NCBI GenBank assembly: GCA_020073615.1 | Contig: JAIQEX010000027.1 | Location: forward strand, 1-57,325 | Reading direction: 5' to 3' | Source of the DNA: Terriglobia bacterium | GTDB taxonomy: Bacteria; Acidobacteriota; Terriglobia; Bryobacterales; Bryobacteraceae | DNA length: 57,325 nt | Shown: one piece after another, positions 1-57,325 of the stretch | Numbering within the stretch: position 1 is the stretch's first letter | Layout: every line of letters begins with the position of its first letter | Made by a program: the position numbers and the translations under genes | Notes under the pieces: model-generated | What the model was told of the DNA's origin: nothing | What the model saw: only the letters and a program-made list of their open reading frames with translations | The model's database searches: none

Positions 1-776
1 ACCTGGGTGCCCAGGCCGGCATACGCTTCTTTGACTTTGATGACCTTGTCGCCATTGAACGTCACGAAGGTGATTTTCCCCGGCGCCGCGCCGTACACCC
101 AGTCCTCCAGCTCCAGGCCGTCCTTGGTCTCGCGCGATTTGTTGGCGGGGCGCCCCATGGCCATCAGGACCTGTTCGTGGTTCATCCCCACCAGGGCGCG
201 CTTCTCCTTGATGGCCTGTTGCATTTCCGGAGGCAGCGTTTCGGAGTAGATCTCGGTCACGCTGTGGCGGTCGAAATCCAGCACCGGCGCCAGCATTTTC
301 TTGACCGCCGCCGCCTTGATGGGCTCGAGCGGCTTATGGAAGAGGACCACGATGGAGGTGCCGCCTGGCGCGTTGCTGTCGTTGCTCGAGATGGGCACCG
401 GCGCGCCCCCGCCCCCCATGCCGCCCGAGACCTGCACGCCCTGATACCAATGGCGCCCACCCTTGAATCCGCCGTTGATCTGGAGCACGATCCGGTCTTC
501 TTCGATTTCGATCTTGGTCACCTGCACGGTGTCGCCGGTGCGCGCGGCGGGGCCGCTCTCGCGGGCGATGGCCGTCCACGCCTTGCGGTCGAAACTCCCG
601 TCGCGGGCGTCGAATTCCAGCGGCTTCTTGGAGCGCGGCAGCAGAACCTTGACGTTGGCATACTCCGCCATCAGCCCGCGGGTGAGCTCCACGCGGTCTT
701 CGAAACCCAGCTTGTCGGCGGCCGCGGAAAGCCCGGGCAGCAAGCTCACAACGGCGATGGTGACGAGGGTTCGCAT
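1..776 (-). CDS. Secreted protein with SmpA/BamE-like C-terminus, cut by left edge
   Basis: The frame opens at an ATG whose first base is 776 and stays open to base 1, so the C-terminus lies outside the window; about 258 codons are visible. The N-terminus (MRTLVTIAVVSLLPGLSAAA) is a typical Sec signal peptide, so the product is exported. A glycine-rich stretch lies near residues 120-135. Around residues 200-255 the sequence GMNHEQVLMAMGRPA followed by a W/Y-rich strand and FNGDKVIKV resembles the SmpA/OmlA (BamE) fold, which is usually a periplasmic or lipoprotein interaction domain. The start overlaps the 3' end of the upstream protease gene by 31 bp, suggesting co-transcription. Function is not recognised; being a real gene is well supported by uninterrupted coding and composition. 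Confidence 0.75.
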   Translation of the reverse strand, partial: MRTLVTIAVVSLLPGLSAAADKLGFEDRVELTRGLMAEYANVKVLLPRSKKPLEFDARDGSFDRKAWTAIARESGPAARTGDTVQVTKIEIEEDRIVLQINGGFKGGRHWYQGVQVSGGMGGGGAPVPISSNDSNAPGGTSIVVLFHKPLEPIKAAAVKKMLAPVLDFDRHSVTEIYSETLPPEMQQAIKEKRALVGMNHEQVLMAMGRPANKSRETKDGLELEDWVYGAAPGKITFVTFNGDKVIKVKEAYAGLGTQ

Positions 777-1621
777 GCGGCACTCTCCGCGGGAGGGTCG
801 GTGAGGGGCGAGGGCTGCCGGCGCACGGGCGCCTTCCAGATGTAGGCGAACAGCAGGATCATCACCCCGGAAGTCAACACGCTGGCTTCCGGGCCGTACT
901 CGCCGCCACTCCATAATTTACCGGCGGTCCACATCATCTCGTGGCCCGTCACCTCTGTTATCATTCTAATCCCGCTGAGGCTCGCTCCGAACAGGGGCAA
1001 TGTAAAGTTCCAGCCGAAGTGCAGTCCGATGGGCAGCCACAGGTCGCGGCTGCGCAAATAAGCGTAGCCGAATACGATTCCGAATCCGGCGGTGTTGGCC
1101 ACGCCCAGCCAGGTGGCGTTGGGGTTGGCGCTGTGCAGCAATCCGAAAACCACCGCCACCGGCACGATGGTGGCGTAAGGTCCCAGGCGGGCCAGCAGGA
1201 GCTGGAAGCCGTAGCCGCGGAAGAACAGTTCCTCGCCTGCCGATCCCACGGCCAGGAAGAAAATGGTGAACAGCACCCCGCTCACCGATGCGGGATGCAG
1301 GCGCGCCAGATGCGCCGCGCCCGTAGCCAGGGGCGGCGCAAGCACCAGGCAGGCCGCACCCGCGCCACCCGCCAGGCCGAACAGCAGGTTGTCCGCCGAG
1401 GCGCGGTTCAACCATAGTCCCAGGTCCACCAGAGGGCGATTCTCGTAGATGCGCAGCGTCAGCCACCCGGCAAACACCGCCGAAAGAAACACGGCCGCCG
1501 TGGCGCCGGCGAACTCGCCCCCCACCCAGCGCAACGGTGGATCGAGGGCGAATCCGATGGCGAAGTAGAGGACCGCGTAGAAGCCCACCCGGATGGCCAG
1601 CCCCAACGGATCTTTACGCAT
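746..1621 (-). CDS. CPBP-family intramembrane metalloprotease (CAAX protease-like)
   Basis: A 291-residue polytopic membrane protein with about eight hydrophobic segments. The family's three catalytic motifs are visible: GEELFFRGYGF (EExxxR, near residue 130), a conserved histidine in GLLHSANPN, and HFGWNF (HxxxN type, near residue 200). CPBP/ABI proteases act in the membrane on prenylated or peptide substrates; bacterial members are often linked to bacteriocin self-immunity or regulated proteolysis, but nothing here identifies the substrate. The gene precedes the secreted protein at the left edge with a 31-bp overlap, so they may form one transcript. The upstream neighbour (deformylase) is divergent, 35 bp away. 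Family assignment is firm, role is not. Confidence 0.88.
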   Translation of the reverse strand: MRKDPLGLAIRVGFYAVLYFAIGFALDPPLRWVGGEFAGATAAVFLSAVFAGWLTLRIYENRPLVDLGLWLNRASADNLLFGLAGGAGAACLVLAPPLATGAAHLARLHPASVSGVLFTIFFLAVGSAGEELFFRGYGFQLLLARLGPYATIVPVAVVFGLLHSANPNATWLGVANTAGFGIVFGYAYLRSRDLWLPIGLHFGWNFTLPLFGASLSGIRMITEVTGHEMMWTAGKLWSGGEYGPEASVLTSGVMILLFAYIWKAPVRRQPSPLTDPPAESAACEPSSPSPL

Positions 1622-1656
1622 GCCGGTTTCGCCGCCCGCCGCGCCCTGGTATCTTC

Positions 1657-2184
1657 ATGATTGATATGCCCGCCCGCCGCATCGTCCAACTGGGCGACCC
1701 GCTCCTGCGGGCCGTCTCCGCCCCGGTCGCCTCCGCGCGCGAGGCGGACGGCGTTTTCGAGGACCTGCGCGCCACGCTCCACGAGTTCCGGCGCACCCAC
1801 GGTTTCGGGCGCGGCATCAGCGCGGTGCAGATCGGCGAGCCGAAACGACTAATATATATCGAACTGGACGGCCGCGCCTACCGGCTACGCAATCCGGAGT
1901 ACGAATTTCGCAGCGCGGAGAAGTTCCGCCTGTGGGACGACTGCTTCTCGTTTCCCAATCTCCTGGTCTGGCTGGAGCGCTCGCGGACGGTGCGGATTCG
2001 TTTCGATAACGACGCCGGGGAAGTGGAGCGCCTGGAAGCGAGCGGCGCATTCGCGGAGCTGTTGCAGCACGAGATGGACCATCTGGACGGCGTGCTCGCC
2101 ATCGACCGCGCGCTCGACGGCAACAGCCTAGCCACGCGCGAGGAGTGGGAGCGGAGATTCCGAGGGGCGGGGGCGGCCGTGTAG
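1657..2184 (+). CDS. def: Divergent peptide deformylase
   Basis: A 175-residue protein of the polypeptide deformylase fold, which removes the N-formyl group from nascent proteins using a metal held by one Cys and two His. The C-terminal motif LLQHEMDHLDG gives both histidines and the catalytic Glu. The middle motif, normally EGCLS, reads DDCFSFPN: the metal-binding Cys is kept but the flanking Glu and Leu are changed. The first motif, normally GLAAPQVG, reads GISAVQIG, keeping the Gln. The start is ATG 1657; ATG 1666 in the same frame is possible. The protein is probably an active but divergent deformylase, or a specialised paralogue. It is divergent from the protease gene and probably monocistronic. 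Confidence 0.8.
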   Translation: MIDMPARRIVQLGDPLLRAVSAPVASAREADGVFEDLRATLHEFRRTHGFGRGISAVQIGEPKRLIYIELDGRAYRLRNPEYEFRSAEKFRLWDDCFSFPNLLVWLERSRTVRIRFDNDAGEVERLEASGAFAELLQHEMDHLDGVLAIDRALDGNSLATREEWERRFRGAGAAV

Positions 2185-2665
2185 CGTTTCAGACCTTCCA
2201 AGATTTCAGCTTCAGATCCCCCGTAGCCTGATCACCTCATTATCGTCCAGCGAAAAACTTGGATCCGGCGCATTTGCGCCCTCGGAGTGGCCCCGGAACA
2301 CCGTGTTGACGGGTTTGGAACGCGTATTTAAGGGGCTCTACAGCAGAATCTATGGGTGGGATTGGGGATCTTCGGGGGAAATTTCGCTGGTGAATCGGTG
2401 GGAGGGAACCCGTCAGCACGCGACGGGGCTTCGCCCCGTCTGAAAACCAAAACAAAACCTTTCTGAGAAGGAAAAACAAGAAGCATTCTGCGCCCTCCCG
2501 CTGGTCGGGACCGAGCAGGACGCGTCACAAGGAGACTGAACAGAGCCTGCCCGAACTGGCGCCGGTGTGGCAAGATGGCCGACAAGAAGAATAGCTGATC
2601 TCCAGCGGGTGAAGTAATCTGCAGTTGAAGAGACCGAGACTCATCGACCGCGGAGGAGATCAGCC
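2185..2665. other. Gene-free stretch with one strong hairpin, upstream of the transposase remnant
   Basis: No convincing gene is present in these 480 bases. The only clear structure is a perfect hairpin, GACGGGGC-TTC-GCCCCGTC, at 2422-2440. On the plus strand it is followed by an A-rich rather than a T-rich run, so it does not look like a simple Rho-independent terminator for the deformylase gene. The sequence just before 2666 contains GGAGGAG at 2652-2658, the likely ribosome-binding site of the decayed transposase. No clear terminal inverted repeat of the insertion sequence could be identified at this side. Confidence 0.5.
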
Positions 2666-3550
2666 ATTCAACTACAGGTTAAGACCATCTGGAATCAGGT
2701 GCAACGATTCGTCGGGTTCGTATACCAGGAGGTGCGTATGCATGGGCTGCAAGGGGAAGCGCCGTTGATCGGGATCACCGTAGAGCCGCATGCCGGCATA
2801 CGCAGGCGCTGTTCGCGTTGTCAGAAACCGGCGCCGGGCTATGACTGCTTGGGTGGGACGCCGCCGCTCGCAGGCCACGCTGCGGCGGGGTCTGAAGGCA
2901 CTGGGGCCGGAGGTCGTCACAGGGCTGCGTTTTGTGTGCAGTGGCATGTGGAAGCCCTACTTGAAAGTCATCGCGGCCCAGGCCAGTCAGGCATGGCACG
3001 TGCTGGGCCGATTCCATGTCACGAGCCATTTGAATCAGGCGGTGGATCAGGTGCGCCGCGCCGAGAGCACACGCCTGGGGGCCGAAAGCAAGAAAGCAGC
3101 GCAGCGGCTCAAGCATATGCGCTGGCCCCTGCTACGCCGCGGCAGCCGGGTGCGCGGGCGAGCCCGGCAAAAGCTGAATGCCCTGCTCGCCAGCAAACTG
3201 GCCACCGCACGGGCCTGGGACTTGAAGGAGACCTTCTCCTATTTCTGGAAGACAAATCCGTGACCTGGGCCGGCGGCTTTCTCGACTATTAGTGCTTCCG
3301 GGCCATGCGCAGCCGTCTGGAACCGATGAAAAAAGTGGCCCGCATGCTGCGCGCCCATGAGCCGCTGATCCTGAATTGGTTTCGAGCCAAAGGAGAAATC
3401 TCCAACGGCGCCGTCGAAGGCCTCAACAACAAAATCCGAGTGGTTACCAGACGATCCTACGGCTTTCGCACGTACAAGGCTATGGAAATTGCCCTTTATC
3501 ACAACTTGGGACGACTCCCCGAACCAGAATCACCCCACAGATTCTGCTGA
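2666..3550 (+). pseudogene. Degraded ISL3-family transposase
   Basis: The remnant carries recognisable ISL3 blocks in order. An N-terminal zinc-finger part (CSRCQKPAPGYD) begins near an ATT at 2666 where a start would be expected, eight bases after GGAGGAG. A middle block (MWKPYLKVIAAQASQAWHVL, then RFHVTSHLNQAVDQVRRAES) follows in a second frame, after loss of most of the first third of the catalytic domain. The C-terminal block (AKGEISNGAVEGLNNKIRVV) returns to the first frame. Damage includes at least two frame changes (near 2790-2850 and near 3250), an in-frame TAG at 3290-3292 where relatives have Trp, and a deletion that leaves about 295 codons' worth of the roughly 400 usual. It cannot be functional. 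Confidence 0.88.
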
Positions 3551-3570
3551 GGAAGCATTTAAGGATTTCA

Positions 3571-3599
3571 GGAATTCCTAACCATCGGTTAGGAATTCC
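3571..3599. repeat. Perfect 13-bp inverted repeat with 3-base loop
   Basis: GGAATTCCTAACC (3571-3583) and its exact reverse complement (3587-3599) are separated by ATC. It lies 20 bp after the transposase reading frame and directly abuts the left terminal repeat of the next element (3600). It could be the distal end of the insertion sequence, a transcription barrier or a preferred target site. No T-run follows on either strand. Confidence 0.7.
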
Positions 3600-4117
3600 G
3601 GCTCTCCGCAGGAATTGGTGAAACCCGTGTTTTCATTGAGTTTCCGGGATTGGGCTGTTGGGGTTCGTTGCGGCTCGGCGGCTTGGAAAGTGAGTCGCCG
3701 GCCCTGTTCACCGGCTTTCCGCACTGCTTGAGACTTATCGCCGCCGCCATCCCAAGAGTGTCCCGTTCCCTTCGTCCTGGGGCGTCCCCCGATGCGAGCC
3801 GGTGAGCGCCAAGGGCCGACGTTCGGGCTGAGGTAACACACCACCGCGCATGGTACGTTGGGCTGTTTAAACAGCGCGACGCCGCGAGGCCGGATTGCCA
3901 TAACACCCTGTCAAATCAACGATTACGCCCATCATCGATTCTCTTGCCTGCGCTTCCCATACAAGCGCCAGACAACGCTCACAGGCCGAGCTGTTCGGCA
4001 GGCTCCGACGTCGTTGCTTCGGGCGGGACGGTTGCCCTCTGCGCCAAGCAATCCCAGGGAAGACAAAACGCTCAAGTCTCCGCCAATTGGCATTTCTACG
4101 AATTCCTGCGGAGCGCC
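3600..4117. mobile_element. 518-bp non-autonomous element with terminal inverted repeats (MITE-like)
   Basis: The left end GGCTCTCCGCAGGAATT (3600-3616) is matched in inverted orientation at 4101-4117, whose reverse complement is GGCGCTCCGCAGGAATT: 16 of 17 identical, with weaker similarity for several bases further in. Ends beginning GGCTCT resemble those of ISL3-type elements, which fits the adjacent ISL3 remnant. No transposase is encoded inside; open frames there look like chance translations. A 14-bp perfect palindrome GCTGTTTAAACAGC sits at 3862-3875. The right end falls where the reading frame of the minus-strand gene at 4118-4427 stops looking protein-like, suggesting insertion into that gene. 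No exact 8-bp target duplication is visible. The element call is mine from the repeats; its mobility is inference. Confidence 0.55.
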
Positions 4118-4427
4118 GAATTTGGTTCGGCCCTGGTTCAGCAGCACAGCGCTTCAGCACTCCGTATCCTATCGCCGCGCTCTCCTCTTCAGTCTCACCG
4201 TATAGCGGTTCTTGTGCTGATGCCCGGCCTGCATCCTCCTCGTACTTTGGTACGCGAGCGGTCAGGTCCTGTAAAATACCTGACAGTAGCGGCGTGGACT
4301 CCAAGAACGCCAAGAACAGCTTCAGTGCAAAGAAGAACTGCTGCAATTCGGCACCGTTCAACCCCCGAACTCGCCGCTGCAATTTGTATCGAATGTTTTG
4401 AAGTTTGAAGGTATAGTGATTCCATTC
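4118..4427 (-). pseudogene. Truncated hypothetical gene downstream of the zinc-ribbon gene
   Basis: Directly after the zinc-ribbon gene's TGA (4430-4428), the same frame continues with a credible protein sequence: EWNHYTFKLQNIRYKLQRRV, then a hydrophobic helix (LQQFFFALKLFLAFLES) and an acidic segment (YGETEEESAAIGYGVLKRC). No ATG or GTG lies at its beginning; a TTG at 4382 is the first usual alternative start. The credible sequence ends at about 4118, exactly at the terminal repeat of the 518-bp element, and beyond that the frame reads Arg/Pro-rich noise. I take it as a gene disrupted by insertion. The family is not recognised with certainty. Confidence 0.45.
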
Positions 4428-4661
4428 TCAGAGCCTAAGGGTAATGGTCCTGTGAGCAAGCTCGGCCAGAGCATCGAGTTGTCTCTGAATGGCCTGACGC
4501 GCCTTGCCCACCTCGTGCATGTGGTCAATGAGTCGCAGGTTGCCCTTGCAGCCACGACAAATCAGCACGCCATCCAGCCGGATCTGCTTCAGCGTTACGG
4601 GTTCGTAAAACCCGCAGCGAGGGCAAGGAATCTCCACTTCGCAATGATCCAAATCCACCAT
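4428..4661 (-). CDS. Small zinc-ribbon protein
   Basis: A 77-residue protein with two metal-binding pairs, CPRCGF near residue 13 and CRGCKG near residue 36, separated by about 20 residues: a classical zinc-ribbon spacing. The C-terminal half (residues 45-70) is predicted helical. The codon pattern is regular and the start ATG 4661 is the first in frame. The next gene on the same strand (4427-4118) follows immediately but is broken by a mobile element. Small zinc ribbons of this kind may bind nucleic acid or a protein partner; no function can be assigned. Confidence 0.65.
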   Translation of the reverse strand: MVDLDHCEVEIPCPRCGFYEPVTLKQIRLDGVLICRGCKGNLRLIDHMHEVGKARQAIQRQLDALAELAHRTITLRL

Positions 4662-4848
4662 CGGACCTCGTTATATTGGAGTCTATTTCACGGCACTTCT
4701 CGATTGCAACCACCATCCCAAGCGCCTTGTGAACCTTTTGAGGGATTTGCCATGTTCACGAGACCTCTCTCCCTAACGAGCAACAAAAGCACCTGCTCAC
4801 GACTCCGATGCAGCAGGGGGTGCATTCCGTCGGCGTTGGCAACCGGCC

Positions 4849-6267
4849 TTACGCTCCCACCCTGGCCGGCAGTTCCTTGAGTATCTCCGTTACGAACGCC
4901 TTGGCGTCGCCGAACAGCATGAGCGTCTTGTCCATGTAGTAGAGCGGGTTGTCGATGCCCGCGAAGCCCGGGTTCATGGAGCGCTTGATCACCATCACGG
5001 TGTGCGCCTTGTCCACGTCCAGGATGGGCATGCCGAAGATCGGGCTGGTCTTGTCGGTGCGGGCGGAGGGGTTGGTGACGTCGTTGGCGCCGATCACCAG
5101 CGCCACGTCGCACTGCGGGAAATCGCCGTTGATGTCGTCCATCTCGTACAGCCGGTCGTAGGGGATATCGGCCTCCGCCAGCAGCACGTTCATGTGGCCC
5201 GGCATGCGGCCGGCCACCGGATGGATGGCGAACTTCACATCCACGCCGCGGCGCATCAGGTTGTCGAACAACTCGCGGATCTTGTGCTGCGCCTGCGCCA
5301 CCGCCAGGCCATAGCCGGGCACCACGATCACGCTCCCCGCCGATTCCAGGATCGCCGCCGCCTCTTCCGCGCTCGCGCTGCGGTACGGCCGCTGCTGCGC
5401 CTGCGCGTGCGACGTCTGCATCTGCCCAAACGCCCCGAATAGCACGTTGGTGAAGGAGCGGTTCATGGCCTTGCACATGATGATCGACAGAATCAAACCC
5501 GACGAACCGTCGAGCGCGCCCGCGACCACCAGCAGGTTGTTGCCCAGCGCAAACCCCATGGCGCACGCCGAGAGACCCGCATAGGCATTCAGGATGGCGA
5601 TCACCGTGGGCATGTCGGCGCCCCCGATGGGGATGATCAGCAACACCCCGAACAGCAGCGCCAGCCCCGCGAAGATGGGAAACAGAAACGTGTCGGTGGG
5701 CACCAGAACGATGCGCACGGCCAAGCCGGCGGCGATGACGAAGAGCACGAAATTCACCGCGTTCTGATTGCGGTACGTGATGGGCCGCTGGGGCAGCACC
5801 TCCTGCAGCTTGCCCATGGCCATCAGGCTGCCGGTGAACGTCAGGTACCCCAGCAGCGTTTCGATGATCAGCGCCACCAACTGAAACGTGGGCAGCGTCT
5901 CGTGCAGGGCGTTGGTCTGATAGAACTCCGCCGTGCCCACCAGGGCCGCGGCCAGCGCGCCGCAGGCGTGCGAAAGGGCGGTTCGTTGCGGCACCGCGGT
6001 CATGGGCATGATGTAAGCGATGGGCACGCCCACCACCGTCCCGATGGCCATCGCCGCTACGATCCATCCCCAGTTGTGCACGTTGCCGATGCCCGCGCCG
6101 CCGAGCAGGCCGGGGAACCCGACGATCGTGCCGATTACCGCCAGCAGCATGCCCAGCGCCCCCGACCACACCCCGCGCCGCGAGCTGGCCGGATGGTTCA
6201 GCCACTTGAGGGAAAGGATGAACAGCGCCGCCGAAACGATGTAGATGTACTGCACCAGTTGCGCCAT
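4849..6267 (-). CDS. pntB: NAD(P) transhydrogenase subunit beta
   Basis: A 472-residue inner-membrane protein. PntB carries membrane domain dII and the NADP(H)-binding domain dIII of proton-translocating transhydrogenase, which uses the proton gradient to reduce NADP+ with NADH. Residues 1-270 contain about eight or nine hydrophobic helices with conserved GGADMPTVIA and NAYAGLSACA stretches. The C-terminal 180 residues show the dIII signatures VVPGYGLAVAQAQ, HPVAGRMPGHMNVLLAEA and GANDVTNPSA. The length matches the family. The ATG at 6267 shares one base with the stop of the upstream pntA2 (TAATG), so translational coupling is likely. It is the last gene of the sucC-sucD-ndk-pnt unit. Confidence 0.97.
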   Translation of the reverse strand: MAQLVQYIYIVSAALFILSLKWLNHPASSRRGVWSGALGMLLAVIGTIVGFPGLLGGAGIGNVHNWGWIVAAMAIGTVVGVPIAYIMPMTAVPQRTALSHACGALAAALVGTAEFYQTNALHETLPTFQLVALIIETLLGYLTFTGSLMAMGKLQEVLPQRPITYRNQNAVNFVLFVIAAGLAVRIVLVPTDTFLFPIFAGLALLFGVLLIIPIGGADMPTVIAILNAYAGLSACAMGFALGNNLLVVAGALDGSSGLILSIIMCKAMNRSFTNVLFGAFGQMQTSHAQAQQRPYRSASAEEAAAILESAGSVIVVPGYGLAVAQAQHKIRELFDNLMRRGVDVKFAIHPVAGRMPGHMNVLLAEADIPYDRLYEMDDINGDFPQCDVALVIGANDVTNPSARTDKTSPIFGMPILDVDKAHTVMVIKRSMNPGFAGIDNPLYYMDKTLMLFGDAKAFVTEILKELPARVGA

Positions 6268-6557
6268 TACTTTTTGGCCCCTGGCTTCTTGAACATCTTC
6301 ACCATGCGGTCGGTGATCAGAAAACCGCTCACGATGTTGGTCACCACCGCGGTGATGGCAATGAAGCCCAGCACCTTGGTCAGCGGGGTCGCGTCCGAAG
6401 CCCCGGTGATCAGGATCGCGCCCACCACGGATATCGCCGAGATGGCGTTGGTCAGCGACATCAGCGGCGTATGCAGCAGCGGCGAGACCTTGCGGATAAT
6501 CTCCAGCCCCACGAAGGTGGCCAGCATGAAGACGAACAGACCCAGCTCGAGATTCAT
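6267..6557 (-). CDS. pntAB: NAD(P) transhydrogenase subunit alpha part 2 (membrane)
   Basis: A 96-residue, three-helix membrane protein matching the C-terminal membrane segment of PntA, encoded separately as in Rhodospirillum-type three-subunit transhydrogenases. The segment around HTPLMSLTNAISAISVVGA is the conserved core of this subunit. It pairs with PntB to form the proton channel. It starts 11 bp after the end of the soluble alpha subunit and overlaps pntB by one base. Its length is typical for the split form. Confidence 0.95.
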   Translation of the reverse strand: MNLELGLFVFMLATFVGLEIIRKVSPLLHTPLMSLTNAISAISVVGAILITGASDATPLTKVLGFIAITAVVTNIVSGFLITDRMVKMFKKPGAKK

Positions 6558-6568
6558 CGATGCTCCCG

Positions 6569-7741
6569 TCAGACCGCCTGCAACGCGGGCAGCCCCATCA
6601 GTTCGCGCACTTTCGGATGCACTACTTCCCCGCCCTCGGTGACCAGCGTTTCGCGCACGATCTCGTCGTCGCGGTCCAGCTTCAGTTGGCCGTCCTTCAC
6701 AAGGTACTTCAAGAACGTGGCGATGTTCTTGGCGTACATCTGGCTGGCGTGGTACGGCACCGTGGAGGGCAGATTGAGCGGGCCGAAGATGCGCACGCCG
6801 CCGGCCTCCACCACTTCGCCCGGGCGCGTGAGCTCGCAGTTGCCGCCGCGCTCGGCGGCGATGTCCACGATCACCGATCCGGGCGCCATGTGGGCGGCCA
6901 TCTCCTTGGTGATCAGGATGGGCGCCTTCTTTCCGGGAACCGCGGCGGTGGTGATGACCACGTGCTGTTCCGCCAACACTCCCGCCATCAGCTCGCGCTG
7001 GCGGCGGTAGAACTCTTCCCCCATCGCCTTGGCGTACCCGCCCTTGTCTTCCGCCGCGGCGGCCTCGATCTCCAGCACCACGAAGCGCGCGCCCAGGCTT
7101 TCGATCTGTTCTTTGACCGCGCTGCGGATGTCGTAGCCGCTGACCAACGCTCCCAGCCGCCGCGCGGTGGCGATGGCCTGCAGCCCGGCCACGCCCGCGC
7201 CGATCACCAGCACGCGCGCCGGGGCCAGCGTGCCGGCGGCGGTCATCAACATGGGGAACATGCGCGGCAGTGCGTCGGCGGCGATCAGCACCGCCTTGTA
7301 CCCGGCCACCGTGGCCATGGAAGAGAGCGCGTCCATACTCTGCGCGCGGGTGATGCGCGGCATCAGCTCCATGGCCAGGAAAGTCACGCCGCGCCCGGCC
7401 AGCGCGCGGGCGGCGTCCATGGCGGTCAGCGGCTCGCCGAAGCCGATGGCCGTCTGGCCGCGCCGCATCAGCGCCAGGTCCGCGCCACCGGTTTCGACGT
7501 TGGCGCCTGGGCCGCGCACCTGCAAAATCACGTCGGCCGCGCCGAACACATCCTCGCGGCCGGCCAGGCGCATGCCCTTCTCGGCGTATTCCGCGTCCGG
7601 AAACCCGGCGCGCGCGCCCGCTCCGGCTTCCATCAGCAACTCCACGCCGGCCTTGCTCAGGACCGGGATCGCCACCGGAACCATGGCGACCCGCCGCTCT
7701 CCCGGCGCGGATTCGGAAACAATACCGACTTTGATGCCCAC
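6569..7741 (-). CDS. pntAA: NAD(P) transhydrogenase subunit alpha part 1 (NAD-binding)
   Basis: A 390-residue soluble subunit homologous to alanine dehydrogenase/PntA domain dI, which binds NAD(H). The Rossmann signature is visible as VIGAGVAGLQAIATARRLGA near residue 175, followed by the conserved YDIR. The N-terminus (VGIVSESAPGERRVAMVP) matches the family. I chose GTG 7741 because AAGGG lies just upstream and homology begins there. The frame is open further upstream, but that part overlaps ndk and looks like noise. The gene follows the ndk stop by seven bases, within the same operon. Confidence 0.95.
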   Translation of the reverse strand: MGIKVGIVSESAPGERRVAMVPVAIPVLSKAGVELLMEAGAGARAGFPDAEYAEKGMRLAGREDVFGAADVILQVRGPGANVETGGADLALMRRGQTAIGFGEPLTAMDAARALAGRGVTFLAMELMPRITRAQSMDALSSMATVAGYKAVLIAADALPRMFPMLMTAAGTLAPARVLVIGAGVAGLQAIATARRLGALVSGYDIRSAVKEQIESLGARFVVLEIEAAAAEDKGGYAKAMGEEFYRRQRELMAGVLAEQHVVITTAAVPGKKAPILITKEMAAHMAPGSVIVDIAAERGGNCELTRPGEVVEAGGVRIFGPLNLPSTVPYHASQMYAKNIATFLKYLVKDGQLKLDRDDEIVRETLVTEGGEVVHPKVRELMGLPALQAV

Positions 7742-7748
7742 GTTTCCC

Positions 7749-8164
7749 TTATAACAGGTCTGCCGTGTTGAAGAAGAACCGCAACTCCGCCTCCGCCGTT
7801 TCCGGCGCATCCGACCCGTGGATGCAGTTGCGCTCGATATTGGCCGCGAACCGCTTGCGCACCGTGCCCTCGGCCGCGTTGGCGGGATTGGTGGCGCCCA
7901 TCACTTCCCGCAGCCCGCGGATGGCGTCTTCACGCTCCAGCGCCATCACGATGATGGGCCCCTCGGTCATAAACTTCACGAGCCCCATGAAAAAGGGCTT
8001 CTCGCGATGTACCGCATAAAAGCCCTGCGCCTGCGCTTCGCTGAGGCGCGTCATGCGCAATGCCAGGATCTTGAAACCGGCCTTCTCAATCATGGCCAGG
8101 ATCTCCCCGGCCTGCCCGGCGGCCACGGCATCGGGCTTGATGATCGACAACGTACGTTCCACGC

Positions 8165-8168
<4 letters not shown>
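7749..8168 (-). CDS. ndk: Nucleoside diphosphate kinase
   Basis: A 139-residue protein of normal NDK length, starting [15 protein letters not shown]. The active-site histidine lies in [15 protein letters not shown] near residue 117, and the family segments [11 protein letters not shown] and [16 protein letters not shown] are intact. The enzyme transfers the gamma phosphate between nucleoside triphosphates and diphosphates via phospho-His. The ATG overlaps the sucD stop as ATGA, so it is co-translated with succinyl-CoA synthetase. This fits recycling of nucleoside triphosphate made by substrate-level phosphorylation in the citric acid cycle. Confidence 0.97.
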
Positions 8169-9027
<859 letters not shown>

Positions 9028-9031
<4 letters not shown>

Positions 9032-10200
9032 CGCTTGTCCTGTTTGGCCGCCAGCGCTACCACTTTATCCGCCGCGTCGCGCATGTCCAGCCCCACCGTG
9101 AAGTTCAGCCCCGAATCCACCAGAATCTGCCGGCCCAGCTCCACGTTGGTGCCTTCCATGCGCACCACGATGGGTGCCTGGATGTTGAGGTCGCGCGCCG
9201 CCGCCACCACCCCGGTGGCCAGCGTGTCGCAGCGCAGGATGCCGCCGAAGATGTTGATCAGCACCGCCTTCACATTCCGGTCGGTAAGCAGGATGCGGAA
9301 CGCGTTCTTGACCTGCTCGGCCGAGGCGCCGCCGCCCACATCGAGGAAGTTGGCCGGGCTTCCCCCGGCGTGCTTGATGATGTCCATGGTGGACATGGCC
9401 AGGCCCGCGCCGTTCACCATGCAGCCCACCGTGCCATCGAGCTTGATGTAGTTCAGGCCGAAGCGCGACGCCTCCACTTCGAGCGGGTCCTCCTCGTTGA
9501 GGTCGCGCAGGTCCATCAGCTCCTTGTGCCGGTAGAGCGCGTTGTCGTCGAAATTGATCTTGGCGTCGAGCGCGTAGACTTTGCCCTCCCGGGTGAGGAT
9601 GAACGGGTTGATCTCGGCGAGCGAAGCGTCCATCGCCTGGTACGCCCGGGCCAGCGCCGCCATGGCCGCCGCCGCGCCGGGGACGCTGGCCGGCGGAATC
9701 CCGATGCCGAACGCCAGCTTGCGCGCCTGGTAGGCCGCGAGGCCGAGGCCCGGCTCCAGCGTCTCCTTCAGGATCAACTCCGGGGTCTTGGCGGCCACCT
9801 CTTCGATCTCCATGCCGCCCGCCGCCGAGGCCATGAACACCGGCTTGCCCTGCACGCGATCGAGCACGATCCCCAGGTACAGCTCGCGCTCGATGGGCAG
9901 CGTCTCTTCGATGAGCAGCCGCTGCACGACGCGCCCCTCGGGACCGGTCTGGTGGGTGACCAGCTTCATGCCGATCATGCCGCGCGCGATTTCCGCGGCT
10001 TCGGCGGCGTCCTTGGCGATTTTGACTCCGCCGCCCTTGCCGCGGCCGCCGGCGTGAATCTGCGCCTTCACCACCACGCTGCCGCCGATCGCTTTGGCCG
10101 CCGTCTCGGCCTCCTCGGCGGTGAAGGCCACCTCGCCGCGCGGCACAGGGACGTTGTATTGGCCCAGAATGGCCTTTGCCTGGTACTCGTGAATTTTCAT
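9028..10200 (-). CDS. sucC: Succinate-CoA ligase (ADP-forming) subunit beta
   Basis: A 390-residue protein beginning [12 protein letters not shown], the standard SucC N-terminus. The ATP-grasp domain includes [18 protein letters not shown] near residue 45, and the C-terminal flavodoxin-like ligase domain contains [15 protein letters not shown] and [10 protein letters not shown]. It is the first gene of the sucC-sucD-ndk-pntAA-pntAB-pntB series. A 53-bp gap separates its start from the divergent trpD, so the promoters of both must lie within or close to this short interval. Confidence 0.97.
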
Positions 10201-10253
10201 GGAAAATCCGCTTGTGCTAGTATGACCAAAAAGCCGGAACCCACAATATTATC

Positions 10254-11279
10254 ATGTCCCTTCTGCCGTACCTCGAACGCGTCGCCGAGAAGGTCAACCT
10301 GCCGGCTGCCGACGCCGAGGCCGCCATGCACTGCATCCTCTCCGGCCAAGCCAGTCAACCGCAGATCGCCGCGTTCCTGATGGCGCTGCGTATGAAGGGC
10401 GAGACCGTGGACGAGCTGGTTGGCTTCGCGCGCGGCATGCGCCGCATGGCGGCGCCGGTCGATATCGGGCTCGAGGGCAAGGCCCTGCTCGATACCTGCG
10501 GCACCGGCGGCGATGGCCTGGGCACGTTCAACATTTCCACCATCTCCGCGTTCGCCGTGGCGGGCGCCGGCGTGCGCGTGGCCAAGCACGGCAACCGCTC
10601 GATTTCGGGCCACTGCGGCAGCGCCGATCTGCTGGAATCGATGGGCATCGCCATCGCCCTTTCGCCCGCCAACTCCGCGCGCGCCATCCGCGAAATCGGC
10701 ATCGGCTTTTTCTTCGCCCCCGCATTCCACACGGCCATGAAGCACGCGCATCCGGTGCGCGTGGATCTCAAGATGCGGACAGTCTTCAATTTGCTCGGCC
10801 CGTTGACCAACCCCGCCGGGGCCAGCGCACAGGTGGTGGGCGCGCCTTCGCCGGAATTCGCCGCGCTGATGGCCGGCGCGCTGGCGGCGTTAGGCCTGGC
10901 ACACGGCTTCGTTGTTCACGGCTCCGACGGCTTGGACGAGATCACCACCACGGGCCCCACGCTGGCCTTCGAAGTTCGCGAGGGCAAGGTGGAACGCCGC
11001 ATGCTCGAGCCCGCGGATTTCGCGCTGCCCACCGCCCTGCCCCTGGACCTGAAAGGCGGCGATCTCGCCCGCAACGCCGCCATCGCCAAGGCCGTGCTGA
11101 GTGGCGAGCGCGGCCCGCAACGCGACATCGTCCTCGCCAATGCCGCAGCGGGCCTGGTGGCCGCCGGCCGGGTGGAGACCTTCCTGGAGGGCGCCGCCAT
11201 CGCAGCCGTTTCGCTCGACACCGGCGCCGCCCGGGGTAAGGTGGAAGCGCTGGCGCGGTTTACGCAGAGCTGTGGGTGA
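10254..11279 (+). CDS. trpD: Anthranilate phosphoribosyltransferase
   Basis: A 341-residue enzyme of tryptophan synthesis that joins anthranilate to phosphoribosyl pyrophosphate. The PRPP-binding loop DTCGTGGDGLGTFNIST near residue 80 and the anthranilate-site segments KHGNRSISGHCGSAD and HPVRVDLKMRTVFNLLGPL are intact. Length is normal. No other trp genes are adjacent, so the pathway genes are scattered. It is transcribed divergently from sucC and followed by the decayed vapBC pair on the opposite strand. Confidence 0.96.
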   Translation: MSLLPYLERVAEKVNLPAADAEAAMHCILSGQASQPQIAAFLMALRMKGETVDELVGFARGMRRMAAPVDIGLEGKALLDTCGTGGDGLGTFNISTISAFAVAGAGVRVAKHGNRSISGHCGSADLLESMGIAIALSPANSARAIREIGIGFFFAPAFHTAMKHAHPVRVDLKMRTVFNLLGPLTNPAGASAQVVGAPSPEFAALMAGALAALGLAHGFVVHGSDGLDEITTTGPTLAFEVREGKVERRMLEPADFALPTALPLDLKGGDLARNAAIAKAVLSGERGPQRDIVLANAAAGLVAAGRVETFLEGAAIAAVSLDTGAARGKVEALARFTQSCG

Positions 11280-11459
11280 GTAGCTGACTCCTGGCGTTTC
11301 GTGGCGACAGCAAAACAGATGCAAACCGGTCCAACGCTGCGTCAGGGAATGGCCGCCTACTCGGCATACCAAGCCGGACGCTTGACTCGGATGCCGTACC
11401 GCGGCACAATTCCGACGGGATGACAGCCCCACAATTGGGGCTCGCCACCTCTCAAGGAG

Positions 11460-11752
11460 CCACCGACAGCGTCCGGCCAATACGCCCCAGCGTTCGGCAA
11501 TCGATTCGTTCACCGGTAGGATGCGGCCTTGAAACCAGGGCCGCAAATGTTCCGTCCAGCCACTGTTGCAGTTGGCTGCGGCGCTTGCTCTCCGGAAAGA
11601 ACGGTAACGCCCTTCAGAATCTCGCCGAGCGAGACCACGCTGAAGTACAACTGGTCGTCTTCGGCATCGTCGAGCCATCGGGACACACTCGATTGCGGAT
11701 TTGGGCGGGTCGTCTCCGAAGGGATGTTGGTATCGAGCAGAAATCCCTTCAT
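11460..11752 (-). pseudogene. Frameshifted VapC-type PIN toxin
   Basis: The N-terminus MKGFLLDTNIPSE carries the first PIN acidic residue, and SVVSLGEILKGVTVL the second. Thereafter the frame changes. The segment SKRRSQLQQWLDG lies in one alternative frame and LRPWFQGRILPVNESIAERW in another, both typical of the family's middle part. The last third, with the distal acidic residues, is missing. The ATG at 11752 overlaps the antitoxin stop as ATGA, the normal vapB-vapC coupling. VapC toxins are RNases; this copy cannot be active. Confidence 0.75.
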
Positions 11753-12021
11753 AGCTCGATGTCGCGGCCAAAATCCCGATCCCTTTCAAAATCGAGGTTG
11801 AGGCCCCTGAACGGGGATTCGGCAAACAACTGCGCCAGGCTCTTCCTCCCGGCGGCGCGCTGGCGTTTGGGCCCGGTCTGGTCCCGCGACGCGCGCGCTT
11901 CCGGTTGGGCGGCCCGCTCGAGCAGGGTGGCGGCGTAGGCCGGCACATCCACGCCGCGGGCAGCGGCCTGGGCCGCCAGCTCGCGTCCGACCTCGGGTTT
12001 GATTTCGACGGTAATGGTGAC
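11749..12021 (-). pseudogene. VapB-type antitoxin, no usual start codon
   Basis: The coding sequence runs through an N-terminal beta-strand segment (TITVEIKPEVGRELAAQAAA), a helical part (DVPAYAATLLERAAQPEA) and a C-terminal toxin-wrapping part ending FERDRDFGRDIEL. A strong ribosome-binding site (GAGGAGGAGG on the minus strand, 12031-12040) lies in front, but the codon at 12021-12019 is GTC, followed by ACC and ATT. No ATG/GTG/TTG occurs at the family's expected start; an internal GTG near 11952 would lose the DNA-binding part. The C-terminal 72 codons are duplicated, diverged, in the gene at 25620-25916. Confidence 0.55.
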
Positions 12022-12096
12022 GGTCGCGACCTCCTCCTCGGTTCAGTATTTCGGTTCTCCAGTGCCCTCCCACCGGGCCAATGCTACACTTCTCCC

Positions 12097-12408
12097 ATGG
12101 AGAAATTCGACCGCATCTACGAGCAGTTCAAGGTTCACGCCAACGAGCTGGCCGGCAAGGTCGGCGACCTGATCCACGAGGGCAACGTGCGGCGCATCAT
12201 CATCAAGGATGAGCGCGGCCACACCTTCATGGAAATTCCGCTGACCGTGGCCACCATCGGCATCGTGGTCGCGCCCATCCTCGCCGCCGTGGGCGCGGTG
12301 GCCACCGTGGTGTCGAAGTTCGACATCGTGGTCGAGCGCACCGCCCCCTCGGCCCCCGACGCCGGGGACAAGGGCAACATGGCCGGTACGGGCAAGCCCG
12401 ATTCGTAA
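12097..12408 (+). CDS. DUF4342-type small membrane-associated protein
   Basis: A 103-residue protein. Residues 1-45 are charged and helical (EKFDRIYEQFKVHANELAGK, then RRIIIKDERGHTFMEIPL), followed by one hydrophobic segment (TVATIGIVVAPILAAVGAVATVV) and an acidic tail. This layout matches DUF4342, a family of unknown function often sitting at the membrane. ATG 12097 is chosen because homology begins there. It is followed 13 bp later by the VOC gene on the same strand. Confidence 0.75.
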   Translation: MEKFDRIYEQFKVHANELAGKVGDLIHEGNVRRIIIKDERGHTFMEIPLTVATIGIVVAPILAAVGAVATVVSKFDIVVERTAPSAPDAGDKGNMAGTGKPDS

Positions 12409-12421
12409 AGGGGGCTAATCG

Positions 12422-12820
12422 ATGGCCAACGAGAGTACGCCCCGGCCGGGGGAGATCGGTTGGATCGATCTGACCGTTCCCAACGCCGAAGCCGTGCGCG
12501 ACTTCTATCTCGATGTGACCGGATGGACTCCAGCGCCGGTCGATATGGACGGCTACCAGGATTTCTGCATGAATTCAGCGGGCGGACGGGCGGTCGCCGG
12601 CATCTGTCACGCCCGCGGCCACAACGCCGATCTGCCGCCCGTGTGGATCATCTACATCGTGGTCGCCGATCTCGACGAAAGCCTGCGCCGCTCGGTGGCG
12701 GGCGGCGGCAAAGTCCGCGGCGGGCCTCGCGGCATGGGCGATGGCGCCCGCTACTGCGTGATCGAGGACCCGGCCGGCGCGGTGGCCGCTCTGTACCAGC
12801 CTGCGGCGCCGGGCGTGTGA
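12422..12820 (+). CDS. VOC-family (glyoxalase/bleomycin-resistance fold) protein
   Basis: A 132-residue single-domain VOC protein made of two beta-alpha-beta-beta-beta units. The first starts at GEIGWIDLTVPNAEAVRDFY and the second around PPVWIIYIVVADLDESL, ending with VIEDPAGAVAALYQP, the usual C-terminal strand. VOC proteins bind a metal and act as isomerases, dioxygenases or resistance proteins; the substrate cannot be told from sequence. It is probably co-transcribed with the DUF4342 gene just upstream. Confidence 0.85.
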   Translation: MANESTPRPGEIGWIDLTVPNAEAVRDFYLDVTGWTPAPVDMDGYQDFCMNSAGGRAVAGICHARGHNADLPPVWIIYIVVADLDESLRRSVAGGGKVRGGPRGMGDGARYCVIEDPAGAVAALYQPAAPGV

Positions 12821-12833
12821 GTGTGCGCCTTCT

Positions 12834-14816
12834 TTAGCGCGGCGGAGCGCCGTGTTCCAGCTCGTAGCTCGAAACCTCGCGCATATTCTCCGAGGGATAG
12901 TGCGGGTTCTGGCCTTCGAAATTCGTCCACGTGTAGCCGCCGCCTTCGTAGTAGTCGCCGGTGAGGGTGTCGCGAGTGCCCCAGGTGTCGGTGTGGTAGA
13001 CGCGGCCGCCTTCCAGGTCGGAAACCCAATAGCTGTTGCCGCGGCGGTAGTCGTCCCACTTCGATTCCACATAGTCTTTGCGCGCTTGCCGGTCTTCCCA
13101 GGCGCGCTGCATGTCCTCGCGCGCGTAGTTGAGGCTGGCGATGGAGCGGGCCGTCTGCTGTTGCAGCACGCGCAGATTCTCCAGGCCCGCGGCAATGTAG
13201 GCCCGCGCGTACCCCGCTCGGATGGCGAAGGAGTTGCCCACCTGTTCCAGCATCGGATAATAGCGGGCGAATTCCTGGCGGGGCCCCCAGATGCCGGCCA
13301 CGATGCTGGACCACTGGCCCATCACCCCAGGCCTCGTGTTGACCACTTTGAAGGCGCCGACACAATCCGCCCCGCCCTTGGAGGTCCATTGGGCCATGAG
13401 GTCTTCCGCTTCACAGCCGCCGCGCAGGTAGGCGCCGCATTCGCCCATCGTGGCGCGATCTGCGGCGGCGGATGTGATGACGGGGTTGCGATGTCCGAAG
13501 CCCAGCAGGATGACGGGCAGGGTCTGCGCGGGACGCCGGTAGGGGGAAGCGATCACGCCCTGGGCGATAGTGGCCTGCGCCAGCATGGGATTGCCGCTGA
13601 AAGAAGTGAAGATGAAGCCCATACCACCCCCGGGCTGGCCGGCAATCACGCGGCCCTGCGCGGCCAGAAAATTCCAGTCGGCGGGCATTTTGAGGCTCAG
13701 GCTGCCGTCGGGCGCCTGGCGTTCGACGAGCGGTATCTGAACGGGCGCCGCCTGCCCGGCCGCACCCCCACGAGGCGCCCTGATGAACGCGACGCTGGCC
13801 AATACGTTCAACAGCAGGGGACGCTCGACGGCGAGCAGCGTCTCCGGGGCGGCGTACTCCTGCATGGTGGCGCCGTTCTCTCCCGCTTCGAAGTAGACGC
13901 GGCCCTGCGCCCTGAGGTTGCCCAGCGTGTAGGTGACGGTCGCCGTGCCGCGAGTGCCGTCGCGCGATACAAAGATCTGGGAGTAAGCGGCTCCGGGATA
14001 AGTTTGCGCCAGGGCGGAGCGGCAAGTAACCATGAAGCGGACCAGGTTGGGCCTCGAGGCCCGCATCCACAGCAGGTTCACCTGAGAGCGGCGATCGGGC
14101 GAAGTGACGGTAACGCCGAGGACGCCCTCGCTGGCGGCTTGGGTTACCGTCCAATCCGTTGGTTTGTACAGCGCGAAGAGCCTGTTGGGCGCGACATAAG
14201 GCTCAATGCGGCTTGCGGCGCCTGTGCCGCCGGGCGCGGGAGCGGGCCGGGTCTCGACGGCCGGTTGCCGGGCCGGACCGGGCGGCGGCGGAGTGGGGTT
14301 GTTCCCTCCCACACGAAAGCTCTGTTCAATTCGCTGGATCAGCGGCAGGGAGCGCGCATAGTCGCGCTCGGCGACATCGAACAGGAATATGCACCCGTGG
14401 TTTCCGGGGTCGGGCATAGGGTTGAATAAAGCCGCCCGGCGGACGGTTCGGACGCCATCTTGGTTTACGCCATGAAAGACGCGAATCAGCGCCTGGTTGC
14501 CGCCCATATCGGCTTTGTCGTCTTCCGAAGTGACGTTCTTCCAGTCCTGCTCGATGGATTCCGTAAGATCGCCGATGCTGCTGCGGATCGACATAAACAG
14601 CTTGCCGTAGTGCAGCTTCATCCAGATGCGGTCGCCGGCAGCTTCCACTTCGTTGGCGCCTGCCAGGATCTTCCACGCGGCGGGCACCCGGAAGGTGAAC
14701 TCGCCGCCTTTGGTGCGGACCAGTTGGTCTCCACCGGCCGGCTGTGCCGGCGCGGCGGCCGGCAGCAAGGCAGTGCAGCAAACGGCGAACAGGATACGAA
14801 GAAGGCCACGATACAT
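12834..14816 (-). CDS. Large secreted protein with three repeated modules
   Basis: A 660-residue protein with a clear signal peptide (ILFAVCCTALLPAAAPAQP). After it come three modules of about 130-150 residues, each opening with a similar phrase: GGEFTFRVPAAWKILAG near 35, LFALYKPTDWTVTQA near 215 and LSLKMPADWNFLAA near 375. Each continues through alternating strands, a pattern reminiscent of PsbP/DcrB-like folds, with proline-rich linkers (for example PTPPPPGPAR). The C-terminal 130 residues form a helical, Trp/Tyr-rich tail with no recognised domain. It is likely periplasmic or surface exposed; no enzyme motif is seen. It is convergent with the VOC gene 13 bp away. Confidence 0.8.
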   Translation of the reverse strand: MYRGLLRILFAVCCTALLPAAAPAQPAGGDQLVRTKGGEFTFRVPAAWKILAGANEVEAAGDRIWMKLHYGKLFMSIRSSIGDLTESIEQDWKNVTSEDDKADMGGNQALIRVFHGVNQDGVRTVRRAALFNPMPDPGNHGCIFLFDVAERDYARSLPLIQRIEQSFRVGGNNPTPPPPGPARQPAVETRPAPAPGGTGAASRIEPYVAPNRLFALYKPTDWTVTQAASEGVLGVTVTSPDRRSQVNLLWMRASRPNLVRFMVTCRSALAQTYPGAAYSQIFVSRDGTRGTATVTYTLGNLRAQGRVYFEAGENGATMQEYAAPETLLAVERPLLLNVLASVAFIRAPRGGAAGQAAPVQIPLVERQAPDGSLSLKMPADWNFLAAQGRVIAGQPGGGMGFIFTSFSGNPMLAQATIAQGVIASPYRRPAQTLPVILLGFGHRNPVITSAAADRATMGECGAYLRGGCEAEDLMAQWTSKGGADCVGAFKVVNTRPGVMGQWSSIVAGIWGPRQEFARYYPMLEQVGNSFAIRAGYARAYIAAGLENLRVLQQQTARSIASLNYAREDMQRAWEDRQARKDYVESKWDDYRRGNSYWVSDLEGGRVYHTDTWGTRDTLTGDYYEGGGYTWTNFEGQNPHYPSENMREVSSYELEHGAPPR

Positions 14817-15034
14817 AATCCGGATCCTCCTAAGGACACCGATAGAATGCGGCGGGCCTGGGCCAGGGACAAGTCCAGGTACGTAAGCTAACAGTTACAA
14901 GGGTCGGCGGCCCTTTTGTAGCAATCAGATACTAAGATCTGTTTAACAGCCGCTTCGGGAGCCGGTGGTGTGGACATACGCCTCACTCGAGGCGGCCGGC
15001 ATGTTCTGACATACAATACGCGAGGAGCCCATCG

Positions 15035-15200
15035 ATGGAAAACGGCCACGAACCGGCGACGGAAGCGGACCTGACGCAAACTCGGGCAGCAGTTGCGCTC
15101 CGACATGCGGAACGGGTTTGCCGACCTCAAACAGACACTCCGCGATGGGCAGACCGAGATTCTGAAGGTGATCTACAGCTTCGCCCATCAATCTGCCTCC
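15035..15200 (+). pseudogene. Frameshifted small coiled-coil protein gene
   Basis: A good ribosome-binding site (CGAGGAG, 15021-15027) precedes ATG 15035 and the sequence MENGHEPATEADLTQT. The natural continuation, QLRSDMRNGFADLKQTLRDG then QTEILKVIYSFAHQ, is in another frame from about 15085. Together they resemble short acidobacterial coiled-coil proteins that continue for another 40 or so residues, missing here. It is a remnant in the space before the VWA genes. Confidence 0.5.
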
Positions 15201-15267
15201 CCAAACCCAGTAACTCTCCCGCCAGGCCCGCTTCCCCCCGCGCTGTACAATACTATCCGGAGCACTC

Positions 15268-16215
15268 ATGCTGCGAACCATCGGGCTCGCGTTGGCGGCC
15301 GCGTTGTGCGCGTCGCTGGCGCTTTCCGGGCAGGCCACCATCGATCCGCGGCCCAAGGTTCCGCCCCAGCGGCCGACGAACCCCGCGGCCAATCTGCGCG
15401 TCGATACCAGTCTGGTGCTGGTTCCGGTCACCGTGAATGACCCGCTGAACCGCCCCGTCACCGGCCTCGATAAGGAGAATTTCCGCGTCTTCGACGACCA
15501 GCAGGAGCAGAAGATCACCCAGTTTTCCATGGACGACGAGCCTGTTGCCGTGGGCATGGTCTTCGATACCAGCGGGAGTATGGGCGCCAAGCTGGGCCGC
15601 TCCCGCATGGCCGCGGCGGCCTTCTTTCGCACCACCGATGACCAGGACGAGTTTTTCCTGGTGGAGTTCGACAGCCAGCCGCGCCTCGCCGTGCCCCTCA
15701 CCAGTTCGCCCCGCGAGGTGCAGAACGAGCTCACCTTCACGCGCTCCAAAGGATCGACGGCCCTACTCGACGCCATTGTTCTCGCACTCCATGAAATGAA
15801 GAAGTCGAAGAAGAACAAGAAAGCGCTGCTCATCATCTCCGATGGCGGCGACAATCACAGCCGCTACACCGCCAACGAAGTCCGCGATCTGGTGCGCGAG
15901 AGCGATTCCCTGATCTACGCCATCGGCGTCTTTGGCGGAGGCAGCACGCTCGAGGAGTTCGGCGGGCCCTCACTGCTGAGCGCGTTGGCCGAGCAGACCG
16001 GCGGCCGCCTCTTTCCGGCGAACTGGGCGGAGCTGCCCGATATCGCCGGGAAAATCGGCATCGAGCTGCGCAACCGCTATGTGCTCGGTTATTCCCCCGC
16101 CGGCCAGGCGCGCGACGGCCGCTATCACCGCGTGCAGGTTCAGGTGCTCCCGCCCCGCGGCCTGCCCCCTTTGCGCGCCCACTGGCGGCTGGGATATTAT
16201 GCGCCGGTGGAGTGA
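15268..16215 (+). CDS. VWFA-related acidobacterial protein (TIGR03436-like), copy 1
   Basis: A 315-residue exported protein with an N-terminal signal peptide (LALAAALCASLALSGQA). The region around residues 45-75 (SLVLVPVTVNDPLNRPVTGL then NFRVFDDQQEQ) is the typical lead-in of the family. The VWA domain follows, with a complete MIDAS motif in VFDTSGSMGAK near residue 97. The C-terminus (IGIELRNRYVLGYSP) is also characteristic. The role is unknown; VWA domains bind partner proteins through a metal ion. Copy 2 begins 36 bp downstream and is closely similar throughout, so this is a tandem duplication. Confidence 0.92.
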   Translation: MLRTIGLALAAALCASLALSGQATIDPRPKVPPQRPTNPAANLRVDTSLVLVPVTVNDPLNRPVTGLDKENFRVFDDQQEQKITQFSMDDEPVAVGMVFDTSGSMGAKLGRSRMAAAAFFRTTDDQDEFFLVEFDSQPRLAVPLTSSPREVQNELTFTRSKGSTALLDAIVLALHEMKKSKKNKKALLIISDGGDNHSRYTANEVRDLVRESDSLIYAIGVFGGGSTLEEFGGPSLLSALAEQTGGRLFPANWAELPDIAGKIGIELRNRYVLGYSPAGQARDGRYHRVQVQVLPPRGLPPLRAHWRLGYYAPVE

Positions 16216-16250
16216 AGACGGGAGTATACTACAACTACCCGGGGGGACTC

Positions 16251-17219
16251 ATGCTGGGATCGCGGCGCATCGTCTCATTGCTATTCACGCTCCTTCTCGT
16301 CGCGCCGTTCGCCTTCCTCGGGCAGGTCTCAATTGATCCCCGGCCCAAACCCGCCGCCATCGGCGAGGCCAACCGTCTGGTCGACATCCGCTCCGATTCC
16401 AACCTGGTGCTGGTCCCCGTCACCGTGTGCGATTCGTTTAACCGGCCCGTAACCGGTCTCGAGAAAACGCACTTCAAAGTCTTCGACAATAAAGTGGAGC
16501 AGACCGTCACCCATTTCGCCATGGACGACGAACCGGTGGCCGTGGGCTTGGTGTTCGACATCAGCGGCAGCATGGGGCCCAAGCTGCGCCTCTCGCGCAT
16601 GGCCGCGGCGCAATTCTTCCGCACCTCCAATCCCGAAGACGAGTTTTTTCTGGTGGAATTCAACGACCAGCCACGCCTCGTGGTGCCCCTGACGCGCGAT
16701 TTCGAGGAAATCCAAAACCAGCTTGCCTTTACTCAGCCGAAAGGCCGCACGGCGCTGCTCGATGCCATTCTGCTCGCGCTCCAGGAGATGAAGAAGTCGC
16801 AGAAGACGCGCAAGGCCCTGCTCATTATTTCCGACGGCGGCGACAATTGCAGCCGTTACTCGGAGACCGAAGTTCGCAACCGGGTGCGCGAAAGCGACGT
16901 GCTGATTTACGCCATCGGCGTCTTCGAACCGTACGGCGCCCGCAGCCGCACACCGGAAGAGATGTCCGGACCCGGGCTGTTGAGCCAGATCGCGGAGCAG
17001 ACCGGCGGCCGCCACCTGCCGGCGGAAGCCACCGAACTGCCCGACATCGCCGCGAAAATCGGCATCGAGCTGCGCAACCGCTACGTCCTCGGCTATTCTC
17101 CCACCGACCGGCAGCGCGACGGCCGCTATCATCCCGTGCAGGTCAAGGTGGTGCAGCCGCGCGGCTTGCCGCCGTTGCACGCCTATTGGCGCCGCGGATA
17201 CTACGCGCCTGCCCAGTAA
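16251..17219 (+). CDS. VWFA-related acidobacterial protein (TIGR03436-like), copy 2
   Basis: A 322-residue paralogue of the preceding gene with the same order: signal peptide (FTLLLVAPFAFLGQ), lead-in (SNLVLVPVTVCDSFNRPVTG), MIDAS motif in VFDISGSMGPK, and C-terminal IGIELRNRYVLGYSP. ATG 16251 is preferred over an upstream in-frame ATG because GGGGGGA stands five bases before it and the signal peptide starts there. It has a short insertion (EPYGARSRTPEEM) relative to copy 1. The two are probably transcribed together. Confidence 0.92.
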   Translation: MLGSRRIVSLLFTLLLVAPFAFLGQVSIDPRPKPAAIGEANRLVDIRSDSNLVLVPVTVCDSFNRPVTGLEKTHFKVFDNKVEQTVTHFAMDDEPVAVGLVFDISGSMGPKLRLSRMAAAQFFRTSNPEDEFFLVEFNDQPRLVVPLTRDFEEIQNQLAFTQPKGRTALLDAILLALQEMKKSQKTRKALLIISDGGDNCSRYSETEVRNRVRESDVLIYAIGVFEPYGARSRTPEEMSGPGLLSQIAEQTGGRHLPAEATELPDIAAKIGIELRNRYVLGYSPTDRQRDGRYHPVQVKVVQPRGLPPLHAYWRRGYYAPAQ

Positions 17220-17339
17220 CTTACGTTCAATCGCGTACAGACCTTCCCACAAGCGGACAGTTGGGCGTTGCTCCCGCGGGCTAGCCTGCTGATTCGCTTG
17301 CGCCAGGCCTGTGGCCGTGCGCCTGCCCCTACACTTGCC

Positions 17340-19802
17340 ATGTTGCTACGGAACGTGGTTTACGCCCTGCGCATGCTACGCAAGAATCCGGGCTTCGCCG
17401 CCATTGCCGTGGTGTCGCTGGCGCTCGGCATCGGCGTCAACTCGGCCATGTTCAGTTTCGCCGATGCCCTGGTGCTGCGCCCCCTGCCAGTGGCGCGGCC
17501 GGGCGACGTGGTCACCCTCAGCGGCACCGCGCCGGACATCCCGTTCAGCTCGCTCGGCACGCTGTCCTACCCGGACTACGTCGATTTCCGCGATAAGAGC
17601 CGCTCGTTCGACGGCCTGGCGGCGTTCGTCCTGACCCCCGTAGGCGTCACCGAGAAGCCCGAAGCGCTGCCCCAGTTGCGCCTGGCCATGGCGGTGAGCG
17701 GCAATTTCTTTCCCACCATGCGCGTCTCGCCGGCGCTCGGCCGTAGCATCTCCGCGGAGGAGGATCGCGTCGCGGGGCGCGATGCCGTGATGGTCCTGGG
17801 GCATGACTTCTGGGAAAAGCGCCTGGCGGGCGATCCGCAAGCGCTCGGCCGCAAGCTCCGCCTCAACGGCGTCGAATTCACCGTCGTCGGTGCGGCGCCC
17901 AAAGAATTCACCGGGATGGATACCTTCGTACGGCCCGACCTCTTCATCCCCATCGCCATGCTGCCGCGCGTCGGCACCTCGGCGCAAGCGAACTTGCTGA
18001 CCGACCGCGCCGCCCGCGGTTTTGAAGTGAAAGGGCGCCTCCAGGCCGGCGTGAGTTTACGGCGGGCGCAGGCCGAACTGGCCGGTATCGCCGGCAGCCT
18101 GGCCGAGGCGCACCCGGATACCAATCGCAAGAGAGGCATCACGGTGCTTACCGAGTTGCAGATGCGCGCCGCGCAATCGCCTCCCAATACGGCCCTTGCC
18201 ACCATGCTGCTGGGCGTGGCCGGACTGGTGCTGATCATCGCCTGCGCCAACGTGGCCAACCTGCTGCTGAGCCGCGCCCGCGCCCGTTCCCGCGAAATGG
18301 CCGTGCGCCTCGCCATCGGCGCCGGACGCCGCCAGTTGCTGGCCCAGTTGCTGACCGAAAGCCTGGTGCTGGCGCTGGCCGGCGGCGCCCTCGGCCTGCT
18401 GTTCGCCGCCCTGTCGGTGGACTATCTCTCCACGCTTCAGCTCTCCACCGACCTGCCGATTTCAATCTCCGTGCAACTGGATCGCCGCGTCCTGGTCTTC
18501 AGCCTCGTTGTGTCCCTGCTGAGCGTGGTTCTGTTCGGCCTGGGGCCGGCGTTCCGCAGCGCCCGTACCAACGTGGTCGCGTTCCTGAAGTCGGGCGATG
18601 GCAACGGCGCCGCTCGCCGGCTCTATGGGCGGAACGTGCTGGTGATCGCGCAGGTGGCCCTGTCCCTGATGCTGCTTTCCGCAGCCACCCTGTTCTTCGA
18701 GGGTTTTCGCGAAACGCTCCTCGATTCCCCGGGATTCCGCACGGACCATTTGCTCCTGATGTCATTCGATCCCACGCTGGTCCGCTACACACCGGAAAAG
18801 GCGCGCGACTTTTACCGCGACCTCGTGGAGCGGACGCGGCAGCTTCCCGGAGTGAGCAACGCCGCCCTCACCCAGATCCTTCCCTTCGGCAACCGCATCG
18901 TCGGAAAGGACATTATCCCCGAGGGCGCGCAACTTCCCCGCGGCAAAGCCTCCGACTCAGTCTTCAGCAATGCGGTCGGGGACCGGTACTTTGAAACCAT
19001 GGGCACGCCCATCGTGGCCGGACGCGCGATTCTGGCCACCGACACCAAGGACTCGCCCGCGGTGGCGGTGATCAACCAGGTGCTGGCCGAACGCTATTGG
19101 CCCAAAACGAATCCCGTCGGCAAGAGGTTCCGGCTTAATGGCCCCGGCGGACCGTGGGTTCAGATCGTGGGCGTCGCCCGCAATGCCAAGTACGTGTTCG
19201 TTGGAGAGGGGCCCCTGCCCTATCTCTATCTGCCCTACCAGCAGAATCCCGATGCCGTCATGACGCTGCTGGTCGGCACCGTGGCCGATGCCGCTTCCCT
19301 GGCGTCGCCGGTGCGCGAAGTGGTCCGCTCACTCGATCCGCACCAGCCCGTCTTCGATGTGCGCACCATGCACGAATATTACCTGCAGCGCGCCGTGCGC
19401 ATCATGCAGATGATCGTGGTGATCGTTGGCACCATGGGCGTTCTGGGCCTGAGCCTGGCGCTGGTCGGACTGTACGGCCTGGTGGCCTACTCGGTCAGCC
19501 GCCGTACGCGCGAGATCGGAATCCGCATGGCGGTGGGCGCGGAATGGCGCGACATTCTGCGCATGGTGCTGCGCCAGGGAATGCTGCTGGCCGTGCTCGG
19601 CGTGGGCGTCGGCATCGCCGGCAGTTTCGGCCTGATGCGCGTCCTCGGCGCGATCTTCGGCCGAACCCAAGAAAACTGGGTGGATGCCTGGGGATTCGTG
19701 GCCATGCCGCTGGTCGTGCTGCTGGTGATGGCCGCCGCCAGCTACGTGCCGGCGCGCCGCGCCGCCGCCATCGACGCCAACCAGGCCCTGCATTACGAAT
19801 GA
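17340..19802 (+). CDS. ADOP-type ABC transporter permease (FtsX/MacB duplicated), copy 1
   Basis: An 820-residue membrane protein of the acidobacterial duplicated orphan permease type. Each half has an MacB-like periplasmic part and an FtsX core. The first half opens with ALRMLRKNPGFAAIAVVSLA and has three helices near residues 285-420 (ANVANLLLSRARARSREMAV lies between them). The second half starts near residue 430 and ends with helices near 700-800 containing SRRTREIGIRMAVGAEWRDI. No ATPase gene is adjacent, as is typical. Unlike the copy at 44429 it lacks the ~70-residue N-terminal cytoplasmic helical extension. ATG 17340 is chosen because homology starts there. Confidence 0.92.
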   Translation: MLLRNVVYALRMLRKNPGFAAIAVVSLALGIGVNSAMFSFADALVLRPLPVARPGDVVTLSGTAPDIPFSSLGTLSYPDYVDFRDKSRSFDGLAAFVLTPVGVTEKPEALPQLRLAMAVSGNFFPTMRVSPALGRSISAEEDRVAGRDAVMVLGHDFWEKRLAGDPQALGRKLRLNGVEFTVVGAAPKEFTGMDTFVRPDLFIPIAMLPRVGTSAQANLLTDRAARGFEVKGRLQAGVSLRRAQAELAGIAGSLAEAHPDTNRKRGITVLTELQMRAAQSPPNTALATMLLGVAGLVLIIACANVANLLLSRARARSREMAVRLAIGAGRRQLLAQLLTESLVLALAGGALGLLFAALSVDYLSTLQLSTDLPISISVQLDRRVLVFSLVVSLLSVVLFGLGPAFRSARTNVVAFLKSGDGNGAARRLYGRNVLVIAQVALSLMLLSAATLFFEGFRETLLDSPGFRTDHLLLMSFDPTLVRYTPEKARDFYRDLVERTRQLPGVSNAALTQILPFGNRIVGKDIIPEGAQLPRGKASDSVFSNAVGDRYFETMGTPIVAGRAILATDTKDSPAVAVINQVLAERYWPKTNPVGKRFRLNGPGGPWVQIVGVARNAKYVFVGEGPLPYLYLPYQQNPDAVMTLLVGTVADAASLASPVREVVRSLDPHQPVFDVRTMHEYYLQRAVRIMQMIVVIVGTMGVLGLSLALVGLYGLVAYSVSRRTREIGIRMAVGAEWRDILRMVLRQGMLLAVLGVGVGIAGSFGLMRVLGAIFGRTQENWVDAWGFVAMPLVVLLVMAAASYVPARRAAAIDANQALHYE

Positions 19803-19900
19803 GTGTTTAACAACGCGCTCATCGGTTGTTCGCCGCTGAATGCTACGATGGGAGCAAGATCACCGGGCTGGCCGCGCTGGTGGCAGGCGGACCGGCATTT

Positions 19901-20125
19901 ATGACCATCCCCGCGAAATATGAGAACGGTGTTTTTCGGCCTCTCGAAGATGTGGCGATCAAAGAGGGCACGCTGGTTCAAGTGAACGTGCCGGCGGAAG
20001 GCGAGCTCGGCAGCAAGCGGCGGTCCATCAAGGACCTTCCGTTCTACGGCATGTGGGCCGATCGCGACGACATCATCGACGGCGTGAGCTATGTGAACGC
20101 GTTGCGGAACAATCCGCGCGGGTAG
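19901..20125 (+). CDS. DUF104/AF2212-like antitoxin
   Basis: A 74-residue protein starting MTIPAKYENGVFRPLEDVAI, the DUF104 (AF2212-like) signature, found in antitoxins paired with PIN toxins. The C-terminal half (DLPFYGMWADRDDIIDGVSY) is the expected toxin-binding region. ATG 19901 is chosen; the frame is open earlier but without homology. The toxin gene follows 17 bp later but is broken, so this antitoxin appears orphaned. Confidence 0.78.
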   Translation: MTIPAKYENGVFRPLEDVAIKEGTLVQVNVPAEGELGSKRRSIKDLPFYGMWADRDDIIDGVSYVNALRNNPRG

Positions 20126-20142
20126 CACCGACGGAGCACGCC

Positions 20143-20310
20143 ATGGCCCGTTACCTGATCGACACCGATGTAATGATCGACGTGTCCCGGGGGAATGCCG
20201 CTGCCGCGAACTTCGTCGATTCGCTCGACGACATCCATCATCACCGCGCACGAACTCATCGTCGGCGCCAGGACCAGCTCGATGCCGACAGAATGGAGAG
20301 AAATGGCTAG
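20143..20310 (+). pseudogene. Truncated, frameshifted VapC-type PIN toxin
   Basis: The N-terminal 30 residues (MARYLIDTDVMIDVSRGN and on) are a normal PIN start with the first catalytic Asp. At about 20230 the frame changes: the next family segment, ITAHELIVGAR with the second acidic residue, is in another frame. The remaining two thirds of the ~130-residue domain is absent. It is paired with the DUF104 antitoxin just upstream. It cannot be an active RNase. Confidence 0.75.
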
Positions 20311-20564
20311 AGCGTCGCCGCTCTGTTTATTTCGATGGATCTACCGACCGCTTCTCGGCACTCGCGAGTTCTCTTCCTGGAATTGAAACCCTCCTCCGTC
20401 GCCTCGTCGATTGCCTCATAGAGCCGGTCTCGCGCGATGCGGTCGCCGCCCGCAGCGAACTCCTCGCTCGAAAGCCTGCCGAACGTCGTGAGGGCGAATT
20501 CGCATCATCCAATAGCAGTTCCGATTTAAGCATGATGCGGGCGCGTCTCCACATTGCAACGTGC

Positions 20565-22058
20565 TCACGGTTCGTGAACGGATCTAACGTACAACCCGAG
20601 CACCGCCTCCACCACGCCGTCCACCGTGAAAACGCGCGCTTCAGCGGCAATCTCCATGCCCAGATTGCGCGCCGTGCGCGTGGTCACGGGTCCTATGGAA
20701 ACTACTTTGACGCCGCCCGGAAGCGCGCCCGCGGCAGTCACAAAATTCTGCACCGTGGAGGAGCTCGTGAAGGTAATGCAGTCGGGCCGCCGCGCCGCGC
20801 CGAAAATCTCGCGCGCCTGCGCCGCTGCTTCGTCCGGTATCGCCGTACGGTAGGCTTCGACCACATCCACCTGCGCGCCGCGCCGCGCCAGCTCTGTGGG
20901 CGCCAGGTCGCGCGCTACCGCGGCGCGCGGCAGCAGCACGCGCTTTCCCGCCAGATCGTGGAGCGCAAACGCCTCGATCAGTCCCTCGGCCACATACTCC
21001 TTGCCCATCAGGTCCACCTTGAGGTGCAGCGCTTCGATGGCAGCGCGCGTGGCCGGGCCGATGGCGCAGATGCGCGCGCGCAAAGCCCGCAGGTCGGTGT
21101 CTGAGCGGTCCAGCCGGTCAAGAAAGAAACGCACCCCGTTGGCGCTGGTGAAGATCAGCCAGTCGTAGCTTGCCAGCGCGGCGATGGCGCGGTCGAGCGG
21201 CCCGTAGTCGGCGGCGGGGCGGATCTCGATGGTGGGCATCTCCATCACCTCCGCGCCCAGCGCGCGCAGCCGTGCGCCCAGCGCGTCGGCCTGCTCCCGC
21301 GCCCGCGTCACCACGATGCGTTTGCCCGAAAGCGGCAGGCGCCCGTACCAGTCCAGCTTCTCGCGCAGCCGCACCACTTCACCCACGATGATGGTGGCGG
21401 GCGGCTTCATCCCGTGCCGCGCGATGAGCTCCGGGAGCGTGGCCAGCGTGCCCGCCAGCGTCTCCTGGTCGGGGCGCGTGGCCCAGCGCACCGCCAGCGC
21501 GGGCGTTTCCGGCGATCGGCCGCGCGCCATCAGCTGGCGCGCGATTTCTGCGAACGTCGTCAGCCCCATGAACACCACCAGCGTTTCCGCGTGCCCCACG
21601 CGGTCCCAGTCGATGGCGCCGGCGTCGTGGCCGGTGACGAACGTCACCACCGAGGTGTGCTCGCGATGCGTCAGCGGCACCCCCGAATAGGCCGCTATGC
21701 CCAGCGGCGTGGTGACCCCGGGCACGATCTCGAAGGGAACGCCGGCCGCGGCCAGCGCTTCGGCCTCTTCGCCCCCGCGGCCGAAGATGAACGGGTCGCC
21801 GCCCTTCAGCCGCACCACCGTGAGGCCGCGCCGCCAGCGCTCGATCAGCATGGCGCAGATCTCCTCCTGAGTGAAGGCGTGGGCCGATTTCTTCTTCCCC
21901 ACGTAGATGCGCTCGGCAGCGGGCGGGGCGAGCGAGAGCAGCGCGGCGGGCGCCAGGTGATCGAACAGGATGGCGTCGGCCCGCTCCAGAATGCGGCGGC
22001 CCTTCCAGGTGATCAGCTCCGGGTCGCCGGGTCCCGCGCCCACCAGGTAGACCTTCAT
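20565..22058 (-). CDS. cobA-hemD: Uroporphyrinogen-III C-methyltransferase / uroporphyrinogen-III synthase fusion
   Basis: A 497-residue two-domain enzyme. Residues 1-245 are an SAM-dependent uroporphyrinogen-III methyltransferase (KVYLVGAGPGDPELIT at the start, VVRLKGGDPFIFGRGGEE near 85, GVTTPLGIAAYSGVPLTHR near 115), giving precorrin-2 for siroheme or cobalamin. Residues 255-490 are a HemD-type synthase (GKRIVVTRAREQADALGARL near 255; FTSANGVRFF and FTSSSTVQNF later), which closes hydroxymethylbilane to uroporphyrinogen III. It follows hemC by four bases. The fusion places the branch point between heme and siroheme in one polypeptide. ATG 22058 begins the family homology. Confidence 0.95.
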   Translation of the reverse strand: MKVYLVGAGPGDPELITWKGRRILERADAILFDHLAPAALLSLAPPAAERIYVGKKKSAHAFTQEEICAMLIERWRRGLTVVRLKGGDPFIFGRGGEEAEALAAAGVPFEIVPGVTTPLGIAAYSGVPLTHREHTSVVTFVTGHDAGAIDWDRVGHAETLVVFMGLTTFAEIARQLMARGRSPETPALAVRWATRPDQETLAGTLATLPELIARHGMKPPATIIVGEVVRLREKLDWYGRLPLSGKRIVVTRAREQADALGARLRALGAEVMEMPTIEIRPAADYGPLDRAIAALASYDWLIFTSANGVRFFLDRLDRSDTDLRALRARICAIGPATRAAIEALHLKVDLMGKEYVAEGLIEAFALHDLAGKRVLLPRAAVARDLAPTELARRGAQVDVVEAYRTAIPDEAAAQAREIFGAARRPDCITFTSSSTVQNFVTAAGALPGGVKVVSIGPVTTRTARNLGMEIAAEARVFTVDGVVEAVLGLYVRSVHEP

Positions 22059-22062
22059 GTCG

Positions 22063-22959
22063 TCACGTGTAAACGGTCTCGAGAATCCTGCGGGCGCCCC
22101 GCTCCAGCAACTCGGCCCCCAATTCGCGCCCGATCCGCTCCGCGTCCCCGGCCGGGCCCTCCGCCTCCGCGCGCACCAGCTCCGCGCCATCGGGAGCGGC
22201 CACGATGGCCACCATGCGCAGCCGTCCGTCGGCCACCGTCGCGTACGCGCCGATGGGCACCTGGCACCCGCCGCCGAGCGCTCCCAGCACGCCCCGTTCG
22301 GCGGTGACGGCGGCGTGTGTGGCCGCGTGGTCGAGCGCGCGCGCGGCGTCGAACCCCGGCCCGGTGGCGCGCGTTTCGATCGCCAGCGCGCCCTGCCCCA
22401 CCGCCGAACACATGGTTTCCGCGGGCAGAATCTCGGCGATCCGGTCGCCCCAGCCCAGGCGCTTCAGCCCCGCGGCGGCCAGCAGGATGGCGTCGTATTG
22501 TCCTTCGTCCAGTTTGCGCAGCCGCGTGTCCAGGTTGCCACGCACCGATTCCACGGTGAGGTCGGGCCGCAGTTTGCGCAACTGCGCGGCGCGGCGCAGC
22601 GAGCTGGTCCCCACTTTGGCACCGGCCGGCAGGCTGCTCAGTGTCCTGCCTACCACGGCGTCGCGCGCATCTTCGCGCTCGGGCACGGCGGCCAGCACCA
22701 GCCCCGCGGGCAGCTCCGTGGGCAGGTCCTTCAGGCTGTGCACCGCCAGGTCGGCGCGGCCGTCGAGCAGCGCCTCCTCGATCTCCTTGGTGAACAGCCC
22801 CTTGGTCCCCACCTGGGCCAGCGGCACGTCGGTGATTTTGTCGCCGGTGGTCTTGATCACCTCGATCCGGCACTCCCGGCCGCGGCTGGTGAGCTGGCCC
22901 GACACCCACCGGGCCTGCCACAATGCGAGCTGCGATCCGCGCGATGCAATCACCAGCAT
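22063..22959 (-). CDS. hemC: Hydroxymethylbilane synthase (porphobilinogen deaminase)
   Basis: A 298-residue enzyme that links four porphobilinogens. The N-terminal RGSQLALWQARWV and the AVHSLKDLPTELPAGL, SLRRAAQLRKLRPDL and RGNLDTRLRKLDEGQYDAI segments are diagnostic. The dipyrromethane cofactor Cys is present in GALGGGCQVPIGAYA near residue 240. Length is normal. It starts three bases after the hemA stop and ends four bases before the cobA-hemD start, so it belongs to one heme operon. Confidence 0.97.
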   Translation of the reverse strand: MLVIASRGSQLALWQARWVSGQLTSRGRECRIEVIKTTGDKITDVPLAQVGTKGLFTKEIEEALLDGRADLAVHSLKDLPTELPAGLVLAAVPEREDARDAVVGRTLSSLPAGAKVGTSSLRRAAQLRKLRPDLTVESVRGNLDTRLRKLDEGQYDAILLAAAGLKRLGWGDRIAEILPAETMCSAVGQGALAIETRATGPGFDAARALDHAATHAAVTAERGVLGALGGGCQVPIGAYATVADGRLRMVAIVAAPDGAELVRAEAEGPAGDAERIGRELGAELLERGARRILETVYT

Positions 22960-22962
22960 GAA

Positions 22963-24228
22963 TCAGTCCTGTAGGTGAAACGCCTTCTTGATGGCCGCGA
23001 TCACGTGCGCCCCTTCCGGATGCCCCGCGTGGTTGCGCAGCTCCGAGATCGGCCCGTGCGCGATCTTGTTGATGATGCCCCGCGTCAGCGCCTCGATGGC
23101 CTGTTCCTGTTGCGGCGTGAACGGCCCGTATTTACGGCGCACCTTTTCCGTCTCCGCCGCGCGGATCTGCTCGAGTTGCTCCTGCAGGCCGACGATGGTG
23201 GGCGTCACCTCCGCCACCTTGAGCCGCGCCATCCAGCGGTCCACCTCTTCGGCCACCATGGCCTCGGCGTGCTCCGCCTCCTTCATGCGCTCGCGCAGGT
23301 TGGCGTTCACTACTTCCTGCAGGTCGTCGATGTCGTACAGGTAGACGTTCTCGATGTCGTTCACCGCCGGCTCGATATTGCGCGGCACCGCGATATCGAT
23401 CAGGAACATCGGCTTGTTGCGGCGCGCGGAAATGACGCGCAGCATCTCGTCCTTGTGCAGGATGTAGTGCGGCGCCCCCGAGGAGGCGATCACGATGTCC
23501 ACTTCGGGAAGCATGCTGACGAAGCGCGTGTACTCGACCGGCGTGCCCTGGAAGAGCTTGGCCATCTCCACGGCGCGCTCCGGCGTGCGGTTGGTGACGA
23601 AGACGTGGGAAGCGCCCGAGCGGCGCAGGTGGCGCGCCGCCAGCTCCGACATCTTGCCCGCACCCACGATCATGACCGTGCGGTTGGCCAGCGATCCGAA
23701 AATCTTGCGCGCCAACTCTACGGCCGCGAAGCTCACCGAAACCGCCATCTGGCCGATGCCCGTCTCCGAACGCACGCGCTTGGCCACGCTGAAGGCGCGC
23801 GTGAACACGCCATCGAGCCAGCCGCACACCGCGCCGCACTCCTTGGCCGCCCCGTACGACGCCTTGAGCTGGCCCAGGATCTGCGGTTCCCCCACCACCA
23901 TGGAATCCAGGCTCGCCGCCACGCGGAACAGATGATGGATGGCGTCGCGGCCCTCGTGATGGTACAGGTGCGGCCCGATCGACTCGGCGCTCAGCGCCTT
24001 GTGATCCGTCAGGAAGGAATCGACGATGGCCCGCGGGTCGCAGCCGTCGTCGGTGGTCACCGTGATCTCCACGCGATTGCACGTCGACAGGATCACCGCC
24101 TCGCTCACGCCCTCGCGCGACTTGAGATCCGCCAGCGCCCCGGCCAGCGTCTCTTCCCGGAAGGCCAGGCACTCGCGCACCTCGACCGGGGCCGTCTTGT
24201 GACTCACGCCGGTGATCAACAGCTTCAT
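22963..24228 (-). CDS. hemA: Glutamyl-tRNA reductase
   Basis: A 421-residue enzyme that makes glutamate-1-semialdehyde from Glu-tRNA, the first committed heme step in the C5 pathway. The N-terminus TGVSHKTAPVEVRE and the catalytic Cys in ILSTCNRVEITV near residue 50 are intact. The NADPH domain (MIVGAGKMSELAARHL) lies near 185 and a helical dimerisation region ends the protein. ATG 24228 overlaps the stop of the upstream membrane gene as ATGA. No hemL is present in the window. Confidence 0.97.
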   Translation of the reverse strand: MKLLITGVSHKTAPVEVRECLAFREETLAGALADLKSREGVSEAVILSTCNRVEITVTTDDGCDPRAIVDSFLTDHKALSAESIGPHLYHHEGRDAIHHLFRVAASLDSMVVGEPQILGQLKASYGAAKECGAVCGWLDGVFTRAFSVAKRVRSETGIGQMAVSVSFAAVELARKIFGSLANRTVMIVGAGKMSELAARHLRRSGASHVFVTNRTPERAVEMAKLFQGTPVEYTRFVSMLPEVDIVIASSGAPHYILHKDEMLRVISARRNKPMFLIDIAVPRNIEPAVNDIENVYLYDIDDLQEVVNANLRERMKEAEHAEAMVAEEVDRWMARLKVAEVTPTIVGLQEQLEQIRAAETEKVRRKYGPFTPQQEQAIEALTRGIINKIAHGPISELRNHAGHPEGAHVIAAIKKAFHLQD

Positions 24229-25046
24229 GGTTTGAGGAACATGCTCCCCAACCGGGCGTGCGCCGCCCACGTCAGCGCGGAAAAGCCCAACACCGTCACG
24301 GTCATGATGGCGGCCTTGCGCCCGCGCCATCCCGCGGTCGTTCGCAGGAAGACCAGCGCCACATAGGTGCCCCAGGTGAAGAACGAGATGGCGATCTTGG
24401 GCTGGCTGATCCAGGCGGTCCGGTATTCCACGAAACCCCAGGTGCTGGCGGCGATCACACCCAGCGTCATGAGCACGAAGCCCGCCCCCATGGATTTCGA
24501 GATAATGTCGTCCAGCGTACCCAGCGCGGGCAGGCGGTAGTAGAACTTACTCGGCTTCTTGGCCTTCAGCTCGCGTTCCTGAAACAGGTAGAGCAGAGAG
24601 GCGATGGCCGTGAGCAGCAGCGCCGCAATGCCCAGCAGCACGAGCACGATGTGCGTGGTGAGCCATGTGTCGCGGATCAGCGGGCTCGACCACGCGCTCA
24701 CCGGGTTGCCCATGGTGGCCACCAGCGCCATCACGAACACCAGCGGGAATATGGCCACGCTCAGGCTCTCCACCTTGTAGCGCCACTGCACGAACAGGTA
24801 CAGCACCACGATCAGAAACGCGCACATGGAGAGCGTTTCGTAGAAATTGGTGATGGGGCAGCGGTTGTTGACGATGCCCTCCTCGACAATGGATACGAAG
24901 TGAAACACCGATCCCAGGCCGAAGGCGGTGAGCGCCACGCGGAACAGGTGGTCCCGCCGCCGCACCAGCGTCAGAATCGCGTGCAGCAGGCCGAGCGAAT
25001 ATAACGCGGCGGCCACGCGGAGCCAGATGACGCTCATTTCAGCCAT
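24225..25046 (-). CDS. HemX/CcsA-like cytochrome c assembly membrane protein
   Basis: A 273-residue protein with about eight transmembrane helices. The layout and the segments ITNFYETLSMCAF, TTHIVLVLLGIAALLLTAIA and ISFFTWGTYVALVFLRTTAG match the HemX/CcsA group. Histidines in LLHAIL, FHFVS and TTHIV could ligand heme. HemX-type proteins sit next to hemA and influence glutamyl-tRNA reductase level, while CcsA exports heme for cytochrome c; the position directly before hemA favours a HemX-like role. ATG 25046 is chosen, ATG 25037 is an alternative. It is the first gene of the heme operon. Confidence 0.88.
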   Translation of the reverse strand: MAEMSVIWLRVAAALYSLGLLHAILTLVRRRDHLFRVALTAFGLGSVFHFVSIVEEGIVNNRCPITNFYETLSMCAFLIVVLYLFVQWRYKVESLSVAIFPLVFVMALVATMGNPVSAWSSPLIRDTWLTTHIVLVLLGIAALLLTAIASLLYLFQERELKAKKPSKFYYRLPALGTLDDIISKSMGAGFVLMTLGVIAASTWGFVEYRTAWISQPKIAISFFTWGTYVALVFLRTTAGWRGRKAAIMTVTVLGFSALTWAAHARLGSMFLKP

Positions 25047-25308
25047 GGGAGGGTGGATAAGTGGACTTTTAAGTTCCAGTATATCGCGTACTTGCCGACC
25101 CACGTTCGCCCGCCAGTGGGGGTACCCGCGGAATCCGGTGCGGGTGGATGTGTTTCGGTGGTGCAGGCGGCGCGCTGAACCTGTTCCCGGGCACCAAGCT
25201 CACGGTCGAAGTTGCGGGGCCAGGAAATCGTTCTTTCGAAGGAACCTGCCTGGAGGAAATTGCAAGGCGCGGCCGCGGGGCGCGACCTGATGGGCGCCTT
25301 TGCCGCAT

Positions 25309-25506
25309 TTAAGAAACAGCTTGAGAGCCCGATCTGTGAGCCACGCGCAACTCTCCGGATTCACGGAAAAAATAGACATCTTTCTTTGGCCAATCCATGC
25401 GCGCGGAGCTCGCCGCGAGCGTCCGTGCGCCCCCGATCGCCTTTTGGAGGCTGTCGAGTAACGAGTAGAAGCGCACCAGATGTTCGCGTCGTTCGTCGCC
25501 CATCAA
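25309..25506 (-). pseudogene. N-terminal fragment of a GIY-YIG-like family protein
   Basis: The 65-codon frame reads LVRFYSLLDSLQKAIGGART then DWPKKDVYFFRESGE, closely resembling the N-terminus of a family of roughly 200-residue acidobacterial proteins with a GIY-YIG-nuclease-like start (the VYFF segment). After residue 55 the frame leaves the family and stops. The rest of the gene is not seen. The surrounding 25047-25569 stretch holds nothing else I can support, and it borders the duplicated segment at 25570. Confidence 0.45.
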
Positions 25507-25569
25507 TCGAACCCTCGACCATTATGGGCGCTTCTCGCCGCGACTGCACCGGCCAGGTTCCGAGATTCG

Positions 25570-25698
25570 CGGATGCGGGTGCTTCGGGGCACGGAGTTCT
25601 GATACATTCGGAGGACATTATGAGAGTCCCCCGGATCATCGCGCTTTCTATTCTGGCTGCCGCCTTCGCCGGCGCCGCACAGCAGCCGCAGGACGAGG
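25570..25698 (+). repeat. 129-bp direct repeat, copy A (ribosome-binding site plus signal peptide)
   Basis: This segment matches 28615-28743 in the same orientation at roughly 88-90% identity by eye. It contains the ribosome-binding region (TTCGGAGGACATT), the start codon and the first 26 codons, which encode the signal peptide of the M14 peptidase gene. Similarity stops abruptly at GACGAGG. Here the sequence continues into vapB-like coding sequence instead. Confidence 0.85.
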
Positions 25699-25916
25699 CC
25701 GCTTCCCGCGGCATGGATGTGCCGGCCTACGCAGCCGCCCTGCTCGAGCGGGCAGCGCAGCCGGAAGCGCCCGCGTCGCGGGACCAGGCCGGGCCCAAAC
25801 GCCAGCACGCCGCCGGGAGGAAGAGCCTGGCGCAGTTGGTTGCCGAATCCCCGTTCAGGGGCCTCGACCTCGATTTTGAAAGGGATCGGGATTTTGGCCG
25901 CGACATCGAGCTATGA
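25620..25916 (+). CDS. Chimeric ORF: peptidase signal peptide fused to VapB-like antitoxin C-terminus
   Basis: A 98-codon frame with two parts. Residues 1-26 (MRVPRIIALSILAAAFAGAA and QQPQDE) are nearly identical to the signal peptide of the M14 peptidase at 28665. Residues 27-98 (from AASRGMDVPAYAAALLERAA to RDFGRDIEL) match the C-terminal part of the antitoxin at 11749-12021, including the final residues. The 5' leader and ribosome-binding site GGAGG were copied too. At its stop (CTATGA) an ATG overlaps, as in vapBC pairs, but that second frame ends after 12 codons. If translated, it would send an antitoxin fragment out of the cytoplasm. It is more likely a rearrangement product than a working gene. 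Confidence 0.5.
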   Translation: MRVPRIIALSILAAAFAGAAQQPQDEAASRGMDVPAYAAALLERAAQPEAPASRDQAGPKRQHAAGRKSLAQLVAESPFRGLDLDFERDRDFGRDIEL

Positions 25917-25971
25917 GCAAACGAAGAGCATCGCGGCTGTCGTGTCGATGACTGCGCGACGCGGGGACCGA

Positions 25972-28551
25972 TCAGCGGAATTGAAGTCCAACGGTGTTGC
26001 TAGACACGCCATCGACCTGCAGTCGCAGGGATTGATTCCCAGTCAAACCCGTGGTTTGCTTCAAGTGGAGGTTAACCTGGTCCAAGCCAGGGTATTGAGA
26101 TTGAGCCCCTGCAAATACCACCTCAGCGGCAATCGGCCCTACCGCCGCGGATATATTCCGGAAATTCTTGATCCCGGTTCCGTAAAGCACGATGTACAAG
26201 TCGGTCAGATTTGCGGGAAGAACGATGGGAACTACGCGACAACCCGTGTTGTCGCATTGGTACGGAGGTAGCGAAACGGAACTTCCGTCATTCAACCATC
26301 CAATCACAGAGGCGATAGGAACACCGGTGCCATCTCCCTTCAGAGTGAAGATCGCTGGGGAAACCGGCGTCAAAATAACATCTGAAGTCGCCAGCCCTAT
26401 CGTCAGAACGTAGCGCCCCGGTGCGATATCGGACGGCACCAGGAAGTTGATTTGGCTGGGCGAAACATACGAAAGCGGACACTGTTCGCCCGCCAGCATT
26501 ACACTGATCCCTCCAAGGCTCGTAGGGAGCGACCCGCTCGCTTGAGCCGTTGAGGAGCTGAGATTCGAGCCAAACACCGATGCAAGTGAACCCGGTGACA
26601 ACGACACCGCCGAATAGCCGGCTGCGTTTACGATTCCCAGCGGCGCTATCGCCGGTCCCGTACAATTCGGTGACAGGACCGTAGCTCGGGCGCTTGCGAG
26701 CACGCTCTGAACGCCCGATTGGACCAGGTACACCAGCGTGCCGTCAGAAATCTGCGGAAGAAGCGCGGTTCCGGAAGAACCAAACTGCCCCACAAGGGTC
26801 CCCGTGGGTGAATTCAGACGAACCTCGACGTCCGCCGGTGCAATCCAAGACACCGCAAATTGGGCCTGCTGGTTCGCGCAGGGGCTTGCGACAAGAGGTG
26901 ACAGTGCAAACGAACTGCCAGCGGAGTCCTGATACACCGAGTGCCGCTGTCCGTTATTCAAGGCAAGCCATGCCTGACGCAGGTTTTGGTCACTATTGGC
27001 ATCAGCGGAGAATTGGACGGCACCATCCCCGGCGCCGGACGGCGGAGAGACGATCTGCAGCCAGGGCGCTGAGGACGTAACGGTCCAAGTGCAGGCGGAT
27101 GCCGTTCCTCTGACCAAGACAGATCGGACGTTCTGAACAAACCCCAGGTGTGTCGAACTGGCTGCGAAACTCGGGGTGCAGACGAGCCCGGCTTGCGCAA
27201 CGGCCAGGACTTGGCCACCGAGAGTGGCATTGCAAGTTGCACTCTGGAGAATCAGATTGCCCGTACGAGCACCTCCCAGGTTGTCGGAAACAGAATACAT
27301 AAGGGAGCCGCCTGCCGGAACCGGGTTTGGATTGGATACCGTGATCCAAGGACTGTCGGACTCGACAACAGAGGTGCAACCAGGTGCGGTGGCCACTAGG
27401 GGTACGATATATGAGTTCGCCAAGAATGGTACGTTATCGACAGCGTGAGAGAACCCAACTTGCGGACCAGCGGGTATGTATTGGAAATTGCCGATTATTA
27501 TTTCCTGCCCGATCTGCGTGGCCGGGGCCTGCCCGCGCGCCACGTACAGGTTCAAGTGAAGGTGAACATCTCCCGGCGTGGGAACCGGAAGGCTTGCATT
27601 CGGGTAGATCCAGCGACTGATCTGCGAGCCATTCGCCGTAGACAGAAAGCTCACTTGATTGGCCGACCACGTCACTGTGTGGATCGATGAAGCGAAAGGT
27701 CCCATCACGAATTTCTGTAGATTACTTGGGCCGTCGAAAGGCTGCACTACGTACTGAGCGTTGGACGAAGCACCGGGATTTCCCCATCTTCCAAATTCGA
27801 TGTCCCACTCGCGATTAGACTGGTCGTCCGCCTGCGCGTCCCAGGTAAACAGGCCGAGGGTTACGTTGGGGTCGAGGTTGTTGAGTTGGGAATTGATTGT
27901 GAATTGGTAGGTGCCATAACCGACTGCCTGTTTCGTGTAGACCTCGGCGGCACACCAGGAACCGGAGCACTGCGTGATTTTCAGGTGCAGTTGGCCGAAC
28001 GCGTCGACATAGGCATTGTCCTGAACAAAAAACTGGGGACCCGGATAGACCTGGACGGGCGCAGTCTTGGTGTACCATTCCAACCCGCCGAAAGAGATTG
28101 TCTGGTACTGGGGCAACCTGGGGAGGCTCGCGCGGCTGATCGCGTTGTGCTCGATGATGAAAGGAATTATCGCTGCCTGCTGAACGCAAGGAACTGCGAG
28201 CGAGGATGGGACGAGGTAGGCGCTGAACCGAGTTGCGTAGCGGTTTGTAATGCTGGGCGACAAATCAACAGAAAATTGCCCTGTGCCCTGGATCTGTACC
28301 GGAGCGCAACTGGGGGCGGCGATCCAGCCCAGGTCCGGAATGAACTCGAAAACGTAAAGACTTATTCGGCTCGTGTCGGAACCGTAGACGTAGCCCTCGA
28401 TCTTGCCGTCCTGACCCCAGCCGGGGACGGCGGAGATGGCGACCGTAGCGGTGGCCGATTGCGAACCGAGCTGCAACGCGCTCAAGGCGATAAGAAATGC
28501 ACCTGTCAAAGATAACAATACCCGGCGATTCACACGGTCTCCCTGATCCAA
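25972..28551 (-). CDS. Large secreted protein: GH16-like domain, BACON-like repeats, TIGR03437 C-terminus
   Basis: An 859-residue exported protein; the signal peptide is in residues 8-35 (LLSLTGAFLIALSALQLGSQ). Residues 135-370 form a jellyroll-like region with the motif REWDIEFGRWG, which fits the glycoside hydrolase 16 active-site pattern ExDxE. Two BACON-like segments follow (SPWITVSNPNPVPAGGS near 405; SAPWLQIVSPPSGAGDGAV near 495). The C-terminal 220 residues start with LGIVNAAGYSAVSLSPGSLA, the Solibacter C-terminal domain (TIGR03437 type). It may be a secreted carbohydrate-binding or -cleaving protein; catalysis is inference. The 129-bp direct repeat flanks it. Its composition is less GC-rich than its neighbours. 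Confidence 0.8.
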   Translation of the reverse strand: MDQGDRVNRRVLLSLTGAFLIALSALQLGSQSATATVAISAVPGWGQDGKIEGYVYGSDTSRISLYVFEFIPDLGWIAAPSCAPVQIQGTGQFSVDLSPSITNRYATRFSAYLVPSSLAVPCVQQAAIIPFIIEHNAISRASLPRLPQYQTISFGGLEWYTKTAPVQVYPGPQFFVQDNAYVDAFGQLHLKITQCSGSWCAAEVYTKQAVGYGTYQFTINSQLNNLDPNVTLGLFTWDAQADDQSNREWDIEFGRWGNPGASSNAQYVVQPFDGPSNLQKFVMGPFASSIHTVTWSANQVSFLSTANGSQISRWIYPNASLPVPTPGDVHLHLNLYVARGQAPATQIGQEIIIGNFQYIPAGPQVGFSHAVDNVPFLANSYIVPLVATAPGCTSVVESDSPWITVSNPNPVPAGGSLMYSVSDNLGGARTGNLILQSATCNATLGGQVLAVAQAGLVCTPSFAASSTHLGFVQNVRSVLVRGTASACTWTVTSSAPWLQIVSPPSGAGDGAVQFSADANSDQNLRQAWLALNNGQRHSVYQDSAGSSFALSPLVASPCANQQAQFAVSWIAPADVEVRLNSPTGTLVGQFGSSGTALLPQISDGTLVYLVQSGVQSVLASARATVLSPNCTGPAIAPLGIVNAAGYSAVSLSPGSLASVFGSNLSSSTAQASGSLPTSLGGISVMLAGEQCPLSYVSPSQINFLVPSDIAPGRYVLTIGLATSDVILTPVSPAIFTLKGDGTGVPIASVIGWLNDGSSVSLPPYQCDNTGCRVVPIVLPANLTDLYIVLYGTGIKNFRNISAAVGPIAAEVVFAGAQSQYPGLDQVNLHLKQTTGLTGNQSLRLQVDGVSSNTVGLQFR

Positions 28552-28586
28552 AGTCTGCTGAGTTTCGGGACGTCATCATTATAAGA

Positions 28587-28592
28587 TATAAT
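28587..28592 (+). promoter_or_regulatory. Possible -10 element upstream of the M14 peptidase gene
   Basis: The interval between the divergent genes contains an unusually AT-rich run with TATAAT at 28587-28592, about 75 bp before the ATG at 28665. The hexamer 17 bp further upstream (TTCGGG) is a poor -35 match. It is absent in front of the duplicated leader at 25570, so the copy there would lack this promoter. Confidence 0.3.
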
Positions 28593-28614
28593 AATCCTAA
28601 AATCTAGTTATTTG

Positions 28615-28743
28615 TCGATGCGAGTGCTTCCGGCCTCGCAGTTCTGATACATTCGGAGGACATTATGAGAGTCCCCAGCATCATCGCGCTTTCTATGCTG
28701 GCCGCCGCGTTCGCCGGCGCCGCGCAGCAGCCGCAGGACGAGG
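28615..28743 (+). repeat. 129-bp direct repeat, copy B (authentic peptidase leader)
   Basis: This is the likely parent of the copy at 25570-25698, because here the signal peptide continues into a full-length peptidase. It covers the leader, GGAGG, the ATG at 28665 and 26 codons. The two copies differ at about 14 positions by eye, so the duplication is not recent. Confidence 0.85.
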
Positions 28744-31388
28744 AGTTCGCCCGCCTGGTGAAGGAGTGGACCACGCGCGCCGAATTCCTGAATCCGCTGG
28801 TCGACCATCTGCCTAAAGCGGCCGGCGTGCCGAGCCCCAAGGATGTCCTGGGCTATTACGCCGGCGCCCCCAAAAAGCTTACCCACGTGGCCGACCTGAA
28901 CCGGTACTATCGGGCGCTCGCGGCGGCGTCGAAACGCGTCAAGGTGATCCCCGCCGGAATGACCGACGAGGGCCGCGAGTGCCTCGTGGTGGCCATCTCC
29001 GACGAGGACACCATCCGCCGGCTCGACACCTACAAGGGTTACCTCGCGAAGCTGGCCGACCCGCGCGGGCTTGACGCCGCCGAGGCGCGGCGCATCGTCG
29101 CCGAAGCCAAGCCCATCTACATGTTCACTGGCGGCCTGCACAGCGCCGAAACGGGGCCTCCGGAGATGTTGATGGAGTTGGCGTACCGGCTGGCGGTCGA
29201 GGAGTCGCCGCTCTACGACCAGATCCGGCGCAACGTCATCGTGATGCTCACCGCGGCGGCCGAACCCGATGGACGGGACCGCTACACCGACTGGTATTAC
29301 CGCCACAAAATCACCGAAGAGAACGAGCAGGACCGCATTCCCGGGCCGCCTTACTGGGGTAAATACATCTTCCACGACAACAACCGCGACATCAATTACT
29401 CGCAGGTCACCATGCGCAACTGGCTGAAGTTCTACATGGAGTGGCACCCGCCCATCATGCACGACCTGCACGAATCGGAACCTTTCCTGTATACCTTCAG
29501 CGGCCAGGCGCCGCAGAACCCGACGCTCGATCCGATTCTGTACGCGGAGCTGCCCTGGTTCTCGAATTTCGAGATGACTAAAATGATCGGCTACGGCATG
29601 CCCGGCGTCTGGACACATGCCTTCGTGGACATGTGGTCGCCCGGATACCTGGGCTTCATGTCCTCCAACCACAACGGCATGCTGCGCATGTACGAGACCT
29701 TCGGCAACGGCGGCGCCAACACCATGAAGCGCACCGTCGACGCGCCGGAGGGCGGCGGTGCTCCCGAGGGCGGGCGCGGCGGCGCCATGACGTCGCGCGA
29801 GTGGTACCGGCCCATGCCTCCTTATAAGGAGGTCGTGTGGTCCATGCGCAACAACACGAATTACATGGAGACCGGCGTGCTAGCGGCGCTCGAGCTGACC
29901 TCCGGCTTCGCCAAAACGGTGCTTGAAAACTTCTACAACAAAAGCCGCAATTCCATCGAATCGGGCAGCCGCGAGGCGCCCTACGGGTACGTGATGCCGG
30001 CAGGCCAGCGCGACATGACGCGGGTCGCCTTCATCGTCGACATCCTGCGCCTGCAAGGAATCGAGGTGGGCCGCGCCACCGCGCCCGTGAAGCTGAAAGA
30101 GGGAACGTTTCCGGCCGGCTCGCTGATCGTGAAGCGCAACCAGCCGTACGGGCGCCTGGCGAAGATCCTGCTCGAGAAGCAGAACTTCCCCGACGTCAAC
30201 CTGCGGACCTACGACGATACGGGCTGGACCATGGGATTGATGAGCCACGCCGAGGTGAAGGAAATCGGCGATAAGGCGCTGCTCGAGGTCGCGGTCGAGC
30301 CGGTCGATACGCTGACTGTCACTGGAGCGGTGAAGGGCGAAGGCCCGTGGCTGGCGGTGTTGGACAACGGCGCGAATTCGCTGGTGACGCTGCGCTACCG
30401 CCTGAAGGATCTGAACTTCGACGCCCTCGAGCAGGCGTTCCAGGCGGGCGATACGGAACTGCCCGCGGGATCGCTGCTCGTTCCCGCCAGCGCGCGCGTG
30501 AAGGGCGAGATCGAAAAACTGGGCTTGCAGGCGGTGGCGCTCGCCGCGGCGCCCGGTGTGGCGAAGCACGCGGTGGACTTGCCGCGCCTGGCCGTCTTCA
30601 GCACGTGGGGCAGCACGCAGGATGTGGGCTGGGTGCGCTACGCCTTCGACCATTTCGAAGTCGGCTACGACCTGATCTACAAGGAGCGCGTGCGCCGCGG
30701 CAACCTGCGCGATGCCTACGACGTGATCCTCATCCCCAGCCAGGGGCGCGGCGGAGGGAAGTCGCTGGTTCTGGACATAGAGCCCAAGGGAAGGCCGATC
30801 GCCTACACGAAGTCGGCGCAGTTCCCTTCCCTCGGCGAGTACGGCGAGAGCGAGGACATCACCGGGGGCATGGGCCTGGAGGGCGTAGTGGAGCTCGAGA
30901 AGTTCGTCAAGGCCGGCGGCGTGCTGATCACCCTGGGCGCCTCCAGTTTTTTCCCGGCCGAATTCGGCATCACGCGCACGGTGGATGCGGCGCGGCCGTC
31001 GGCGCAATTCTACGCGCCGGGGCCGATCGTGGAGGCGGAGATCCTGAAGCCGAATCACCCCATCTTCTACGGCTATGCGGAGAGGGCCGTACCGGTGCGC
31101 TATGCCAACGGCCCGCTGCTGCGCGTCCCGGCCGGCGATAAGAAATGGGTGTTGATGCAGTTTCCGGGCACGGACAAATCGGTGCTCAGCGGCCTGATGA
31201 AGGGCGTGGCGGAAACCCGGAACCGGCCGGCCATTGTGGACGTGCCGGTGGGCGCCGGGCGCGTGGTGCTGTTTGCCACCAACCCGTGTTACCGCTGGCA
31301 GAATCTGGGGGAATTCAACATGCTGGCCAACTCCATTCTGCACTTCAACGATTTTCCCAAAGCCGCGGCCGCGGCCGCCGCGGAATGA
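28665..31388 (+). CDS. Secreted M14-family zinc carboxypeptidase-like protein
   Basis: A 907-residue protein with a signal peptide (IIALSMLAAAFAGAAQ). The peptidase domain follows. GLHSAETGPPEML near residue 160 supplies the HxxE zinc ligands, TAAAEPDGRDRYTDWYYRH lies near 195, and the third ligand His is probably in PIMHDLHESEPFLY near 268. These fit the M14 carboxypeptidases that are extended in Acidobacteria. The remaining ~550 residues have no clear motif; near 690 and 760 there is a glutamine-amidotransferase-like layout (YDVILIPSQGRGGGKSL, AGGVLITLGASSFF). It overlaps the PhzF gene by four bases. It is likely periplasmic and acts on peptides. Confidence 0.88.
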   Translation: MRVPSIIALSMLAAAFAGAAQQPQDEEFARLVKEWTTRAEFLNPLVDHLPKAAGVPSPKDVLGYYAGAPKKLTHVADLNRYYRALAAASKRVKVIPAGMTDEGRECLVVAISDEDTIRRLDTYKGYLAKLADPRGLDAAEARRIVAEAKPIYMFTGGLHSAETGPPEMLMELAYRLAVEESPLYDQIRRNVIVMLTAAAEPDGRDRYTDWYYRHKITEENEQDRIPGPPYWGKYIFHDNNRDINYSQVTMRNWLKFYMEWHPPIMHDLHESEPFLYTFSGQAPQNPTLDPILYAELPWFSNFEMTKMIGYGMPGVWTHAFVDMWSPGYLGFMSSNHNGMLRMYETFGNGGANTMKRTVDAPEGGGAPEGGRGGAMTSREWYRPMPPYKEVVWSMRNNTNYMETGVLAALELTSGFAKTVLENFYNKSRNSIESGSREAPYGYVMPAGQRDMTRVAFIVDILRLQGIEVGRATAPVKLKEGTFPAGSLIVKRNQPYGRLAKILLEKQNFPDVNLRTYDDTGWTMGLMSHAEVKEIGDKALLEVAVEPVDTLTVTGAVKGEGPWLAVLDNGANSLVTLRYRLKDLNFDALEQAFQAGDTELPAGSLLVPASARVKGEIEKLGLQAVALAAAPGVAKHAVDLPRLAVFSTWGSTQDVGWVRYAFDHFEVGYDLIYKERVRRGNLRDAYDVILIPSQGRGGGKSLVLDIEPKGRPIAYTKSAQFPSLGEYGESEDITGGMGLEGVVELEKFVKAGGVLITLGASSFFPAEFGITRTVDAARPSAQFYAPGPIVEAEILKPNHPIFYGYAERAVPVRYANGPLLRVPAGDKKWVLMQFPGTDKSVLSGLMKGVAETRNRPAIVDVPVGAGRVVLFATNPCYRWQNLGEFNMLANSILHFNDFPKAAAAAAAE

Positions 31389-32284
31389 GCGGGTGGATTC
31401 CGTTCTACCTGGTCGATGTTTTCGCACGCGAGCCGCTGGCCGGCAATCCGCTGGCGGTGGTCCCGGATGCCGCGCGCCTGGACACCGCCACCATGGCGAG
31501 TGTGGCGCGCGAATTCAACCAGTCCGAAACCACCTTCCTGCTGCCGGCCACGCGCGATGGCGCCGACTGGCGCTTGCGCTCCTTCACGGCCGCGGGCACG
31601 GAAGTCTTCGGAGCGGGCCATAACTCGCTGGGCGCGTGGTGGTGGCTGGCGGAGGCGGGGCGCTTGCCGCTTGGCGAATCGGGCGGATCGTTCGTGCAGG
31701 AAATCGGGGACCGCCTGCTGCCGGTGGATGTGACTTGCGAAGGCGGCCGGCTGGTATCGGTCGGCCTGACGCAGACCGCGCCGGTCTTCGGCAGGATCTG
31801 CGACGCCCCGGCGGCGCTGGCGGCGGCGTTGGGTGTGGAGGCAGCGGATTTTGCAACCGGCCGTCTGCCGATCCAGGTGGTGTCGACCGGCGCGGCGCAC
31901 ATGCTGGCGCCGATGCGGGACCGCGCGGCCATCGCTCGTGCCCGCCCCGACTCCGCGCGTCTGGCTGCCGTGCTGCGCGCCCACGGCGCGCAAGGATGTT
32001 ACCTGTTCAGCCTCGATCCGTTGGCGCCGGGCGCGGTAGCTCACGCGCGATTCTTCAACCCCGTGGAGGGCATTCCCGAAGACGCCGCCACGGGCAGCGC
32101 CGCCGGGCCGCTGGCCTGTCACCTGGCGGCGCACGGCGTGGTGGAGGACGGAAGCACGGTGGCCATCGAGCAAGGCTACGAGATGGGCCGTCCCAGCGTG
32201 ATCGAGGTGCGCATCGCAGGCCGGAACGTGCGAGTATCGGGCGCGGGCGTGGTGGTGGCCGAGGGCCGGCTGCGAACGGTGTAA
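31385..32284 (+). CDS. PhzF-family isomerase
   Basis: A 299-residue protein of the PhzF/diaminopimelate-epimerase-like fold, two similar halves. The N-terminus (FYLVDVFAREPLAGNPLAVV) and the conserved Glu in FNQSETTFLL near residue 43 match the family; EVFGAGHNSLGAWW and EGIPEDAATGSAAGPLACHL are the substrate-loop motifs. Family members isomerise small acids, the best-known one making phenazine, but there are no other phenazine genes here, so the substrate is unknown. The ATG overlaps the peptidase stop (ATGA), implying a two-gene operon. Confidence 0.92.
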   Translation: MSGWIPFYLVDVFAREPLAGNPLAVVPDAARLDTATMASVAREFNQSETTFLLPATRDGADWRLRSFTAAGTEVFGAGHNSLGAWWWLAEAGRLPLGESGGSFVQEIGDRLLPVDVTCEGGRLVSVGLTQTAPVFGRICDAPAALAAALGVEAADFATGRLPIQVVSTGAAHMLAPMRDRAAIARARPDSARLAAVLRAHGAQGCYLFSLDPLAPGAVAHARFFNPVEGIPEDAATGSAAGPLACHLAAHGVVEDGSTVAIEQGYEMGRPSVIEVRIAGRNVRVSGAGVVVAEGRLRTV

Positions 32285-32286
32285 CT

Positions 32287-34596
32287 TCACTTCACGAAGA
32301 GGATCGCGCCGAACTGACTGCTGAACCCGCCGGTGAGAACGAATACCGGAAGCTGCCCGCTGGCCGAAGAGGGCAGCCGAATGTTGATCTGGGTCAGCGC
32401 CGCGGTCGAGCCCGGTGACGGCCCCGCATAGAGAACCTGTGCGAGTTGCGTGCCCACCACAACCACTGGCTGTGGTGAAAGGCTGAACGCTGCGGTGGCA
32501 ACCGCGCCATCGGGCAGGCTGGATGCGCCCGCTCCGATCGAGAACAAGGAAACGATGGAGCCGGCCGGCGCCGGCGTCGATGCCGAATTCAGGGTTCCGT
32601 CCGAGTTGATCGCGGCGCACGGTCCGGTCCCGGATGGATCGATGGTCAGCAGCGCCGGCGAGGCCGCGCCGATGACCACCGTGGTGGAAGCCGTGATCTG
32701 CCCGTTACGCTCCACCGTAACCAGGGAGTGCGACTTTCCGGCAACGCCGTTCGGGACAATCGCCGAGATCTGCCCGGAATCGACGCGAATCAAAGGGGCC
32801 GCCACCCCGTCAAACAGGACCCGTGCGCCCGCGAGCAGCGTGGCGATGCGATTTGCGGAATCCAGTTGCAGAGTGGCCGGGGACTCGGGACCGATCGCGG
32901 CGCCGAATATCGTGACGACCTCCGCCGGCGCCACCGGACTCTCCAGCAGACTGCCGGTATTCACCACTCGCAACGAGCGGTGCGCGGCGGCACGCCGCGG
33001 AAAGTCGATGCGCGCGAGGAAACCGTCCTCGCAAGCGAAGCTCTGGCTGGAGGACGGCGAATTGATTTCGGTGCAGGTTGCCGGGAAGCGCGCATCGGCA
33101 ACGGGCGCGCCCGCGGTGGGGAAGTTATTGGAGCGGGTCCAGCCGGCCACGTAGATTGCGCCGCCCGCTGCGGTGACGGCCGTGGCCGACTCCGCGTCGC
33201 TTCCGCTCAAGTACGTGGCATACTCGAGCCTGCTTCCCGCGGCACCCAGTTTCGCGGCAAACGCATCGCCGCACAGGGCCACGCCAGGAGGATTTCCGAA
33301 GGGCGTTCCGGCGGTTATCAGACACGGGCTTCCGGCAAACCGCTTGGGGAGGGCATCCGCGGTGATGGGGAAGTCCGTGGAAACTGTCGAACCGGAAACC
33401 AGCGCGTCACCGGCGGAATCAAGGGCCAGCCCGGATGCCCGGTCGGCGCCGCTTCCCCCAAGCAAGGTTCCGTAGACCAGGGCCAATCCGGCCTGGTTGA
33501 ACTTCACCACGAACGCGTCCGCGCCGCCGGCCAGGGATTCCTGAAACGCCCCGCGCGTGACCGGAAAATCCGCGGCATCCGTGCTGCCCGCGAGGTACGC
33601 GTTTCCCTGCGCGTCCACGGCCACCGGCCCGCCAAAGGAATCGCCGCTGCCTCCCAGAATCGCAGAATAGACCGCGGCCGTTCCCGTGGGATTCAGCTTC
33701 ACCAGAAAAGCCGCCGAGTGGCCCGCGCCGATGACGCTCGAAACCGCTCCCGCCGTGGCCGGGAAGCCGGGCGCGGAGGTGCTGCCGCCGGCGAAGGCGT
33801 TTCCCGCGGAATCGATCGCGATCCCGCTCGTAATCCCGCTGCCGGTATCGCCCAGGAATGTCGCGTAGACCAGCGCCGATCCCGTGGAATTCAGTTTGGC
33901 GGCGAAGGCGCCCCCGCCCTGGGCGCGATAAGCTCCGGCAGTCGCCGGAAAGTCGCTGGCGGCCATGCCTCCCAGGTAGGCGTTGCGGGAAGCATCGACG
34001 GCAATCGCGGCGGCGGTGTCGAACCCGGCGCCGCCCAGGTAGGTCGCGTAAACCAGCGTGGAGCCGTCCGGGCTCAGCTTGGCTGCGAAGACATCGGAAT
34101 TCCCCGCCAGGCGGGTTTGCAGCGCGCCCGCGGTCACGGGAAAATTCTGCGAATTGGTGCTTCCGACGATGTACGCGCTTCCGTCGGAGTCGACCGCGAT
34201 CCCCAGCCCCGCATCGGCGCCCGCCCCGCCCAGGTACGTCGCGTAAACGATCTGGCCCGCGCCGTTCAGTTTCACGACGAAGGCATCGGGCGCCGCGCCA
34301 GTATTCGCCAGGATGCCGGTGATGGTTCCCGGGTGGCCGGCGTGGGTCGTCTGGAACGCTCCGGCGGTCACCGGAAAATTGGAAGAGAGAGTTTCTCCGG
34401 TCAGATAAATATTGTTCGCCGCGTCGATCGCCATGGCATGGACGATATCGGCTCCATCACCGCCCAGAAACGTCGCGTAAGCCAGGGCGCCGGAGCCTCC
34501 CGGAAGCGCGCGAGCCGCCAGCGCCAGGCACAACAGCCCGGCCGCGTGGGCGGCGCCAATCTTGGCATTCACTGGGGCTTCTCGATCGGGCGCCAC
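32287..34596 (-). CDS. Secreted SBBP beta-propeller protein with TIGR03437 C-terminus
   Basis: A 769-residue exported protein. After a signal peptide (AAGLLCLALAARALPGG) come about eight units of roughly 55 residues, each with the phrase YATYLGG..D...IAVD..G.AY..G.T.S..FPVTAGA, the SBBP (seven-bladed propeller) pattern. The last ~230 residues (from RVVNTGSLLESPVAPAEVVT) form a TIGR03437-type Ig-like domain seen also in the protein at 25972. The role is not known; such proteins are likely surface-attached. It ends two bases after the convergent PhzF stop. Confidence 0.9.
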   Translation of the reverse strand: MAPDREAPVNAKIGAAHAAGLLCLALAARALPGGSGALAYATFLGGDGADIVHAMAIDAANNIYLTGETLSSNFPVTAGAFQTTHAGHPGTITGILANTGAAPDAFVVKLNGAGQIVYATYLGGAGADAGLGIAVDSDGSAYIVGSTNSQNFPVTAGALQTRLAGNSDVFAAKLSPDGSTLVYATYLGGAGFDTAAAIAVDASRNAYLGGMAASDFPATAGAYRAQGGGAFAAKLNSTGSALVYATFLGDTGSGITSGIAIDSAGNAFAGGSTSAPGFPATAGAVSSVIGAGHSAAFLVKLNPTGTAAVYSAILGGSGDSFGGPVAVDAQGNAYLAGSTDAADFPVTRGAFQESLAGGADAFVVKFNQAGLALVYGTLLGGSGADRASGLALDSAGDALVSGSTVSTDFPITADALPKRFAGSPCLITAGTPFGNPPGVALCGDAFAAKLGAAGSRLEYATYLSGSDAESATAVTAAGGAIYVAGWTRSNNFPTAGAPVADARFPATCTEINSPSSSQSFACEDGFLARIDFPRRAAAHRSLRVVNTGSLLESPVAPAEVVTIFGAAIGPESPATLQLDSANRIATLLAGARVLFDGVAAPLIRVDSGQISAIVPNGVAGKSHSLVTVERNGQITASTTVVIGAASPALLTIDPSGTGPCAAINSDGTLNSASTPAPAGSIVSLFSIGAGASSLPDGAVATAAFSLSPQPVVVVGTQLAQVLYAGPSPGSTAALTQINIRLPSSASGQLPVFVLTGGFSSQFGAILFVK

Positions 34597-34605
34597 AGCC
34601 GCATG

Positions 34606-36570
34606 TTACCGCTTCACCACCGTGAGTGTAACTTGCGACGGATACTCAGCGGAGTGATGCACGGCATTCTGCGCCACCACGCCTTTTACTTCGTCGTAGT
34701 TCTTGCCGCCGGTGTTCATGTTGCGGTCGAATCGCGGGAAGTTACTACTCGATACTTCAATTCGAATGCGATGGCCGGCCGCGAAGTAATTGCTGGTGGT
34801 CATGGGCTGCAGCGTCACCTGGTACACCTTGCCCGCTTCCAGCCACGCCGGCGGCTGGTCGTATCCGTTGCGGTATCGCAGGCGTTGAATCGTCTCGTCC
34901 AGATTGTAGGCGGCGCCGTCGGGATAGACGTCGAGCACCTTTACGGTGAAGTCGGTATCTTTCGCATCGGAGGAAACGTAGAGCGTGGCGCCGATGGGTC
35001 CGCTCGCTTCCAGCCCCTCCTGGAGGGGCTCGGACGTATAGACCAGGATATCGGGACGCGCCTCCATCTTGCGCTGATCGAAGGCGCCGCCAGTGACGGC
35101 GTTGCCCGTGCAGCAGACGTTGCCGCCGTAGGAGGGCACCGGGTCCATGGGGTCGTAGGTGAAGCTGTCCGCGTGGTCCGCGCCGGAAGCGGCTGCCGTG
35201 AGCGCGCCATCGCCGGTCAGGCTGTTGGCCTTTCCGCTGCTTTCCAGGAAGTAAGTCATGGGCCGCGCACCTTGGGGGGGCCATGTCTCCGCTGTCTGCC
35301 ACTTATTCATACCCATGGTGTAGTAACGTACCTTGGGCATGGTTTCGAGTATGTGGTTGTTTTCCCCCTTCAGGAAGTAATCGAACCAGCCGTAAGTGAG
35401 CTCGTCGTAGTTGAGACGCGCATCGCCCACGTTGCGCTCGCCCACCACGGTATTCTCCGTGGCGCGTTTGTAGCCGCAGTGCAGCGTGGGCGCGATTACC
35501 GCATATTGCTGGTTGGCGATCTCGCCCCTGGCGGTCTGGCGCACGTGGTTGTACGCGGCCAGGTTCGGCCCGATCGACACGTCGTACCACGACATGAACC
35601 AGAATCCGGGCACATTCACCGGCATATCGTCGTGCCACAGGCCGCCGCGGTACCACGCCGGATCGTTGGGCGTGCGCTTGATCATGGCGCCGCCGGTCGA
35701 GACCTCCATGCGGTCGGCGAAGATGCCGTGCGGCCCGTCCACCGCCTTGATGATGTCCATCTCGGGAAGGTGCCGCAGGGCCTGCGACCAGTCCACGGGG
35801 GGCAGTTGTTGCGCCAGATCGAAAGCTTTGGATGCGCGGACCAGGTCGTCCTGGGAGGTGTTGGGCGGGAACATGGGCCGCACCTGGTTCTGCTGCCCGT
35901 AGAGCCAGGCGATGAACAGCATCTGGACGGCGCCGCCGCGATACCAGTTCCCCTGCTCGAAGTAGGGGCCGACGCGTCCCACGCCGGCGCCGAATCCCTG
36001 CGGGATCATGGCGGCGAAAGCCGGGTTGCCGAGCGCGGCCACGCCCAGTTGCCACTCGGCCGTCGAAGAGCACCCGATGGTGCCGACCTTGCCGTTCGAC
36101 CACGGCTGCGCCGCCATCCACGAAATGGCATCGTATCCGTCGGTGCGCGGGGGACCCAGAATGTCGTAGTTGCCTTCCGAGAAGAAGTGGCCGCGCTCGT
36201 TCATGTCCACCCAGGCGTATCCGCGTTTGATGGCGGCCAGGCGGGCGTTCATGTCGGCCGGCGCGCCGCCGCGCACATCCCAGTAGTTGAAGTTGTACGG
36301 CGTTCGTACAAAAATGATGGGGTACTTCTTGGAGGTGTCGCGGGGATGGTAGACGTCGGCCGCCATGTGCTTGCCATCGCGCATCGGCACCATCACCTTG
36401 CGCTCGATAATGGCGAGGTCTTCGAGCTCCTTTTCGGCCGCAGTCCGCGTAGCGACGAGCTGCGGGTTCATTCCGCCGCGTTGTTGTGCCGGCGCGCGGG
36501 TGATGACGGTTACGGCGAGGCCCGCCGCCAGGAGCACGGCGAGCGCGGCAACCGATGGTTTCGCATTCAT
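34606..36570 (-). CDS. CocE/NonD-family alpha/beta hydrolase (peptidase S15-like)
   Basis: A 654-residue exported hydrolase with a signal peptide ([20 protein letters not shown]). The X-Pro dipeptidyl-peptidase/CocE catalytic domain includes [12 protein letters not shown] and the nucleophile in [13 protein letters not shown] near residue 165, later [17 protein letters not shown]. The C-terminal jellyroll domain ([19 protein letters not shown]) is also characteristic. Members cleave esters or Xaa-Pro peptides; the substrate here is unknown. It lies nine bases before the SBBP gene on the same strand. Confidence 0.92.
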
Positions 36571-36625
36571 GGGGGGATCATAGCACGGCGGCCTGCGGCC
36601 ATCGCCGGCTTTCCCACGTTTTCGA

Positions 36626-37852
36626 TCACATCGCGCGCTGAGTCTCGATGGGTTGCGGGGCCACGCCGCCTTCCCTATAAATGCATCGGCCGCGTTTCAT
36701 GGTCATGTAGACCGTGTTTCCGCCGAAGTGCTGGCCCAACTCGCGGTAGTCGCGAATGCCGAGGATCAGCAGGTCGGCCTGCTTGCCGGGTTCGAGCGAG
36801 CCGGCGCGCTGCGCGAAACCAAGCGCATGGGCGCCGTTGATGGTGGTGGCGGAGATGGCCTCGGCGGCGGTCATTCCCATTTGCAGGCAGGCCAGTGCGA
36901 TCACGGTTTGCATGTTGAACGCGGGCGTATGATGCAGGTTGAAATTTGTGGCCAACGCGACGGCCACGCCGGCATCGATGAGGGCGCGGGCTGGCGCATA
37001 GCGGCCGCCGCCGTTGAAGGAGACGCACGGCAGCAGGGTGGTCATGGAAGCGCACCCGGACAGGAGCACGGCCTCCTCGCTGGTGGCGTGCTCGAGATGA
37101 TCGATGCTCGCCACCAGTGGACCGACGGCCGCCGTGACCGGGGCGGCGCGCGTGAGGCGATCACCATGGATTTTGCAGGAGAAGCCCAGAGCGCGGGCGG
37201 CCTGGAGATAGCGCGCGAAATACTCCTGGTGGGCGGGGTCGGCATCCCAGACGACATCGGCGCAGCGCGCCAAGCGGCGGCGGCGGATCTTGGGCAGCAG
37301 GTCGGTGAAGACCCACTCGGCCGCGGCTTTGGTGGTGCGGTCCGGTTCCTGGTCCGGCAGGCGGAAAAGAAAGGTCGGCACCACGTCGAGCGGGTCGCGC
37401 TTGAGGTGGGAAAGGACGCGCAGGATCTTGATCTCCGCACTCTCATCCGGCCCGCAGCCCGTCTTGGCTTCCACGGTGGTGGTGCCGTGGCGGGCCATGG
37501 CGTCCAGGTAGACGCGCGCCCGTGCCTCCAGACGCTGGCCGGTGGTGGCGCGGACCACCTTGGCCGCATGCTCCTCGTCCTCCGGGACCGTCCCCGGCGC
37601 GGGGAACAGGAGATGCGTGTGGCTGTCCACGAAACCGGGCATCACGACGCGCCCGGTGGCGTCGATCTCGGTCGCCTCGCGGGCTCCGGCCAAGTTCTCC
37701 ACGCGGCGGCTGGTCCCCACCTCCTCGATCACGCCGTCGCGGATCAGCAGCGCGCCGTCGGGAATGATGCCCAGGTCCCGAAGTTCGGTTCCCCGGCGGG
37801 CGGTCCTGGGGCCGCGCAGGGTCAGAAGTTGCCGCGCCCCGCGGATTAGAAT
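36626..37852 (-). CDS. Imidazolonepropionase-like amidohydrolase with unusual start and altered metal ligand
   Basis: An amidohydrolase of about 400 residues. [11 protein letters not shown] holds the HxH metal ligands, [11 protein letters not shown] a third His, and HLEHATSEE a fourth. The C-terminal part ([20 protein letters not shown]) matches HutI-like enzymes. Family homology starts at [14 protein letters not shown], yet no ATG/GTG/TTG precedes it before a stop; the best candidate is ATT at 37852. The first ordinary start, GTG 37732, would remove about 40 residues. In the place of the family's metal-binding Asp (ALATDFN) it has Asn (ALATNFN, codon 36946-36944). It may be inactive or altered in chemistry. 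No other hut genes are near. Confidence 0.8.
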
Positions 37853-37937
37853 CGTGCCCGTTGGTAGATGAGGGCCTATCGTAAGATCAGTCCTGGAAGT
37901 ACTGATACATTAGTTCTAATATGTTTAAGAATACCAC

Positions 37938-38729
37938 ATGACAAGAAAAAATACACCTCCCGCGGGTGGCACCCTAAAGACCCTGGAAAGAGTGTTTTCC
38001 AAGGCAGGTGTGGGTTCCCGTACGGATGCCCGAAGTTGGATCGGGGCGGGCAGGGTGCGTATAAACGGTAAGATCGTCCAGAATCCCGACCATTGGGTGA
38101 ACCTGGAACGGGACCGCATTACGTTGGACGGCAAACCCTTAGGGTTCGCCACCAAGACTTACCTTCTGCTGTACAAACCGAAGGGCTACCTGACCACGTG
38201 GCGCGATCCCGAGGGCCGCCCGACGGTCTACGATCTTGTGCCCGCCGGAACCTGGCTATCGCCCGTGGGACGGCTCGACCTGGACACCAGCGGCCTGCTG
38301 CTGATGACCAACGACACCGCGTTCGCCGAGCGCATCGCCAACCCGGACCACAAGGTTCCCAAGACGTACGAACTGAAGGCGGCGACCCTGCTGAGCGACG
38401 AGCAGATCGAGCAGTTGCGCCGCGGCGTCGAGCTCAGCGACGGGCCCACGCGGCCGGCGGAGGTACGGCGCCTGCGGGATGGCGCCCGGCGCACCCACCT
38501 GGAAATCATCGTCGCGGAAGGACGAAACCGGCAGGTGCGCAGAATGATCGAGGCGGTAGGCAGCAGGGTGATGAAGCTGGTGCGCACGGCCATTGGACCG
38601 GTACGCATCGGAGACTTACCGATCGGCCAATGGCGGGAGTTGACGGCGCTGGAGATCGCGGCACTGGGCGGCGCCGGCCGTGCTCCTACTTCGAGTACCA
38701 GCGCAGGCCGGCGAAAGCGGAGCCCATGA
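37938..38729 (+). CDS. RsuA/RluB-family rRNA pseudouridine synthase
   Basis: A 263-residue enzyme. Residues 15-60 are an S4 RNA-binding domain (RVFSKAGVGSRTDARSWI), followed by the catalytic domain with GRLDLDTSGLLLMTND, whose Asp near residue 117 is the active-site nucleophile, and the C-terminal RNRQVRRMIEAVGSRVMKLVR. It converts a uridine of ribosomal RNA to pseudouridine; whether it is RsuA, RluB or another subgroup is not decided. Its last 44 bp overlap the end of the convergent outer-membrane gene, and its final residues (after about 250) are low-complexity and may be an extension of the family domain. Confidence 0.93.
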   Translation: MTRKNTPPAGGTLKTLERVFSKAGVGSRTDARSWIGAGRVRINGKIVQNPDHWVNLERDRITLDGKPLGFATKTYLLLYKPKGYLTTWRDPEGRPTVYDLVPAGTWLSPVGRLDLDTSGLLLMTNDTAFAERIANPDHKVPKTYELKAATLLSDEQIEQLRRGVELSDGPTRPAEVRRLRDGARRTHLEIIVAEGRNRQVRRMIEAVGSRVMKLVRTAIGPVRIGDLPIGQWRELTALEIAALGGAGRAPTSSTSAGRRKRSP

Positions 38730-39744
38730 TGTTGTGCATGTAGAAGTCCTGCTGGGTCGACGTTTTGAAGTGAAATGCCTTGCCCCCCACGCGCAGCTCG
38801 AAGTGCCCGAAGCGAATGTTGGCGGAAGCATCGGCATCCCAGATGGTGGTGTGGCGGGGAATGGTGAACCCGCTGGCATTGGCTTCCAGGCGGAAATACT
38901 TGGAGGCGTAGTGAGCCACGCCCAGGCCAAAGCTCGGCGAGATAAACCATTTCGATTGCTGCGCCGCGAAGCTGATCGGGTTCCCGTTGGCGTCGGTCAG
39001 CAGGTTGCCGGAACTGTCGGTAGTGGGCAGAAAGGGCCCATCGAACGCCGACCGGAAGTTGACGTACTGCAGTTGCCACAGGGTCTTCAAGCGGAACCGG
39101 CGGCTCTCCACGGGGAAGGGCCAGGTGAGGTATTCAAACGAGATTTTCACGTTCTGCAGCCGGTAATTGGTGGTGACGAAGGTGCCGGCGGTGTAGGTCT
39201 GGTCGAGGACCGTAATGTCGTGGCCGGTGGTGAAATTTCCCGCGGCCCGCGATTCGAAGTAGGCCACCCGTAATGTGTTGTGGGCGCCCGCCGCCATGCC
39301 GATTTCGCCCCCTTGGGCAATTTTCGGCTTGCCCAAAAATTGCAGCTTCGAGGGGTTGGTGAACAGCGACGCGCGGCCCTTGTCGAAGCCGGGCTCCTCC
39401 CTCGGAAACCATCCGCTTACGCCCACAAACCATCCCATTTCGCCAGGCATGCGGACATCCGGCAATTTGGGCGGCGGCGGGGGAGGCTGCTTGATTAATA
39501 CCGACCGCCCCGGCGGAGCTTGCGTATCGGCCGGCGGGGGAGTCTGCGGCGGCGGAGTTTGCGGCGGCGGAGTTGCTGGAGGCGCAGTCTGCGGCGGGGG
39601 AGCGGCTTGCGGATCGGGCGCCGCCTCGGCGGCGTCCGCGGGCGGCGGCGCGGCGGCGGGTTTCCTCTCCTGCCCCCGTGCAGGAGCCGCTCCAGCCGCC
39701 AGCAGAAGGCAGGTACAGATAAAGCCGGTTGAACGTTTCGTCAC
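38686..39744 (-). CDS. Outer-membrane beta-barrel protein with proline-rich N-terminus
   Basis: A 352-residue exported protein. After a signal peptide (FICTCLLLAAGAAPARG), residues 30-95 are Pro/Ala-rich with a repeated TPPPQ unit, encoded by a GC-rich DNA repeat near 39535-39605. Residues 100-352 alternate hydrophobic and polar positions with frequent aromatic residues and end with FAGLRWYSK, a typical barrel terminus. It likely spans the outer membrane, with the proline-rich arm crossing the periplasm. Its 3' end overlaps the convergent pseudouridine synthase by 44 bp. Confidence 0.82.
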   Translation of the reverse strand: MTKRSTGFICTCLLLAAGAAPARGQERKPAAAPPPADAAEAAPDPQAAPPPQTAPPATPPPQTPPPQTPPPADTQAPPGRSVLIKQPPPPPPKLPDVRMPGEMGWFVGVSGWFPREEPGFDKGRASLFTNPSKLQFLGKPKIAQGGEIGMAAGAHNTLRVAYFESRAAGNFTTGHDITVLDQTYTAGTFVTTNYRLQNVKISFEYLTWPFPVESRRFRLKTLWQLQYVNFRSAFDGPFLPTTDSSGNLLTDANGNPISFAAQQSKWFISPSFGLGVAHYASKYFRLEANASGFTIPRHTTIWDADASANIRFGHFELRVGGKAFHFKTSTQQDFYMHNIMGSAFAGLRWYSK

Positions 39745-39804
39745 TTACACCTCATCCAGAAATTCCCATTAGCCAGCAACTTCGACCGCGGGCAGACCCC
39801 GATT

Positions 39805-39844
39805 GCACCCTTCAGTCCAAAACGCCGCGCGCTGTTCGCTTCCT
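39805..39844 (+). repeat. ~40-bp imperfect direct repeat, left copy
   Basis: The sequence from GCACCC to GTTCGCTTCCT recurs at 41143-41181 with about six differences including one gap. The two copies bound a 1.3-kb segment that carries the DUF6680 gene. Confidence 0.6.
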
Positions 39845-39958
39845 TCTATTTTGCCTCAACAGAGTGCGTTCCCGCACCGGCATTTCGCCACCCTCCATGT
39901 CGCCGCGGCGGCACAGGTGTAGAATCGTCAGCCCATGTGTTCAACGCGGGGCTTTTTT

Positions 39959-40186
39959 TCACTTGGGCGTACTCTTTGGACTTGCACGCTGGGCAGCGTA
40001 GGGATATGACAACGCCAGTAGCTTGCGCGTGCCTGACTCAGTTCTCAACTCGAAAATCATGATCAGATCCTCCACGGCGTTCAGGGACGTGTTCCCCTTC
40101 TGCTGTTGAAGCCGACGCTCGGACTTACCCAACTGTTTTTCGGTACTTGTGATCTCAATTCTCTGGCTCAACTGCTGATGCGGCAA
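39959..40186 (-). CDS. Possible small ORF downstream of the DUF6680 gene
   Basis: A 75-codon frame (STEKQLGKSERRLQQQKGNT in the middle, then DLIMIFELRTESGTRK) overlaps the DUF6680 gene end by 32 bp. Composition is plausible for a charged helical protein, but no homologue is recognised and the start is uncertain. The rest of 39745-40154 shows only the left direct repeat and a weak 5-bp stem followed by a T-run at 39930-39959. Confidence 0.25.
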   Translation of the reverse strand: MPHQQLSQRIEITSTEKQLGKSERRLQQQKGNTSLNAVEDLIMIFELRTESGTRKLLALSYPYAAQRASPKSTPK

Positions 40187-40802
40187 GCGGGTCTGTAACG
40201 ATCCTTACCGGATGGGGCTTCGTACCCGACAGGTATTCCATCAATAACTTTCGCAACTGAGCCTGCTCTTTGGCCTCCTCCTCCGTAGCAGCTTGCGCCA
40301 CAATTGGAAACGCAGCCTTACCCGTAAAGATGTTCACGAGCCCGGTTCGGATGACGTTTTGGTCTTGCTCAAGGTTTCCGTGAGCTACTGGCAAATAGAC
40401 ACTGTTCTTTATATGGGTTTTGTCGAAATCGTAGCCCAGGCTGTTCGACATCTCGTACAGAAGGTCAACGAAAAGCTCGGTCTGCCGCATTCCCCAAGCG
40501 CCCGCAGCGTCGGATTCGGGTCGAGTGTCCAGGATGTCCAAGTATTGTTTCCACGCTTCCCGAACAGCTTTCTCCTTCGGCCCCCCGCCGTAGAACTCAA
40601 GATCAATCATGTTGAGAGCCTGGACGTGTTCTGTCGAGACACGAGCCGCACGAGTTGCCATGAGGGTTCGGAAGACGTACTGCTTACCCTTTCGCTTTGC
40701 TTGCCGCCGTTCGACCCATTTTTCCGCTTGAACGGCGGCTACCGGTCCTGTAAACAGCGTCACGAATATGAGGAGGCCTTCGGCAATGGTCATCGGCTTC
40801 AC
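40155..40802 (-). CDS. DUF6680-like membrane-anchored protein
   Basis: A 215-residue protein with one N-terminal transmembrane segment (EGLLIFVTLFTGPVAAVQAE) followed by a basic stretch (EKWVERRQAKRKGKQYVF) and a helical cytoplasmic domain with WGMRQTELFVDLLYEMSNSL. This layout fits the DUF6680 family of unknown function. Base composition is clearly lower in GC than the neighbours and the gene lies between the copies of a ~40-bp direct repeat, which suggests transfer. It may be an accessory or defence-related gene; that is inference only. Confidence 0.7.
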   Translation of the reverse strand: MKPMTIAEGLLIFVTLFTGPVAAVQAEKWVERRQAKRKGKQYVFRTLMATRAARVSTEHVQALNMIDLEFYGGGPKEKAVREAWKQYLDILDTRPESDAAGAWGMRQTELFVDLLYEMSNSLGYDFDKTHIKNSVYLPVAHGNLEQDQNVIRTGLVNIFTGKAAFPIVAQAATEEEAKEQAQLRKLLMEYLSGTKPHPVRIVTDPLAASAVEPEN

Positions 40803-41142
40803 CGCATTCAGGGGTTTCCGTTACCACTCGAAATCCTAGGGAGATCCATTTTGATTCTCCGTCCCAGTTCCGGTTTGGAGGCGGAATCCGTGAAGACACA
40901 TTCTAAAGTCGAAAAAGGAGCTTCGCTTTCTATTCGCCGTAGAGCATTGATTCCACTAATAGATAAACTTCTTGACGTTACCCAATATATGGGGTCAAGG
41001 CGCAGTTGATGGAGCGTCTGCTTTTCGGGGATCCGAGTGGGGTTGCGCACTCGGCTGTGCGCCCCGCTTGGATGTTCCTCTCTCGCGATTCTGTTGGGTG
41101 TGCTACTGCTGAGAGAGCTTAGGACGAGGGTAGACTCCGGTA
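40803..41142. other. Gene-free stretch before the right direct repeat
   Basis: I see no credible gene in these 340 bases on either strand. The stretch is of lower GC content than the flanks, as is the DUF6680 gene. It probably contains the promoter of that gene (reading left), but no clear -35/-10 pair could be picked. Confidence 0.4.
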
Positions 41143-41181
41143 GCACCCGTCAGTCTAAACGCCACGTGTTGTTCGCTTCCT
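41143..41181 (+). repeat. ~40-bp imperfect direct repeat, right copy
   Basis: This copy matches 39805-39844 (about 85% by eye). It ends about 32 bp before the ATG of the ECF sigma gene, so it could instead be a shared upstream regulatory sequence, since the left copy stands about 60 bp before the start of the outer-membrane gene in the opposite sense. Confidence 0.6.
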
Positions 41182-41213
41182 CTCTTGTCAGCCCACGCGC
41201 CCACGCCGGGAAA

Positions 41214-41813
41214 ATGGTAACCTTTTCCGGTTCCGGCGGTATTCCATTACGTAAGCGGAGGCAAGTGGAAGACGAACAGCTCATGCAGGAGGTGAAGGCG
41301 GGCGATGTGGGAAGGCTCGAACTGTTGTTCGACCGCCATCACCGGGCGCTGTTCCATTTCTTCCTCCACCTCACGGGCAACCGCGCGGCGAGCGAAGACC
41401 TGGTGCAGGAAGTGTTCTTCCGCATTTTGAAGTACCGGCACACGTACCAGCCGGGTACTTCCTTCCGCTCCTGGATCTTCCAGGTGGGCCGCAACGCCCA
41501 TCTGGACTACGCGGGCCGCCATAAGGCGGAGGTGACCATGCCGGAAGAAGTGGTGGAATTCCGATCGTCGGAGACGGCCCCGGACCGGCAGGCCCAGAAC
41601 CGGCAGCAGACGGTGCTGCTGCGGCGCGCGCTCGCGGCCCTGCCGCGCGAGAAGCGCGAGGTGCTGGTGATGAGCCGGTTTCTGGAGTTGCGGTACGAAG
41701 AGATCGCCTCCGTCCTGAAATGCGAGGTGGGAACGGTCAAGGTGCGGGTGTACCGGGCGCTGCGCGACCTGAGCGACCGGTTCTTCGCACTGAGTGGGGA
41801 GCGAGCATCATGA
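41214..41813 (+). CDS. ECF-type RNA polymerase sigma factor
   Basis: A 199-residue sigma-70 family protein. Region 2 (LELLFDRHHRALFHFFLHLT, then AASEDLVQEVFFRILKY and FRSWIFQVGRNAHLDY) and region 4 (LAALPREKREVLVMSRFLEL, then YEEIASVLKCEVGTVKVRVY) are complete, with no region 3: the extracytoplasmic-function type. ATG 41214 is used here, but a GTG at about 41268 with GGAGG just upstream is a credible alternative that would keep both domains. The stop overlaps the anti-sigma ATG (ATGA). It probably controls the downstream four-gene set. Confidence 0.93.
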   Translation: MVTFSGSGGIPLRKRRQVEDEQLMQEVKAGDVGRLELLFDRHHRALFHFFLHLTGNRAASEDLVQEVFFRILKYRHTYQPGTSFRSWIFQVGRNAHLDYAGRHKAEVTMPEEVVEFRSSETAPDRQAQNRQQTVLLRRALAALPREKREVLVMSRFLELRYEEIASVLKCEVGTVKVRVYRALRDLSDRFFALSGERAS

Positions 41814-42646
41814 GTTGCGAACGAATGCGCGAGCAGATTCCGGAATGCCTGGCCGGCCGATTGGACGACGCCGCGCGCGAAAGATTCATCGCGCATCTGG
41901 ATACCTGTTCAGCCTGCCGCGCCGAGGTGGCGCAGTTGGGCGTGGTGTGGCGGGGACTGGAGTCCCTCCCCCTGCCCGAACCGGACGCGGCCATGCGCTC
42001 CCGTTTCCTGGAGGTGCTGGAAGCTTACCAGGCGGGAATGCAGCAGGCGCAGGAGCGCGCCATCGTATCGGCGAAACGCAGCGGGCGGATTTTCGCCTGG
42101 TGGCCCACGCGCACCGCGTGGCAGGCGGCGATGGCGGCCGCGCTCGTGATCGTGGGCGGTCTGACCGGCCGCTATCTTGCCGCGCCGCGGGCCGCGGCTC
42201 CCGCCGCAACCACCGAGGTGGCGCAGCTCAAAGGACAGGTGGAAAACCTGCGCCAACTGGTGGCGCTGTCGTTGTTGCAGGAGCAATCGCCCAGCTCGCG
42301 CATTCGCGGCGCCAGCTACAGCGACCAGATCGCCCAGCCCGACCGGCAGGTGCAGCAGGCGCTGCTCCACACCATGAATCACGATTCCAACGTGAACGTG
42401 CGGCTCTCCGCGGTGGATGCGCTGGAAAAGTACGCCGCCAATCCGGAAATCCGGCGGGCGCTGGTGGATGCCGTGCCGGTGCAGGATTCCCCGCTGGTGC
42501 AGATCGCTCTGATCGACCTGCTGGTACAGATCGACGACCGGGACGCCCTGGCGGCGTTTCGCAAACTCGCCCGTGAGCCGCAGGTGGACGCCGACGTCCG
42601 CCAGCGCGCCACATGGGCCATCGGGAAACTGGAGGTGCCGAAATGA
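41810..42646 (+). CDS. Zinc-finger anti-sigma factor with transmembrane segment and HEAT-like C-terminus
   Basis: A 278-residue membrane protein. Residues 1-40 are a zf-HC2 anti-sigma domain (CERMREQIPE, then HLDTCSACRAEV with HxxxCxxC). A transmembrane helix is near residues 105-125 (AAMAAALVIVGGLTGRYLAA), followed by a short coiled coil (VAQLKGQVENLRQLVALSLL). Residues 185-275 hold two or three HEAT-like repeats (VNVRLSAVDALEKYAANPEI, SPLVQIALIDLLVQIDD), unusual for this class and placed outside the membrane. It should hold the sigma factor inactive until an envelope signal is sensed. It overlaps both neighbours by four bases. Confidence 0.88.
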   Translation: MSCERMREQIPECLAGRLDDAARERFIAHLDTCSACRAEVAQLGVVWRGLESLPLPEPDAAMRSRFLEVLEAYQAGMQQAQERAIVSAKRSGRIFAWWPTRTAWQAAMAAALVIVGGLTGRYLAAPRAAAPAATTEVAQLKGQVENLRQLVALSLLQEQSPSSRIRGASYSDQIAQPDRQVQQALLHTMNHDSNVNVRLSAVDALEKYAANPEIRRALVDAVPVQDSPLVQIALIDLLVQIDDRDALAAFRKLAREPQVDADVRQRATWAIGKLEVPK

Positions 42647-43506
42647 AGAAGCTGATCGCCCTGGCGCTGGTTGTCTTTCCGGCCCTGGCATTGGACCACG
42701 ACGACGACCGCGACTGGCGGCACGAGGAGCAGGAGACCATTCGCCGCTCGTTCAATGTTTCCGCCGGATCGGGGGCCAAGAAGCTGCTGGTCGATAACTT
42801 CTCCGGCTACGTGCACGTGACCGGCGCCAGCGGTGCCGAGGTGCAGGTCACCATCCAGAAGCACATACGGGCGGAATCCACCGAAGCGGTGGCGGAAGCC
42901 AAGCGCGACGTGAAGCTCGATATTTCGCAGCAGGGCAATTCCGTGCGCCTGTACGTGGACGGCCCGTCGCGCTCGTCCCACGGCAACAACTACCGCGGCG
43001 ACCGTTACTACGGCTACCGCGTCCAGTTCGACTACGACATCCAGGTACCGCCGGACACGGAGCTGGTGCTGAAGACGTTTAACCGCGGCAATATCGAAGT
43101 GAAGGGCACGTCGGGCGATTTCGAGGTGCACAATTTCAACGGAGGAATCGACCTGCAGGAGATGGGCGGCTCCGGCTCGGTCAACACCTTCAACGGACCG
43201 GTGAAGGTCGCCTTCACCCGCAACCCGGCGCACGAGGCGACCTTCAAGACCTTCAACGGTTCCATCGACGTCTATCTGCAACCGGGCCTCGACGCCGACC
43301 TCCAGTTCAAGACGTTCCACGGCGGCGTCTATTCGGATTTCGATGTGACTACCCTTCCGTCGGTGGTCAGCGGCGAGATCCAGAGCGGCCGGTTCGTGTA
43401 CCGCTCCTCGGACCACGCCACGAAGGTACGCGCGGGTAAGGGCGGGCCGGCGATGTCGTTCGACACCTTCAACGGCTCCATCCGCCTGCACTCCAAAGGT
43501 CAGTAA
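42643..43506 (+). CDS. Exported DUF4097-type beta-solenoid protein, FNG-repeat
   Basis: A 287-residue protein with a short signal peptide (MKKLIALALVVFPALALDHD). The middle and end consist of short strand repeats marked by FN-G turns: FNRGN, FNGGI, FNGPV, FNGSI, FHGGV and FNGSI at intervals of about 20 residues. This is the DUF4097 (putative adhesin) right-handed beta-solenoid pattern. The N-terminal HDDDRDW segment is acidic. The ATG overlaps the anti-sigma stop. It is probably a target of the sigma factor and located at the cell envelope. Confidence 0.85.
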   Translation: MKKLIALALVVFPALALDHDDDRDWRHEEQETIRRSFNVSAGSGAKKLLVDNFSGYVHVTGASGAEVQVTIQKHIRAESTEAVAEAKRDVKLDISQQGNSVRLYVDGPSRSSHGNNYRGDRYYGYRVQFDYDIQVPPDTELVLKTFNRGNIEVKGTSGDFEVHNFNGGIDLQEMGGSGSVNTFNGPVKVAFTRNPAHEATFKTFNGSIDVYLQPGLDADLQFKTFHGGVYSDFDVTTLPSVVSGEIQSGRFVYRSSDHATKVRAGKGGPAMSFDTFNGSIRLHSKGQ

Positions 43507-43528
43507 GAAGTAGGAAAAGGATACTGCG

Positions 43529-44338
43529 ATGAAACGATGGTTGGCCCTTCCGGGCCTGATACTAGCCGTCTGTGCGCTGGCAGGCGCACAGCAGACCGCG
43601 GGCGGCCGCGTAGTGGTGCCCGCGCGCAACACATCCCATCCCCGGGTGGTGAACGCGCACGTGCTGAACGGCGCGATCACGGTCAAGATCTATAGCGGCA
43701 AGGAGGTGATCGTGGAAACGGGACCCTCGGCCGAGTCACGCCGGAAGGCGGAGACCACGGCGGGCGGCATGAGGCGCATCGATCTGCCGGCCCGGGGCCT
43801 CGAAGTCACCGAAGAGGACAACGTCATCACCGTCCGCAACGGAATGAACGGCAATAGCAATCTGATCATCACCGTGCCTGTCGATACCTCGCTCAAGCTC
43901 AAGGCCAACAACGGAGCCATCACCGCCGATGGCGTACACGGCGAAGTGGAAGCCAACAGCCTCAACGGGCACATCACGCTGACCAATATTTCCGGCACGG
44001 TGACGGCGCACTCCCTCAACGGCCCGATGAAAGTCACCATGGACCGCGTGGACCCCGCCAAGCCGCTCTCCTTCAGCACGCTGAACGGCGGCATCGAAGT
44101 GACTCTTCCCGCCGACGTCAAGGCCAATGTGACGGTGAAAACGGATCACGGATCGCTCTACAGCGATTTCGACATCACGCTCGGCGGCGCTACCGCCATC
44201 ACCGAGAAGAACGACACCCCCGACGGCAAGTTCCGCGTGCGCATCGACCGTACCATCCGCGGCACCATCAACGGCGGCGGCACGGAGATTACTTTCCATA
44301 CCTTCAACGGCCGGGTCGTGATCGGCAAGAAAAAGTAG
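43529..44338 (+). CDS. Exported DUF4097-type beta-solenoid protein, LNG-repeat
   Basis: A 269-residue paralogue of the upstream gene, with a signal peptide (LALPGLILAVCALAGAQQ). Its repeats use LN-G turns: VLNGAI, NNGAI, SLNGHI, SLNGPM, TLNGGI, then DHGSL and TFNGRV. It begins 22 bp after the preceding stop with AGGAAAAGGA in the gap as the likely ribosome-binding site. The gene ends inside a strong hairpin that probably stops transcription. The function is unknown; a solenoid surface or periplasmic binding role is inferred. Confidence 0.85.
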   Translation: MKRWLALPGLILAVCALAGAQQTAGGRVVVPARNTSHPRVVNAHVLNGAITVKIYSGKEVIVETGPSAESRRKAETTAGGMRRIDLPARGLEVTEEDNVITVRNGMNGNSNLIITVPVDTSLKLKANNGAITADGVHGEVEANSLNGHITLTNISGTVTAHSLNGPMKVTMDRVDPAKPLSFSTLNGGIEVTLPADVKANVTVKTDHGSLYSDFDITLGGATAITEKNDTPDGKFRVRIDRTIRGTINGGGTEITFHTFNGRVVIGKKK

Positions 44339-44364
44339 GGTAGGCCTCCCGGCCTGCCCTACTT
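44333..44364 (+). terminator. Strong hairpin at the end of the sigma/DUF4097 operon
   Basis: AAGTAGGGTAGGCC (44333-44346) and GGCCTGCCCTACTT (44351-44364) pair across a TCCC loop with a single G-T position. It begins within the last codon before the stop of the preceding gene. There is no long T-run, so it may be a weak or Rho-assisted terminator, or a processing signal. Confidence 0.5.
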
Positions 44365-44428
44365 AAGCGTTGACGGACGGCTCCTTCTTCATATAGAATG
44401 TCTGTACGAGTGAAGGAGGAGACCGGTC

Positions 44429-47068
44429 ATGCACCGAATCCGGACGCTGTGGCGGAATCTGGCGCGCAGGCGGCGCGTCGAAGCGGAGCTCGACGAGGAG
44501 ATCCGCTCCTACCAGGCCATGCTCGAAGACGAGAAGACGCGGGCGGGAGCGGAGCCGCGCGCGGCGCGCCGCGAAGCCCTGCTGGAGCTGGGCGGCGCGG
44601 AGCAGATCAAGGAACGGGTGCGCGACATCCGCCGCGGTGCGGCGTTGAGCTCCATGGGGGCGGAGCTGCGCCAGTCGCTGCGCGGCCTGCGGCGCAATCC
44701 CGCGCTCACGGTGACGGGCGCGGTCATGCTGGCGCTGGGCATGGGCGCGAGCACGGTGGTGTTCAGCGTCTTCCATGCGGCGCTGCTGCAGCCGCTGCCC
44801 TTTCGCGACAGCGGCCGCGTGTTTGAGCTGTGGGAGACGCGCCACGATCGCGGGTTCAATCAGGCGTCGTTCACGGAGGCCAACTTCTGGGATCTCCGCG
44901 CGCGGAACCGTTCGTTTGTGGAAGTCGGCGCCTACCACTACGACGAAGCGAACCTGACTGGCAACGGTCCCGCGGAGAAGGTCCGGTGCATCGCGGTCAG
45001 CGCGGGATTCTTTCGCGCCCTCGGCGTCTCGCCCTTGCTCGGCCGCGACTTCTCGTACCAGGAGGACCAGCGCGGCCAGGACCACGTGGTGATCCTGGGC
45101 CATCGCTTTTGGAAGAACCGGCTGGCCGCGGATCCGCAGATTCTGGGTAAGACGGTGCGCCTGAACGACGCCACGTTCACCGTGGTGGGCGTGCTTCCGC
45201 CGGGCGAGCCGTGGATCGACGACCAGACTTACGTGCAATTCGGCTTCCGCCCCGACGCCGACCGCAGCAGCTTCGAATTTCAGGTGGTGGGACGGCTGGC
45301 GACGGGCGCTTCGGCGGAATCGGCGCGCGCCGATCTGGAGCGCATCGCCGGCGTGCTGGCGCAGACCTATCCGAAGAACGACAAGGGCATCGGATTTCGC
45401 ATGGAGCCTTCCAGCACGTGGATCGCCGACGATGCCACGCGGCGGGCCCTCTGGGTGCTGCTCGGCGCGGTTACGTTCCTGTTGCTCATCGCCTGCCTGA
45501 ATATCGCCAACCTGCTTTTGGCGCGCGGCATGACCCGCAAGCGCGAAATTGCCGTGCGTACCGCGCTTGGCGCCGGCCGCGCGCGGCTGGTGCGCTTCGT
45601 GATGATGGAGTCGATGCTGCTCAGCGGATCGGGCGCCGCACTCGGGCTGGCGCTGGCGTACGCCGCGCTGCGCTCCATCCAGTCACTGGAGATCCGCGGC
45701 ATACCCAGGTTGGCGGATGCCGGCTTGAACCCGTGGGTGGTCGGATTCGCGGTGCTGATGGCGGCGCTCACCGGCGTGCTGTCGGGCCTTGCTCCCGCGT
45801 GGCAGACGCCGGCCGGAGCCATCGCCGCCGCGCTGCGCGAGGGAGACCGGCAGACGGGAAGCCGCGGGCAGTGGCGGCTGCGCGCGGCATTGGTCACGGG
45901 CGAAGTGGCGCTCTCCTTTCTGCTGCTGGTGGGCGCCGGTCTGCTGATTCGCAGCTTCAGCCAGTTGATGAGCGTGAACCGCGGGTTTCAGACGGAGAAC
46001 CGGCTGGTGTTTTCGGTGAGCATGCCCAACTCGTATTGGGAGAAGGGCGTGGGCAAGCAGTTCCTGGACCGGTTCTTCGCGCGCTTGTCGGCGGTGCCGC
46101 AAGTGATATCGGCCGGCGCGGTCAGCCAAAGGCCGGTGGAGGGAGACGATCCCGGCATGGGAATCGCCGCCAGTTCCGCACGGCAAGTTTCCGGACGCGA
46201 CATCCCCTGGGCCAGTTGGCGCGTGGTCTCGCCGGGCTATTTCGGCGCGCTCGGATTGCCGCTGCTCAAGGGAAGAATTTTTGATGAAGGAGATAAGCCG
46301 GTTTGGACCGAGCCGGGCCAGCCGGTACCGGTGCGGCGCGTCATGATCAGCGAGCGACTGGCGAAGTCGATCTTTCCCCATGAAGACCCCGTCGGCAGGC
46401 ATGCCACCCTGTGGAAGGGACAGAACGAACTGGATGCCGAAGTGGTGGGCGTGGTGGGCGACATGCGCGAGCGCGGTTTGAATGCCGAGCCGCCGCTCAC
46501 CGTGTATCTTCCTTACGGCCGCAATGCGCTTCCCGGCGAAATCGTGATCCACACCAGCGGCAATCCGCTCGCGCTGGTGCCCACGGTGCGATCGATCGTC
46601 GCCTCGCTCGACCCGAATCTGCCGCTGGCCGAGGTGCGCTCGTTCGCCGAAGTGGTGCACCGTTCGGTGGCGCCGCAGCGGTTCAACACCATGCTGCTGG
46701 CGGTGTTCGGCGGGATGGCTCTGCTGCTGGCGACCACCGGCATCTACGGAGTGCTTTCTTATTCCATGAGCCGGCGCACCGCCGAGATTGGGCTGCGCGT
46801 CGCCCTGGGCGCCAGCGGCCGCAGCATTCTGGCGATGACCCTCTCGCAGGGCATGCGGCCGGTGGCGTACGGCCTGGCGTTGGGCGCAGTGGGCGCGTGG
46901 TGGCTGTCGCGCTACTTCGCGGCGCTGCTGTTCGGCATCAAGCCATTCGACGCGCCGACATACCTCGCCGTGGCGGCGCTGTTGCTCGCCACCGCGCTGG
47001 CCGCCTGCTATCTGCCGGGACGGCGGGCCACGCGCATCGATCCGGCCGTGGCCCTCCGCATCGAGTAA
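44429..47068 (+). CDS. ADOP-type ABC transporter permease (FtsX/MacB duplicated), copy 2
   Basis: An 879-residue membrane protein. Residues 1-75 are a charged helical cytoplasmic segment (ARRRRVEAELDEEIRSYQAM), diagnostic for the longer ADOP form. The duplicated MacB/FtsX halves follow: first-half helix after LRGLRRNPALTVTGAVMLAL, core near 345-470 (ANLLLARGMTRKREIAVRTA), second half ending with SRRTAEIGLRVALGASGRSI. A good ribosome-binding site (GAAGGAGGAGA) stands before ATG 44429. No ATPase is nearby. It may belong to the sigma-controlled set upstream or be independent, since a hairpin lies between. Confidence 0.92.
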   Translation: MHRIRTLWRNLARRRRVEAELDEEIRSYQAMLEDEKTRAGAEPRAARREALLELGGAEQIKERVRDIRRGAALSSMGAELRQSLRGLRRNPALTVTGAVMLALGMGASTVVFSVFHAALLQPLPFRDSGRVFELWETRHDRGFNQASFTEANFWDLRARNRSFVEVGAYHYDEANLTGNGPAEKVRCIAVSAGFFRALGVSPLLGRDFSYQEDQRGQDHVVILGHRFWKNRLAADPQILGKTVRLNDATFTVVGVLPPGEPWIDDQTYVQFGFRPDADRSSFEFQVVGRLATGASAESARADLERIAGVLAQTYPKNDKGIGFRMEPSSTWIADDATRRALWVLLGAVTFLLLIACLNIANLLLARGMTRKREIAVRTALGAGRARLVRFVMMESMLLSGSGAALGLALAYAALRSIQSLEIRGIPRLADAGLNPWVVGFAVLMAALTGVLSGLAPAWQTPAGAIAAALREGDRQTGSRGQWRLRAALVTGEVALSFLLLVGAGLLIRSFSQLMSVNRGFQTENRLVFSVSMPNSYWEKGVGKQFLDRFFARLSAVPQVISAGAVSQRPVEGDDPGMGIAASSARQVSGRDIPWASWRVVSPGYFGALGLPLLKGRIFDEGDKPVWTEPGQPVPVRRVMISERLAKSIFPHEDPVGRHATLWKGQNELDAEVVGVVGDMRERGLNAEPPLTVYLPYGRNALPGEIVIHTSGNPLALVPTVRSIVASLDPNLPLAEVRSFAEVVHRSVAPQRFNTMLLAVFGGMALLLATTGIYGVLSYSMSRRTAEIGLRVALGASGRSILAMTLSQGMRPVAYGLALGAVGAWWLSRYFAALLFGIKPFDAPTYLAVAALLLATALAACYLPGRRATRIDPAVALRIE

Positions 47069-47085
47069 GTGGTACTGCCTGGACC

Positions 47086-47814
47086 TCAGAAGTGCGCCAG
47101 GCGGATGAACCACCCGGCTAGGGCGCCGCCAAGCAGCGGGCCGATCACCGGCACGGTCGCGTACCCCCAGTCGGCGCTGCCCTTCTTCGCGATGGGCAGA
47201 ATCGTATACGCAATCCGCGGGCCCAGGTCGCGCGCGGGATTGATGGCATATCCCGTGGTTCCGCCCAGGCTCAAACCGATGCCCCACACCAGGCTGGCCA
47301 CCAGGTAGGGCCCCAGTCCCGCGGCCGGTCCAGCCGTTGACACGGCTTTCGAGAAAATCGCGCCGGCGACCAGCACCAGCACGAACGTCCCGATGATTTC
47401 GCTGAGCAGGTTCGCCGCCGGGTGGCGAATCGCCGGCGTGGTGCAGAAGCAGGCGCGCTTGCGATCGGCATCGGGAGTCTCGCGCCAGTGCGGAAAGAAG
47501 TGCAGCCAGACGAGCGTGGCGCCCGCCAGCGCGCCGGCCATCTGCCCGGCGATGTTAGTCGCCACCCGGCTGAAATCGCCCGACCGCAGGGCAAAGCCGA
47601 GGGTCACCGCCGGGTTCAAGTGGGCGTCGCTGCTGCCGCACGCCAGCGCGGTGAACACGCCCGCCATCACCGCCAACGCCCAGCCTGTGGCTATCACCAT
47701 CCAGCCGGCGTCCTCCGCCTTGGACTTTTTCAGCAGGACGTTGGCGACCACGCCGTTCCCCATGAGGATCAGCACCAGCGTTCCCATGAACTCACCGAAC
47801 ATTCCCTGATTCAC
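47086..47814 (-). CDS. glpF: Glycerol facilitator (MIP family)
   Basis: A 242-residue, six-helix channel with both NPA boxes: SDAHLNPAVTLGF near residue 65 and YAINPARDLGPR near 190. The Asp after the second box (NPARD) is characteristic of aquaglyceroporins, so glycerol is the likely solute. The start is GTG 47814, three bases after the glycerol kinase stop; ATG 47802 is an alternative. It is the last gene of its cluster and convergent with the ADOP gene. Confidence 0.93.
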   Translation of the reverse strand: MNQGMFGEFMGTLVLILMGNGVVANVLLKKSKAEDAGWMVIATGWALAVMAGVFTALACGSSDAHLNPAVTLGFALRSGDFSRVATNIAGQMAGALAGATLVWLHFFPHWRETPDADRKRACFCTTPAIRHPAANLLSEIIGTFVLVLVAGAIFSKAVSTAGPAAGLGPYLVASLVWGIGLSLGGTTGYAINPARDLGPRIAYTILPIAKKGSADWGYATVPVIGPLLGGALAGWFIRLAHF

Positions 47815-47817
47815 GGT

Positions 47818-49326
47818 TTACTCCCCGGCATCCAGCCAGTCGAACGAGCGCGTGACCGCTTTCTTCCAGAAGCCGTACATGCGCTCGCGGCGGCGCGGGT
47901 CCATAGCGGGCTTCCACGTACGATCCACGGCCCAGCGCGACCGCAGCTCGTCGAGATCCCGGAAGAAGCCCACCGCCAGGCCGGCTGCGTAGGCCGCTCC
48001 CAGCGCGGTGGTCTCTTGCACCGCGGGGCGCACCACCACGCGGTCGAGGATATCGGCCTGGAACTGCATCAGCAGATCGTTCTCCACCATTCCGCCGTCC
48101 ACGCGGAGAACCCCCACCGGAACCCCGGCGTCCCGTTCCATGGCCTCCACCACCTCGCGCGTCTGGAAGGCCGTCGCTTCGAGCACGGCGCGCGCCAGGT
48201 GTCCCTTGTTGGTGTATCGCGTGAGGCCGGCGATGACGCCGCGCGCGTTGTGCTTCCAATAGGGCGCATAGAGCCCCGAGAAGGCCGGAACGAAGTATAT
48301 GCCGCCGTTGTCCTCCACCGTGCGCGCCAGCGATTCGATTTCCGGGCTGCGGCCGATGAGTCCGAAATTGTCGCGGATCCATTGCACCAGCGCGCCGGTG
48401 ATGGCCACGCTGCCTTCGAGCGCGTAGCTGGCCGGCCGCCCCTTCGTTTGGAAGGCGACGGTGGTGAGCAGGCCGTAACGCGACGGCACGATCTCGCCCC
48501 CGGTATTCATCAGCAGAAAACATCCCGTGCCGTACGTGTTTTTGGCTTCGCCCGCCTGGAAACAGGCCTGCCCGGCGAGGGCGGCCTGCTGGTCCCCCAG
48601 GATCCCAGCGATGGGCACGCCCTTCACCGGCGGCCACACGGCCTCCCCGTATACTTCGCTGCTCGAGCGGATCTCCGGCAGGATGGCCCGCGGGATGTCG
48701 AAAGCGCGCAACAGATCGGCATCCCAGTCGAGCGTGCGCAGGTCCATCAGTTGGGTGCGGCTGGCGTTGGTGCAGTCGGTGATGTGCAGGCCTCCGCCGG
48801 TCCCGCCGGTGAGCTGCCAGACCAGGTACGTGTCGATGGTGCCGAACAGCACCTCGCCCGCCTGCGCCTGTTCGCGTACGCCGGCAACGTGGTCGAGCAG
48901 CCAGCGGATTTTGAGGCTGCTGAAATAAGTCGAGAGCGGCAGGCCGGTCTTCTCCCGGAACCGGTCGGCGCCGCCGTCGCGGGAAAGTGCGGGAATGTAG
49001 TCCGCCACCCGCGTATCCTGCCACACCAGCGCATGGGCTACGGGCCGTCCCGTCCGGCGATTCCACAGCACGGTGGTCTCGCGCTGGTTGGTTATGCCCA
49101 GGGCCGCGAGATCGGTGGACCGCAGCGCGCGCTGCGCCATGGCCTCCACGACGACTTCCTGGGTGCGCCGCCAGATCTCTTCGGGATCGTGCTCCACCCA
49201 TCCCGGTTGCGGATAAATCTGCCCGTGCTCCTTCTGCGCGCCGGCGGCGGGCCTCCCCGACCGGTCGAAGATCAGGAACCGGGTGCTGGTCGTGCCCTGA
49301 TCGATGGCGCCGATGTAGCCGGCCAT
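47818..49326 (-). CDS. glpK: Glycerol kinase
   Basis: A 502-residue FGGY-family kinase that phosphorylates glycerol at position 3. The ATP-binding opening [16 protein letters not shown], the substrate region ([20 protein letters not shown] near 245) and the C-terminal signature ([20 protein letters not shown] near 400) are intact. Length is normal. Together with glpF, directly downstream, it forms a glycerol-uptake pair; no glpD is seen in this window. Confidence 0.96.
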
Positions 49327-49429
49327 TTACAGGTTTCCTTTCGCGCAGTGGATTGCCGTCACGGGATCGTCCTCCAGGGTACCGCCTCCGGCGGCAGCGG
49401 CAAAATGATTTGCCTGGGCGCAGCCTGAC

Positions 49430-50422
49430 CTACAACCCCGCTGCGATCCAGAAACTCTCGCACCACTCGCCTCCGGGCGGGATGCTCTGCAGTTCCCGGT
49501 AGACGCCGGCGTGGGCCAGGTTGAACGCGTTGGTGATGGCCGCCATCGGTTCGAAGCAGATGAAGTCGTGACCGGCGGGAGCGTAGACGATGGCGACGGT
49601 GTACTTCGGCCCGTATGCCACGCCGATCCTCCGCCGTTCCCCCTCCACCCGGAAGCGCGCGCGCCCGTCGGCCTCGCGGACCAGGCTGGTGAATACGTCG
49701 TCGAGCGGCTTCTCGCGGAGCGGATGCGGGTCGGCGAACTCCACCGGCCGGCGCTCGCCGGTGGGAATGAGGTTGCGGTCCAGCACCAGGTGATCGCGCG
49801 CGGCCAGGTGGACCTGCCAGCGGTCGCGCGGAACGCCGGGAAGGCGGAAGTAGGGATGATAGCCGATGGCCACGGGCATGGGCTCGGCAGATTGATTTTC
49901 GAGCAGGGTTTCCACTTCGAGCTCGCCCTCCGCCAGCCGGTAGGTCATGGTGATGGTGTGGGCAAAGGGGAACTGCGCCATGAGATCGGGATGCCTGCCG
50001 AATTCCAGGCGGCTGGAGGCCCAGGCGGAGTGCTCGCCGGCGCCGGACGCCTCCAGTACCCAGGCCTGCGAAAAGCTGAGCAGCCCGTGGATGGCCGTAT
50101 GGTTTTTGTCCCGGCGCAGATTGCCCAGACCCGCGTTGAGCAGATACCGCTTGCCGTTGGCCCAATAGGCATCTTCGGCGATGCGGTTGGCCCATGGGGC
50201 CAGGAAGGGGACCGCGCCGAACTTCCGCGCGCCCGCGAATTTCGCAAGGCTGCGATCGGGCAGCCAGAGGATATTCTTCCCGCCGCAGGTGATTTCGTAT
50301 GCCATGTTGCCGACGGCCGGCGCGATCGACACGGCGATGTCCCGCGCGGCATCGGCAAGCTGCACCACGGCGATGCCCTCCACCTCGATCTCGCGGGCGG
50401 AATAGATGGCGGACGGCGTCAT
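49430..50422 (-). CDS. Aldose 1-epimerase family protein
   Basis: A 330-residue galactose-mutarotase-fold protein. Landmarks are FLAPWANRIAEDAYWANGKR near residue 70, IHGLLSFSQAWVLE with the catalytic-type His near 105, AIGYHPYFRLPG with the second His near 170, and VYAPAGHDFICFEPMAAIT near 280, whose Glu is the expected catalytic base. It interconverts alpha and beta sugar anomers. ATG 50422 overlaps the stop of the upstream small gene (ATGA). A 103-bp gap separates it from glpK. Confidence 0.9.
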   Translation of the reverse strand: MTPSAIYSAREIEVEGIAVVQLADAARDIAVSIAPAVGNMAYEITCGGKNILWLPDRSLAKFAGARKFGAVPFLAPWANRIAEDAYWANGKRYLLNAGLGNLRRDKNHTAIHGLLSFSQAWVLEASGAGEHSAWASSRLEFGRHPDLMAQFPFAHTITMTYRLAEGELEVETLLENQSAEPMPVAIGYHPYFRLPGVPRDRWQVHLAARDHLVLDRNLIPTGERRPVEFADPHPLREKPLDDVFTSLVREADGRARFRVEGERRRIGVAYGPKYTVAIVYAPAGHDFICFEPMAAITNAFNLAHAGVYRELQSIPPGGEWCESFWIAAGL

Positions 50423-50841
50423 TTCTCGTCCGGGTCGCGCAGGTCGAGGACGGTCTCCCGCTGACAACAGACGCACGGTCCCGGAGTATAGGAGCGAATA
50501 TTGCAGACTTCGCAGAAGTAGGTGATCATTTTGAGCCGGCCGTCCTGGCGCACCAGCAGGGAGTGGGTATGAACGGGGTCGATCAGGAACTGCCCGGGCG
50601 CGGTAAAATGTCCCCTGGCTTCGACAGTGAAGCCGTTCAGCCGCTGGTCATGAAGAAGCTTGCCGGTGGAATCGTCGCCCGCGAGCGCGACCAGCTTGTG
50701 ATCCGCCGTTTCGACGGCCGGCGCCTGCCCGGCGCGCAGGCGAAGCGTGCCCCGCAGCGTCTCGCCGGGAAGCGAATCGGCGGCATGCACGGAGCCCAGA
50801 ACGAGAGCCAGCAAACACAGACAGTACCGCATTGGTTTCAT
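50419..50841 (-). CDS. Small exported protein with cysteine-rich C-terminus
   Basis: A 140-residue protein with a signal peptide (CLCLLALVLGSVHAADS). The middle portion is strand-rich (LRGTLRLRAGQAPAVETADH), and the end carries FCEVCNIRSYTPGPCVCCQR: five cysteines in 17 residues, suitable for binding a metal or for disulfides. The family is not recognised. It overlaps the epimerase gene by four bases, so the two are translated together. Confidence 0.7.
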   Translation of the reverse strand: MKPMRYCLCLLALVLGSVHAADSLPGETLRGTLRLRAGQAPAVETADHKLVALAGDDSTGKLLHDQRLNGFTVEARGHFTAPGQFLIDPVHTHSLLVRQDGRLKMITYFCEVCNIRSYTPGPCVCCQRETVLDLRDPDEK

Positions 50842-50899
50842 TGTAGCCCGGCACGGATCGGGCGCGGGCTACGGGCCAGGCGGAATGCCTGTCGCCGCG

Positions 50900-51985
50900 T
50901 TATCTCGCAAATGCGATTCCAATGCCGGTGGTGTAGAGGAAGTCGTTGGTCTTGCGTCCCGTAGCCGGGTGGTTCAGATAACGGTCGCTCAGCGACAGGT
51001 TCCAGGTAAGCCATTTCGACAACTTCGTGGCCGCACCGATGTCGAAGTTCACGCGGTAGTCGCCACCGTTGGTCAGGTCATTGAACATCCGAAAGCTTTG
51101 CACCAGGGAAGTGGCGGCGCTCAGCTTCAGGCTATACTCGTCTCCCCAGAACAACTCGGCGGAGTTTCTCGTCAGCGGAGTGCTGAAGCTCGAGTGGTTG
51201 AAATCGGCGCCGCCGAGCAGGTCCAGGCGGCTCTTCTCCGTCTTGAGGGCGTGGAGGCCCAGACCACCGCCGAGGACGAATCGCAGGTCCAGATTCTGGA
51301 AGCGATCGTACTCGTAGTCGTTGAAAGCGTTCAGGAACAGGCGCGGCGAGACGTTGTGGCTGTAGGCGACGCCGCCGCGAACGGCCTCGGCCGTTTCCGC
51401 GCTTTTGCCGCCGACGACCGCCGACGCCTTGATGGTGTTGAAATACAGCGAGGTCTTGTCCGTGTTCGTTACCCGGGCAGCGTTGACGCCGGTGGTGAAG
51501 GTCAGCGTCCTGGCATTGCCGGCGGTACCAGCGAAGCCGAGGCTGGCGGTACCGCTCCAAAGCTGTCCCCATCCGGGGCGGAGCAGGCGCTCGTAAGCCT
51601 TCTGCTCGTCGGCGTTCCGGATGCTGGTGACTTCGCCCGGAGGCACCTCCACTTTCGTGTCCTGGGCGGCCACCGCGACCTTGCCTTCGCTTGTGGTCAG
51701 TGTTCCGCGCACAGTCCTGCCGTCTTTGAGAACGACATTGACCGGCTGATCCGAGCTCACGGAAGCCACCTGGTCCCAAGGCGCGGTGACGACCCCGAAA
51801 TTCACCGTCTTGACCGTAATCGTTTTGCCATCCTGCTTGACGATGCTGCCGGTGACCCGGTCGCCGTTTTTCATCACTACCTGATCCGCCCAGGCGGCGC
51901 AGGGAAAAAGGCCGGCAGCGACAATGAATCCCACGACGATGGCGCGCCGCCTGAGCGCGCCGGGGCTTGGAGTATGTTGCGTCAT
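50900..51985 (-). CDS. DUF481-type outer-membrane protein
   Basis: A 361-residue exported protein with a signal peptide (AIVVGFIVAAGLFPCAAWAD). Residues 35-115 form an N-terminal strand-rich domain starting DQVVMKNGDRVTGSIVKQDG, usual before DUF481 barrels. Residues 150-361 are barrel-like with alternating aromatic strands (WGQLWSGTASLGFAGTAGNA, FNDYEYDRFQNLDLRFVLGG) and end in Arg rather than Phe. It probably sits in the outer membrane. ATG 51985 follows aqpZ by five bases. Confidence 0.85.
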   Translation of the reverse strand: MTQHTPSPGALRRRAIVVGFIVAAGLFPCAAWADQVVMKNGDRVTGSIVKQDGKTITVKTVNFGVVTAPWDQVASVSSDQPVNVVLKDGRTVRGTLTTSEGKVAVAAQDTKVEVPPGEVTSIRNADEQKAYERLLRPGWGQLWSGTASLGFAGTAGNARTLTFTTGVNAARVTNTDKTSLYFNTIKASAVVGGKSAETAEAVRGGVAYSHNVSPRLFLNAFNDYEYDRFQNLDLRFVLGGGLGLHALKTEKSRLDLLGGADFNHSSFSTPLTRNSAELFWGDEYSLKLSAATSLVQSFRMFNDLTNGGDYRVNFDIGAATKLSKWLTWNLSLSDRYLNHPATGRKTNDFLYTTGIGIAFAR

Positions 51986-51990
51986 GTCTG

Positions 51991-52722
51991 TCAATCGGCT
52001 GCCGCCGCCTGTTTCGCTAATTTCGATCGGGGCTCCGCCGCAACGGCCGGGTAAACCAGCCCTGCAAGCGCGGCTCCGAGAATCGGCGCCACCCAAAAGA
52101 GCCAGAGCTGCTGCACGGCCCAGCCGCCCACGAACAGCGCCGGACCCGTGCTCCGTGCAGGGTTCACGGATGTATTGGTGATCGGGATCCCGATCAGATG
52201 AATCAGCGTCAAACCGAGTCCGATGGCGATGGGCGCAAAACCCTGCGGAGCGCGCCGGTCGGTAGCACCGAGAATAATGATCAGGAACATGAACGTGAGC
52301 ACCACTTCGGCAACCAGGCACGCTACCAGGGAGTACCCGCCCGGGGAATGCGCAGCGTAGCCGTTGGAAGCGAATCCGCCCGCCAGATCGAATCCCGCCT
52401 TGCCGCTGGCGATGACATACAGCACAGCCGCGGCAAAGATTGCTCCCGCGACCTGCGCCACCACATAGGCGAACAGTTCCGAGGCGGGAAACCGTTTCCC
52501 CACCACCAGACCCACAGAGACCGCCGGATTCAAATGACATCCCGAAATATGGCCGATGGCGAACGCCATGGTTAGCACGGTCAATCCGAACGCCAGAGCC
52601 ACGCCCACAAACCCAATGCCAAGATTTGGAAATGCGGCTGCCAGGACGGCACTGCCACATCCACCGAATACCAGCCAAAACGTACCGATGAACTCCGCCG
52701 TCGCTCTTTTGCCTAAAGGCAT
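51991..52722 (-). CDS. aqpZ: Aquaporin Z
   Basis: A 243-residue MIP channel. The N-terminal [20 protein letters not shown] and both NPA boxes ([11 protein letters not shown] near 60; [14 protein letters not shown] near 180) match AqpZ. The residue after the second box is Ser, not Asp, pointing to a water-specific channel, in contrast to the glpF product at 47086. AAAGGAGG lies seven bases before ATG 52722. It is cotranscribed with the DUF481 gene downstream and probably with the PEGA gene upstream. Confidence 0.94.
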
Positions 52723-52755
52723 AGGACAACCTCCTTTCAATCCGATCAAAGTCTA

Positions 52756-53298
52756 CTACTCGACCACCACAGTCTTGCCGGCCTCGACCTGGACCTTCTT
52801 CACGATCTTGCTTCCGCCGGCCACGGGTTCGATTCTGACCGTGTATTCTCCCGCGGGCAGCAGAAGCCCTTGGGAAGAGTTGTTGAACTCGCCTGCGTGC
52901 CCGTAAAACTTGTCATTGATGTAAACGGCGTCGAACTTGTTGGCGCTCTTGGTTTGAAGCGTCCCAAAGGGACCCTTGGCGGGCGGCAGCGGCTTCAATG
53001 TCTGGGAAAGAGTGCTCGTCTTGCCGGCCGTGAGTTCCACCGTCGTAACCACTTCCTCGTAGCGCGGCTCAACCAGCCGGATTTCATGCCGGCCAGGGGG
53101 CAACATGTACTTTCGGGCTATCCGGAAGTTTGCCGCCGGCCCCACGTATTTGCCATCCACAAAAACGCCGGCTCGCCCAGGATTTACCTTGGTTTTCAGA
53201 TAGGCCGAATCTGGCGACTGAGCCACAAGCCCACTCGATGCACATAGCAGAATCGCCGCCCATAGAGCGGAGGACTCCGCCCATCGTTTTATCGACAT
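52756..53298 (-). CDS. Exported PEGA-domain protein
   Basis: A 180-residue protein with a signal peptide (LWAAILLCASSGLVAQ). Two PEGA-like segments are seen: GRAGVFVDGKYVGPAANF near residue 40 continuing to LPPGRHEIRLVEPRYEEV, and AVYINDKFYGHAGEFNN near 120 continuing to LPAGEYTVRIEPVAGGSK. PEGA domains are surface modules of unknown binding function. AAGGAGG stands before ATG 53298. It begins a three-gene set with aqpZ and the DUF481 protein. Confidence 0.85.
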   Translation of the reverse strand: MSIKRWAESSALWAAILLCASSGLVAQSPDSAYLKTKVNPGRAGVFVDGKYVGPAANFRIARKYMLPPGRHEIRLVEPRYEEVVTTVELTAGKTSTLSQTLKPLPPAKGPFGTLQTKSANKFDAVYINDKFYGHAGEFNNSSQGLLLPAGEYTVRIEPVAGGSKIVKKVQVEAGKTVVVE

Positions 53299-53469
53299 AA
53301 TGCAGGCCTCCTTATCTCGGACATAAAGGTAGCTCTTTCGCAGGACAACGGCAAGGGTGCTTGCCGCTCGTGTCACCCGCTCCGAGGAAGCCTCCTGCTT
53401 GCCGAACGAACGCTGCCATCGAGCCTCCATGCCCGGCGGCAAGTCTGGAACGCAAATCGCTATGGGATA

Positions 53470-54489
53470 ATGTTGCCTATGACACTTTCCGAGGGAAAAC
53501 TGAAGCGCATGAAGGCGCTCTCTAATGAGCGCGGCGTGATCGCGGCCGCCGCCATGGACCAGCGCGGGAGCCTGCAGAAATCGCTCGCCGCGGCGCGCGC
53601 CGTGGGCGTCAAAGAGATCACGCCCGCCATGATGAGCGAATTCAAGACGGTGGTGAGCCGGGTCCTGACGCCGCACGCCAGCGCCATTCTCCTCGATCCG
53701 GAATTCGGCCTGGAGGCCGCCAAAGCGCGCAGCCGGAATGCCGGCCTGCTGCTGGCGTACGAATTGAGCGGCTACGACAACACCCAACCCGGACGGCTGC
53801 CCGATCTGCTGCCCCACGTTTCCGTGAAGCGCATCGTGGATTGGGGCGCCGACGCGGTCAAGATCCTGATCTATTACACGCCGTATGAAGACGCCTCCAT
53901 CAACGACGTCAAACACGCCTTCATTGAGCGCATCGGCGCGGAATGCGCGACCTACGCCATCCCGTTTTTCCTGGAATTCGTCGGCTACGACGCCAAGGGC
54001 GGCGATGAGAAAGGCTTCGAGTACGCCAAGGCCAAGCCCGAGATCGTCCGCAAGAGCATGGAGGAGTTCTCCAAGCGGCAGTACCGCGTGGACGTACTGA
54101 AGGTGGAGGTGCCGGTCAACGCGGAATACGTGGAAGGTGCGAACGTCTTCAAGGGACAGAAGGCGTACACCCGCGAAGAGGCGCTGCAGCATTTTCGCGA
54201 TGGCGCGGCCGTCGCCTCCAAACCTTTTATCTATCTGAGCGCCGGCGTCGGCAACCAGCAGTTCGTGGAGTCGCTCAAGATGGCGGTGGAAGCCGGCACC
54301 GATTTTTCCGGCGTGCTGTGCGGGCGTGCCACCTGGAAGGAAGGCATTCCGGTCTACGCCAAGCAGGGCGCCAAGGCACTGGAGGAGTGGCTGCAACGGG
54401 AAGGCGCGAAGAATATCAACGCGGTGAACGAAGCGATTCGGTCGGCCACTCCGTGGTACGCGAAGATGGGGGTTCCGGTACCGGCGTAG
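53470..54489 (+). CDS. Tagatose-1,6-bisphosphate aldolase-type (LacD-like) enzyme
   Basis: A 339-residue TIM-barrel aldolase of the DeoC/LacD class I group. The N-terminus ALSNERGVIAAAAMDQRGSL and DPEFGLEAAKARS near residue 78 are characteristic. The Schiff-base Lys is expected in YRVDVLKVEVPVN near residue 210. YLSAGVGNQQFVESLKMAVE and VLCGRATWKEGI close the domain. It cleaves tagatose bisphosphate or a similar ketose bisphosphate. ATG 53470 is used; ATG 53479 is an equally likely start. No lactose or galactitol genes are adjacent. Confidence 0.88.
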   Translation: MLPMTLSEGKLKRMKALSNERGVIAAAAMDQRGSLQKSLAAARAVGVKEITPAMMSEFKTVVSRVLTPHASAILLDPEFGLEAAKARSRNAGLLLAYELSGYDNTQPGRLPDLLPHVSVKRIVDWGADAVKILIYYTPYEDASINDVKHAFIERIGAECATYAIPFFLEFVGYDAKGGDEKGFEYAKAKPEIVRKSMEEFSKRQYRVDVLKVEVPVNAEYVEGANVFKGQKAYTREEALQHFRDGAAVASKPFIYLSAGVGNQQFVESLKMAVEAGTDFSGVLCGRATWKEGIPVYAKQGAKALEEWLQREGAKNINAVNEAIRSATPWYAKMGVPVPA

Positions 54490-54676
54490 CGGGGCCGACA
54501 CTGGTGGGGCCGGCGGCGCCGCCCGCCCGTGGGGGGCGATCCTGCCCGCAGCCTGGGGACCAGCGGGGACAATCGGGTGCGCTAACCGCCGCGGAACGGA
54601 TTCCGGAAGCGGCCCAAAGGGGGGCTTGACAACCCCACGCGCCCGGTTAGAATAAATCTCATCTAAGCGTTGCTTT

Positions 54677-54817
54677 ATGTCGCCCGCCTGTGACCATACC
54701 CGTACCCGCGTCATCGCCCGCCGAGACGGCATCGACTACCTCGAATGCCTGGATTGCCACCAGATCCTCGAGGAAGAAGACATCGAGCCCGTGAAAGTCG
54801 ACGAAGAAGAAGAGTAG
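54677..54817 (+). CDS. 46-residue Cys/His protein upstream of serS
   Basis: A short frame reading MSPACDHTRTRVIARRDGID then YLECLDCHQILEEEDIEPVK and an acidic tail of glutamates. The CxxH and CxxCH spacing suggests one zinc site. Coding signs are the regular third-position pattern and the placement 30 bp before the serS start on the same strand. No family is recognised with certainty. It may be co-transcribed with serS. Confidence 0.6.
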   Translation: MSPACDHTRTRVIARRDGIDYLECLDCHQILEEEDIEPVKVDEEEE

Positions 54818-56125
<1,308 letters not shown>

Positions 56126-56159
56126 GGGAGCGCAATCGTCGGGATTAACGGGCGTGCCA

Positions 56160-56657
56160 TCACCACATTTCCCGCATCCGGGGCCGCTTCGCACCTTTTT
56201 GCAGGTTTTTTCTCTTTTCGATTACTCTCAGATTATCGGCCGTGTGACTCCCTCCCCTTGCGAATGGCCACACGTGGTCAACGTGATGCTTTTGGGGATC
56301 GAACTTCTCACCCTTCAAATCCCTTTCAATGACCGCTCTTCTTGTCGCCTTCGGGATATACCGTGATCGTTTCCGACCCTGCCACCGGCCAAAAGCGATG
56401 AGCGCCACGAAACCGGCCATGAGTTGTTCTTGGGAAGGTAGCAAATGCGTCCGCAGGCGCACGGCAGTGAGAATCATCATCAGAAGACTGAAGACTACGA
56501 CTGCTCTTAGGAGATTTCGCAGGAATAGTCTTGCGCCTTCTCTTGCGAGGCGAAGAGCTCTGAGCCAATACAGGCAAACGAACGCTCCGACAACGACGAC
56601 CATCCAGTCGGCGATCGGAGCGCCTGTGATGTGAACCGGCGGTTGCACGATCAACAC
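56160..56657 (-). CDS. Membrane-anchored HNH-domain protein
   Basis: A 165-residue protein with two hydrophobic segments in residues 10-85 (ADWMVVVVGAFVCLYWLRAL; LLRAVVVFSLLMMILTAVRL), then a C-terminal HNH-type nuclease domain: AVIERDLKGEKFD, then HHVDHVWPFARGGSHTADNL, then RVIEKRKNLQKG. The HH/DH and N residues fit the HNH metal site, although the usual CxxC pairs are missing. The start is GTG 56657. Combining membrane anchoring with HNH is unusual and suggests a defence or mobile-element role, but that is inference. A small ORF lies six bases upstream. Confidence 0.7.
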   Translation of the reverse strand: MLIVQPPVHITGAPIADWMVVVVGAFVCLYWLRALRLAREGARLFLRNLLRAVVVFSLLMMILTAVRLRTHLLPSQEQLMAGFVALIAFGRWQGRKRSRYIPKATRRAVIERDLKGEKFDPQKHHVDHVWPFARGGSHTADNLRVIEKRKNLQKGAKRPRMREMW

Positions 56658-56663
56658 CGCTGG

Positions 56664-56819
56664 CTATCTGGGCCGGGCCTTCTTCCTTACATAAGCCTTC
56701 CCGGTAGTCCCGTTCTTTTTCTTTCTCCCCTTGACGGCCTGAAAATCTTCTTTTTCTTTTTTGGTCGCGGCGCTGCCAAACAAAGCGCCGATGGCAAGTG
56801 GCAGGAGGGGAAATGGCAT
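56664..56819 (-). CDS. Small basic protein upstream of the HNH gene
   Basis: A 51-codon frame, MPFPLLPLAIGALFGSAATK then a Lys/Arg-rich tail (AVKGRKKKNGTTGKAYVRKK), ending six bases before the HNH GTG. The N-terminal hydrophobic stretch with glycine-alanine and the basic tail suggest a membrane-associated peptide. ATG 56819 is the only start in frame. No family is recognised; it is supported mainly by spacing and clean coding in a short frame. Confidence 0.45.
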   Translation of the reverse strand: MPFPLLPLAIGALFGSAATKKEKEDFQAVKGRKKKNGTTGKAYVRKKARPR

Positions 56820-56922
56820 GCTCCGACATTATTTCGGTTGCAGGAGAAAGGTCAAGATTGCATTTAGACAACAAACCCGAGGAATTCCAACGGTACAATG
56901 TGGATAAAGGAGGATCTCTCTG

Positions 56923-57120
56923 ATGATCGAAACGGGGATCGTGAAGATCTTGGTGGAGGCGGCTGTCAAAATCGGCATGCATTTCAAGGACAGGATCGAA
57001 GAAAAGCAAATGGGGTCGAAAGCCGATGAGTTGCGCCGGAGTAGAAATGCCAATTTCTTTAGTCCGGCAAGTGGCTCGGGAACGCCCGGAATTCCGTTGA
57101 AAGTTGCGACTCCCGCGTAA
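56923..57120 (+). CDS. Small hypothetical protein
   Basis: A 65-residue frame (GIVKILVEAAVKIGMHFKDR then IEEKQMGSKADELRRS). It has a good ribosome-binding site, AAAGGAGG, eight bases before ATG 56923. The first 35 residues are an amphipathic or hydrophobic helix, the rest is basic and Pro/Ser-rich. No family is recognised. It is divergent from the small basic gene and sits beside a transposase fragment, so it may be accessory DNA. Confidence 0.45.
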   Translation: MIETGIVKILVEAAVKIGMHFKDRIEEKQMGSKADELRRSRNANFFSPASGSGTPGIPLKVATPA

Positions 57121-57126
57121 CCCACT

Positions 57127-57325
57127 CTACGACGCCTTTCTCCGCTTAGCAACCCCCAGCTTATTCGGAGTAAGAGCCACCAATTCTCTGATAAGGATTG
57201 GAATCTGTTTGTACCCCTGAACTCTGCGGAACTGCTTCTCGGCGACCAGGAGTCCGGATCCCACCCAGCGTTCGCGCTGGTCACCGCCATGCCACCGTTT
57301 CACATTCCGGCAAACCTGCTCGACG
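57127..57325 (-). mobile_element. C-terminus of a Mutator/IS256-type transposase, cut by right edge
   Basis: The last 66 codons before TAG (57129-57127) read VCRNVKRWHGGDQRERWVGS then GLLVAEKQFRRVQGYKQIPI and a basic tail. The pattern of K/R-x-W-x-x-G, RW, L-x-AE-x-x-FRR and GY matches the C-terminal region of Mutator-type (IS256 family) transposases. The upstream part and any terminal repeat lie outside the window, so integrity cannot be judged. Confidence 0.65.

Follow-up and report, generated by a model that had tools for sequence, protein, structure and literature searches.

An ECF sigma factor operon of Acidobacteriota with a HEAT-bearing anti-sigma factor and two apparently exported Toastrack proteins resembles rpoE-rseA-rseB and appears to be autoregulated

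What might an ECF sigma factor control when its gene stands in a row with those of a HEAT-bearing anti-sigma factor, two DUF4097 proteins and an ADOP-family permease? This question was raised by a 57,325-nucleotide stretch of DNA from a Terriglobia bacterium (contig JAIQEX010000027.1), which was analyzed as a whole and is called the window here. The initial annotation had placed all five genes in one row and had proposed a self-monitoring envelope system. The first four genes form an operon that encodes an ECF sigma factor, an anti-sigma factor with zf-HC2, transmembrane (TM) and HEAT parts, and two exported DUF4097 (Toastrack) proteins, TR1 and TR2. The features of the locus are as follows.

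41217 to 41242, + strand: predicted ECF promoter, GTAACCTTTTCCGGTTCCGGCGGTAT, with -35 GTAACC, a 16-bp spacer and -10 GTAT; predicted to be the sigma factor's own (upstream-region comparison)
41257 to 41261, + strand: Shine-Dalgarno-like GGAGG before GTG 41265 (sequence; kept in close relatives)
41265 to 41813, + strand: ECF sigma factor, 182 amino acids, GTG start (Pfam; start by ortholog comparison)
41810 to 42646, + strand: anti-sigma factor with zf-HC2 domain, TM helix, coiled helix, conserved helix and HEAT solenoid (Pfam, alignment, model)
42643 to 43506, + strand: exported Toastrack (DUF4097) protein 1, TR1 (homology to TR2; N-terminal signal by hydropathy)
43529 to 44338, + strand: exported Toastrack (DUF4097) protein 2, TR2 (DUF4097 over cut-off; model; N-terminal signal by hydropathy)
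44333 to 44364, + strand: G+C-rich hairpin of 14 bp that follows the operon and lacks a T run (z -4.0)
44370 to 44399, + strand: possible sigma-70-like promoter of the neighboring ADOP gene, outside the system (one match, chance mean 0.6)
44429 to 47068, + strand: ADOP-family permease carrying the permease prefix domain at its N-terminus, a neighbor (TIGR03434)

The sigma factor matched Pfam Sigma70_r2 (5.2e-15) and r4_2 (1.7e-15) and, as expected of an ECF sigma factor, has regions 2 and 4 only in about 180 amino acids. Its start had been placed at ATG 41214, which is unlikely and was rejected because this codon sits at the edge of the -35 element of the conserved promoter and because, judged by eye, the close relatives L071 to L074 retain a GTG preceded by GGAGG at the position corresponding to 41265; GTG 41265 is therefore favored. 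The coordinates bear out the earlier description of the first three genes as overlapping by ATGA (41810 to 41813 and 42643 to 42646) and of the fourth as following 22 bp on.

Gene order was then compared among 80 relatives from named genomes, with counts limited to loci with room on the contig. The sigma gene was directly upstream of the anti-sigma gene in 76 of 77 relatives, the single miss (L075), which was counted, having merely 88 bases 5' of its anti-sigma gene. A Toastrack gene came next after the anti-sigma gene in all 73 relatives with room, at least 56 of 68 loci had two, and the 12 loci with a single one carried the TR2 type; among 29 more distant loci, 6 gave no Toastrack match. Carriers were mostly Acidobacteriota, with a few labeled KSB1, Ignavibacteria or Gemmatimonadota. 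The initial annotation had suggested a search for its order in other genomes and had held that a lack of conservation beyond this one would weaken the idea; the first four genes keep their order in many genomes other than the source genome. The four-gene system, widely conserved, is found in soil bacteria.

A predicted ECF promoter, GTAACC-N16-GT(AT), is conserved 5' of the sigma gene. Of 77 upstream stretches of 150 bp, 62 contained exact GTAACC, compared to 396 of 15,400 random ones. The 77 comprised 76 loci and the window; L075, which has no upstream stretch, and L115, L140 and L146, in which the contig end cuts the promoter region, were set aside. Position +22 was G in all 60 tabulated motif copies, the other 2 of the 62 lying so close to the end that their columns could not be tabulated. 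The 6.96-Mb source genome held two exact copies of the pattern. We then searched 40 genomes with the system, our own choice from the 80, and found 54 motif sites versus 4 for a reversed control: 25 lay before the own operon, 20 before ADOP genes at other loci, 4 before additional Toastrack genes and 5 at other places. Judged from these sequences, the sigma factor probably reads this promoter and the operon appears to be autoregulated, which supports the self-control part of the proposed self-monitoring system.

The anti-sigma factor combines a known head with an additional C-terminal part. The zf-HC2 domain spans residues 3 to 37 (Pfam 5.5e-7) and HEAT_2 residues 184 to 271 (4.5e-9), both over the cut-off; between them lie a TM helix (102 to 123), a coiled helix (132 to 157) and a conserved helix (161 to 171) with invariant R164, and the HEAT solenoid occupies residues 179 to 275. 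The zinc motif of ZAS anti-sigma factors is C-x25-H-x3-C-x2-C. This motif is present here, with C3, H29, C33 and C36 each at least 90% conserved among 65 anti-sigma sequences, and the gene adjoins its sigma gene, as in ZAS systems. The N-terminus gave weak profile matches to the solved anti-sigma factors RsiW (0.007) and ChrR (0.3), which share the zinc motif residues but not the HEAT solenoid behind the TM helix. Residues about 171 to 270 strongly matched HEAT-type alphaRep profiles, and the predicted model reached a pLDDT of 90.9, with the HEAT part above 90. One TM-like segment preceded the HEAT part in 64 of 65 orthologs, in agreement with the initial annotation, and in one the best hydrophobic window lay elsewhere. 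The HEAT part is probably periplasmic; the positive-inside count (37 of 65) is not decisive. Our literature search found no description of a HEAT-bearing anti-sigma factor.

The assignment of both exported proteins to DUF4097 held for TR2, which matched Pfam PF13349 over the cut-off (1.3e-7; 31.7 versus a gathering threshold of 22.9 bits), and was weaker for TR1, which fell below it (6.8e-4; 19.5 versus 22.9 bits) and is clearly homologous to TR2 (phmmer about 2e-23). The best fold match of the AlphaFold model of TR2 was 4QRK (E 6.9e-9, TM by query 0.46, rmsd 7.1), and this model, the one examined, is a right-handed beta-helix as in 4QRK; a sequence-profile search of TR2 against solved structures returned one irrelevant match only. 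Export, also claimed earlier, was borne out by N-terminal hydrophobic stretches resembling export signals in 54 of 54 TR1 and 41 of 42 TR2 sequences, according to our own hydropathy rule. In the Pfam scan the exported proteins matched DUF4097, and no RseB family appeared up to E 1. No PspA, PspC or LiaF component was found among the 7 and 5 window proteins scanned, and weak LiaG, LiaX and LiaF matches below the cut-off fell on the Toastrack domain.

The envelope stress operon of E. coli is rpoE-rseA-rseB (-rseC). Like it, the locus joins an ECF sigma factor, a membrane anti-sigma factor and exported proteins, as called by hydropathy and with a regulator role probable, in one apparently autoregulated operon. 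Unlike RseA, the anti-sigma factor starts with a zf-HC2 domain and its TM helix is followed by a HEAT part, and the exported proteins are Toastracks instead of RseB, whose work they may do without belonging to its family; the predicted targets include ADOP permeases. The operon resembles RseA/RseB in plan while using other components, and it is found across Acidobacteriota and, by their labels, several other phyla. The main text of Ravi et al. 2024 (PMC11237479) places Toastrack proteins beside envelope-stress regulators, mentions a four-gene context of the DUF2089 type whose operon includes a sigma factor and, separately, Toastracks adjoining ABC ATPase and permease genes, and argues that Toastracks are intracellular, whereas both Toastracks here look exported. 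That main text contains neither "ECF" nor "Acidobact", and "adop" only as "ADOPTS".

We consider it reasonably probable that the operon is a switch for envelope stress that regulates itself, has the layout of rpoE-rseA-rseB and, in Bryobacterales and their near relatives, acts in trans on ADOP genes. The zf-HC2 N-terminus of the anti-sigma factor would hold the sigma factor at the inner membrane, and a single TM helix would lead through a coiled stalk to the HEAT solenoid in the periplasm. An envelope signal would free the sigma factor for transcription from GTAACC-N16-GT(AT) promoters, the first target being its own operon with the sigma factor, the anti-sigma factor and both Toastracks; within Bryobacterales and closely related lineages it would also act at other loci of the genome, on genes for ADOP permeases and additional Toastracks and on a few TIGR03435 genes. 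We infer both this signal and a contact of the Toastracks with the HEAT domain, which they would most likely bind as RseB acts on RseA; drawn off or returning with the state of the envelope, they would close a feedback loop.

A serious competitor, to which we give a lesser though sizable chance, is that the Toastracks are output only, envelope scaffolds that never touch the anti-sigma factor, and that another cue frees the sigma factor through the HEAT part. Candidate cues would be a lipid, a glycan or a misfolded protein. The Toastrack genes outside the operon with the same promoter (4 of the 54 sites) are what would be expected of effectors. Mirror-tree partial correlations given sigma, without a significance test, were 0.35 and 0.24 between the HEAT part and the Toastracks and just slightly lower, 0.23 and 0.20, between the zinc domain and the Toastracks, a weak and unspecific signal that also suits this alternative. 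So do the 6 distant loci with the HEAT anti-sigma factor and no Toastrack match, and a Toastrack in a MacAB-like locus of the source genome, among whose matched frames no relative of the operon's sigma factor was found. Against it stand the fixed position of a Toastrack gene within the operon of the anti-sigma factor (all 73 loci with room) and the fact that the lone Toastrack of the 12 single-Toastrack loci is always of the TR2 type. RseB likewise has a fixed place with RseA.

Beyond its own operon, the favored switch is predicted to act on ADOP-family permeases (TIGR03434), which are MacB-like. MacAB-type export likewise uses MacB_PCD/FtsX permeases, but ADOPs are named orphan permeases. The 20 motif-bearing ADOP genes were spread over 13 of the 40 genomes, and in 11 the start codon lay 6 to 9 nt past the motif. 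With ADOPs making up roughly 1.7% of genes, the binomial enrichment was 3e-29 at this rough background, and 7e-9 with a threefold background and a single count for each 70% cluster. Another 20 genomes, mostly outside Bryobacterales, had 14 of 16 motif sites at the operon, with 12 reversed-control sites; there the motif is nearly confined to the operon, and the ADOP branch is therefore lineage-bound. Taken together, the whole-genome searches extended to 60 of the 80 named loci (40 + 20). The strict motif was absent from 12 of 40, 16 of 23 and 6 of 20 genomes carrying the gene in three sets. The source genome has at least 66 full ADOP genes, and only 2 of 30 ADOP loci had even a loose motif upstream, so most ADOPs are not targets. 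In Bryobacterales and closely related lineages, some ADOP permeases appear to be trans targets.

More tentatively, the circuit may serve ADOP homeostasis, with the HEAT anti-sigma factor monitoring exported Toastracks that cooperate at the membrane with MacB-like permeases, and the sigma factor it releases replenishing Toastracks and ADOP pairs. If true, this reading would provide the large ADOP family with a regulator and a functional context, the Toastrack being the common periplasmic component. In the MacAB-like locus of the source genome, the Toastrack is flanked by a MacB-type ATPase and an ADOP. By eye, a nearby frame at this locus looks like a response regulator.

It is unlikely that some other ECF sigma factor of similar specificity transcribes from the ADOP promoters and that the operon regulates itself alone. 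Another ECF gene of the source genome (C37) and one in a second genome (G276) have GTAACCTTT motifs upstream, and the former's similar motif means that other sigma factors may share the specificity; the confinement of the motif to the operon, with two exceptions, in the 20 genomes mostly outside Bryobacterales points the same way. However, the ADOP motif matches that of the operon in the -35, T run, spacer and -10, and in a draw of 297 genomes, 11 that lack a close ortholog (E below 1e-30) had 12 motif sites, none of them before an ADOP gene, irrespective of how many ADOPs these genomes hold.

The inclusion of the window's own ADOP gene in the row fared less well than that of the first four genes, and we regard it as an improbable fifth member of the operon and rejected it as such. 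Its product matched TIGR03434 with 878 bits (cut-off 622), and it lies on the same strand, 90 bp behind TR2; an ADOP gene also follows TR2 in L117 and L147. These, however, are the only 2 of 68 loci with that arrangement, and the hairpin noted earlier between the fourth gene and the permease proved strong, with a 14-bp stem. The possible sigma-70-like promoter of its own is suggestive only, one match comparing to a chance mean of 0.6. No copy of the GTAACC motif precedes the gene, and its product has the prefix domain, to which 19 of the 20 motif-bearing ADOPs showed no match. It is instead ADOP genes elsewhere that carry the promoter. That a sigma/anti-sigma pair merely sits beside unrelated exported proteins by chance is next to negligible and was rejected, given the conserved order over many families and, by labels, several phyla.

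ADOP permeases are numerous in these genomes and the job of the family is unclear, hence the interest of a predicted regulator. A literature search found no account of ADOP control and no ADOP regulator, and the phrase "duplicated orphan permease" occurred once, in a single paper, among the open-access papers searched. An ECF promoter before some ADOP and Toastrack genes offers a testable regulator and an envelope-stress setting for both families, and the RseA/RseB-like build from different parts makes control of a HEAT-bearing anti-sigma factor by an exported beta-helix directly testable. Among further motif sites of the source genome, C175 and C224 fall within genes and were discounted as chance matches, and C216 turned up with a looser pattern.

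The row lies on the plus strand. It opens with an ECF sigma gene, followed by the gene of a membrane anti-sigma factor and by two genes for exported DUF4097 (Toastrack) proteins; behind these come a hairpin and the gene of an ADOP permease. The ATGA overlaps described in the initial annotation are present at 41810 and 42643, as is the 22-bp gap between the two DUF4097 genes. Its sigma start at ATG 41214 was replaced: because that codon abuts the promoter -35 and the close relatives L071 to L074, aligned by eye, retain a GTG at the place of 41265, the likeliest start is GTG 41265, which is preceded by GGAGG. As for the two proteins it called DUF4097, the second (TR2) exceeded the Pfam cut-off whereas the first (TR1) fell below it (19.5 versus 22.9 bits), yet was plainly homologous to the second in a protein comparison (E about 2e-23).

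Features in the window
17268-19802, full-length ADOP gene
40155-40802, minus strand, DUF6680 protein (Pfam 4.5e-56), upstream of the operon
41217-41242, plus strand, ECF-type promoter, by motif
42643-43506, plus strand, TR1
43529-44338, plus strand, TR2
44429-47068, plus strand, full-length ADOP gene

The anti-sigma protein was searched against 297 genomes of the phylum, and matches at E <=0.001 were found in 126, with close orthologs (E <1e-30) in 18, the source genome (G000) included. At 29 loci in other genomes, the sigma gene was adjacent in 28, L065 being contig-cut on that side, and 23 had a Toastrack match next, including weak ones (for two, E 4e-4 to 6e-4); none followed the anti-sigma gene in 6 of the 29 (L048, L053, L054, L062, L064, and L065). 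When named genomes were scanned with the anti-sigma alignment, at least 511 relatives turned up, of which the best 80 were used; these were chosen by anti-sigma likeness regardless of neighbours and are the closest relatives. By record labels, these best 80 of at least 511 were mostly Acidobacteriota, Aminicenantes included, with three KSB1, two Ignavibacteria/Ignavibacteriales, one Gemmatimonadota chromosome, and single MAGs labelled Verrucomicrobia, Bacteroidota, and Betaproteobacteria, labels being as recorded and mis-binning possible. Among the same best 80 of at least 511 relatives, and where there was room, the sigma gene lay directly upstream in 76 of 77 (the single miss, L075, has only 88 bases ahead of the anti-sigma gene), a Toastrack was the next gene after the anti-sigma gene in 73 of 73, and at least 56 of 68 had two Toastracks (the first at L075 may be fused to the anti-sigma frame). 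The proposed order of the first four genes thus extends beyond this genome. The ADOP gene, which had been counted in the row, probably does not belong to it: a same-strand ADOP stood behind the operon in only 2 of 68 of these loci (L117 and L147), and the ADOP at 44429-47068 carries the N-terminal permease prefix and lacks the motif. G000 also has a second, distant ECF sigma/zf-HC2-HEAT anti-sigma/Toastrack-like locus (L056, contig C239, 5887-8958), with a Toastrack match just below the Pfam cut-off.

The sigma genes share an upstream element, GTAACC-TTTT-N12-GT(AT). Exact GTAACC occurred within 150 bp upstream in 62 of 77 cases, versus 396 of 15,400 random 150-bp stretches from the same loci, and in the 60 tabulated copies the -10 G was at +22 in all and the T at +23 in 59, the last two -10 letters being looser (A in 41, T in 54). 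By eye, 13 of the 15 stretches without exact GTAACC have, at the matching position, a copy that differs by one or two bases; the other two (L147 and L148) show none there.

The pattern GTAACCNTTTN{10,13}GTAT occurred twice in G000, once at the system's own operon and once at C223:16417; at the latter site the -10 is followed after 8 nt by the start codon of an ADOP. With one mismatch allowed there were six sites and no reversed ones.

Further G000 sites
C201, ADOP, start 7 nt after the motif
C37:112430 (L159, L277), a different ECF sigma gene, whose start lies 17 nt after a GTAACCTTT-type motif
C175 and C224, inside genes

The similar motif at the C37 ECF gene makes cross-talk or a shared promoter specificity possible. 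The C223 and C201 target ADOPs each lead a tandem ADOP pair. G000 has at least 66 full-length ADOP genes, two of them in the window. Most ADOPs are not predicted targets, since even a loose motif lay upstream of no more than 2 of 30 ADOP loci of G000.

We then scanned 40 genomes that had been selected via loci of the system with GTAACCTTTN12RGTAT, which gave 54 sites in 28 genomes, compared to 4 for the reversed pattern. The gene behind the site was the sigma operon in 25, an ADOP in 20 (spread over 13 genomes), another Toastrack in 4 (all over the Pfam cut-off), and some other gene, without a match to the proteins of the window, in 5. By record title, 18 of the 20 ADOP sites belong to Bryobacterales, Bryobacteraceae, Solibacter, Solibacteraceae, or Sulfopaludibacter, and 2 to Acidobacteria only.

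The five other sites
L235 and L251, TIGR03435 genes, motif 7-8 nt ahead of the start codon
One secreted-looking protein, no NCBIfam match
One protein of undefined kind
L252, ends after 34 bases, resembles an ADOP start by eye

L235 and L251 would link a second paralog family, TIGR03435, to the predicted regulon. The ADOP background was 3,942 loose first-look candidates in 257 Mb, with about 18 scored per genome, or roughly 1.7% of genes if 1.1 kb per gene is assumed. At this rough background, 20 ADOPs among 29 non-self sites had a binomial probability of 3e-29; with one site per 70%-identity cluster it was 10 of 19, or 7e-9 at three times that background. For 11 of the 20 target ADOPs, 6-9 nt separate the -10 from the first start codon, and their transcripts would therefore be nearly leaderless. 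No permease prefix match was found in 19 of the 20 targets, versus 21 of the 30 best-scoring G000 ADOP loci (one itself a target), the other 9 having the domain.

A slightly wider pattern, run on the 297 genomes of the phylum, matched 22 sites versus 14 reversed. Nine were in genomes with a close ortholog, six at the operon (G000 included) and three at ADOPs (two of these in G188, the third in G000); one, in G138, was at a contig end, and none of the other 12, in 11 genomes with uncounted ADOP numbers, preceded an ADOP. The strict motif was present in only 7 of 23 genomes with an anti-sigma match in that search (9 sites, 2 reversed). Among 20 more genomes, mostly outside Bryobacterales, 14 had the motif, at 16 sites (12 reversed): 14 at the operon sigma gene (shortened in L285), one at a protein of undefined kind, and one at nothing. 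Since the motif in these genomes is mostly at the operon alone, self-control of the operon appears to be the ancestral trait, and the ADOP branch to be a feature of Bryobacterales and their near relatives.

Across 65 anti-sigma orthologs, each residue of the zinc motif C3-x25-H29-x3-C33-x2-C36 was at least 90% conserved. Their profile gave weak N-terminal matches to solved zinc anti-sigma factors (RsiW 0.007, ChrR 0.3) and matched alphaRep HEAT proteins at residues about 171-270 (best 1.7e-10). An AlphaFold model with the 65 sequences as input had a pLDDT of 90.9 and a pTM of 0.56.

Helices of the anti-sigma model
102-123, transmembrane
132-157, stalk
161-171, helix
179-275, three helix pairs, pLDDT >90

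The Foldseek matches of this model were to alphaRep and further solenoids; the best had E 1.6e-3, and none reached E <=0.001. By a hydropathy rule, 64 of the 65 sequences had a transmembrane-like segment at residues 89-113 (the exception had its best hydrophobic window at 215), and none had a second strong one. Because the zinc head must meet sigma in the cytoplasm, the HEAT part would be periplasmic; the charge rule agreed in 37 of 65, alone not decisive for orientation. Conservation is also among the highest in the stretch ahead of the HEAT pairs (consensus QQSASERLRG), where S160 is at least 90% conserved and R164 invariant.

The TR2 model (pLDDT 85.3) best matched 4QRK (E 6.9e-9, TM by query 0.46), a structure cited for Toastrack by Ravi et al. 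2024 (PMC11237479). An export-like hydrophobic N-terminal stretch was found in 54 of 54 TR2 and 41 of 42 TR1 sequences, and the same hydropathy rule detected no transmembrane-like segment beyond it in either set; lipobox-like motifs were rare (5 of 54 and 3 of 42). In rpoE-rseA-rseB, a sigma factor, a membrane anti-sigma factor, and exported regulator(s) are self-induced, and the present operon resembles it in this layout and in its apparent self-induction. By this analogy, the Toastracks may perhaps partner the HEAT domain in an RseB-like manner, at a chance somewhat short of even; that they are output only is close behind, and distance-matrix correlations do not decide between the two.

The available portion of Ravi et al. 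2024 (PMC11237479) defines Toastrack, mentions a sigma factor linked to a DUF2089-type context, and argues for intracellular Toastracks; it contains neither "ECF" nor "Acidobact," has "adop" only within "ADOPTS," and uses "heat" only in other senses. In mostly open-access literature, no title or abstract on Toastrack/DUF4097 with sigma/anti-sigma factors, on HEAT anti-sigma factors, or on ADOP or TIGR03435 described such a system, nor did the available portions of PMC3174227 and PMC7406223. The sigma factor may already belong to a numbered ECF group.

On contig C161 of G000 (L061, 162-7857, minus strand), a MacB/LolD-type ATPase, whose best NCBIfam matches are below cut-off, is consecutive with a Toastrack and an ADOP permease, all behind a long open frame (4296-5648) and a frame at 6439-7857 that by eye resembles a response regulator. 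Here a Toastrack sits within an apparently MacAB-like locus, which separately hints that Toastracks may work together with ADOPs.
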